64,000 nucleotides of DNA from positions 14,323,726 through 14,387,725 of the forward strand of contig OZ024876.1 of NCBI GenBank assembly GCA_964017185.1, given 5' to 3'. Below, in pieces: positions 1 to 64,000 of the stretch. Source of the DNA: Rugalucina vietnamica (Eukaryota; Mollusca; Bivalvia; Lucinida; Lucinidae). Both the position numbers and the translations under genes were made by a program. The notes beneath the pieces were generated by a model. That model ran no database searches. It saw nothing but the letters and a program-made list of their open reading frames with translations, and was not told where the DNA came from. Each line of letters starts with the position of its first letter. Positions within the stretch are counted from its first letter, which is position 1.

Positions 1-4
1 CTAC

Positions 5-80
5 CTGCGGTACCTTACACGAGTTAAGTGTTCGGCTAAACTTGATGTCGACATCATCTCGGAACAATTTCGGATCAGAC
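5..80 (-). CDS. RASGRF: RASGRF exon: start of the REM (RasGEF N-terminal) domain
   Basis: The 76-nt exon finishes Arg and encodes [20 protein letters not shown] then CKVPQ, aligning with vertebrate SDASLYCDDVDIRFSKTMNSCKVLQ at the beginning of the REM domain that stabilises the CDC25 catalytic domain. The acceptor is CTGTTTTCAG. The donor CAG/GTAG lies on the first four bases of the window. The rest of REM and the CDC25 domain continue beyond the left edge. Confidence 0.95.
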
Positions 81-3000
81 CTGAAAACAGGCCCCAGAAA
101 GCCATGTCAGGTCAAAAACAATAAAATTTCTCTTATAATTATATTTACTCTATAATAACACCTGAAATCCAAAATAGAATTAAGAAATACTTTATACAGT
201 TACATAAACATTTTTCTTTTCTGGTATTAAACCCAGAACCTCTAACTCAAAAACCAGGGCCCAGTAATGTTCAAAATTAACAATGTCGTTAGATAATGAT
301 TATAGTTAAAATTTCAAATGGCTATATTACAAATACACTGTTATTTTTTGTTGAAAAATATGAGAATCCTTTGCAATGCAAAGGATTCTCACATTTTCAA
401 CAAAAACAACAGTGTATTTGCTTACGTATTCGGCATTTACTTGACAAGTTGAGGTCTTAACGATGACGTTAAGCTAACAAAGTTTTGAACAACCGACCCT
501 TGTACTACACAACTATGTCACTGTGCTCCACTTATTGAAAACTATGATTTTGAAATTGTCTAGGGAGTATGGGAGCTAAAACTTTTTCAGATTTTCGTGT
601 TAATTTTGATTGTTTTTTTTTTCTCCTGTGTTATATTGATACTGAAATAGTGCTGAATTCAAGATTCTCCAAGAAATTGTTTTGGTATTTTCTAGAACAG
701 TGTAACATTATATATGTGAGAACATTGAATTTTAGGACAACATAATCTCTAGAGAATCTAATGTGCTAATATTAGGGAAAATTAAGTTTTTAACTTATCA
801 GATCACTAAGGAGAATAAAATTGAGGGCAATATATTTGGTCGACTTTTCAAGATTTACAGAGTACAGGCAGCATAAGACTTTGCACAAGAAATGTTAATC
901 CCTTTCAAAAACATTTTGCGAGTGTTTTGCATGATGCTTGCGAGTGACTCGTGTGGGACTTGCGAGTTTTTACATAATAAATTTTGCCAGTTGCTCAACC
1001 CTTTGCGCAAAGTTCTTTTAGTTTGTTGCGCATCGCGCATGGATCTTATCACCACATTTGCACGATGCGCGATGTAATTTGTCTTAATATTACATTCAAG
1101 TATTTATAAAAAGTACTGTATTCATTCTAATTACCAAGTCAAATATACCAATGATCATGTCATATAAGTGTTGTAATTGTTGCAACATAGTGTTTGATCA
1201 TCTAGGGTTAGTTTAAATGTGGCTTATACAGAATTTACATGTAAAATTGGTATAAAATGACAATTTACTTGTTGAGCAGTGTGCGCTTGATATTCTGATA
1301 TTCAGTGTGCACATGATATTCGGAAACGACCAGGGAGCATGTGCGCTAATTACAACAAATATGGTATTCATAAATTACTACTTTTTTGCTTAGATGCAAC
1401 GCTTTTTTGTTGTAAATGACGCTCAATTTAACTACAACTATGCTGGGCTATGAATCCATTGTTTTGTCCTTTTTGTTTGGGGGCTATTTTGGACATAAAA
1501 ACAATTAATTTGTTCACTGTGACGTAAGAGAAAAGCAAGCCAATTAATCAGGCTACTGTATGAAAGTGAGTTGGTCTCAGCCAACCACCAAAATTCTTTG
1601 AAGCATAACAAGTCATTTTTATCAAATGAATAAAATTTTTGAGGCTCATCTTGTTTATATGAGTATCCATAATCTATGTTTTGTATAAAAAATTAGGAAA
1701 ATTATAAACGCCTGTACACCCCAGTGGGGTATAAGGCAATATTGAGCGTGTGCATGAGAAAACCAACAATTTGGGTTTCTGACCAGGTCCGACACAAACC
1801 GGGCTGTACAAGCACAGAAGATGGCTAGAGGCTTGAAATTTTGGATTTAAGAAGAAGAGGGACTGTACTATCTGTGTAGCGAAAACAAAGGCGCTGATCA
1901 GCTTCGCGGTTACCGCGAAGCTGATCTGCGTCTTTGTTTTCGCATAGGCAGATTGTTGGTTTTCTCACGCACAGGCTCGTATAAGTTTTTCTGATGAAAT
2001 AGATTTTGGGTACTGGTTAGAACCGCCTCAAATGCAGTTTTAACATTTGAGATGGTTCTAACCTGTACCCACAATCAAAATTTTTCCCTGAAATTTTCTA
2101 ATTTTACAGCTGAAAAAAATCTCTGCATATTGCATGGGCATGTTTTCATACTGGCTTACCTGACTGACTGAGGCATGGTTACAGAGGATGATTCACTCAT
2201 GGAGCTATTCAACAAGTCACTGTAGTGAAGATTTTCTATGCACTGAAACATATGGAAAAATCATCTTATCGACTCATTTTTGACATATAAAAGAGTCCAC
2301 TTTCAGCTTTGGTGGCACTGATTGTGATTTTATTTATTTTTTTTTAAACTTGTCTATGCAAACAGAATAGCAAAAAAATAGGATGTCACATTCTGTGACT
2401 TACAAATGGTCTACCTGAGACCAAATCTTCATGATCAAGTTAAAAGCTTTTGCAAAATGAATTCTCATAATCATTGATTATCTCCCTTACCAATGTAAAA
2501 TTCCTCTTCAAAATCAATTTTGGTCTTGAAAACTAAATCTGCAGACCTATCTTTAAACTCTTGCAGGTCCTATAAGGAAATACGAGGGCTGGCCCGGTAA
2601 ATCGTGTACTTTGTTGATATTTTCATTATTTGACGTCCTATTGTCATTAAACTTTTCAAATACCTTCCGCAATTCAAATTCAGTAAAATTAGGTGCATAA
2701 TTGTATAAGTTTATGTACAACTTGTAAAATGTGTATGATTGATAAGGTCAGTGTATGCGAACCCGGCGCAACCCAAACAAACATTTAACGAAACCTCCCA
2801 TATGTTTCTTGGTGTCAGGATCCTGGTGGAGGATACAAACGAGAGAGCAGCCACGACTTATGTCTTATAAACATTTTAATCATCTTCTGTATTTAATAAA
2901 GTAATAGTTTGCAGCCATTTCAGTGTTTAGCGCCAAAACGAGCTGTCTGCTCATAGCAACATTCTTTTAACATCACCAGAGAAAATTTCGAATGTTACAT

Positions 3001-4720
3001 ATCATCTGTTTGAAAATGACACACCTTTAAATGATGTCTGTTAAACTTATAACCTAATGAAAATTGCGACGTTAGAGAAAGAGATAGTGCGACGAGCGGC
3101 AATCCAGTTCTGTGTACAGACCGTTATGACCTCAAATGATTCATTCAAGCATCTGAAAAGCACAAACATATACAGTGGTATTTCGAGGAGCCTTGTTTTA
3201 AATGGCATGGTCGATTTAGAGAATGGTGGTCAGAAAGTACACAGCATGGACGGAAACCATTTATGAATGTCCGTAACATACTTTCCACAGATGAAATCCC
3301 ATCTTCAGTGCAAACCTTCTCAGGGCAAAGAGAAGTTCATGTAAGCGATTCAACAGGTCGTTACATAGTCTGTGGTTCAGTGACATTTTTCAAAAGTTGG
3401 TACAAACATCCCTTGTGTATCGCACACAACGGAGCGTACCTCTATAAAGAGTAAACGGGAAGTACATGTAGTACATGAAGTTGACGCATAACAGCAGACA
3501 TCTGCATGACTTGCAGTTTTGTATTGTGTACTGAGATTTTATTCTTAGGTGTATTTTTCTGAAATTTTGTATGCATACCCAGAAGATGTGTACGCAATAT
3601 ACTTGTTAATTGGAAGCCTGTGAATTGAATAGTTTTTATACAGCAAGCACAGTCCACAATTTACTGGGCCACCCTTCGTATATATCAAAATTCTAGCCCG
3701 AAAATAACTTTTCTTCCATCATACAAACATTTAATTAATTATCCGAGGTGAGGTTTTGCACTATAGGCCATCACACACCCCTATATGAGCCGCATTATGA
3801 GAAAACAAGAATTTTACCTTTTCGAAAACAAAGGCGCAGATCAGCTGTGCAGTAAGGCAGATCAGCTGTCAAGGATAATACAATCTCTCCTCTTGTTTAA
3901 TCCAAGATTTCAAACTACTAGCCTTCTTCTGAGATTGTACAGACCAGTTTATGTAGGACCTGGTCAGAAACCCGAAGACCAACTCATAATATGGAGCAGT
4001 CATTACACTGACCTGACTGATATCACTGCACCAAGCTGCCTTCTCAATGTGCGTCGACGCCACCAGAATGATCGTCAACTGTGGTCCACTCTTGGAGTCG
4101 ACTATAATTCTCAGGTCAAGCCCATTGTAGTCAAGACGATCTCGCTCTGCCTGGTAGGGTAACAATGTGCCTTGCGACGAAGATCCGAAACCACTGGTCG
4201 CAGATTCAAACGAGGTGTCTGAAATTGACATTAAATATCTAATTGAATATCTATGTATCTAATTTAATTCAATTTAAATTAGATATATTCACCTCACCAT
4301 ATAGGCCACTTTTTGTGATGGAACCTTTGAAATGAGGCAATTCAAACAGCTCTTGAAAGTTATTGTAAAATGGGGAGTTATTAATTATTAGGGCATTGTT
4401 TGTTTGTTTTGTGGTCAAATATCCTAGTAAACAATTTTTCAGTTATGTTGGGATGAAGCTCCCTGGGTATTAACCAGTATAATGGGGAGTTAATGTCTTG
4501 CTCAAGGACAAAGGGAACTAACCCTCAACCTCTCAATGCTCTATCCACTAGGGCTATTATGCTCTATTGAGCAAATAAGCAAATGCATCACTAAAATACA
4601 GAGTAGCTTGAATGTAGAAAACAAGTAATTTTTAATTGGAAAAAGTCTAGTAAAAATCAATGACTATATGGAAGACACGTTTCATGCCAACTAGATAATC
4701 CTTCTCAAAAAATATAGGAT

Positions 4721-4767
<47 letters not shown>

Positions 4768-7700
4768 CTATAAAACATTATTACAATAATAATATACTTA
4801 CTCTCTTCATCAAAGTAGATTTCAGAGCTTGGGTCTTCGATGAGAGTACAGTCAATCAGAGACAGCTTACCATTTTGCTGAAATAGAGGAAAAAATTGTA
4901 TCATATGACGTCGCTGTTTTCCAGTGGATAACGTCATGTAATAAAAGTGTTATGACCACACGTGTGTTAACACTTTTGCGGGAATATCTAACATCACCGA
5001 CGATGTCCATAACAACAATGTTAATTTTCATTGGAAAATATAAGAAAAATATCAATTTTTTTCTATGAAATAAGTAAAAATAAGAAAACTATCATTTTTT
5101 CTATGAAATTTCAATGTGTTGCCACTGTAAACCCCAGTTTTACTATATATTTCAATTTTTACAGCTGAAAAAAATCATGGGCAAGTTCTCGTAATGAAAT
5201 GACCTAAACAAAATGCTTCTGAATGCCAAGGACTATACCAGAGTCTGCCCCACATCTCTGTAATATTTACATTTTTACTGCAATTGTGTTAGATGAAAGT
5301 ATCTTTCTTTATGTTCTTCACTGCCCAATGAAAAACACTAAGTCATGTGATCTATAGACCACGCCTATGGGTGGATTGACTTCAAAACCAGCCAGTGACG
5401 TTGTTTGTTTACCCTTGCTGGCGTGACATCCGTCACGTATCGCCATGAAGTTAAGCCCGGAAATTCGACGTTTTGGCTGTTCCAAAATTATGATAAGTTG
5501 GATTTAATGTCAAATAACATAAAAATGAGCGATAATATGTGCAATTAAAAAGCTGATACTTGATCAATAATACAAAATGTAAATACCAGAGGACCAATGG
5601 TCCTGTAAACGCTCACCTGAGATCAGCTGCATATACCAATAAACATGTTTGAATATTATGGTATTTAACTCCAGTGCAGGGGCAGATAAACCCTTGGGCC
5701 ATTTTCTTTTTTCAGAATCTTCAATATTCTGTCCATTTGCCAATTTCCTGTTGGCTTTTTCCTTCAAATGACATTTTAACAGTTTTCCCAATTCAGATGC
5801 ACAGGCAACCCATGTTGACCTTGCCATAAACTTGGTCAAGGTCATCACAGGGTCATGATTTATATATACATTGGAGTACTTTAGCCATCGATGCCTCACG
5901 CCAAGTTTCCTTGAAATCAGTCTATTGGTTTCAGAGAAGATGATTTTTGATGGGTTTTACCATATATGGGCATGGCGGCCATCTTGGTCATGTGACCTAG
6001 ATTATTTATATATACATTGATTCCCCCATTCTATAGATGCTTCACTTAAAATTTGGCTTTGTTTGGCCAAGCGGTTTCAGAGGAGAAGACGTTTGAATAT
6101 TATGGAAATATACATGTATATTGCCCCGGGGTGGGGGCACATGAGCCCCTGGGGTCCAATTTTTTTCAGAATCATTAATATCCAGTCCTACTGCCCATTT
6201 CCTGCAAGACTTTCACTTTAAATGACATTTTAAAAGTTTTCCCCATTCAAATGCATTGGTGACCTATGTTGACCTTCCCGTAAAATAGGTCAAGGTCATC
6301 ACAGGGTCATGATTTATACACACATTGTAGTGCTTGAGCCATCGATGCTTCGTGCCAAGTTTCGTTGAAATCGGTCAACCGGTTCTGGAGAAGAAGATTT
6401 TTGAACGGTTTTTACCATATATGGGCATGGCGGCCATCTTGGTCATGTGACCTGGATTTTTTATATACATATTTGTTACCCCTTCCTATTGATGCTTCAC
6501 ATAAAATTTGGCTTTGATTGGCCAAGCGGTTTCAGAGAAGAAGATGTTTGAATATTATGGAGATATACATGTATATTGCCCCGGGGTGGGGGCGGATGAG
6601 CCCCTGGTGCCCAATTTTTTTCAGAATCATTAATATTCAGTCCTACTGCTCATTTTCTGCAAGATTTTTCCTTTAAATGACAATTTAACAATTTTTCCCA
6701 TTCAAATGCATTCGCGACCTATGTTGACCTTGCCGTAAAATAGGTCAAGGTCATCATAGGGTCATGATTTATATACACATTGTAGTGCTTGAGCCATTAA
6801 TGCTTCATGCCAAGTTTGGTTGAAATCGGTCCAGTGGTTCCGGAGAAGAAGATTTTTGAAGGGTTTTTACCATATATGGACATGGCGGCCATCTTGGTCA
6901 TGTGACCTGGATTATTTATATACACATTGGTTCCCCCTTCCCGTAGATGCTTCATGTAAAATTTGGCTTTGATTGGCCAAGCGGTTTCAGAGGAGAAGAT
7001 CTTTGAAAATGGTGGACGACGGACGACGGACGGACGGACGGACGGACGACGGACGGACGCCGGAGCATGGGTATACTATAAGCTCACCTTGTGAGCCTGA
7101 CGGCTCAGGTGAGCTAATAAGTACTAAAATTCAGATTTTAGCTTTCACTGGATGATGAAATAATTAGTTGTTTTAATGTCTCCGAGAATGTGTACCCACT
7201 AACTCATGATATTCATATTAGCCTTTGCATGAGAAAACCAACAATTTGAGTTTCTGACCAGGTCTGACACAAATCAGCCTGTACACCTACAGAAATTGGC
7301 TGGAAGCTTGAAATTTTGAATTTAAGAAGTAGAGGGGTTGTACTATCTGTGTAGCGAAAACAAAGATGCTGATCAGCTGTGCAGTTACTGCATAGCTGAT
7401 CTGTGCCTTTGTTTTCACCTACTCATATTGTTGGTTTTCTTATGCGGCGGCTTGTATAACATTGCTGCGGACATTTTCTTTTCTGTATACTGTGTCTATG
7501 TTGTGCCATGCATTTAACGAGACAGTGTCCCACTGACCCAGTGATCAAGCAACATACGTGATTATTGTCACACAGACAGATTAGCATAATAAGTGGTAGA
7601 AGTGTCCTATATGGAACACTATTATAAGAGCCGCAATGTGAAAAAAACGGTCTTTAGGATTTCCAACCTGGTCTAACACAAACCGGCCTGTGCAGCTACA

Positions 7701-8770
7701 TAAGTTAGCAAGAAGCCTGAAGTTTTGGATTTAGACAGAATATGAATCTACTATCAGAGTAGCGACAACAAAGGCGCTGATCAGCTGTGCAGCTGGTCCG
7801 CACCTTTGTTTTCGCACAGGCAAAAATCTGGATTTCTCATGACGTGGCTAATAAGAACCCATAATGCTATAAACTGTCTTAAGGGTTCTAAACAAATCTA
7901 GACCCTACAAACAAAGTAGATAGTTACTACAGAAGCTTAGCTAGTGGCCGGAAATTTCTGATTTCCAAAGTATGAGGGCAATGCTAATGCACTAGTCATT
8001 TGTAACCACGGCCCCCCAAGGCTTGTGGGGGAGGGTGGAGTATAGCCATGGAAATGAGCGGGGCTTTGACCAAAGTTTTGCCACGGCAGTGTGGGGGAGA
8101 TACCCGGGGTTTGCTATATATAGGCAAAAAGGGCCGTTAAATGAAAAGATAGCAGGTTGCGGGGAAAACAGCAGTGGTTTTACCAACGAGCAGTCCCCGC
8201 AGGGTGGGGCTTTTAGCCGGAATTTGCTGGACCAAAAGTCAAAGTCCCCACTGTTCCCTGGGCCTGGAGGGGGGGGGGGGGCATGGTTACAAATGACTAG
8301 TGCATAACTTGTTATGTTACAAAAGCAAAGTAACTTGAGGTACTGACCAACTGCCCAGTCTTACCCTGGGCAACTAAGCTGCATTTTATGTTTCCCCGTA
8401 TTCAAGAAGCAGCTTTTCTCATGACCTAGATAAAGAAAACCAAACCACCGAAAAGAAAAGCCAATCTTTTCTACAGAAATCATTTTCATTTAATGTTCAG
8501 AATACTAATTGGAAGAATCATTCATGACAGACCTTTACATTACACAACTGGGTACATACTACTTGTTATGTTCTCCAAAACTTTGAAAGCTGGAAAGTCT
8601 ATTTTTTCCATTTTTCTCTGTTTAAAGAACCATCGCAGTTAAAAAGCTCATCAGAGCTAATGTTATACTGTTATGATACACACCGACTCAAAATAAATAT
8701 TATCTTAATTTCTATCTTATATTAATTTTTATCTAAAAATGATATTTACATGATTTATATGATGATTTAT

Positions 8771-8822
<52 letters not shown>

Positions 8823-11800
8823 GCTTATGTATCTATTGTTTCAAGCTAATATTTATGATTATACTGAGCCTTGTCATGGGAAATTCCAATTTCTCCACAT
8901 TCAAAAACAAAACCGCAGATCAGCTGTGCAGTAACTGAATAGATTCATAGATACTACAACCCCTCTTTATCTTAGATCCCAAATTTCAAGCTTCTAGCCA
9001 TCTTCTGTAGCTGCACAGGCTGGTTTGTGTCAGACCTAGCTAGTCGCAAACCTTGAGTCCACTCAAGTAGCAAGTATAGGCTTCTGTTGCAGAATGTCCC
9101 TCACTTTTTAAACAACTGAAAAGTTTTCTTTCAAGGGCATTACTAGTACTAGATTTGTAAGAATTTTGTAACCATTTCATGGCAAGCCTTGGCAAGGCAG
9201 TTGACAGATGAGGTCCACGTTTTTCTAGAAGGGCTGAGAAGGGTTTTATTATGATAACCATTCTGAATCTGAATCTGAATAGTTTACTGGTGACACGCCA
9301 AATGACATTATTTCAACAGGGGGTTCGGATGGGGGAGAAATTAGTCCCTTGAACGCACGAGTGTAGCGAACTTGGACACACAGTCATCAGACATTTCAGC
9401 AGAGGAGATAAGTGAATCAGGGAGGTCATTCCAGTCCCTGATAGTCTGTGGAAAGAAACTACTTTTGTACGCTTCTTTGCTAGCTGAAGGTATATTATTA
9501 GATTGGGGCAGATTATTAGATTGTATTTCTGTTTGATTCTGTTCATGTATGACATTATGCTTGCCCATGCAATATACAGGAATTTATTCAGCTGTGAAAA
9601 TTGAAAATTTCATTGGGAAAAAAATGATACTTTTAATATTTTTGCTCAAAACATTAATTGTTGGCACACGTTAGAACCACCTCAGCGATGAGGTTATAAT
9701 AAGTACCCACAATCTATGTTTTGGATCAAAAATAAGAAAAATAGGTATATCCCTGCATACCCCAGTTTTACTATATACAAGTGGGGTTTAAGGGGTATAT
9801 TACATGGAAATGTTATCCTGATGTACTACTATAATATGCAAATCAGATCAACACTGAGCTTGCTGTAACACAGAAGGTCATGACTTATGTAAACTTTGCA
9901 ATGCTCGAGTCCCAGATGTTACATGCCAGGTTTCAAGACCATAAATTATGAGCTGCCGCATGGGAAAACCAACAATCTGCATATGCGAAAACAAAGAAGC
10001 AGATCAGCTTTGCAGTAACTGCAAAGCCGATCAAGGCCTTTGTTTTCACTACATGGATAGCTAGTACAATTCCTCTTCTTTCAAAATCCAAAATTTCAAA
10101 CTTCTAGCCTTCTTCTGTGACTGTACAGGCCGGATTGTGAGACCTGTTCGAAAACCACCTTGTTGGTTTTCTCATGACTCAGATCATATAAATTTCGGTA
10201 CTGAAGAAAACAGTTGTCAAAAGCTTTTTGCTATAATATGGGCTTGACGGCCATCTTGGTCATTTTGACCTGGTATGTTTATGCAAACATTTGAGCCGCC
10301 TCATGGGAAAACCAACAATCTGCATAGGCGAAAACAAAGACGCAGATCAGCTTCGCGGTAACTGCGAAGCTGATCAGCGCCTTTGTTTTCTCTACTCGGA
10401 TAGTACAATTCCTCTTCTTCTTAAATCCGAAATTTCAAGCTTCTAGCTCTTTTCTGAGAGTGTACAGGCCGGTTTGTGTCGGACCTGGTCGGAAACCACA
10501 TTGTTGGTTTTCCCACGAGGTGGCTCATTTGTTCCCTGCTCCATAAGGCTTTGATTTGCCAAGTTGTTTCAGAGACATTGGTAAAGAATGATTGTCAACA
10601 GCAATGCCTATACTATTGGCCATTTAATATGTAAACATGTTCATGGAATACAGAGGATTTTAGAGAATAAAATTGAAATTTTTCAATTGAATTTTGTTTT
10701 GATAGTTTTCAAATGAGTACATGTACACATTAAAACCGCCATGGCAAGGTGGTTCTAAACTGTATCCAGAAGGTTTTAAAGCAAAAATAAGAACCAGAGG
10801 ATCAATGTTCCTGTAAACACTCACCTGAGATCTGAGAAATATACCAATAAATTTGTTTGACTATAATGTTCATATGTATACATGTGTATGTATATAGCCC
10901 CAGGGCCGGGTCAATTTCTTTTTCAAAATCAACAATATTCTGTCTATTTGCCCATTTCCTGAAGTTTTTCCCTTCAATGACATTTTAACAGCTTTCTGCA
11001 ATATGTGACCTAAGTTGACCTTGCCTTAAAATTTGTCAAGATCATCAAAGGGTCATGATTTATAAACACATTGTAGTACTCTGGTCCCAATTGACTCCTC
11101 CGCCAGCAAGGTATAGCCACGCCCACCCCTATTTCCTTAGACAAACATTGTGTTTTTGCACCTATATTTACCTGTAAAAAGCATGTGTTGGTTTGTTTGT
11201 CTAACCCACGTGTTGTCTAACCGTCATTGACCGTTAGCTAATGTGCTGATTTGAATGGTCAATATAAAATGAATATTAATGATGGGTGGTTTGACAGAGG
11301 ACTCAATTGCTACATGTCTAGTTCCATTGCAATAGGCTCAGCAGTTCCTGAGAAGAAGATTTTTGAAGGGTTTTTACCCTGTATGGGCATTGGGCTGTCA
11401 TGTGACCTGGATTATTAATATACACATTGGTTCCCACTTCCTAAAAATGATTCATGTAAAATTTGGTTTTGATTGGCCAAGTGGTTTCAGAGAAGGAGAT
11501 GTTTGAAGATTTTTGTAACAAACAAGTATATTGCCCCGGGGTGGGGACAGACTAACCCCTTGAGTCCAAATGTTTTCAGAATCATAAATATTCAGTCCAT
11601 TTGCCTATTTTATGCAAGTTTTTACCTTCAATTGACATTATAACAGTTTTCCCCATTCAAATGCATTGCCGTAAAATATGTCAAGGTCATCAAAGGGTCA
11701 TAACTTAAAAACATGTTGAAGAACCCAGGTCACTGATCCTACATGCCAAGTTTCTTGCCCCGAGTGGGGGCATATGAGCCCCTGAAGACCATTTTTTTTT

Positions 11801-14800
11801 TCAGAATCATTAATATTCAGTCCTGCTGCTCATTTCCTGCAAGACTTTCACTTTAAATGACATTTTAAAAGTTTTCCCCATTCAAATGCATTGGCGACCT
11901 ATGTTGACCCTGCCTTTAAATAGGTCAACGTCATCACAGGGTCATGATTTATATATACATTGTAGTACTTGAGCTATCATCCATACTTCATGCCAAGTTT
12001 CATTGAAATTGGTTCACCGGTTCTGGAGAAGATTTTTAAAGGTTTTTACCATATATGGGTGTGGCAGCCATCTTGGTCATGTGACATGGATTATTTTTAT
12101 ACACATTGGTTCCCCCTTCCTATAGATGCTTCATATAAAATTTGGCTTTGATTGGCCAAGAGCTTTCAGAGGAGAAGATCTCTGAAATTGTGGACGGACG
12201 GACGGATGACAGACGGACGCCGGATCATGGCCATCCTATAAGCTCACCTTGTGAGCCTAACAGCTCAGGTGAGCTAAAAATAGATATACCCCCGTATACC
12301 CCAGTTTCACTAAATAAAAGTGGGGTTCAAGACGGGGTATACTTTTCATGGATTTGTTTTCCTGATGGCTCTCCATTATCAGCTTGCCTAGGTAAGCCTC
12401 ACTGCTCAGTTGAACTAATAACTCACTTTAAGCCATGTTAAAAGCTAAGCTATAATTGAGCCGCCTCATGGGAAAACCAACAATCTGCATAGGCGAAAAC
12501 AAAGACGCAGATCAGCTTCGCGGTAACCGCGAAGCTGATCAGCGCCTTTGTTTTCGCTACTCGGATAGCGCAATTCCTCTTCTACTTAAATCCTAAATTC
12601 CAAGCTTCTAGCTCTTTTCTGTGCTTGTACAGGCCGGTTTGTGTCGGACCTGTTCGGAAACCACATTGTTGGTTTTCCCACGAGGCGGCTCAATTATATA
12701 CCAATATAAGTAATATAAGTGCACGTCATAGCACAAGCATTAATGTTCAACAGACTTTTAAATTACAAAAATTACCATATGGAGCCACCGCGTGGGAAAA
12801 CCAACAGTGTGGCTTCTGAACAGGTCCAACACAAACCAACCTGTACAAGCACAGAAAAGAGCTAGAAGCTTGAAATTTCGGATTTATGTAGAAGAGGAAT
12901 TGTACTATCCGAGTAGCGAAAACAAAGGCGCTGATCAGCTTCGCGGTTACCGCGAAGCTGATCTGCGTCTTTGTTTTCGCATATGCAGATTGTTGGTTTT
13001 GCCATCAGGCGGCTCATATACCAATATAAGTAATATAAGAGCACATGTCATAGCACAAGCATTAATGTTCAACAGACTTTACAAAAATTACCATATGAGC
13101 GGCATCGTGAGAAAACGGGATTATTGCCTATGCGAAAACAAAGGCGCAGATCAGCTTCGCAGTAACTGCGAAGCTGATCAGCGCCTTTGTTTTCGCTACA
13201 TGGATAGTGCAATCTCTCTTCTTCTTAAAACCGAAATTTCAAGCCTCCAGCTTGCCTCTGTGACTGTACAGGTTGGTTTGTGTTAGACCTGGTTGGAAAC
13301 CCCGAAAACCGGCTTTCTCGCGTCGCGGCTCATATTATAATACCAAAATGACTTCAATATTTATAGAAAAATGCTTTCCTGGTTATAAGACAGCTGGTTA
13401 GAATAAAAAATCAATGGATTCCATACACATTACATTCCATACTTGTACAACATAAATTCACTGACACAACATAATACACCCACCTTTGCCAAATGAAGTC
13501 TGCCATTTTCCTTTGCCCGTGTAGTTAGTAACATATGATTGGTAAACAGAAAAACCTGTCTAACTTCCTCTTTCTTGGTGTCTCTGAAAGCATACGGTCC
13601 AAGTGACGGCAATCTTCCACGACCCGCTTTCGATCTTTCTGTAAACACTTGTAGCAGAGGCCCTGCGGAAAACAGATAAAAATATGTAAATACAGCTGAT
13701 ATTACTGTAGAGTTTTTCTACCATATCACACACTCTGGGCATGAGCAGTGGTACAGTGGCCTCTATGGTCAGTTCTGCTACACAAGACAGATAACTCTAA
13801 ACTACTAGAAATAATCAATGTGACATTCTTTGAATGATCATGCTCAGAAAAACAGATAATTGGACAATATCTGATCATAAATAAAGGACAGTTCTGGTTA
13901 TTTTCCTTTCAAAAAAGATACTATAGGTGTTTGTTGCAATTGCCTCATTACTGTAATTCCATGATGATCAACAAAAGTATTTTCTTTAAAGAATCTTCAG
14001 TATTTTTTTTCAATTCACAGTCAAATAAGGAACTTATCTGTAGTTCCGATGTTCTTCTGGCTGTGTCAAGCTAAAAATTGGAATCTTCCATTTTAGAAAA
14101 TGTCAACATACTGAAAATATGTGCAATATATTGGTCTTATGCTATCAAGTCCACTGCTTAAGCGACAAGGGACAATTCTGTTACAAATTTTCTTGACTGT
14201 AATGTCCAAACCATGCAGACTGATCTTGGGAGACAAATGAGCCACCTCGTGGAAAAACAAACAGTGTGGTTTCCAAACAGGTCCGACACAAACCGACCTG
14301 TACAAGCACAGAAAAGAGCTAGAAGCTTGAAACTTCGGATTTAAGTAGAAGAGGAATTGTACTATCCAAGTATCGAAAACAAAGGTGCTGATCAGCTTCG
14401 CGGTTACCGCGAAGCTGATCTGCGCCTTTGTTTTCGCATATGCAAATTGTTGGTTTTCCCATGAGGCAGCTCAAATCACAGTTCCATAGCCTATAACCCT
14501 TGTAAGCCCACTGGAATATGATATCCTTATCAAATATTGGAAAAAATCAGTGTCACATTCTAGGTCCAATACTGTTGTGTTGAGACATGTATCTAAATCA
14601 TTTTCTAAGCCAACAGTGGAGACTCAGAGCAAACCCTATACATGTATTATTTTGCCTCTGACCTGCAGGGACTCTCATGTGTAATATGATGGCTAATAAG
14701 GCAAGAAAGAATTTAAGAGGCAGAATTTCTGAGTGACAAATTTTAGCTTTGCTGAGGATGTGTGAGAAATTTTGTTCAATCTTTTTGTCTCGAAACAAAT

Positions 14801-17800
14801 GACAGTCACTATTTCATGTGGGTCATTTGGAAAGGACAATTAAAGTTAATAATTTTCATCCAATGAATAAGAAATTGGATGTGCGTGAACATATACTTAT
14901 ATTTAAATGTTAATATTAAACTGAAAGAAAAGCGACCACAGAAACCCAAATTGTAGGTTATCATGGCAACATCATCATTGGTACATGGAGAACAGTCTGA
15001 AGTACCCACAATCTATGTTTTGGATCAAAAATGAGACAAGAGGACCAATGGTCCTGTAAACGCTCACCAGAGATCTGCTAAATATACCAATAAACATGTT
15101 TGAATATGAAGGTATTTAGCCCCAGTAAAGGGGCAGATGAAGTCCTGGAGCCATTTTTTTTTCTTCAGAATAATCAATATTCTGTCTATTTGCCAATTTC
15201 CTGCATGTTTTTCCTTTCAAATGACATTTTAATAGTGTTCCCCATCACAGGGTCCTAAATCATAAAGCAATGATTATTAAATACCCCCTCCCCCTTGTAC
15301 ATGTTTACCACAAAGTTAATTTTTCCCAATAAAATTTGTCCAGGCCATTCTCACAGCTCTAATTTTGTCAAAAAACATTTGTTCGAAATAAAATTTCTTC
15401 ATGCAAATGTCCAATGGGCCTGCAATATGTAGGCATAATATTGTGTTCTATCAAAAACTTTGGTTAGAGTTGATAAGCCCGTGAATGCCTTTACTTGTAA
15501 AAAAGCAAGAAAAAACTAGAATTTGTTTTCTATGTGAAAACTGATGTCTCCCCCCTTTCTACGTGCATGTCCAAAATATGCAAGCAAGAGTTATAGTTCT
15601 TGTGCATCAAATATCCTGTCATTCTGTTCTATAAGTGTACCAAGTTTCATTGAAATATCTCTTACGGTTTTCAAGTTATAGAGGGGGCACAAAAGTGTTT
15701 GGAAAATAATCAAAGAGAAATAACTCCAAAGATATGAAAGCAAGAGTAACGATTCTTGTGCATCATGCTTTATAAGTGTACCATGTTTCATTGAAAAATC
15801 TCTAATGGTTTTTGAGTTATAGAGCAGACACGAAATTGAATGAAAAATAATCAAAGGGAAATAACTCCAAAGATATGCAAGCAAGAGTTATGGTTCTTGT
15901 GCATGACACATCGTCTCATCATGCTTTATAAGTGTAACAAGTTTCACTGAAATTTCTCTTAAGGTTTTCAAGTTATAGGGTGGACACGAAATTGTATGGA
16001 AAAATAATCAAAGGGAAATAACTCCAAAGATATGAAAGCAAGAGTTATAATTCTTGTGCATGACACATCGTCTCATCATGCTTTATAAGTGTACCAAGTT
16101 TCACTGAAATTTCTCTTACGGTTTTCAAGTTATAGGGTGGACACGAAATTGTATAGAAAATAATCAAAGGGAAATTACTCCAAAGATATGCAAGCAAGAG
16201 TTATGGTTCTTTAGCACGACACGTAATCTCATCGTGCTTTATGAGTGTACCAAGTTTCATTGAAATAACTCTTACGATTTTCGAGTTATAAAGCGGACAC
16301 GAAATTGTATGGAAAATAATCAAAGGGAAATAACTCATAAAATACTCAAGCCAGAGTTATGGTTCTTGTGCATGACACATCGTCTGATCATGCTCAATAA
16401 GTGTACCAAGTTTATTGAAAAATCTTAAACGGTTTTCAAGTTATACAGCGGACACAAAATTGTATAGAAAATAATCAAAGGGAAATAACTCATAAAATAC
16501 TCAAGCCAGAGTTATGGTTCTTGTGCATGACACATCGTCTGATCATGCTCAATAAGTGTACCAAGTTTTATTGAAAAATCTTAAACGGTTTTCAAGTTAT
16601 ACAGCGGACACGAAATTGTATCGAAAATAATCAAAGGGAAATAACTCCAAAAATCCTCAAGCCAGGGTTATGGTTCTTGTGCATGACACATTGTCTCGTC
16701 GTGGTCTACAAGTGTACCAAGTTTCATTGAAAAATCTTTAACGGTTTTCAAGTTATACAGCGGACACGAAATTGTATCGAAAATAATCAAAGGGAAATCA
16801 CTCCAAAAATACTCAAGCTAGAGTTATGGTTCTTGTGCATGACACATCGTCTCGTCGTGGTTTACTAGTGTACCAAGTTTCATTGAAAAATCTTAAACGG
16901 TTTTCAAGTTATAGAGCGGACACGATTTGTGACGGACAGACAGACAGACAGACAGACGGACGGACGGACGGACGGACAGACGCACGGGGAAAAACAATAT
17001 GTCTCCCGACCCTGTCGGGGGGAGACATAATTACTAAGTTCTCATTACTAGCATTTTGTCAAAAATTATTTTTTGTAATAAGAGCTGTCGGAGGACAGCG
17101 TAGCTCGCCTGACTTGTGCTATGCCACTACATCTGTTAAAATCTATGACCCATGACCTTGACCTCAAGGTCACTCAGGTGTGTCATGATGGTACAACATA
17201 AAACTTCAGACCAATGCAAAGTATCAACTTGATCAATTTACATGTTCAAGAGATATAGACTTATAAAAACATTAACCAAAACTTAAACACAAAACTTCCA
17301 AGTCCGACCTCAAGGTCATCCAGGTGAGTTGTGATGTACAGCATAAAACCTGAGACCAATATCTATCAACCTGCAAGTATCAACTTTATCCATCAACATG
17401 TTCAAGAGATTTAGACTTTAACCAAAAAAATTAACAGAAAATTTCTAAGTCTGTGACCTTGACCTCAAGGTCACCCAAGGTAGGTCATGATGGTACTGCA
17501 TAAAACTTCAGACCAATATCTACCAACATGCAAAGTATCAACTCGATCAATCAACATGGTCAAGAGATATAGACTTACAAAAACTTAAATCAAAAACTTA
17601 AACACAAAATTTCTAAGTCTGTGACCTTGACCTCAAGGTCACCGAGAGTGGGTCATGATGGTATTGCATAAAACTTCAGACCAATATCTTGCAACATACA
17701 AAGTATCAACTCAATCCATCAATATGGTCAAGAGATATACTAGACTTACAAAAACTTTAACCAAAAACTTAAACACAAAATTTCGTGACCTTGACCTCAA

Positions 17801-20800
17801 GGCAACCGCAACAACGACAACTACAACGGACGATGGAGTATGGGTATACTACAAGCTCACCTTGTAAGCCTAACGGCTCTGCCAAGCTAAAAATAGGTAT
17901 ACCTCTGTATACCCCAGTTTTATAAAATAAAAGTGGGGTATTAGGGGGTATAAATGTCACAGACATGTTTTCCTGATCAATGTACAGTAAAATTATTGAA
18001 TGGTTTGTTTAATTCACATACAAAATATATGACTTGCTGCTAAAACTGTCGCACAGAGTCCATCTCTGCATCATGAAAACATGTCCGTGAAATGTATACC
18101 CCCTTAAACCCCACTTTATATAGCAAAACTGGGGTATGCAGGGGTATACCTATTTTTCTTATTGTTGCTCCAAAAACATAAATTGTGGGTACTTGTTAGA
18201 ACCGCCTCGGCGAGGCTGCCGAGGCAGTTCTAACGTGTATACTCGCTATGTTTTGAGCAAAAATAAGAAAAATTATCAAAAATTTTCTACTGAAAAAGTA
18301 GAAAATTTTCATGTTTTACAACTTTGGAAAAATCTAAATATTACAACATTGGCATGTTTTCTTCGCAATGGACAGTCGCTTAGTTAGAAGACACCACTTG
18401 AAGGACAATAAATTCATCAAGAAACCGTCACATGGCATAAATGGGGTTTACTCAGAGAAAAGAAAGACAAGGAAAAATCAATAGTTCCAGTCAGTATCAT
18501 GAAAAGTTCCCAGAAAATAGGAGCCATGAGAAAACCTAGCATCTAAGCTAAGTTTGAAACAAAATGAGCCGCCCCGTGGGAAAACAAACAATCTGAATAT
18601 GCGAAAACAAAGACGCAGATCAGCTTCGCGGTAACCGCGAAGCTGATCAGCGCCTTTGTTTTCGCTACTCGGATAGTACAATTCCTCCTCTACTTAACTC
18701 CAAAATTTCAAGCTTCTAGCTCTTTTCTGTGCTTGTACAGCCCAGTTTGTGTCAGACCTGTTCAAAAACCACATTGTTGGTTTTCCCACGAGGCGGCTCA
18801 AATGTTGATGAAATGTAAAGATGATGGTAAGAAGCTTGAACATTTGAGCCTGTGCGTGAGAAAACCAACAATCTGCCTGTGCGAAAACAAAGACGCAGAT
18901 CAGCTTCGCGGTAACCGCGAAGCTGATCAGCGCCTTTGTTTTCGCTACACGGATAGTACAGTCCCTCTTCTTCTTAAATCCAAAATTTCAAGCCTCTAGC
19001 CATCTTCTGTGCTTGTATAGCCCGGTTTGTGTCGGACCTGGTCAGAAACCCAAATTGTTGGTTTTGTCACGCACAGGCTCATTTCAGATTTAAGAGCTAT
19101 AGAGATAAGGCTACTTTAGTGGTGAACAATCATGACAATCGATGTTAGAAAACTGGTCTTCAGGGTTTCTGACCTAGTCCCACACAAACTGGCCTATACG
19201 GCCACAGAAGATTAAACTAGAATCTTGGAATTTTTAGTATTTTTATAAGCAGAGGAGGAATTGTACTGTCTGTGTAGCGAAAACAAAGGCGCTACACAGA
19301 TAGTGCAATTCCTTTTCTACTTATACCCAAAATTTCAAGATTCTAGCTTTCTTCTAAGAACGTACAGGCCAGTTTGTGTCAAACCAGGTCGGTCACCCTG
19401 AAGACCAGTTTTCTTGCATCACAGCTCATATGCCTTGATCTGACCACAGGACATTTTTCCAATAACTCAGACAAGCAGTATGATAGAACATTTACTTTAT
19501 GAGTTTATTTCAAAGCAAGCCTTAAAGGTTCTGATCAGACTGCCATATTTCACTTAGATCAGGACATCCTCAGTCAGTTTGAATGGCATTACAAAAACAT
19601 GCCCATGCAATCTACAGAAATTTTATTTGGTTGTAAAAATGAAAAATTTTACTGGACAAATATTGATATTTTTCTTATTTTTGCTCAAAACATAGATTGT
19701 GGGTACATGTTAGAACTGCCTCCGCGAGGTGGTTCTAACGAGTACCCACAATCTATGATTTGGTGCAAAAAATAAGAAAAATAGATATACCACTGCATAC
19801 CCAATTTTGCTATATCAAGGTGGGGTTGAAGAGAGTATACATGTGGACATGTTTTCCTTATTCACCATTTTTGCATTATATGCTGGTTTCCAGCTGACTA
19901 AAAATCAATATTGGAAATACAGGTAACCAAAACCACCCTGACCTCAAGGTCAGGGTGGTTTTGGTTACCTGTATTTTCAATATTGATTATTTCTAAGCGG
20001 GGAACCTGCCGATAATGCAAAAATGGTCAATGGGGAGCCTAGAAAGACTAAGTGTCGTTAGGTTCAGATGTTAAGAAGCACAAATTGCTTTGTGTTACAC
20101 ATCCCTGGGTCAACAAAACATGCACATATAGGTAGTTTATATCTTACTCAAAGACACAACTAGACCTAGTTGGGCTGGACCCACAACACTGCAAACCAGC
20201 GTCTTATCATCAGGAAAACATGTCCTTGTAATGTATACCCCCTTAAACCCCACTTTTATATAGTTAAACTGGGGTATGCAGGGGTATACCTATTTTTCTT
20301 ATTTTTGCTCCAAAACATAGATTGTGGGTAGTCGTTAGAACCGCCTCGGCGAGGCGGTTCTAACGTGTACCCAAAATCTATGTTTTGAGCAAAAATAAGA
20401 AAAATATCAACATTTTTCTGGTGAAATTTTCAATTTTTTGGTACTGAAAAAAAATCTCTATATATTGCATGGGCAAGTTTTCGTAATGTATAGTCAACTC
20501 GAGTTATGCCACTGAGCAGCCCTGAAGAGAGCTGATAATTATGAGCCGCGTGACGAGGAAACCAAAATTTTTGCCTCTGCAAAAAATAAAGGTGCAGATA
20601 AGCGAGGCGGTTCTAGCATATACCCACAATCAATGATTGTGCAAATATTGAAAATATCAATTTTTTTCCCATGAATTTTTCAATTTTTACTGCTGAAAAA
20701 ATCTCTGTACATTGCATAGGCATGTTTTTCTTAGTAAGTAAGTAAGTAAGTAAGTAAGTGGGTGTTCTATGCCAGGACTATTACAGAAATTTTTCATGTT

Positions 20801-23800
20801 CAAGAAAAAACTCTAGCATAACATGTTTCTACGCGTGCCTTAGAATTTCAATTTGAACAATTTTTCAATTTATGATGCAAAATGTCCGATGAAATTTTAG
20901 CGCGGGAAACTGATTGCAGCAATTTGGTGAAAGAGAAAGTCGTCTTAAGCACCGACTCTATGGATCAAACAGACACATCATTTGACAATTCCTCAATCTT
21001 GAGCGCACAGTCAGATATTTCAGGAGAGATTTCACCTTACAGCGATCTGTTCGAAGGGACATTCTACAGAACACATACATCAGAGTCCAAGCTTAGTATT
21101 GATTTCATTTGCAGTGTGTTTTTTGAAGCTTTCAAAAACAAAATACATGCGGATTTCATGAATAGCATAGACATTGATAATACTACATTTGTTTCACAGT
21201 GTACAACTCATATACGCGGTGCTAAATGTGAAATTAAGCTAGACAGCCATTTTAAATCCGTGGAGCTTAGCGGTATAGGCCACAAGGCATGGAGAGAGGA
21301 ACATTTTCCTCGTATAGTCCAATCTTCGTTGAGACGATTGATACAGGGTTTGGACAGCATTCTAGAAGACCCCAGCCAGAACGTGTCAGATTCTAACATA
21401 TCGCCAGATGTATCGCATGAACAAAAGAATAAAATTTGTAATCAAACAATATTGGATGAGAATGACGTCAACGGCGGCGTCGCGCCAAAGCATAACGTCG
21501 CGCAATTAAACGTCGCAACAACTAGTACGACCGAGGCAGCGCACGACGTAAAAACTCCAGATGAGCCACAGGACGATACCGTAAATCAACCAGAGTCAGT
21601 TCCTGTCCCCCAACGAAGTTTTGCAGATTCGAGTGGTATGTTTACTGCGGAAAATATCACCAGTCAGTATAGACACAGTGTCAACATGGAGGCCTGCACT
21701 GGAGAAAACTTAGGCCAAACATTGGAAAACCATGTTACATTGCCTCCAAAATCTTCCTTGAATCCCGAATTTCAAGATCCGTGTCCAGATAGTGAAAGGG
21801 AACCAGCTTTCACATCGACGCCTATTATACAACATCTGAATGGTACCTTGAGTAATACTACAACCAACGAGGTGATATCATTGATGATGAATAGAATAGA
21901 AAAACTTGAAACTGGTATAAGGGCTATACAAAGGGACGTTATTCGCCACATGGAGAATAAATTGAGTGAGCTTAAATCATCTCTCATTAATACTATAGAA
22001 AGTCTTCTAATTTTAATTGCTTTGTGTTTATAAATATAGGCTGCCTTTCAGAAATCATGACAATTTATTCACAGTTCAATGCCGATTCTGACCAATCTAA
22101 CACAGTACATGAAACTGGCATTTTTAAACAGACAATCCATCTGTTATATTCAACTAGGATCTACCTTAAGTAGCCTGGAATGATTGCTGTCTGCACAGCA
22201 CATTTTTTAAGGCTGTTCTGTCATTGCCAGCACATTACAGGTTCATCATCTCATGAGACAGGTAATGTAAGCGCGACACGAGAAAACCACTCTTCAGGGT
22301 TTCCAACGAGGTCTGACACAAATTGACCTCTGCAGTCTCAGAAAAGGGCTAGAAGCTTTAAATTTCGAATTTAAGAAGAGGAGTAAATGTACTATCCATA
22401 CAGGGAAAGCAAAGGCGCTGATCAGCTTCGCAGTTACTGCGAAGCTGATCTGCGCCTTTGTTTTCGCATAGGCAAAACTCCGGTTTTCTCATGAAGCGGC
22501 TCAAGTGGTAAAGACAGTACATTTCATGAGCTCTTATGATTGCCCTACCCTTGATTTGAGCAACAAATGCATGTTTTTTCTTTGATGCTTTTAATTACAC
22601 CTGGACCTCTTTATAACACGGTTCGTTACAACACAGTTTTGGATATAACACTGATCACTGTTGGACCCCAAATGGACAGTTTTTTTTCTATATGTCTATA
22701 CATTTTACTCTCATTATAACATGGATTGGATAGCTAACACGGAAATTGGCTTGGATCCCAGCAATAGTGTTATAAAGAGGTTGAGGTGTATAGAAGCCTC
22801 AAAATAATGTTTGCACTAACGAATACATATGTACCACCTTTGTAAGCAGAAAGTTTCCAATACAGTTCAATCTCATAACATGTCAACCTCATTATAACAC
22901 TATGTTTGGAGTCCATGGAAACAGGCTGTGTTATAAGTGAACCATGTTAAGGTGAGGTTATTTATGATAGACATATAGCAAAATAATCATTTTGACCTCA
23001 TTATAACACTATCTTTAGAGTCCATGGAAACAGGCTGTGTTATAAGTGAAACATGTTATAGTGAGGTTATTTATGATAGACATATAGCAAAATAATCATT
23101 TTGACCTCATTATAACACTATCATTAGAGTCCATGGAAACAGGCTGTGTTATAAGTGAACCATGTTAAGGTGAGGTTATTTATGATAGACATATAGCAAA
23201 ATAATCATTTTGACCTCATTATAACACTATCTTTAGAGTCCATGGAAACAGGCTGTGTTATAAGTGTTATAGTGAGGTTATTTATGATATATAGCAAAAT
23301 AATCATTTTGAGAGCCAGCCTGTACTTTTGAACATTGTGGCACACTGATGAGTTTGCTATAAGAATCTTACATGAGTGTCAGGTATGGATAGACAAATCT
23401 GTCTTAAAATTGTGACCCGAGGGACACATTTGTCTATCCATACCTGACACGAATGATGGATTCTTTTTCTTGCACGCCGTAATGCGGCGAAGCTTGATTT
23501 TTATATTATTTACCTAGAAAAATGCTACAATCGCGGCGTCCGCCATTTTGAATTAAAACGTTTTGACGTCATCGTGACGTGTGCGCTTAGCGACGAAATT
23601 ACGTGACGTCCTTTACAACCAATGTTAAAAAAGAACACTTGAATGCAGGGTGCGACCGGGGTGAGATAACGAGGGTGAGATAAGAATTTCTCACATGGGG
23701 TAAAACGTAGGATTTCTCTATCTGGTGTGCAAGAATAATACTTATGTTGTTTACCCTTCTTGATAACCTCATACTGAGATGCATAAATGCCAAAAATATG

Positions 23801-26800
23801 TAAAAATAAAAAGATAATTCGAAAAAAATGTCTCTGGTCTAAAACCTTTTTGCTAAGTACAATTTGATTGTCCCCCAAGCACAGGACAAATGACGGAGAT
23901 TTAAAATAAGGATCCTTACCACAGTTAGATTTTTCATAAAGAAAGGTGGGGCATAGTCTCAGCGGAGTTTTGACCTCCCTGGGATAGGGTATTTAAAACT
24001 GAAAACCCATAATTACTGTGTTGGTATGGAAGCTAGACTGACCTTGTCTGACGAATGTCTGATTCACGTCTAGAAGTATATCACAACCTTCGATGATCAT
24101 GCGCTCGATTGATAGGTTCTTCCGGATATTTTCAGTCTCGCTCACTTCGTCATGCATAATCTGTAAAATAAAATATCTGTGTAATAAATAAACCTTTATA
24201 CACATATTTTCTTATTTTTGCTCTAAAGCATAGTTTAAACATAGATTGTATTAGAACCGCTTTGCCAAGGAGGTTCTAACGTTCACCCACAATATATGTT
24301 ATGAGCAAAAATATAACAAACATATTTTTTTTTCAAATGAAAATAACTAATATACAACTTCGGAGCAGAAAAAATCTTTGCATATTGAATGGGCAAGTTT
24401 CTCATTACGAAAACATGCCCATGCAATATACAGTAATTTCTAAAGTTGTAAAAAATGAAAAATTTCAGTAGAAAATGTTTGCTATTTTTCTTATTTTTGC
24501 TCAAAACATAAATTGTGGGTACACGTTAGAACCGCCTCGCCGAGGCGGTTCTAACAAGTACCCACAATCTATGTTTTGGAGCAAAAATAAGAAAAATAGG
24601 TATACCCCTGCATACCCCAGTTTTGTTATATAAAAGTGGGGTTTGAGGGGGTACACATTTCACGGACATGTTTTCCTGATGTGTAATGGGTCTTCTACAA
24701 GTGGAAGTCAGGAGCTAGTAACTGGAAGGCATCTTACGACATACTTACGATGATCTTAAGATGACTGCCTTAGAATTTACACCCTTTATAGTCCAGCTAC
24801 TCTAAACTATCGTAACTTTTTTAAATGAAAGCGCCATTTCATAAGATAATACGATGCTAAGGTGGCTTGAGTTGACCATAAAGTTACGATGCTGTTGTCA
24901 CCGTAATTTAAGGTCCCTTTCAGTTATTCACCATAATCCCTAAGAGATACTTAAGTTGGTCGTAAGATGATCTTAAGCTTAAGATGGCTTTGAGTTACTA
25001 ACCCCAGTTCGATAGAAGTTAAGGGGATGCATCACTATTGTTTGTAAGCACACTGTTAGCGCAACGTCAGTACATGTATTTCGTATTTGCATGTTATGTT
25101 TTATCTCAAACATCATTTTGTTTTGCATTCTAAAATGAGCCCCGTCATGAGAAAACCAGATTTTTGCCTGTGTGAAAACAAAGACGCAGTTACTGTGAAG
25201 CTGATCAGCACCTTTGTTTTCGCTACTCGGACAGTACAATCCCTCTCCTACTTATATCCAAAATTTCAAGCTTCTAGCCATCTTCTGTGACTGTACAGGC
25301 CGGTCTGTGTCAAACCTGGTCGGAACCCGAAGACCGGTTCTCTCGCATCGCGGCTAAAATGATGTTGTATAATTTCACGCTTTGTTCCTACAGGCAGTCT
25401 GACCTTGTTGTGTGTGTTCCTTGACTCTTGATTTTGAAAGCTCTTTGGAGCTTGTATACTCTCTCTAAACTTTCCTACATGATTTAGGCCTAAAAAGGTA
25501 TACATATTTTTCAGTTTTATTACAAAAGAAGTAAAACTATGTGGGCTTTTATTTACTCCAATTGAACTTTAAGATTAATCAGATATGAAAATGTATGCAA
25601 TGTCAGTGCAGGACATCCTGTGTTGCAACCAAAAAGGCTGGAACACTCAAAGGGTTTTAATCCATATCTTCCGATGCAATCCCGTGAGCCCAATTTTTTA
25701 TTTCACATTTTGCATTGTCACAACATTTCCGATCTGTTACTATCCTTTAATTTTGCTTGTACATGTAATCTCATCAGTGCAAACAGTATCAAAATGATAG
25801 GAAATAACAACAACTGTGTGTTCAAGTCGATTTTGCAGTAATTACATGCTTATGTAGCAAAACACATATCCGCGTCGGATGCATTTTTCTGAAACATGAC
25901 AGAAACATTAAAAAAGTTCTGATACCATGGAAACGAGTTTGTTGACCCCCACAATTCATTTTGTTTTTTGTCCATGGATACATTTATCTTGAAGCATGTG
26001 AAGTTTCAGAGGATGAAAGGTGTGGATTTGATAGCTATGTTTCTCTTTAAAAGTGACACAACCCATCACCAGTAGGGTTCTATCACAGGACCACAATAGT
26101 CTGAGGCTTCCCCACTAAGCTTCCACACCAGCCCCTGTTTATTTTCTTTGTTTTCGCTACACAGTTTGCACTACACAGATACTGAGATAGTACATACATG
26201 TACTCTTCTTCTGCAAGTTGTTTTACACATTTTCAATTTTCCAAATCAGATTGTCAACATTGTCATCAGGATAAGAAGTCCGTGAAAAATATACCATCTC
26301 AAACCCCCCTTTTATGTAGTAAATTTGGGGCATACAGGGGTATACCTATTTTGCATATTTTTGATCCAAAACATAGATTGTGGGTATTCACCAAGGGGGT
26401 ATTAATGTGTAAACACAATCATTGTTTTGAGCAAAAATAAGAAAAATATCAATTTTTTTTTTCACAGAAAACTTTCAATTTTTGCATCTCTAAAACATCT
26501 CTATATTTTGCATGGACACGTTTTCATAATGATTTTCTTTAAACATTAATCTAATAAGGTATGATAAAGAACTTTCAACGAACGAGAAAAGAAAAGTAGC
26601 TTACCCGTGAGAGTTCCTCTAACTTGGTTTTTGCATATTCTAGACTACTTCGTTCTACATGGTCGTGTGGGGTGTGAGCAAGCAGTTCGTGAAGGGTGAT
26701 AATGTAGCGAGGTATCTGAAACATGAAGCAAGAGACAAATTAATGTATAATGGAACGACTATAAATATATCAGCCTAATTCAGGGGTTTCATAAATAGAG

Positions 26801-27088
26801 CCTTTATTTAGCTACTGAACTAATAAACCTCTCCTGACTAAATAAAGACATTGTTGCGGGTTTGCTTGTTAAATGCACCATAAAGAGGCATGCTCAGATG
26901 ACGTAAATTGAAGAGTCCTTCCGTGATGTCATTCTCCACAATTGTTATGCAACGATACACAGATGAAACAATAGACAAGAAAAAATGAACTATCAACAAA
27001 ATGTACTACCATGGTGGCGAATCTTGAGGAGTCCTTCTACTGAGCTGTCGACTCAATGAACAAAATGGCAGAAAACATTTCTCCTAAC

Positions 27089-27125
<37 letters not shown>

Positions 27126-30100
27126 GAAACTGGTTGCTGGTTGAGTTTCACTGCATTATAAAGTAAATAATAACAAAATGACCAAAAATTAATGTGCTTA
27201 TCATCACACTCAGATTGTAATGAGATGAAATGGTTGGGCAAAACCTTGTCATTTCATCAGTTTGCTAATCCTCGCATGAGAAACCCGTTTATCTTTGGTC
27301 ATGGGGAAGTTATTTGCTAATATGAGCCGCATCATTAAAACAACAGAATTTTGCATTATGCGAAAACAAAGCAGCAGATCAGCTGTGCAGTAACTGCACA
27401 GCTGATCAGCGCCTTTGTTTTCGCTACATGGATAGTACAATTCCTCTCCTTGAATCTGAAATTTCAAGCTTCTAGCCATCTTCTGTGGATGCACAGACCG
27501 GTTTGTGTCAGACCTGGTCGGAAACCCTAAAGACCGTTTTTCTCGCGTTGCAGCACATATACAGCTATAAAACTCATACTGATTACAAAGGGGAGAGAAA
27601 GGAGAAGTGAACAAAATGATCTGGCGTACAGGCTGAGTTTCCCTTTGCTTTATATCTACACATTGATTTGTACAATTTTATGCAGACAGACTGGTCATAT
27701 TGGCAGAAAAAAATGCATTTTGGGTATGAACCGATCAGTGCAATTTAATCTAGGGATTTTAATATTCATTTGAATAATTTGAATGTTGATGCTCAGATAC
27801 ATGAGTTTTCATGCATAGTTGATTTGAGAAGGAACATGCTGGTTAAACATCCTAATCATCTATTGTTTAGTACTGCGGGGAGTAATGTCTTTCTCAGGGA
27901 CTCAACCTGGCACTAGTTTTCAACCCAGCCCACCCCCCCAAGCCCCCACCCCCTGACCTTTCACTTCAAAGTTCAAGGCACAAACCACCAGGCCATAATG
28001 CTCTCTGAAAAATAGTTGAGAAAATCAACTACTCCATGCATTGGATATTTTATAAAAGTGATACACGAGTTTCAGTGGAAATGGGTATGATAAAAAAATT
28101 GAGGCCCTTCCAGAAGGGTCTAGCTCCCTGCTCCCGGAAATAAAATTGATCTTTTTCCCAAGCCCACTAAAATGTTTTTCCTCATTTCCATTCTCCCTTC
28201 TCACTCAACCCCAAAAGATTCTGATTTCTCCCAAGATCTCTTACGATATTTTCCCAGCTCCCAGAAAATAATTGAATCTTCTCCCAGCTCTCCAAAACAC
28301 CTGGTACATCAGGAAAACATGTCTGGGTAATATATACCCCATTAAACCCTACTTTTATATAGAGAAATTGGGGTTTGCAGGGGTATACCTATTTTTCTTA
28401 TTTTTGCTCAAAAACATAGATTGTGGGTACTCGTTAGAACCGCCTTGGCATGTGTACCCACAATCTATGTTTTGAGCAAAAATATTAATTTTTTTCTACT
28501 GAAAATTTTCATTTTTTACAATTTTAAAAATCTCTGTATATTGCATGGAAAAGTTTTTTTTTTTTTTTGTAATGGTCAATTACTTGATGCATAGGATATG
28601 TGAGGAATGTCTCTAATGTTCTGTTTTCACACGCAGGTTTCTCCTCATAGCGTTTGAGCAAGTTGTTGAACTCGGGTCGCTGTTTGTACTCGGCAAGCAC
28701 CTGGAGACTGTAGTGGTGGTTCCGAACGTACTCTTGATATATACACAACATTGGTAACAGCATGTCAAACAAATCTCCTGTAACAAATATCGTAAAATAA
28801 ATTATTAAACAATTATTACGGCTTAATGTCTCAGTCTCAAATTTTCAGTCATGTCAGGATGGATTCTACACTTCAAGGGGCTAGTTGTTCAAAACTTTGT
28901 TAGCTTAATAAACTTGTTAAGTACATGCTGACTACATAAGCAAATACTCTGTTATTTTTGTTGATCGGCATCTTTGGTTTCGCATATGCAGATTATTTTC
29001 TGGTGTGCTGGCTAATTTATCTTGCTCATCAATGTTTAAATGCCTTAGGTCCGGTTCCCAAGATAAGCAGACAAACCCTTGAAAAATAAGTCACTTGAGT
29101 TGACTATGAATTGACTTGATGTTTTCCAAAATACTGGCATCAGGATAATGTCTATATAAAGTATTCCCGTCAACCCAACTTTTATAAAGAAAAACTGGTG
29201 TGTATATTTTTCTATTATTTTTGGTCTAAAACCTAGTTTGTGAGTACTTATTAGAATCGCCTCGTTGAGGCAGTCGTAACTTGTACCCACAATCAATAAT
29301 CTGAGCAAATACACGAAGAAATATATTTTAAAAATTCAACTGTAACTTTTCATTTTTACACCAGAAACCAGAGGACCAAAGGTCCTGTAAATGCGCACCT
29401 GAGATCTGTTGTATATACCAATAAACATGTTTGAATATTATGGAAAATAGCCACAGTAAAAGGGCAGATGAAGCCCTAAGGCCATTTTCTTCAATATCCT
29501 GTCCATTTGCAAACTTTCTGCAAGTTCTTCCCTGCAACTGACATTTTAACAGTTTTGCCCATTCAAATACATATGCGACCCATGTTGACCTTGCCCTAAA
29601 ATAGGTCAAGGTCATCACAGTGTCATAATTTATATATACCTTTTAATATTCCAGTCATCAATGCTTCATGCCAAGTTTCGTTGAAATCAGTCAACCAGTT
29701 CCGGAAGAGAAGATTTTTGAAGGGTTTTTACCATATAGGAGCATGGCCACCATCTTGGTCATGTGACCTGGATTATTTATATACACATTGGTTCCCTCTT
29801 CCTATAAATGCTTCATATAAAATTTGGCTTTGATTGGCCAAGCGGTTTCAGAGAAGATGTTTGAATATTATGATAATATACGTTTGTTGCACCGAGGTAG
29901 GGGCAGATGGGCCCTTGGTCTCCATTTCTTTTCAGAATCATGGATATTCAACTCCTACTGCCCATTTCCTACAAGACTTTCCCTTTAAATGCCATTTGAA
30001 CAGTTTTCCCCATTCAAATGCATAAGGGCCCTATGTTGACCTTGCCGTAAAATAGGTCAAGGTCATCACAGGGTCATGATTTACACATTCATTGTAGAAC

Positions 30101-33100
30101 TTTAGCCATCAATGCTCCATGCCAAGTTTCGTTGAAATCGGTCCACAGGTTCTGGAGAAGAAGATTTTTGAATGGATATTACCATATATGAGCATGGTGG
30201 CCATCTTGGTCATGTGACCTGGAATATTTATATACACATTGGTTTCCCCTTCCTATAGATGCTTCACATAAAATTTGGCTTTGATTGGCCAAGCAGTTTC
30301 AGAGAAGATGTTTGAATATCATAGTAATATACATGTATATTGCCCCGGGGTGGGGGCAGATGAGCCCCTGGGGTGCAATTATTTTCAGAATCATTGATAT
30401 TCAGTCCTACTGCCCATTTTCTGCAAAATTTTCCCTTTAAATGACATTTTAACAGTTTTCTCCATTCAAATGCACTGGCGACTTAAGTTGACCTTGCCAT
30501 AAAATAGGTCAAGGTCATCACAGGGTCATGATTTATAAAAACATTGTAGTGCTTGAGCAATTAATGCTTCATGCCAAGTTTCGTTGAAATTGGTCCACTG
30601 GTTCTTGAGAAGATTTTTGAAAGGTTTTTACCATATATGGGCATGGCGGCCATCTTGGTCATGTAACCTGGATTTCTTATATACACATTGGTTCCCCTTT
30701 CCTATAGATGCTTCATATAAAATTTGGCTTTGGTTGGCCAAGCGGTCAGAGAAGAAGAGCTTTGAAAATGGTGGACGACGGATGGATGACAAGGACCGAC
30801 GGACGCCGGGTGCTTGCCTATCCTATAAGCTCACCTGTGAGCCTTCGGCTCAGGTGAGCTAAAAATCACTGTTTATTGCAATTGCACAGGCTTGTTTTGG
30901 TCAAGTGTGCTACAACACAACTCACCTAGAACCAGTGTAGGCCAGTTCTCCAGACGAGCACAGAGACCCTTGAAAAATATCTGGTGTAAAAACAACAGTG
31001 TCTCACTGAAAATTAAAGTGATACAAATTTAGCTTCACACATATAACAAAGTAATTTAGAGAAATATATGGGCAGGATAGGAATTTATTCAAATTTGAGT
31101 GTGTATTTTATATGGAATGCATTAAGGCATTATGCATTTCACATTCAATTTACACAACAAAACGGAAAAAAATTGTGTGAACTGAGTGATTTCCCTTTTT
31201 TATTCATCAGCTCAGCAATAGGTCCATTAAAATGCCTTACAGAAACAATCTGTCACTGAAAAAAATGCAAAGCTGATCAGCGCCTTTGTTTTAGCTACAT
31301 GGATAGTACACTTCCTCTTCTTCCTAAATCCGAACTTTCAAGCTTCCAGCCTGCTTCTGTGCTTGAACAGCCTGATTTGTGTCGGACCTGATCGGAAATC
31401 ACATTGAAACAGCTCATTTTAAAACCATAGTAAAATCATCGAAAGGTAATGTTTTTAATTCAGTTTTACACCCCTTTCAAGATTATTTCAGCTCATATGA
31501 GACGGGCCAATCAGTAGGTGGGCAAAAACGGGAGAAACCCGAAACAAACCACCTGGCACACCCGCAAGCAGAACTTGGCTTGTCTCACATGTGGCCAGAG
31601 CGGGGCTCGAACCCACACCAGACACAGCGGTGAGATGATCGAGTGAGTAAGAAACAGTGCTCTTAACCGCAAGGCCACGGGGGCCGCTGAAAGGTAATGT
31701 ACAAGAATATTTGTTAGTATCTCAAATTAAGGTCAGGGTGTTGTAAAAGAAAACGCTATCCAAGAATTAATATTTTATGCATATCGATGCATTAAATGCT
31801 CCCATCTAAATCAGCAAAAATACTGCTACCCTTACCAAATTCATTTTTGATATACAGGCAATCCAAAACTACAAATTTTGCCATTAAAATCATGACTGGG
31901 GATAATGAAAACTTAGTTGGATTTCACACATAGGTACATTTTTCTCCTAAACTCACCAAAGAATTTTTTTAATAAGGACAGCATAGCTCTCCTGACTTGT
32001 GCTTTGCCACTAAATCTATTAAAATCTATGACCCATGACCATGACCTCAAGGTCTCTCAGGTGGGCTTTGATGGTACACCATAAAAATTCAGAACAATAC
32101 ATGTATGTACCAACATGCAAAGTATCAACTTGATCCATCTATATATTCAAAAGATAGAGAGGTATAACAACTTTTAACATAAAATTTTTAAGTCTGTGAC
32201 CTTGACATCAAGGTCGCTCAGGTGGGTCATGATGGTACAGCATAAAACTTAAGAATAATATCTAACAGCAGGCAAACTATCAATTAGATTTATATATCTG
32301 TTCAAGAAATATACACTTCTAAAAGCTTAAACATAAAATTTCAAAGTCTGTGAACTTGAACTCAAGGTCAATCAGGTGAGTCATGATGGAACAGCATAAA
32401 AATTCAGACAAATATCTATCAACACGCAAAGTATCAACTTGATCCATCTTCATGTTTAAAAGATATAGACTTACAAAAATTTAAACCAAAAACTTTAACA
32501 CAAAATTTCTAAGTCCCTGATCTGGACCTCAAGGTCACCCAAATCGGTCTTGCTGGTATAGAATAGAACTTCAGACCAATATCTACCAACATGCAAAGTA
32601 TCAAATTTATCCATCAACATGTTCAAAAGATTAGACTTATATAAACTTTAAAGAAAATTTCAACATTTGAGCAACGCCGACGCTACCTGTACGAAAATGT
32701 ACAGCAATACTTCAACAATACTTTAGCTGTAAAGTAAAGCAAGATTCTTGGCAGGAAATTGTCTTTTTCAAGCTATAATGACAACAATACTACAGCTATA
32801 ATCTTAGGTAAAATATTTAAATTAGCAAGAATCTTGTCAAAAAATATTGCAATAATTCTAGCCAAAATATTGCCAGGATTCTTGCTATGGAAAATTATGG
32901 CCATAATTAATGCTCAAATTATTGCAATATTTTTTTCAAAAAGTATGGCAATATTTTTTCAAAAAGTTTAGCAAAACTTTTTTTTTCAAAAAATATTGCA
33001 ATAATTTGCTCATACATGTATGTGTATATTGATATTCACACAAAGACCTTGACATTTTATTTCAAATTTTCAACACACTTCAGAGCATATAGAAGAAGAC

Positions 33101-36100
33101 ATGTAACAGAACATGAAGCATGCTAATTTAGGGAGATAAGTTTCCAAAGCAACATCTTAGCTAAAGATGATCAGTCTTAGCCAGTTTGTTGAATAAAATT
33201 GGTGCCCAACTTCAAACACTCTAAAATTTAAAATTTGTTTGCCAGTGTAGGTGGGTGGGGTATTATAAACATTAAATCAATATAAAACTTGAAATTGTTA
33301 ATTGAAATTGCTTTTTAAAACATGCATAAAACACACTAACCTTTATATATCCATTTCATGCAAAATGTTGTTAACTTTTTCTTCAAATTATAGAAAATTT
33401 AAGCTTATTTAACTTGGAGCACATTTCTTCAGTCCTTAGATTTAAACAGCATGTGTATTTACTGTGTGTTAATCTCAAGTTAACCTCCAAAACTATGATG
33501 CAACAGGAAGTTATTACTCAGCACTTTTTCCTCTGTTTTATGGCAATATTTTCAATGGTAGTTTTTCTCCCAAATTCTTGCTAAACTTTTGTTCAAATTA
33601 TTACAATATTTTTACTCATTTTATTGCAATATATTATTATTGTTGTAATATTGCTATAAAATCAAATTTTAGCAAGAATCTTGTTGACATATTGCAATAG
33701 TATAGCTGTAGTATTGTAGTATTTTTCGTACGGGAAACACCAACGCCGATACCGTGGTGACTGCAATAGCTCTTCCTGTACTTTCTTACAGGCAAGCTAA
33801 AAACTGATATCTTCTGCTTGAACTATTTGCTCAGATGCTGCTCGAAGAAAAGTCCTTGACAACTGTGCTCTTTTCGTGTTATTTGAGGTTATGCTATGAA
33901 GTGTGTTTTTGGTATTTTCTGTGACGTAATGTGATGTTGCTGCATGAACAGGCGTCACACTTTACAGGGTTGCCACTCATTTTTCATTTCAAAATTCCCT
34001 GACTTTTCCATGACATTTCCCTGACTTTTTACAGTTTTCCAGATCATTTTATCGGCCTCTCGGCGCCATTTTTCAGCTCTTTGAAGCCATCTCACCTTCT
34101 ATAAAAGCATAGGTTGCAAGGCTCTTCTCTACCTCTCCCACTTTTAGATTTTTTCCTATGAAGGGAATTTATTTTCACTATTATTATAGTTATCCCCATA
34201 AAAGAATAAAGTATTTAAAGAATTGCTTCAATGGCTTTTCTTCGTTTTCACCCCCCATGCTTCACTTTCTTATGGTAATGTTTGATTTAAAACAGAAAAA
34301 GGTAAGTGAATTTTGGCAGGGGTCTGGGGGCCGCCTAGGCCCCCAGAACCTCTTGGGTTAATAATGCAATCTCCTCTGATGTTGGCCTCTCCTGAGGTCA
34401 TTTATCATCATTTTTTAGCATGCAGCCAAAATGAATTGAGGGATAATTGAAGAAAACAAGTAGGATACAGAAAAGGTAAGTTCACTTTGAAGCTCATGCA
34501 ATGTAAAAAGTAAAAATCAAATACTTCTCAAACAATATGTTTAAAGACTTTAATCAAGAAATTCTGAGAAACTGAATGCCATGTAACTTTAGGGGTAAAA
34601 AAGAGTTGACTTTTTTCAAAATCTATTAAGACATTGATACATTGCCAAAGACAATCACTTTTGAGAAAATTTTGAAATTCCCTGACTTTTTTCCCTGACC
34701 GTGGCAACCCTGTTTTAGTGTGTGACGTATGCAAAATTACAAGGTCTCTTGCTGCAGATATTTTCATTTTCTGTGTTTGGTTGAAAACTTGCCATAGTCT
34801 TAAATGATTAAAAATGTCAAATTTAAAGAAAATTTCAACATTTGAGCAACGCCGACGCTAACACCAACGCCGATACCGTGGTGACTGCAATAGCTCTTCC
34901 TGTACTTTCTTACAGGCAAGCTAAAAACTGATATCTTCTGCTTGAACTATTTGCTCAGATGCTGCTCGAAGAAAAGTCCTTGACAACTGTGCTCTTTTCG
35001 TGTTATTTGAGGTTATGCTATGAAGTGTGTTTTTGGTTTTTTCTGTGACGTAATGTGAAGTTGCTGCGTGAACAGGCGTCACACTTAGTGTGTGACGTAT
35101 GCAAAATTACAATGTCTCTTGAGGCAGATATTTTCATTTTCTGTGTTTGGTTGAAAACTTGCCATAGTCTTAAATGACGAAAAATGTCAAATTTGTACTA
35201 AATGATGTTCAAAAAGAAGTGGTGTAAGAGAATTGACTCTCACTCCGCCGCCGCCGCCGCAAAGCAATGTCGCATGTAAATGCTGCATCATCACTATTTA
35301 CAACTCCCTGACCTTAAGAGCTTAGATCATATGAAGACAAGACTTCAAATTAAAGTCTGAGCCAAAAAGACTGGAATTTTAAGCCCAGGCTCAAACTCAC
35401 ATTACCTGGCCCCGAGGTTATAAAACTTTTTTTCATGCTTAACTCTGCTGAGCATGAAATTTCAACTGCACTTTAATGACAAAATAGACCAAATAAATTC
35501 AGGTTAAGGTCACCAAAAGTGTGTAATTTATCCTGCTGACAAATGTTAAAATGCCAACAATTGTTGGCCTTTTAACATGAGAAGGATAAATTTTAGTCTC
35601 AGCTGAGCTGAGCATGAAAAAAGTTTTATAACCTAAGGCCTGGCTTATATTTACACAACAAGTTTAACCACTATGCCACGCCAAAGAGCAAAATCACTGA
35701 CCTATTCAGGAAAATTGAGTTGACATCTTCATGTGTGATCGGCGGTTTCTTTGAACTAGCTGCCATACGTAGTGGCCGTAGAAAGCATGTGACAAGAGCA
35801 GATAACTGTTGGTTATACTCTTCCTCGCACTCGACCATACTGAACACAATACTATTACGTTTTCTCATACTCTCTGCATGTGGAGATCGGATGTAGAGAT
35901 CAACAATTTGTTTCCATCTTCGTCGACACAGCCAGCCACGGAAGAAACTTTGAACCTACATAACAAATGAGCCTCCTCGTGGGAAAACCAACAATGTGGT
36001 TTCCGAACAGGTCCGACACAAACCGGCCTGTACAAGCACAGAAAAGAGCTAGAAGCTTGAAATTTCGGATTTAAGTAGAAGAGGAATTGTACTATCCGAG

Positions 36101-39100
36101 TAGCGAAAACAAAGGCGCTGATCAGCTTCGCGGTTACCGCGAAGCTGATCTGCGCCTTTGTTTTCGCCTGTGCAGATTGTTGGTTTTCCCATGAGGCGGC
36201 ACAAATATCAACAATATAAAACATTGTTATTTCAAAGAAATCTTAATTACTCTTTCCATATTGCAAAACTTGGCATGAATTCATGTTTTTGTTTTGTTTT
36301 GTGGTTTAGCATGTAGTCAACAAATTCCAGTCATGTTAGGACAGTGCCACAGCTCTCAGGATATTATTTTAATTATCTGTTCAAAACTTTGTTAGCTTGA
36401 TGCTGTTGTTAAGCCCTCAATTTGTTAACTATATATCTACTTCAAAAGCATATACAACATTATTTTTTGTTGGAAAATGTGAGAATCCTTTGTAATGCAC
36501 ATTTTTTCAACAAGAAATAAGAGTATTTGTAATATTGCAATTTGAAAATTTAATTAACAAATCATTTATTTTGAACAACTGGTCCCAGTACTATGGAAAG
36601 TAAACGGCTGTTTTGCTCAAGGATATACAACCCAGTGCCAATGGAATTTTTTATTTTGACATGATGCACTCAGATGAAACAAAGATTAGTAAGATTCCTA
36701 TGAATGAGTTTTAATCCAACTAAGTACTCAATTTGTCTATTTACTCTAGATTGAGGACTTTTAGGTCTATTAAGCATTGTGACTACAGTGTTTAGCGAAC
36801 ATGAAAAGTTTTTCTGTTATTCCTATTTTAAAATACCTGTTACCAAATTGGCTGAAAATAAAAGCTTTTGTGCTCATGCTCTTGCAAAATCTACTTGTAA
36901 GCCTTTAAATGGCAGCCTGGTAAAATCTGAATACTTCTAGTTCAAATAAGTCAAGCACACATAAGTTCAGAAGCTTTTGAAACGCATATAAGCACTGCCA
37001 TACTGTTTTACTGTGATTATGTCCCCCATCATACAAACAAATCAAGTTGAAATATTTCATTCCTGCTACCACTGATTAATCATCCAGTTTTCTCTATAAA
37101 ATAGCACCTCCTGCAGATTGACAAATCATACACAAAATGACTACTATCTAAAAATGGCAGAAATTAGTAACATACAAATAATTATTGCATGTGCAAATGC
37201 TAAAATGTCATTACAAGCATTCTGAAACAGAAATTCATGTGCCATACATATTATGTAAAATTTGCATTCCAAAAGAAGAAAAAAAAATATTAAATAAAGA
37301 CAAATTTCAATCTTGTAATCTATGTCAATAAATAACATTCAAAAAAGGGGGAAATATGCATATCTTAAACTACAATAAATCGAAACAAAAGGATGTCACT
37401 CCAAATAAATTGAGCCGCATCGTGAGAAAACCGGATTTTTGCCTATGCGAAAACAAAGGTGCAGATCAGCTTCGCGGTAACCGCGAAGCCGATCAGCGCC
37501 TTTGTTTTCGCTACACGGATAGTATAATTCCTCTTCTTCTTATATCCGAAATTTCAAGCTTCTAGCCTGCTGCTGTGACTGTACAGGTCAGTTTGTGTCA
37601 GACCTTGTCGGAAACCCCGAAGACCGGTTTTCTCGTGTCGCGGCTCAATTATGAGCTGCTGTGGTAAAAATCTTCAGCACAATGTCATATTTCATAAAGA
37701 TACTAGTTAGCCTGGTGAACTTCCTGTGATTAAAAAACCCCTTCATCTGCACTATGCTACAGCCAATAATATTTGGTATCATCAGGAAAACATGTCCATG
37801 AAATGTATACCCCCTTAAACCCCACTTTTATATAGCAAAACTGGGGAATGCAGGGGTATACCTATTTTTCTTATCTTTGCTCCAAAACATAGATTGTGGG
37901 TACTCGTTAGAACCGCCTCGGTGAGGCGGTTCTAACATGTACCCACAATCTATGTTTTGAAAAATATCAAAACTTTTCAGCTCAAAATTTTCAATATTTT
38001 AACCTCAAAAAATCTCTGTTTATTGCATGGGCAAGTTTTCATAATGTGGTATACTTATTCTATTCCACCTTGGTTTGTCTTTTAAGTGGATATCAAAAAT
38101 CTTCACCCACTCAACTAAACAGATTTGAATTCCCAGAGCAGCTCATATTTCTCCTACTTCACAATCCTATTTCAATGACACACTTATGTAATTTATTGCT
38201 ACTTTTACAGACTAGTCTATAAATTCTCCCATTATTTTTTGCTTTTGCTGTACCCAACAGGCAAAGACTGATCTCAAAACCTCAGATAAATGTCCATGGT
38301 AACCAGTCCTAAGTGCTATTTTTCACCATTAACTGACAACTGCTAAACAACAGTATAAGAATCAGAAATGCTATCAATCATTTAGCTTGTTCCAAAGAAG
38401 AACCAGAGGACCACTGGTCCTGAGATTTGGTCTATGAAAAATAACCATTGACCAAAATGACATTGACCTTGAATACTCGCATAACTTCATTAACTCAGAA
38501 TTGAATTGTCAGTATCTCTTTTGATTTTGCTGTAAAGTAGGTCAAGGTCAACCCAAGGTCATGATTTATGCAAACTAGGATGAGCTACAGTCCCAGATGT
38601 GACAAACTTAGTTTCATTGGAATCAATGTTGTTCCAGAAAAGAAGATTTTTTAAGGTTTTTTGCTACTTATAGCCCTGGTGGCCATCTTGGTCATGTGAC
38701 CTGGACTTAACACCAACATTGTTTCCCTCTTCCAAAAGAGGCTCCAGATAAAATGTGGCTTTGAGTGGCAAAGTGGTTTCTGAGAAAATTAAGCTTTAAT
38801 GTTAATACGTAAATGACCATTGATATAACCTTGACCTTAAAAACTCACATAGCTTTATGAACTGAAATAAGTTGTGTGTATCTACCAACTTTCAGGTCAC
38901 ATGCTACAAAACTGACTGAAAAATCCAATGTTTACGTTTTTAACCATTGAAAAGAATATATGACCAAATTTGGTCTTGCCATAAAATAGGTCAAAGTCAA
39001 CCAAAGGTCATGATTTATTCAAACTATGATGGCCTGGAGTCCCCGAATCTACATACCAAGTTACTTTTAAGTCAGTCAATGGGTTCTTGAGAAGATTTTT

Positions 39101-42100
39101 AAGGTTTGTTTTTTCTTTGCAATTTATAGCCCTGGTGGCTATTTTGGTCATGTGACCTGGACCGTTACTTTCATAAGAAATTTGATTCCCGCTTCCAAAG
39201 GATGCCCCACATGAAGGTTGGTTTTGATCGGCCCAGTGGTTTCAGAGGAAAAGATGTTTGAACATTGTGGATAACAACAACAATGGATGCCAGAGCATGG
39301 GTATACTATAAGCTCACATGTGACCGGACCTGTAGTAATATGCAAATTTTCTGTAAGATATGGGTTTGAAGGTTGCCCAAATTACATAGGTGCATCTGCT
39401 GATGTGGAATTATACAGAAGACTAGACAAGAGGAGTAAATGATGATAACTAAACAATATTTTTTCTTGATTCTTCATAAAATATATGCACCCATAACAGA
39501 TTTTTATAACAACAGGAAGCCATGTCCATGGAAAGTATACTCCCTTAAACCCCAATTTTATACAGTAAAACTGTGGTTTACAGGGGTATACCTACTTTCC
39601 TTATTTTTGATCCAATACATAGAATGTGGGCTCTCGTTAGAACCGCGTCACCGAGGCGGTTCTAACATGTATCCACAATCAGTGTTTTGAGAAAAAAATA
39701 TTAAAAATATCAAATTTTTCCCATTGAAATTTTGAATGCTTACTGCTGAAAAAATTCTCTGATATTGCATGGGCTTGTATTCGTAATGAGAAATAGAGCA
39801 AAATTATCTCTTAACTATCATCAATTATCTCCAACTACTCCTTTTATCTTGTCCTCTAGGAATACCTGTCACAGCTAGTAAAGGGAGGTAATATGAAGCA
39901 AAAAGAAAACTCCTGAAATCATGAGAAACAAGAAAGTCAAGAAATGAAATATTTGAGACCCATCATGAGAAAACCAACAATGTGGTTTTTAAACAGGTCT
40001 AGAACACACCCAGCTGTACATGCACAGAAGATGGCCAGAGGCTGGAAATTTAGGATTTAGAAAGTAGAGGAATTGTACTATCCGTGTATTGAAAACAAAG
40101 GCACTGATCAGCTTTGCAGTTACTGCGAAGCTGATCTGTGCCTTTGTTTTCGCACATGCAAAATGTTGGTTTTCTCATGACGTGGCTCATTTGTACATTA
40201 AAGTGCTGTTCCTAGCTACTTTTTACTAGATATCATCCCAGATAAAAACTGTTGCACAAATTGTGTGTCTTTACATGGGAGACAGGCATCTACTTCACCA
40301 CTGTCTATGTTTTTGCTTTATATAATGTAATGCTTTAGGTCGGGACAGACAATTACCCTAACCAACCTGTTTTAGTGTAAGTCCTATAGGCAAGATCAAA
40401 AGACCTGCAGAGGGCCATTGGTCCTGAGCACACTCATCTGAAGCCTGATCTAGGAGCATTTAGTCATCATGAAATGACCTTGACCTTGAATACTCACACA
40501 CCTTTATTGACTTCATAAGTTGTCTGCATCTAGCAACTTTCAGGTCTCGGGCTGCAATAGTTTTCAAATTATCCATTGTTTTGGTCTTCTCCCATGTAAA
40601 AGCCTATGTTTCTAAAATTGACCTTGCCGTAAAATAGGTCAAGGTCATTCCAGGGTCATCATTTGAGCAAACTATGATGGGCTGGAGTCCCCAATGCTAC
40701 ATACTAAGTTTCATGTAAATCAGCCCACCGGTTCTGGAGAAGATTTTTGAAGGATTTTTATCATGTTAGGGCATTGTGGCCATCTTGTGATCTAGAAACG
40801 GCAAACAAAACTAATTTCCCCCATGCCAAGGAGGCTCCACATAAAATATAACTTTGATATAGGACCAGCGGCAACCGAGAAGACAAAGTTCTTAATTTCA
40901 ATATTTAAATGACCTTGGGTCAAGGTCAAGAAATGAACTCGACCTTAATTAATTACAAACCTTCACTGACTCCATCTGTTGTCTGCATCTAGCAACATTT
41001 AGGTCTAAGGCTTCAATAGTTTCCAAGCTATCCATTGTTTTTGCCTTTTTTCATGCAAAGGCCTATGTTTCCAAAATTGACCTTGTCATAAAATAGGTCA
41101 AGGACATCCCAGGGTCATCACTTGATCAAACTGATGGGCTGGAGTCCCTGATACTCCACACCAAGTTTCATGGAAATCTGCCCACGGGTTCTGGAGAAGA
41201 TTTTTGAAGGGTTTTTAACATATATGGGCGTTGAGGCAATCTTGGTCATATGACCAGGATATAGCGAACAAAATTTCAATGCACTTCCTAGGGAGGCTCC
41301 ACATAACTTGAAAAGCCAAGCTGTTTCAGAGATCTTGACATTGCGACTTAACTTTGATATTTCAATGACCTGGGGTCAAGGTCAAGAAATGACTTTGACC
41401 TGAATTAATTATATACCTTTATTGACTCCATTAGTTGTCTGCATCTAGCAACTTTCAAGCCTCAGGCTGCAATAATTTCCAAAATATCCCTTGTTTTCGC
41501 CTTATCCCATGTAAAAGCCTATGTTTCCAAAATTGACCTTGCCGCAAAATCGGTGAAGGTAATCCCAAGGTCACCATTTGATCAATCTATGATGGGCTGG
41601 AGTCCCCAATGCTACATACCAAGTTTCGTGGAAATAGGCTAACTGGTTCTGGCTTTTTACCATATATGAGCATGGGGGCCAGCTTAGTCATGTGACCAAG
41701 ATATCGCAAACAAAATGAACCGCCGCAGTAACTGCAAAGCTGATCAGCGCCTTTGTTTTCGCTACACAGATAGTACAATTCCTCTACTTTCTAAATCCAA
41801 AATTTCCAGCCTCTATCCATCTTCTGTGACTGTACAGCCCGGTTTGTGTCAGACCTGGTCAGAACCCAAATTGTTGGTTTTCTCACGCACAGGCTCAAAT
41901 TTCAATGCCACTATCCATGGAGGCTCAAAATGAAATTTCAACTTGATCGGCCTAGCCATTTCAGAGAAAAATATCACTGAAATTGTGGAAGACGATGGAC
42001 GGACGACGGATTGACGACGGTGCATGGCCATCCTATGAGCTCACATTTGGCTCAGGTGAGCTAAAAAAAAATCATAACGAAATCTTCATGAAAGACAATA

Positions 42101-45100
42101 ACCTGCTACATGAGTTGTAGTTTCTTGACAGTTTGGTTGTACGATTTTAGTTGGCACTCTGCTAATACATGTAGTTACATTCCTGTTAACCGAGATGACT
42201 CTTGGTCTGGCCCAGCTGCGACACAAGCTTTCGAGATTTCGGACCACGTACGGCACAAATCCTCCTGTACAGACATAAAAACTTTGGGTTTTCAAAACAA
42301 AGGCATTTACTGTGCAGCTGAGATTATGTATATATGCATTTCATACAGTTAAAACCCTGAAGTCTAAACAAATACCTTAATAACTATATACATGTATTCA
42401 TAATGAAAGGAAGATAACAATAACAACATAACAGTTATTCTCCCTTATTAGCATGGAAACAAATTTAATGGTACCTCCTTCGAAAGTCTATTAACATTAA
42501 AATGTAAATTCTATGAGAAATTTTCCACAATTTGATAGAAGCCCAATATATTTGTTGACCGTTGTTAAGTGTCACATTGGATGATGTGCATACAAGTATG
42601 TCATGTGTTCCACATGCTGCACCTTACAACCCCTATCCAGTATACAATATACAGATTTTACCTCAGTTGTGAAAACTGAAAATTTTCTGTCTAAAAATTT
42701 TGATGTCTTTTTTTTTCACTCAAAACATAGATTGTGGGTACACATGAGAACCATCCAGGGTTAACTTAGTCTACATGTATATTAATTACTAGAAAATGTG
42801 TTTATGAAACACTATGCACCCAACTGGTAAGCCACTTTCAAGATGTAAAAATGTCCAAAAAATGACTAAGTTCAAATTGTAAAAAAAAGTGACAAAAATT
42901 AATCTGAGGAGTATATCCCAACCACATGCATATCTTCAAAGCATGGTCACAATGTCTGCAAAGTTTCAAAAGTATCGGTATTAAATTGTAGGAGGAGTTG
43001 CGCACACAAGGTACCCTCTATCCATCCACTAAAATGACCAAAAAAATGACTAAGTTAAAATTGTGAAAAAAATGACAAAAAATAATCCAAGGATTATATC
43101 CTAACCACATGCATATCTTCAGACCATGCCCATAATACATGTAAAGTTTTAAATGAATTGGCATAAAACTGTAGGAGGAGTTGCGCACACAAGGTACCCA
43201 CTGCCCATTCACTTTCATTGTCAAAATGCTCGAAAAATGGCTAAGTTCAAATTGCGAAAAAAGTGACAAAAATTAATCTGAGGATTATATCCAAACCACA
43301 TGCATATCTTCAAAGCACGGTCACAACATCTGCAAAGTTTCAAGAGAATCTGAATAAAACTGTAGGAGGAGTTGCGCACGCAAGTTATCCACTATTAATT
43401 CACTTTATCAAGAATTAAAAAGGGAAATAACTCTCACAGAATTGGCCCCTAGCCCCTTGAATTTACCTGAAAGAAAAAATATGGGTCCTCTTAATTTTCA
43501 TATACAAACTACATACCAAATTTCAAGATCCTAGCTCTAACAGTTCCTGACCAAGTGCTCATGCATCACAGACAGACAGACAGACTGACTGACTGACTGA
43601 CTGACTGACTGACTGCACGGACAGACCCAAACCAATATGCCCCCTCAACTTCTTCGAAGTTGGGGGCATAATAAAAGTGGTGTTCAAGGGGGTATACATT
43701 ACATAGACATATTATGGCTGATGCAGAATCATATAATGTAGGCTATAAACAAAGTTTAAACACTTCTTGCATTAAGAGAACAGGCCCATGCACATATAGA
43801 ATTTTCTGAAGCTGTAAAAATGGAAAATTTTCAGTAGAAAAAAATTGATATTTTTCATATTTTTGCCCAACACATAGATTGTGGGTACACCTTAGAGAGG
43901 CAGTTCTAATGAGTACCCACAATCTATGTTTCGGAACTAAAATAAGAAAAATAAGTATACCCCTGCAAACCCCAGTTTTACTATATAAAAAAAGGGTTTA
44001 TGGGGGTAGTTATTTCACAGACATGTTTTCCTGATGGCAACATCAGTTTTGTTTCATAATATCTCGTAACTGAAACATACAGTTTACAGAAGGCGGAATA
44101 TCAGGTACCATGAAACTTGTTTCCTAGCAGTGATTCTAGTTTCAGATAAGAAATAAAGTGATACACAGGCACACAGAAAATGGTGAGGTTAGACATTATA
44201 TCCCTATGCAAAGACACACAAGAAAGGGTCAGTGTACGTGGTCTTACTTTCAATACAACTGCCTGCTCATCGGTGACCTCCTAAAATCAAAGGTAAAATC
44301 ATACCAAATTGTCAACATTCAGACAATTAACAATCTGTAAAAAGATTATCCTAAACATGCTGTTCCTGGGGCAAATTAGCATCACTTAGTGTGCACTGTT
44401 TTTCACAAACACCTGACAAATGAGCCTGTGCGTGAGAAAACCAACAATTTGGGTTCCGACCAGGTCCGACACAAACTGGGCTGTACAGTCACAGAAGCAG
44501 ACTAGAAGCTTGAAATTTTGGATACAAGTAGAGGAGGAATTGTACTATCCGTGTAGCGAAAACGAAGACGCTGATCAGCTTCGCAGTTACTGCGAAGCTG
44601 GTCTGCGCCTTTGTTTTCCCCTATGCAGATTGTTGGTTTTCCCATGCAGCAGCTCAAATCTGCTTTTTGTATCAGCAAGAGAGAATGAATAGCAGTAGAA
44701 ATATTTCATGACCAAATTCTTCATAACAGAATCATGCCTGATGTGGGTACCCTTCATTCAGGCAAATACTTACCTGTCCGCACTCAAAAAGCTAAGTTAT
44801 TCCATATCTGCTATAACATTATAATATTGTAAATGTTTAAATAAATATAATTTGTATAGAAATAATCAAAGTTTGAAGAAACGAAATAATGGAGAAAAAA
44901 ATGGCCAGTATTAAAAACTCCAGCGTAAAAAGGGAAAAAATAAGCACATGAAGGTATAAAAGGTAATATTACTATGAAATGAGCCTTTGCGTGAGAAAAC
45001 CAACAATTTGGGCTTCCGACCAGGTCTGACACAAACAAGCCTGTACTGTCACACATTGCAAGCAGGCTAGAAGCTTGAAATTTTGGATTTAAGTAGAAGA

Positions 45101-48100
45101 GGGATGGTACTATCTGTGAAGTGAAAACAAAGGCTCTGATCAGCTTCACAGTGCGCCTTTGTTTTCCATATGAAAAGTGTTTGTTTTCTGTTGCGGCGGC
45201 TCAAATATTATGATTCAAAGGTAAAAATGAATTAAGGATATGTCAATTTTATTGAAAGGTTGAAGTTCCATAGCATATACAAACATTGCCTAGCAGTTAC
45301 GCCTAAACAAGTGTATCAGGATACAACAAATGACAAATTTACAATAAATGTTGAAAAAGGGACAGTTAATTAGCATATTTATTCATTTATTCATCAATAT
45401 ATTTATGTTTTATTTTGAACCATAGGGAAACAAAATATCAAAAGGAAGACATAAAATGTTATCCCATGAAATTAAGGTCCAGAGGTAAAAAATAGGTCAT
45501 GAGTCAGATTACCAGAAACAAAACAACTTGTTTAGGCCTAAAATTTGAAGCTACTCAAGCAACAAGGTAAAATTTGAGAAACAGATAAGACTTTCCGCTA
45601 TGTTAAATCATGAGAGTCTTTTTGTATTATTTCATTGTTTTCTTAGACACTTTTAGAGAAAACTTGTGTATGTCTCATATACTGATGGACTTAAATAATG
45701 CAACACTTTACATCAGTTATCATTTGTTAAAAACTGATTTGAAGTGAAACTGAAGCATAAAATAAACATGATATCATGAATCTCAACACCATACACAATA
45801 TTACTCCATTCAAATTTGTTTGCTGAATTCTTTGCTGAAGGTGCTGTCTTCAATGTCAGCAAGACATAACAGTGGCCACAAGAAAGGGGTTTTGTGAAAG
45901 CTAACCATCTCCGGTGAGAGCTAACAACCTAAAGCACAAGAAAAAGCAAAATAAACATTGGCCCTTTATTTCAATGTTGTTTAAGAGGCTAACATTTTTT
46001 GCTGACGTCAATAGTTAAGTGCTCAAAACAAAGAGGCATTCGGTTACAGCGACAAAACTTATTAGATTCTTATGTTAGTCCAGTGCCTGTATATTGTGTT
46101 CGAAAAGTTTTGAACTATTTTTTTTATTTTACACGCAAAATATAAGTTTTCTTGATAGACAATAACCTGATATAATTACCTTGTCTTCAATGCAAATGAT
46201 ATCTAACCAACAGCATTCGTTTGGGGTTTGGGGTTTCTTTCTAGAAATCATGTTGAAGATTTTTTTTCCTCCGCATTGACCTATTATGCACTTTATTTTT
46301 ATTGAATTTGGGTAACGCTTGAAATCCAACAGTATAGCGTTAATCACTGACACTGGCATTTTGATTTTGGTATTGAAGTTAAGCATACTGATTTTACTTT
46401 TCAGTTCAACATATGTGTTTTGGAAAAATCCTGTATTCTGAGAGGAAAAATTGAAGATGCAAGTGTTGCTTTTTTAAAGTCTGTGAGTATAGGTTTTGGA
46501 ATGAGCTATTAGCAGGTTTTCTGATCATGATTCATGTCAAACCGCGCCTCATCTGTTTCCTAATCATAAAAATATTTGAGCCACTGCATGAGAAAACCAT
46601 CATTTTCCGAACAGGTCCGACACAAACCATTGTCCTATCTATGGGGCAAAAAAAAAAGACGATGATCAGCTGTGCAGTTACTGCACAGCTGATCTGTGCC
46701 TTTGTTTTTCGCATATGCAAATACTGGTTTTCTTATGTGGTGGTTCATTTATGAATATAAAGCCACTGCATGACAAATGACACAATTTTCTCCGACAAGT
46801 GAAAACAAAACGAGTCTGTTCAACCACAGAGGGCATTTAATTGCAATTTCAGATCTTGAGAATGTAAAAGAATTTTTTCTACAAACATCAATATTACTGA
46901 CCATAGTGTGTACAGTCTCTTAACTCCAAATATCTACTTTGGTCATTAGCCACCCATGATGCAAGTGGCAATAAAAACCAAATATTATCATAAACAATTT
47001 TAGTCCAGTGGTCTCAGGTAATGAACCTTTTAGATTTGCATGTATACACATAAATGACCATACGAAATCCTTCATTCATAAGCAATTTCAACCATTGAAA
47101 ATGCATTTTCTATCAACTTTTTATGACTATAAGCTGCAGCCAAACCAAGCAACAGCTAAACCCTGTCAGTGGAAAAGCATGCTCACCCACAAAGGGTAGT
47201 TTACTGTGCTATATATGCAACACTTCCTAACTTCACCAGCTTAACCGAGTTGGAAATTTGCATATCTGTTTATAGCACACCATTCCACTACTTCCCCCTC
47301 CGAGAAGACTCTCCTCAAGTTTTGGCCTGGCAACTACACTCAGTGGCCATAAATGAGTTCCCACAGTGAAAAAATGCAAGTTTTTTAAGTCAAATTTTTG
47401 GGTTTTAATATTAATTATAATTGTATTTTAAAACTTATCTTCTCTTCTTACATACCATTGTAAAGCAGAATTACTTAGGAATAAATTCTTGCTGACCATA
47501 ACTTTGGTTTTAGATTCTTTGCTGGTTGCTAGGCAATATAAGGACATGACTGAAAAATGGATACCAGTTCAACTTAAATGGTGGCCATGGTAACATATAT
47601 GTAAACACCTGGTCGATTTACTACTGAAAGTTAAGATTATGTATTGAACTTTATATAGAAATAAGTTTGGACTTGATGGAACCAGGCAAACAGAAACTGC
47701 AGCCTTTTAAACTTAAACGTTGGTTTTTGACATGAAAAAATCACAAAATTAACATGTGAGTCAATGGGAGTGTCAATGTTCTCAGAATTTCTGCGGCAAT
47801 TAAACTAGTGCCACTTTAAACTTCATTATTTTAAAACCTCCATGAAGTGACTTTTACATAAGAGCCTTATATCTTACCCTTCATCTCACAAAATATCAGG
47901 TGATAATATTCCCCACTGTTACCATAGCAACCACATACAGGAGACTGATGCTCCATTTTAGGTAGTGTTCTAAAATTGCTTAGCAACCAATTCCTTTTTC
48001 ATCATAAATGAGATAAATATTTTAACTTTGCTTGGAAATGTTTTCCCTACATGTTGGTATGTAATATGATAATATAAAAATTGACTAAACTAGAATTGTC

Positions 48101-51100
48101 AGAGGATCTGACTATAGCCCTGCTTCAGAGCTTTTTTCCAGGGTGAGAAAAACTATAACAGGTAACAATCCCAAGCTAGATCTTGTTAATGTTGATGCAC
48201 GTAAAAAGATTGGTAAGATTCTGTCAATTCGTTCTCAAGATATTGAACGGAAACGAAATTCTGACGTCAATCAAGGGCCGTAACTCCCTCAAATTTAGCG
48301 AAAAATGATGGGCAACAATCCCAAGCTAGATCTTGTCAATGTTGATGTGCATACAAAATTTGGTCAGATTCTGTCAATTCATTCTCTAGATATTGAGCGG
48401 AATCAAAATTCTGACGTCAATCAAGGGCCGTAAATCTGTCAAAATTTTGCGAAAAATGACTGGCAACAATCCCAAGCTAGATATTGTCAATGTTGATGTG
48501 CATACAAAATTTGGTTAGATTCTGTCGATCTGGGAACTCATTTATGGCCACTGAGTGTACATGGATGAGACAACTCCAGTCCGGCAGTTGTCATTATCCC
48601 ACTGCTGCCACCAAATGCAACGTGAGCTGAACCAAGCAACAGCTAAACCCCGTCGGTAGAAAAGCATGCTCATCTACTTAGGGTGGTTTGCTGTGCTATT
48701 TATGCAGTATAAGTGGACACCCCACTTCCCCCGCAAAATCATAGGGAAAGTGGGGTAAAGTGCGTCAGTGAGACAAGAGACTGTACACAGTATGACAAAG
48801 GTGCTTATCAGCAAATAGTGCAGCTTTTTCCTTTGCATTTTGAAAATAACAATTAAGTACATTTTCTTGAGGTGCTTCAATTAAGATTTGTCATGCAGTA
48901 GATATTAAGAGAAAATTTGAAATAGAAAAAATGGGAGTCATTATAAAAGCTTTCCTTAAACCAAGCAAGAAAACAAATGAGCCGCCGCATGAGAAAACCA
49001 ACAATCTGCATAGGCGAAAACAAAGCCGCAGATCAGCTGTGCAGTAACTGCACAGCTGATCAGCGGCTTTGTTTTCGTTGCACGGATAGTACAATCCCTC
49101 TTCTTCTTAAATCCAAAATTTCAAGCATCTAGCCTTTTCATGAAGATGTACGGCCTGGTTTGTGTCGAACCTGTTCGGAAACCCAAATTGTTTTCTCATG
49201 CACAGGCTCAAATGATTGCGCACCCAGCCAAAAATCAGACTGGCATCTGTCCTATACAAATCTTCATCACCCAAAATCTCAATTTTACAAAATGAAAATT
49301 TACCTTTTTAATTTTCTTTATTTCATCTGTTTCTTCCTCCATGTGGTGGTTCGATGTTCTGTCTTTCTTAAACTTCTGAAGCTACATTACAAAAACATGC
49401 CTAAATACATTGAGCAGCATCATGACACAATTTTGGATTAAGGTAGAAATGAAATTGTAGTGAAAACAAAGGCACTGATCAGCTGTGCAGTTACTACACA
49501 GCTGATCTGCGCCCTTGTTTTTGCATAGGCAAAAATCTGTTTTTTTTTTCTAAACAGTGAAATTTAAAGCTGCAAAACTGACAAATCTTAGTACCATGTA
49601 CAATTCTTTTTTTTTTTCTCATATTTCAAGACTGTTATAACAAGTACCAACTATTTATGTTTTGGAGCAAACTTCGTATATAATTTTGCTCTACCTAAAT
49701 CTGAAATTCTCAAGCCTCTTTTGAGCCTTTTATCCATCTCCTATTGTTGTACAGTCAATTATATTATGTTAGATCCAGCCAAAACAAGGTGATTCTAATG
49801 TGTATACTCACTATCTATGTTTTGAAAGAAAAATTAAAAATAATGGTCTAGTATATGAGCCACGTCATGAGAATACCGGATTTTTGCCTATGCGAAAACA
49901 AAGGCGTAGATCAGCTTGGCAGTAATTGCAAAGCTGATCAGTGTCTTTGTTTTCGCTATAGGGATAGTACAATTCCTTTCCTTTTTTTAAATCCGAAATT
50001 TCAAGCTTCTATCCATCCTCTGTAGCTGCGCAGGCTGGTTTGTGTCGGACATGGTCGGAAACCCCAAAGACCGGTTTTCTCATGTCACGGCTCATATTCC
50101 CTTTACCATCCCAGTTTTACTGATAAACATACCTCAGCCTTGAGTTTTTTAACCTCCGCGACAAGTTCCTCCGTCTGTTGAACATAGTGCCACTTGGCCT
50201 GTCTCTCACTCTCCAGAATCTGGATAATGTGGAGATGTTTTTGTTCAAGTTCTTCTTTCTGTTCCACAACTTTACTATAGCTGCAAATTAGACAATAATA
50301 CGAATAACAGCTGCAAATTATACAATAATACGACTAATAGCTGGAAATTAGACAATAATATGACTAATACCTGGAAATTAGACAATAATACAACTAACAC
50401 CTGGAAATTAGACAATAATACGACTAACAGCTGGAAATTAGACAATAATATAATAGCTAGAAATTAGACAATAATATGACTAATACCTGGAAATTAGACA
50501 ATAATATAACTAATAGCTGGAAATTAGACAATAATTTAACTAATAGCTGGAAATTAGATAATAATACGATTAACAGCTGGAAATTAGACAATAATACAAC
50601 TGCAGTGTAATAGCTAGAAATAAGATAATAATACGACTAACAGCTGGAATTAGACAATAATATGACCAATACACAACCTCGCTTGACCGGACACAAATCC
50701 ATGCTAACCTACATGTACAATAACCAGGCCAAACGGGTTATACAACTTTTTACATTTGGTAACCTTGACATCTACTAGTAACATAAACATCGCGTTTAAT
50801 TACAATGTGCGCACCTCTGATCAATATTTTGTAACAGATGATTTACACATTTTTCCTGTTTCAGGTACTACCAATCCATCAGTTGATTCACCAACTACAC
50901 AGAACTTGTACATTATGTTGATAAAGTGTAGATCTATATTTTTAAATAAGAGCTGTCGCAGGACAGCATGCTCAACTGCTTCTGACCTTTGTCAAACATA
51001 GGGCCAAACTCGACCTGTAACCCAAAGCATTATGCTCATACATCCTTTTGCCTTGATGTTATACAGAACAAAATCACTGAACCATGACAGTTAACTATAA

Positions 51101-54100
51101 CTTATAACTACTGAAGGTTTAAACGTCTCAATCATATTGTACATGAAGTATGTTAATACACCAACTGAGTGCCGAGATACAAGGCAAAATCATTGAACCG
51201 TGAAATAAGCTCACACTGACCTATAAGTACTTTAGGGTCAAAGGTCTTATCATATTTACTCATAATAATAAAGACGTATGAAAATATACCAAATGAGTGT
51301 CAAGTTATAAGGCAAAGTCACTGAAGCATGAAATTAGGTCACAGTGACCCAGGAATACTTTAGGGTCAAAGGTCTTGTCATACGCAAACATAATGTGAAA
51401 GAAATATGTTCATATACCAAAAGAAAACCGAGATAAAAGGCAAAATCACTGAACCATGTAATCAGGTCACAATGACCTAGGACTACTTTAGGGTCAAAGG
51501 TCTTGTCATACACAAACATAGTGTGAAAAATTATGTTCATAAACCAATTGAGTGCAAAGATATAAGGCAAAATCACTGAACCATGAAATTAGGTCACAGT
51601 GACCTATAAGTATATTGTGGTCAAAGGTCTGTTCATACTCACTCATATAATCTGAAGGAAGCATGAAAATATAATAACTGAGTGTCAAGATGTAAGGCAA
51701 AATCACTGAAGCATGAAATTAGGTCACACTGACCTATAAGTATATTGGGGTCAAAGGTCTAATCAAACTAACTCATAATCTGGATGAAGTACGAAAATAT
51801 ACTAATTGAGTGTCAAGAAATAAGGTAAAATCACTGAACCACGAAATTAGGTCACAGTGACCTATAAGTTTATTGGGGTCAAAGCTCTGGTCATACTCAC
51901 TCATAATCTGAAAGAAGAATGAAAATATACTAATTGAGTGTCAAGATATAAGGCAAAATCACTGGACCATGGAAAGTAGGTCAACCAACAGTAACCGTCA
52001 TGGCACTAAGTTAGTGTCACTAAGTTAATAGATGAATGACCAAGCATCTTCCTAAGTTGTTTCTATTTAGAAATAAAAGAAAAATATTTTCAGAGAGTTC
52101 TAGATTTTGACCCCTAGCCCCACCCCCTTGACTCGGACCCAGAGGTCGGATGTCATGGAACCTAAAGTGTATGAAGTATGAATGCTTTATGATAAGTTGT
52201 TGTCAAGATATGGACTCTTTGTTAAAGTTACACAGTAGTACATCCATTTTTTACACTGTTCTAGTTTTTAACCTCTAGCCCCACCCCCAGGCATGGATCG
52301 AGGAATCTGATGCTATGAAATGAAACTCAACCCTACAGGGTACCTATGGTCCAAGTACAAAAGCTCTCAGATAAAAGGTTTTCAATATATAGACTTCTAG
52401 AATACTATATCACAGAAAAGCCATTATTAATAATGTTCTAGATTTTAACCTCTAGCCCCACCCCCTGGCATGAACCTGGGGATCCGATGCAATGGAATGA
52501 AAGCCAACCCTCTAAGGTACCTATGGTCCAAGTTTGAACTCTCTTTGGTAAGTAGTTGCCAAGATCTGGACTGCTAGAAAACTTTGACGCAGTACAGACA
52601 ATTTTTTATAGTGTTCTAGATATAAACCCCCAGCCCCACCCCCGGGATGGACCCAGGGGTCCGATAACATGTAATGAAAGCCAACCCTCCAAGGTACCTA
52701 TGGTCCAAGTTTGAACCCTCTATCATAAGTAGTTGCCAAGCTGTGCACTTCTAGAAAACTTTGACGCAGTGTGCGGGAACGGGAACGGGAACTAGAACGG
52801 GAATGCGGTCGACCAAGGTGACTACAATAGCTCTTTGCACTTTGTGCAGTCGAGCTAAAAAAAACACACAAAAAAAATTCTTCATGAAAAAAAAAAAAAA
52901 AAAAAAATGAAGACTAATAGCTGCAAATTAGACAATAATACGATTAACAGCTGCAAAAGACAATGATATGACTAGCAGCTGGAAATTAGACAATAATGCA
53001 ACTAGTAGCTGGAAATTAGATAATATTATGACTAATAGCTGGATATTATAGGAATGAATTTTATTTTTGTTGATTTTTTTGTAAACTCAGGCGAATCACT
53101 CACAAACTAAATAAAGCTTGAAGGGCATTAAAGTTTGTGAGTGATTCGCCTGAATTTACACATCGATAAAATCAACAAAAATAATAATTCATTCCTTATA
53201 ATTCCAACTCTTGTCTCATTACCCTGCATTTGTCTACATTGATTTATTTTTTTATAGCCAGCAGAAGGAAACTAGAGCAACTAGAGCAAAACGGATCTTC
53301 TTGAGGCAGCCATCTTGAAAATTTCCAAAGCATAGAAATAGAAATTTTTCAAGTAATAGAAGCTATAACTGGCTTGCAATAGGCAGGCTGTAAAAGCGGG
53401 GGCTTTACAACATCTCCGCTTCATTCAAAATTGTTCTTTTGGGAGACAATATCGCCGTCTGGACCAATAGAAAGACATATCGATTTTGAACTGGAGCTCG
53501 GAACATTGGAAAATCAAACGTCAAATTTCAACACACAACAAGAAGATTAAAACACTTACCGTACGATGTTCTGTTAATAGAAAAAGCGCCCATGTTAAAA
53601 AAAATTCCAAAACGTGTTCATCCATTGTTTTTATAACGTTTAGATTTGGTGATGTCAATGTTTCATTGAAGAAACGTCACATAATCATGTAACGTCGCGC
53701 CGTTTTTAAGGTGAAAACAGAGTATTCTTACGCATTGCTTTTATCGAAGTCAAAAAGTCTTCCAAAAAAACGATCAGATTGTAGGAAGTTAGTAAAGTTG
53801 GAATTATTAGACAATAATATGACTAATAGCTGGAAATTAGACAATAATATGAATAATTGTTGGAAATTAGACAATAATATGACTAACAGCTGGAAATTAG
53901 ACAATAGTATGACTAACAGCTGGAAATTAGACAATAATATGACTAATAGCTGGAAATTAGACAATAATACGACTTATAGCTGGAAATTAGACAATAATAT
54001 AACTCAGTAGTAAAAGCCGGCTTTGAAGATATAATAATTTTTTACATGTGTCTGAATAGTACAAACGAACTGGCGGGGTTACAACCTTCGATACCGATCC

Positions 54101-54891: not shown

Positions 54892-55171
54892 CTGAAAGTA
54901 CAAAAGAAACAGAGGATCTTTCACGAGTGCTCTTTTCATACAAAATCTATTAAATGAGCTTTGGCAAATTTAATAAATTTCAAATGAAATGACCGAGATT
55001 GTAAAATTTGTTTTATCATGACTTTTAAAATAAGATTTTATCGCCTTCAAAGTGAAAATTTTTTCAATGAAATTTTTCATAGTTGTTATGAACGTTGTTA
55101 ATACTTGTGTGGTCATAACACTTTTTATTACATGATGTTATCCACTGGAAAACAGTGGTGTCATATGATAA

Positions 55172-56166
55172 ACCAGAGGACCAATGGTCCTGTAAACGCT
55201 CACCTGAGATCTGCTGTATATACGAATGTTATAGAAAATAGTCCCAGTATAGGGGAAGATGAAGCCCTTGGGCCATTTTTTTTTTCAGAATAAGCAATAT
55301 ACTGTCCATACAAGTTTTTTCCCTTCAAATGACATTTTAACAGTTTACCCATTCAAATACATAGGCAAATCATGTTGACCTTGCCTTAAAATTGGTCAAG
55401 GTCATCACTGGGTCATGATTTATACATACATTGTAGTACTTGAGTCATCGATGCTTCATGCCAAATTTCTTTAAAATTGGCCCACCAGTTCCGGAGAAGA
55501 TTTTTGAAGGGTTTATACCATATATGGGCATGGCGACCATCTTGGTCATGTGATCTTGATTATTTATATACACATTGATTCCCCCATTCTATAGATGCTT
55601 CACCTGAAATTTGGCTTTATTATGGTAATATACATGTATAATGCCCCGGGGCTGGGGCAAATGAGCCCCTGGGGTCCAATTTTTTTCAGAATCATTAATA
55701 TTCAGTCCTACTGCCCATTTCCTGCAAGACTTTCACTTTAAATGACATTTTAACAATTTTCCCCATTCAAATGCATGGGCAACCTATGTTGACCTTGCCG
55801 TAAAATATGTCAAGGTCATCCAAAGGTCATAATTTATAAACACATTGTAGTACTCTAGTCCCCAATGCTTCATGCCAAGATTCGTTGAAATCGATCCAGT
55901 GGTTCCGGAGAAGAAGAATTTTGAAGGGTTTTTACCATATATGGGCATGGCGGCCATCTTGGTCATGTGACCTGGATTATTTATAAACACATTGGTTCCC
56001 CCTTTTTATAGATGCTTCATATAAAATTTGGCTTTGATTGGCCAAGCAGTTTCAGTGAAGAAGATCTTTGAAAATGGTGGACGACGACGGACGGACGACG
56101 GACGGACGCTGGATCATGGCCATCCTATAAGCTCACCTTGTAAGCCTAACGGCTCAGGTGAGCTAA
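55172..56166. mobile_element. Pearl-like element PL-D, two core units
   Basis: ACCAGAGGACCAATGGTCCT start, CATGGCGACCATCTTGGTCA and CATGGCGGCCATCTTGGTCA landmarks at 55529 and 55946, GACGGACGG microsatellite and the end CGGCTCAGGTGAGCTAA. It lies within a short repeat that also occurs near 4905. Confidence 0.85.
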
Positions 56167-57365
56167 AAATATCATTTAAAGACCAGTAGTTGTAGAATAA
56201 AAATACATTCAACTCAAAATGCCTATTAACATGATTAAAAAGTCTTTTTATGGTTCAGTCTAATGATTTTTGATTTTATTCATTATAATTTAATTATGCA
56301 TACAGTTAAGCTATGACAAGACGTAACAGTAAGTGCACTTGGTATGCACGTTGAAGTGCAGTTTACTTGCAATGTTTGATAGTAATTAGTGCACTTACTA
56401 GTGCACTCCATATGCACAAGGGTGTTACCTTTCGTCTTAGCACTAAGTAGATGTGTGTGCTTTGAGTGAAAAGATAGCTCTGATTTGAATGTATATATCT
56501 GGATTACCTCCCATATCATGCATATTGGGTGGCAAAATGTGCCACAATCTACAGCCCCTTTCACTCAAGTTTGCCGTTTGAGCATTTAGATCAATCAAGT
56601 TTATGCACTCGAGTTTGCAGTTTGAGCATTTAGGTCAATCAAGTTTGTGTGTAAATCAGGTAAATTTTTTTTCTATTTTAGAACTGAAACAGTGTCACAG
56701 GTGCCAGGAGTTCTTAAAATCTATTCAGCATTTATCTTTACATGTATGTTATAATGTCAACACTTCTGATAAAAACATTGTAATTGTTTGGTTAAAGTGC
56801 ATTTTTATTTCAAAATTCTTTGCATAACATATACAATGCATATTAATAACACACATTTGAAATAGTATATATATAGACAAAATGAGAATTTTATAAATTT
56901 TAGTAGTTCCCTATCGGCCGAAATTCTACATAGTAAGTTAAAAATTTCAGTTGAATTTGCTGTTTTAAAGGTCATTTAGTTTGAAACTGCCAATCAAATC
57001 AGCAGATCAATCAATCCAGATATCTTTGTTGACAACATGAAAAGAAACTCAGATCTTCAGAACATGTGGTCTTCTTGTGTAATGCAAATGCTCAAATGGC
57101 AAACTCCAGTGAAAAGGGGTGTAAATATAAACCCATTATGATCTTAATTTCTAGGTTCAATTTTCCAGTTTACATCATAGAATTATCAAAGTATATCACT
57201 ACAGTCTTGAAAACAAGAGTTCAGTTTATATTCCATCTGTGCCTGCTGAAAAAATGGAGAAAAATGTGACAAAAAGTTCAAGTATGACCAGGAAAACTTG
57301 GAGTTAAAGTACAAATATGAAACTCACGAGTGAAACATGTATATACCAGGTACAAAATGTTGCAT
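56167..57365. other. Stretch without recognisable gene
   Basis: Contains a 43-44-bp tandem duplication (GAGTTTGC(C/A)GTTTGAGCAT, 56566-56652). None of the open frames resembles the missing N-terminal RASGRF exons. Confidence 0.5.
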
Positions 57366-57420
57366 GATTCTGAATCTGAATAGTTTACTGGTGACACGCC
57401 AAATGACATTATTTCAACAA
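57366..57420 (-). mobile_element. LINE 3' terminal fragment
   Basis: Only the last 55 bp of the same LINE: TTCTGAATCTGAATAGTTTA...AAATGACATTATTTCAACA. Confidence 0.75.
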
Positions 57421-57729
57421 CCTTGGCCAATCCCTCAAACAGGGCTGAATTCCGACCGATTTCCACAAACTGGGCCAATCTAATAAATGAAGGCCATTCT
57501 TTTCATGGGTTACAAGATTATGCATTCTTACAACTGTCCAACAAACAGTGATTTATTACTCAACAAATCTGTCACTAGAGCTTGTCCATTTCTAACACAA
57601 AATAAATAGAATTCATGCCGCTAAAAACTTTGATATCATTCAGTTTTCCACCATTCCGCCAAATGTTGGACAGTGTTACAGACATTTACACACATTTTAC
57701 TCTTGTTATGCGCCGGAAGGATGTCTAAT

Positions 57730-57800
57730 GGCAAGATTTCAATGCCTGATAGGATAGTTGACGTCATAAAAATCAAGATGGCGGGGAAAGGGTGCAAACC
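57730..57800 (+). promoter_or_regulatory. CRE and YY1-like sites beside the foldback element
   Basis: TGACGTCA at 57759-57766 and AAGATGGCGG at 57775-57784, a pairing often seen at housekeeping promoters. No transcript can be traced, so this may be chance. Confidence 0.25.
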
Positions 57801-57924
57801 TACATCAGGCTTATTAAAAAGACAATTGGCCAGTTTGTGGGAATTCTAGATACTTTTCAGCCCAGTTTGTACCGGATATTGAAGTTCGATACCTAAAAAC
57901 AGCTTTCCAATCAGAAAGGCCCCA

Positions 57925-59345
57925 CAGATACTTGGGGTTACTGTTTAGACTTTTTTTCAAAAGCTCATACTTGTACTTTTTTTTTCAAAACTTACAATTA
58001 TATTTTTTGTTATCTTTTTGAGCTTTTATGCAATATTCGTGACCTTGCAAAATTAGAAAAAAATGTCTAGAATCTATAGAAAGCAATCGAAATACTGATA
58101 TGCCATCCTGAATGTAGAGAAAAAACACAAGATAAACAACTTCGCTTTTCCAAATTCTCGACCGTCACTTTGAAAAGACAAACTGATTCACTAATCCGTA
58201 ACTTACAAGAATCTGATATATATCAGCATGTCCGGGAATCATTACGCTTCAAAGGGACACAGAAAGTATTTAATTATTCCCTTGCATACCCACAAAATCG
58301 TCTGTTAAACAGCAGTTCTCCTCACTACCGCACTAAGGTGGCCACAGTTGTTTACAGTAAAGGAAATCCTGTTTGCCATGTGACTGGCCCGCTTGTTTTC
58401 ATTGGTCAATCAGGTACGACGCAACCAAATCCAAATTGCCATGTGACTGGACCGCTTGTTTTCATTGGTCAATCAAGTCTGACGCAATCAGAGGTTACTT
58501 TCGGTTTGATCGCTGGTTACCCGTTTTCGCCGTTTTAAAACGTACGCTCGGAATCCAGTCACATCCATTATTTACTTCCGGCCACCTCAGTGCGGTAGTG
58601 ATGAGAATCGTTGTTTAACAGCCGATTTTGTGGGTATGCAACGGAATATTTTAATGCTTTCTGTATCCTTTTGAAGCGTAATGATTCCCGGACATGCTGA
58701 TATATAAAAGATTCTTGTAAGTTACAGATTAATGAATCAGTTTGTCTTTCCAAAATGACGGTCGAGAATTTGGAAAAGCGAAGTTGTTTATCTTGTGTTT
58801 TTTCTTTACATTAGTGATTGCTTATCAGTATTTCTAATGCTTTTTATGTATTGACCCGGTCGGCACGCTACTCTTTCGTGGGGAAAAATCAATATTGGTT
58901 ACCGGAACTGCACCTTTCCCGCCTCTACGCTCATTCGGTTGAGGGTATAACTCGGTCAATATCGTTAAGATTTAATCATTTTTAGACGCTTATTAAATCA
59001 TAATTTGTTAGAAACATAACGGGGTTCATACCATTAGTTGAAGAAATTGTGAAGATCGAAAAATACATGCAAAGCTTTTATTAATATTTTTATTTTGTTT
59101 TCATATTTTAATTCAGCGAGGTTACAGCGATAAACACCGAGTTATTCACCTCGTACAAATGACCTATGACGTCACGCCGACCCGATCAATTCTAGACATG
59201 TTTTTCTAATTGTAAAAGGTCAGGACTAATGCAGAAAAGCTAAATGAAGAAGAAAAAAATACAAGTATCCTAAAAGTTTTTTTTTTAAAGTACAAGTATT
59301 AGCTTTTTGCAAAATCTAAACAGTAACCCCAAGTATCTGTGAAAA
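57925..59345. mobile_element. 1.4-kb foldback element with nested MITE
   Basis: The left arm 57925-58345 and right arm 58585-59345 are inverted copies. Outer ends: CAGATACTTGGGGTTACTGT and its reverse; inner part: AACAACTTCGCTTTTCCAAA and its reverse. The loop (58370-58500) holds a 62-bp tandem duplication, each copy with GTTTTCATTGGTCAATCA, an inverted CCAAT box. Open frames in both arms differ mainly by amino-acid-changing substitutions, so they do not look coding. Confidence 0.8.
58852..59193. mobile_element. MITE nested in the right arm of the foldback element
   Basis: TTGACCCGGTCGGC at the left and GCCGACCCGATCAA at the right. The other arm of the host lacks this stretch, which defines the borders. 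It contains TGACGTCA-like sites. Confidence 0.75.
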
Positions 59346-59740
59346 TTGCACAAACGGATGAGTCACGAAAACATATGACGATACGTTACAAATGTGTTAA
59401 TCGTTACAAAAAAGTAAAACAAATCAATCTGTTGCTTCTCTTATGTAAACCACTTGGTATTTAAGTGAAATAAGTGTCTGTCATCTGTTTATTGTGGCTG
59501 TTATTTCGGTTTCACGTTTTTTCAGTGAGCTTCACTAAATAACTCCCGCCGTTTTTTATTCCTTCGAGAGCATTGAGGGGTGATAAAATCCGGTACTTCT
59601 TTCTTTTGTATGTATTATCCTCCAACCGCTGGGAGCACCCAAGTATTAAACGTGGTAAAATACCATATCGTTTTCACTGAGAATCTAAAACTGATCAAAA
59701 CTTTGTGCACTTTAACAGTTTTGTGTGAACTCCTTCACCA

Positions 59741-59986
59741 ATGGAGAATCTGAAAGTTCTGAATCTGAATCTGAATAGTTTACTGGTGACACGCCAAATG
59801 ACATTATTTCACCAGGGGGTTCGGATGGGGGAGAAATTAGTCCCTTGAACGCACGAGTGTAGCGAACTTGGACACACAGTCATCAGACATTTCAGCAGAG
59901 GAGAGAAGTGAATCAGGGAGGTCATTCCAGTCCCTGATAGTCTGTGGAAAGAAACTACTTTTGTACGCTTCTTTGCTAGCTGAAGG
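59741..59986 (-). pseudogene. LINE 3' end, second copy, with long flanking duplications
   Basis: Nearly identical to the 9262 copy over its length ([20 protein letters not shown] is the same region in another frame) and ends in an ATTCAG tail. Flanked by TTGTGCACTTTAACAGTTTT...CTTCACCA (59703-59740) and TTGTGCACTTCACAGTTTTG...CTTCACTA (59987-60022), an imperfect duplication of about 36 bp, as left by LINE insertion. Confidence 0.8.
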
Positions 59987-60029
59987 TTGTGCACTTCACA
60001 GTTTTGTGTGAACTCCTTCACTAGTGAGC

Positions 60030-60084
60030 GTCCCTTTCAAGATTCTTTCAGCTCATATGAGATGGGCGAATTAATAGGTGGGTC
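60030..60084 (-). mobile_element. Truncated tail of the tRNA-derived SINE
   Basis: CCTTTCAAGATTCTTTCAGC, TCATATGAGATGGGCGAATT matches 31472-31520 of the complete copy. Confidence 0.75.
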
Positions 60085-60345
60085 GAAAATAAATGTGCAT
60101 GCTAGGTTTTAAGAATGTCATTATGGTTCATTTAAATAAGTGTACATGCGTTTTCGAAAGAAAGTGTATTCCTTGGAAAAGTATGCAAGTTTATTAAAAA
60201 TAAACCTGCATGTTTATTGGAAAGAATGTACATTTTCGCTAGAAATGTTCATGCTAGTTCAATGATTAGAGAGAATGTGCTGTTCACTAGAAATAAATGT
60301 GCATGCTAGTTATTGGAGAGAATGTGTATGTTCACTTTTATACTC
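60085..60345. repeat. Diverged outlying units of the 48-bp satellite
   Basis: About five degenerate units, e.g. AAATAAATGTGCATGCTAGG at 60089 and a nearly standard unit at 60290-60340. They are separated from the main array by 2.3 kb that includes the heat-shock-like promoter. They follow directly on a truncated SINE end. Confidence 0.75.
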
Positions 60346-60934
60346 TTCGCCAAAAGTTTAGCATAACTATATGTCTAAAAGGAGGCAAAAATATCTGGTC
60401 AGCACTTATCCCAATGAATAACAAGAAACATCTTTAAAAAAGATAATTGTCGAAGATTAATATCTGTTATGCAATAGGGTACAGGATGCATGATGTACAT
60501 TTTATTTAAGCTTTATTCTGAAATATAAATTGTTGACAGTGCATAGAAGCTCAGTGATGTAGTAGTGATACCTAAGCACAAGATATATAGTTTCGGGACT
60601 GAAATCCATCTTTGACGGACACAAGACTAGTTTGCTCTGTTGTTGAAATGACATCACTTCCTTAGCCTGACAGCTGAACGCTCAGTGAAAAAAACTATAC
60701 CTATTCGTTTTAACGTTGACAGTTTTAACGCATATATACCCTACCCCAAATGGATATCAATCTTGTTATGTATGACAGTTACTTGTTGAAAGATGTGCAT
60801 TCAGTACTGGTAAACTTCCCAAGGGAGTATGCCCAGGAAAGTATGATGTTATACATATGATGTTTACTTGTTGTCCTTAGCAATTATTTACTTTTAGTGT
60901 CCCAGATATTGGACATAAACAGGTTGTTTACTTC

Positions 60935-61185
60935 AGAATTTTCTAGAAATTTCAAATTGTTCTTTGACGGAAAAGTCCGGAAAAATCTGGAAGAACCAAA
61001 GATGTAGAATCTTCCAGAAAAATCTTTTTTTATGTCAAAAGAATATTGTGGAATTTTCTGGAAGGATAATGGCCTCTCTAGAATATTCCAGAACATTAAA
61101 TTTTGGTAAACAACTTGTTATTTTTAGTATATGATATCATAGAATTTGCTGGAAGAATCCTGAATGTTCCTCAGTGCTATATAAG
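60935..61185 (+). promoter_or_regulatory. Heat-shock-type promoter: clustered HSEs and TATA box
   Basis: Heat-shock factor binds alternating nGAAn/nTTCn pentamers. Perfect runs are present at 60935-60954 (four pentamers), 61006-61020 (three), 61050-61064 (three, preceded in register by one perfect and one degenerate pentamer) and 61080-61094 (three). Degenerate runs in the same 5-bp register lie at 60969-60993 and 61141-61170. TATATAAG follows at 61178-61185, placing a start site near 61205-61212, with the HSEs at about -40 to -275. This is the layout of hsp70-class promoters. The plus orientation is inferred from the TATA box. Confidence 0.6.
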
Positions 61186-61207
61186 GGCTATAAATTTTCA
61201 TAAGGAC

Positions 61208-61423
61208 AATCTTTGGGTACTGTTACTATTAAGAAGTCAAAATCTATCTTACTGGAATTTAAACTTATTTTTGGATTACTTTGTGATATTCGATTCTGGA
61301 TTGGGACATAGTGCTATTTTGAAACAAACTTTAATTCTTGGGATCAGAAACTGATACAGACTTGTGTTAAAAAAATTCTGAGGGACATTCAGACATTCTT
61401 TAAGGGAATTAACATCTTGAAAG
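61208..61423 (+). other. Possible untranslated first exon after the heat-shock-type promoter
   Basis: From the TATA box to 61457 there is no ATG at all, unusual for about 265 bp of AT-rich DNA. A usable donor, AAG/GTATTG, lies at 61423/61424. Many heat-shock genes, molluscan ones included as far as I recall, have a 5'-UTR intron. The coding part would then lie beyond 64000. Neither transcript nor protein can be shown from the window. Confidence 0.3.
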
Positions 61424-62672
61424 GTATTGTACATTCATTTTTGTTTGATTGTATATATGCTTTTGATTGTTTCACATGTAATTACTGGTTAAATCACTTC
61501 TAAATAGATTTGTTAAATTTTAAACAAAGCTTGTTGCTGGCTAACCAACTTGTTGGTTTCCTTAATCTTCTAGTTACGCCTGGCACGTAACAATCTGATG
61601 CAAAAAATATCGTTATTGTGCGGTGAGCCCTTACTGGCGGAAACAACTCGTTCTGTGAAGCAGGGCCTTTGATCCGAACACGCCTATATTCAATGGAGAA
61701 AATCCGAACGCATCTTATCTACGATGGCCTGCATGGATCATAAAATTTCAAAATCCACAGATTTTTTATTTTAATTTTTCTTTGCAAAAGCTTTCGTCAC
61801 ACAAAAAGTGATTAAAATGAATAAAATAAGGATCAATGATGACTTGTATAGTAAAAAACATTATCTTAAAGTGCTTTTTAAAGAGATGCAGTTTGTTGCC
61901 TTTTTCATCTTCCATATGGTAAAAACCCGGATGCAGGTCAAAAATGATCTGAGATGTCTTCGACAAAAAAAATATCGACACAAACGTCCCTATTCGATGC
62001 TATGGGTACGGAGGAAGCAACCAGGACATTTATGGATTCAAAATCGGCAGCAAATTATATATAGATACTGAATGACAAAAGATAAGGTTACTTGTTTGAA
62101 AGAGTAATTTTCGACACTTTTTAAAATCTTGTGCATAAAGGTACACAATTTCAGTATTTTAAATCAAAAGTTATGAATATCTTTAGGCGCTAGATATAAC
62201 AATAATGTGGTATAGATATCATTATCCTGTCATTTCAGATGTAAGTAATAGACATCTGTAAAGACAAACTTGTTTTCAAAATATTAAACAATGCAATTTT
62301 GCTATACGTTCTTAACATTTTTGTTCTTTCGGAAAATGTCCGTGTTTAATGTCAGGTCTTCAGTCATTTTTTGTTTGTAACAGATCATTTCAACATACTC
62401 TTCCTTGACAAGGAGTCAATTCTGTTCGGTCGTGACGTGTGTGTGCAGCATTAAGAAACACGACGTTTTGTGAAAATAATGTCTCATAATCCTATCCAAC
62501 AATTTTAAAATCTGATGAGTCGAGACCAAACTGTCATTTGTTCTTTGCTACAACATGATTCCTTTCTAAATCAATGAATTTTGAAGTCGCATTATGCTTT
62601 GGAAATATTTTGCAGGACATTTAACTTAAGCACTTTAAAACAAGAATGTGCTAAATTTTTATCGAGATGTAT
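61424..62672. other. Stretch between the candidate leader and the satellite
   Basis: An 87-codon plus frame at 61808-62071 (rich in Lys/Arg, with YRHKRPYSMLWVRRKQPGHL) is not a family I can name. If the leader is real, this would lie in its intron. Confidence 0.4.
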
Positions 62673-64000
62673 AAATGTGCATGCTAGTTATTGGAAAGAA
62701 TGTGCATGTTCACTAGAAACAAATGTGCATGCTAGTTATTGGAAAGAATGTGCATGTTCTCTAGAAATAAATGTGCATGCTAGTTATTGGAAAGAATGTG
62801 CATATTCACTAGAAATAAATGTGCATGCTAGTTATTGGAGAGAATGTGCATGTTCTCTAGAAATAAATGTGCATGCTAGTTATTGGAGAGAATGTGCATG
62901 TTCTCTAGAAATAAATGTGCATGGTAGTTATTGGAGAGAATGTACATGTTCTATAGAAATAAATGTCCATGCTAGTCATTGGAGAGAATGTAAATGCTCA
63001 CTAGAAATAAATTTGCATGCTAGTTATTGGAAAGAATGTGCATGCTCACTAGAAATAAATGTGCATGCTAGTTATTGGAGAGAATGTGCATGCTCACTAG
63101 AAATAAATGAGCATGCTAGTCATTGGAAAGAATGTACATGTTCACTAGAAAGAAATGTGCATGCTAGTTATTGGAAAGAATGTGCATGTTCACTAGAAAT
63201 AAATATGCATGCTAGTTATTGGAAAGAATGTGCATTTTCACTAGAAATAAATGTGCATGCTAGTTATTGGAGAATATGTGCATGTTCTCTAGAAATAAAT
63301 GTGCATGGTAGTTATTGGAAAGAATGTGCATGCTCATTAGAAATAAATGTGCACGCTAATTATTGGAAAGAATGTGCATGCTCACTAGAAATAAATGTGC
63401 ATGCTAGTTATTGGAGAAAATGTGCATGCTGGTTATTGGAAAGAATGTGTATGCTCACTCGAAATAAATGTGCATACTAGTTATTGGAAAGAATGTGCAG
63501 GTTCACTAGAAATAAATGTGCATGCTAGTTATTGGAAAGAATGTGTATGCTCACTAGAAATAAATGTGCATACTAGTTATTGGAAAGAATGTGCATGTTC
63601 TCTAGAAATAAATGTGCATGCTAGTTATTGGAGAAAATGTGCATGTTCTCTAGAAGTAAATGTGCATGCTAGTTATTGGAAAGAATATGCATGTTCTCTA
63701 GAAATAAATGTGCATGCTAGTTATTGGAAAGAATGTGTATGCTCACTAGAAATAAATGTGCATACTAGTTATTGGAGAGAATGTGCATGCTCACTAGAAA
63801 TAAATGTGCATGCTAGTTATTGGAAAGAATGTGCAGGTTCACTTGAAATAAATGTGCATGCTAGTTATTTGAGAGAATGTGCATGTTCACTAGAAATAAA
63901 TGTGCATGCTAGTTATTGGAGAGAATGTGCATGCTCACTAGAAATAAATGTGCATGCTAGTTATTGGAAAGAATGTGCATGCTCACTAGAAATAAATGTG
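62673..64000. repeat. 48-bp satellite array, continues past the right edge
   Basis: Tandem units of 48 bp (starts 62673, 62721, 62769...) with consensus parts AAATGTGCATGCTAGTTATT and GGAAAGAATGTGCATG-CTCACTAGAAAT. About 27 units are in view. The motif AATGTGCATGCT occurs twice per unit. Because 48 is a multiple of 3, a frame stays open from 62581 to 63480 (repeat NVHASYWKECACSLEI). It is lost where a shortened unit near 63420 shifts the phase, so the long ORF is a by-product of the repeat. Old, diverged units lie at 60085-60345. Confidence 0.95.

Follow-up and report, generated by a model that had tools for sequence, protein, structure and literature searches.

A 30-bp minisatellite that appears to span the 3' splice site of a coiled-coil exon in a RASGRF-type gene of the bivalve Rugalucina vietnamica

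Introduction

Minisatellites known as 'mirages' have been published from lancelet genes, namely Adh3, the globin genes BflGb6 and BflGb9, PGBD5 and troponin C (PMC3087553, PMC3902484). The unit lengths given in these papers are 10-72 bp for Adh3, 150-160 bp for BflGb6, 157 bp for BflGb9, and 60 and 108 bp for PGBD5, and the BflGb6 array is described with either 6 or 3 copies (PMC3087553, PMC3902484). According to one of these accounts, mirages do not disturb regular splicing (PMC3902484), and the lancelet globin paper mentions that the copies could act as cryptic sites and give rise to alternative transcripts. Related boundary repeats have been published from human genes (PMC5954066, PMC2812944). 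Intron 18 of human ABCA7 carries a variable number tandem repeat (VNTR) with a 25-bp unit that touches an exon and contains its splice site, and a copy of this site can be used (PMC5954066). In human duplicated genes, variable tandem repeats with units of ~30 bp on average can sit at the exon-intron boundary, and these are said to create novel introns (PMC2812944). Finally, tandem duplication has been put forward as a source of intron gain in Drosophila (PMC2891723) and, in one case, in potato (PMC4974935).

A search of the open-licence literature for a mollusc mirage, or for a bivalve minisatellite with splice sites, found none. Here, we describe a 30-bp tandem repeat that precedes the coiled-coil exon in a RASGRF-type gene of the bivalve Rugalucina vietnamica. 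Our reading, to which we give a probability of roughly 70%, is that this array is a passive, boundary-spanning mirage minisatellite, whereby the preceding pleckstrin homology (PH) exon is spliced to position 50280 and the remaining copies sit in the intron as tolerated decoys.

Results

The analysed window is a stretch of 64,000 nucleotides, and all positions given here are counted from its first letter. The gene was identified with tblastn, using as a probe a working version of the human RASGRF1 protein. With this probe, matches on the minus strand of the window followed one another in the order first PH domain (its end), coiled coil, IQ/DH, second PH and beginning of RasGEF-N, and RasGEF domain matches were found on the same strand, 13-19 kb past the window start. 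Thus, the gene shows the domain order expected of a RASGRF (PH, coiled coil, IQ, DH, PH, RasGEF). No paralogue for comparison was found, since all five genome matches to an IQ/DH query were exons of this same gene.

The coiled-coil exon (50133-50280, minus strand, 148 nt) matches the human RASGRF1 probe over 51 residues, 39% of them identical (tblastn, E 7e-5), and its edges were set by reading frame and GT/AG, so that the acceptor is a placement based on protein homology, frame and the GT/AG rule. The upstream exon, which encodes the last part of the first PH domain (54785-54891, minus strand), ends with GCA AG/GTTGGT, and its phase fits an exon beginning at 50280. We place the exon start at this position because the AG at the end of the PH exon, together with the C that is the first base of the coiled-coil exon, completes in the correct frame the serine codon of an A-S-Y motif, of which the human probe has A and S-Y at the same places. 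When solved structures were searched for an independent homologue of this exon, no more than three weak matches came up, all to the PH tail in intersectins, the best with an E value of 0.64. Several other sequence features surround these exons. At the exon start (50274-50280, GCAGCTATAG) there is a second AG 6 nt in, use of which would remove two residues in frame, and the donor of the PH exon, AAG/GTTGGTATAC (54779-54786), is followed 4 nt downstream by another GT that would shift the frame if used. A dispersed element of roughly 250 bp (49850-50110) is situated some 25-40 nt beyond the coiled-coil exon's donor, and at least 24 further stretches of the window are related to it at 70-88% identity. 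Likewise, the window contains at least 24 additional matches to the bases immediately upstream of the IQ/DH exon (35956-36060), and 8 of the 24 listed alignments start 6-9 nt from this exon, so a dispersed repeat may supply its acceptor context.

Upstream of the coiled-coil exon, Tandem Repeats Finder (TRF) detects a 30-bp repeat in three blocks on the minus strand, at 50277-50671 (block 1, 13.1 copies), 52912-53048 (block 2, 4.6 copies) and 53806-54004 (block 3, 6.6 copies), giving about 24 copies in total, close to the 25 estimated in a preliminary description of this DNA. The whole array lies within one intron, between the PH and coiled-coil exons. In the direction of the gene, the consensus unit reads CTATTAGTCGTATTATTGTCTAATTTCCAG, and the mean pairwise identity among the units of exactly 30 nt is 0.867. 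The period had been described as a multiple of 3, which holds for the 18 of 21 complete units that measure exactly 30 nt, but not for the other three, which measure 37, 26 and 28 nt. When the 22 edges of the 11 exons in the window, several of which are approximate alignment ends, were compared with 28 merged tandem arrays, only the acceptor edge of the coiled-coil exon touched an array, and the next-nearest array was 30 nt away from an exon edge. At 30 nt from the exon at ~4797-4877, on its donor side, there is a perfect (ATC) microsatellite of 15 copies (4722-4767). The last part of the window (62671-64000) is occupied by a satellite-like array with a 48-bp unit in about 28 copies.

The real acceptor at 50280 reads TCTAATTTGCAG/C and is itself the end of a repeat unit, as had been noticed before, for it lies in the exon-proximal copy of the array (50281-50310, minus strand), in which the inner TTAG of the unit is TTAT. 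To judge the other copies, we scored AGs with a matrix built from nine other acceptors of the gene. This is a thin basis, and the exon at 4013-4132, whose acceptor is not settled, was excluded from it. With this nine-acceptor matrix the real acceptor reaches 8.9, within the top 1.4% of the 3,549 AGs on the minus strand, against 8.2 for the 50310 copy. The 22 AGs at the ends of the other units score between 3.1 and 8.9, and 19 of them reach at least the weakest of the nine gene acceptors, which span 3.9-14.1 when scored in-sample. In this comparison the acceptor of the IQ/DH exon, at 3.9, is the lowest of ten. The proposal that the array forms a ladder of potential 3' splice sites is thus supported by this small matrix. 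Translation gave the consequences that had been anticipated for the first two copies, since with a start at 50310 the exon stays open and gains ten codons, and with a start at 50340 a TAG follows after two codons. In fact, all 20 block-1 AGs beyond 50310 (50333 to 50643) run into a stop, leaving 50310 as the sole open copy; this check covers block 1, and the AGs of blocks 2 and 3 were scored only.

Each copy had further been described as having a branch-like CTAAT about 37 nt upstream of the next AG. The motif is indeed present in 16 of 18 full units, but in 14 of these 18 another AG stands between it and the CAG that follows. Because of this inner AG, the AG-free stretch is 21 nt in 15 of 22 copies, versus 28 nt before the real AG. 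We considered whether the loss of the inner AG beside the real acceptor reflects selection and discarded the idea, as 4 of the 18 full units have lost this AG. Three copies, at 50370, 50400 and 50486, read CAG/GT, in which an acceptor is directly joined to a donor-like GT, resembling the ratchet points of recursive splicing, and this is probably a single C-to-G change that spread.

These scores bear on an alternative in which the array tunes splicing, with some transcripts using 50310, adding ten codons before the coiled coil, or farther copies, leading to a premature stop and decay, so that the copy number sets the output of RASGRF. The range of the copy scores, and an open copy at 50310 that nearly equals the real site, argue for it, as does human ABCA7, where a repeated donor allows one VNTR unit to be retained and an effect of VNTR length on splicing has been reported (PMC5954066). 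The last 19 nt of the unit also vary less than the first 11 (13/342 versus 20/162 cells, two CpG columns left out, p 7e-4), and with distinct variants counted the difference has a p of 0.08. However, the copies are not independent, and therefore this conservation signal, and with it the case for selection on the acceptor part of the unit, is weak. The stops beyond 50310 and the reported absence of interference with splicing in lancelet mirages speak against tuning as well. We consider it unlikely, and slightly less probable still its extended form, in which the array is a hypermutable acceptor ladder, the proximal copy provides an in-frame isoform with ten more residues, the remaining copies divert transcripts to decay, and the length of the array would serve as a heritable dial for how much RASGRF is made. 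The passive mirage is favoured over tuning because lancelet mirages are reported to be harmless to splicing, with ABCA7 as the example that such repeats can alter it.

At the exon edge, the array had been thought to begin at the first base of the exon. It does meet the real acceptor, but it does not stop there, since about 7 nt of similarity continue inside the exon. These first 7 nt, CTATAGT (50274-50280, minus strand), form the exonic part of the duplicated segment and match the unit, CTATTAGT, with one base missing; aligned as CTAT-AGT, the similarity is 4 nt exact and 7 nt with the gap. Outside the array, equally good matches to the first 8 nt of the unit are found at 47 of the 120,414 positions in the window, and among the 6,676 positions that follow an AG there are 2. 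In view of this rarity, the homology of the repeat unit appears to span the splice junction. The exon bases shared with the unit encode the tyrosine of A-S-Y, which is also found in the human probe, and for this reason these codon bases probably predate the array. At the opposite edge, in block 3, unit homology begins at AGTTATATTATTG (AGT), after CTACTG, and AGTTATATTATTGTC at this edge probably represents the intron as it originally was.

The same junction weighs on a second alternative, that an ordinary intronic minisatellite spread up to the exon and absorbed the acceptor, so that the exon match arose by chance. The exon match is short, and tandem arrays are plentiful in the window (28 merged), but a match crossing the junction is rare (2 of 6,676), and an array overrunning a used acceptor must supply a working one in register. 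Taken together with the fact that no other exon edge touches an array, the rare junction match led us to reject chance abutment as the main account, and we regard it as improbable overall.

When the genome (1.09 Gb) was searched with a 23-base piece of the unit, allowing up to 3 mismatches, 28 matches were found, 20 of which lie at the RASGRF locus. The 8 matches elsewhere all have 3 mismatches, and a control with the piece read backwards gives 5. A 420-base query gave three matches in the genome, and these are the three blocks. Thus, the 30-bp repeat appears to be private to the RASGRF locus, and as the genome search ignores very common words, the absence of the unit elsewhere is strongly supported but not absolute.

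The three blocks are one array divided by dispersed repeats. Between blocks 1 and 2 there is a composite insertion (50672-52911). It opens with a truncated fragment of a dispersed repeat (50672-50942), followed by another repeat element (about 50943-52861) that contains internal tandem repeats of 128 and 177 bp and is called dispersed on the basis of 40 scored out of 6367 candidates, and an A-rich stretch closes the gap. The first fragment has 21 other matches, 8 of which begin at its first base, and among four genomic copies of this repeat the mutual homology extends past that start in 4 of the 6 pairs compared. Since other copies stay homologous beyond it, we take 50672 to be the edge of a truncated copy. 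The composite insertion is flanked on the plus strand by GACCAATA (50664-50671) and GACTAATA (52912-52919), which, read from the sequence, are probably an 8-bp target-site duplication, 7 of the 8 positions being identical. Blocks 2 and 3 are separated by a dispersed element with a palindromic arm (53044-53807), which has many genomic copies, with 39 other near full-length matches among 40 scored of 1112 candidates.

The presence of dispersed repeats between the blocks might suggest that the unit arrived with a mobile element, but these elements are multi-copy and interrupt the unit, which the genome search places at the RASGRF locus only, and we have rejected this very improbable origin. An assembly artefact is equally improbable, for although tandem copy number is generally known to be prone to misassembly, the copies are not identical to one another (0.867 on average) and different insertions part the blocks, so that the number could change but the structure hardly.

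Discussion

The suggestion that the array grew from the acceptor itself is well supported, in that the unit is seemingly private to the locus, includes the acceptor and carries the first bases of the exon. Its birth as a passive mirage can be pictured as follows. About 25 nt of the intron end together with the opening 4 nt of the exon, CTAT, would have been duplicated in tandem, the joint falling where the AGT of the intron meets the AGT of the exon, with the addition of one T, which gives a unit of 29 + 1 = 30 nt. The extra base is a T in 17 of 18 full units, and it creates the TAG in the reading frame of the exon. Slippage or unequal exchange would then have raised the unit to about two dozen copies, and later insertions of repeat elements would have cut the array into three blocks. 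The spliceosome would join the PH exon to 50280, and the remaining copies would stay inside the intron, mostly passive. The joining step, the order of events, faithful splicing and the pre-array state are what we infer; the array edges agree with the joining without proving it. The birth of this repeat unit is readable from both edges of the array, and the locus offers a natural test of how the spliceosome chooses one AG among two dozen similar ones.

Of the systems described before, the human CTNS VNTR was considered as a parallel and set aside, as it is described as a repeat in intron 7 without a link to a splice site. The Drosophila and potato cases resemble the RASGRF array in that tandem duplication makes extra splice signals, as far as those reports go, but here no new intron position is evident, and an existing intron was enlarged. 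The repeats of human duplicated genes were compared among paralogues and with transcripts in the published account, whereas the RASGRF array is one locus in an old intron, read from sequence. The ABCA7 VNTR, as reported, is on the donor side, and its length variation has been measured and tied to splicing; the RASGRF array is known from a single assembly, and its unit contains the acceptor of the exon and not the donor.

The closest likeness is to the lancelet mirages as these are described, which are likewise tandem copies of an intron-exon boundary, many of them with AG/GT signals, located beside the real boundary. The RASGRF unit appears to span its boundary with about 25 nt of intron and the short exonic CTAT, the array adjoins the gene's own boundary at exon 50133-50280, as placed by homology and frame, and most copies carry splice signals within the range of the nine gene acceptors. 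BflGb6 comes particularly near, since there too the repeated segment joins the 3' end of an intron to the start of an exon. Compared with the published lancelet examples, the RASGRF array differs in having about 24 copies of a 30-bp unit with only 4-7 exonic nt, in being split by dispersed repeats and in coming from a mollusc. It is a clear new example of the mirage structure already described, and not a new kind.
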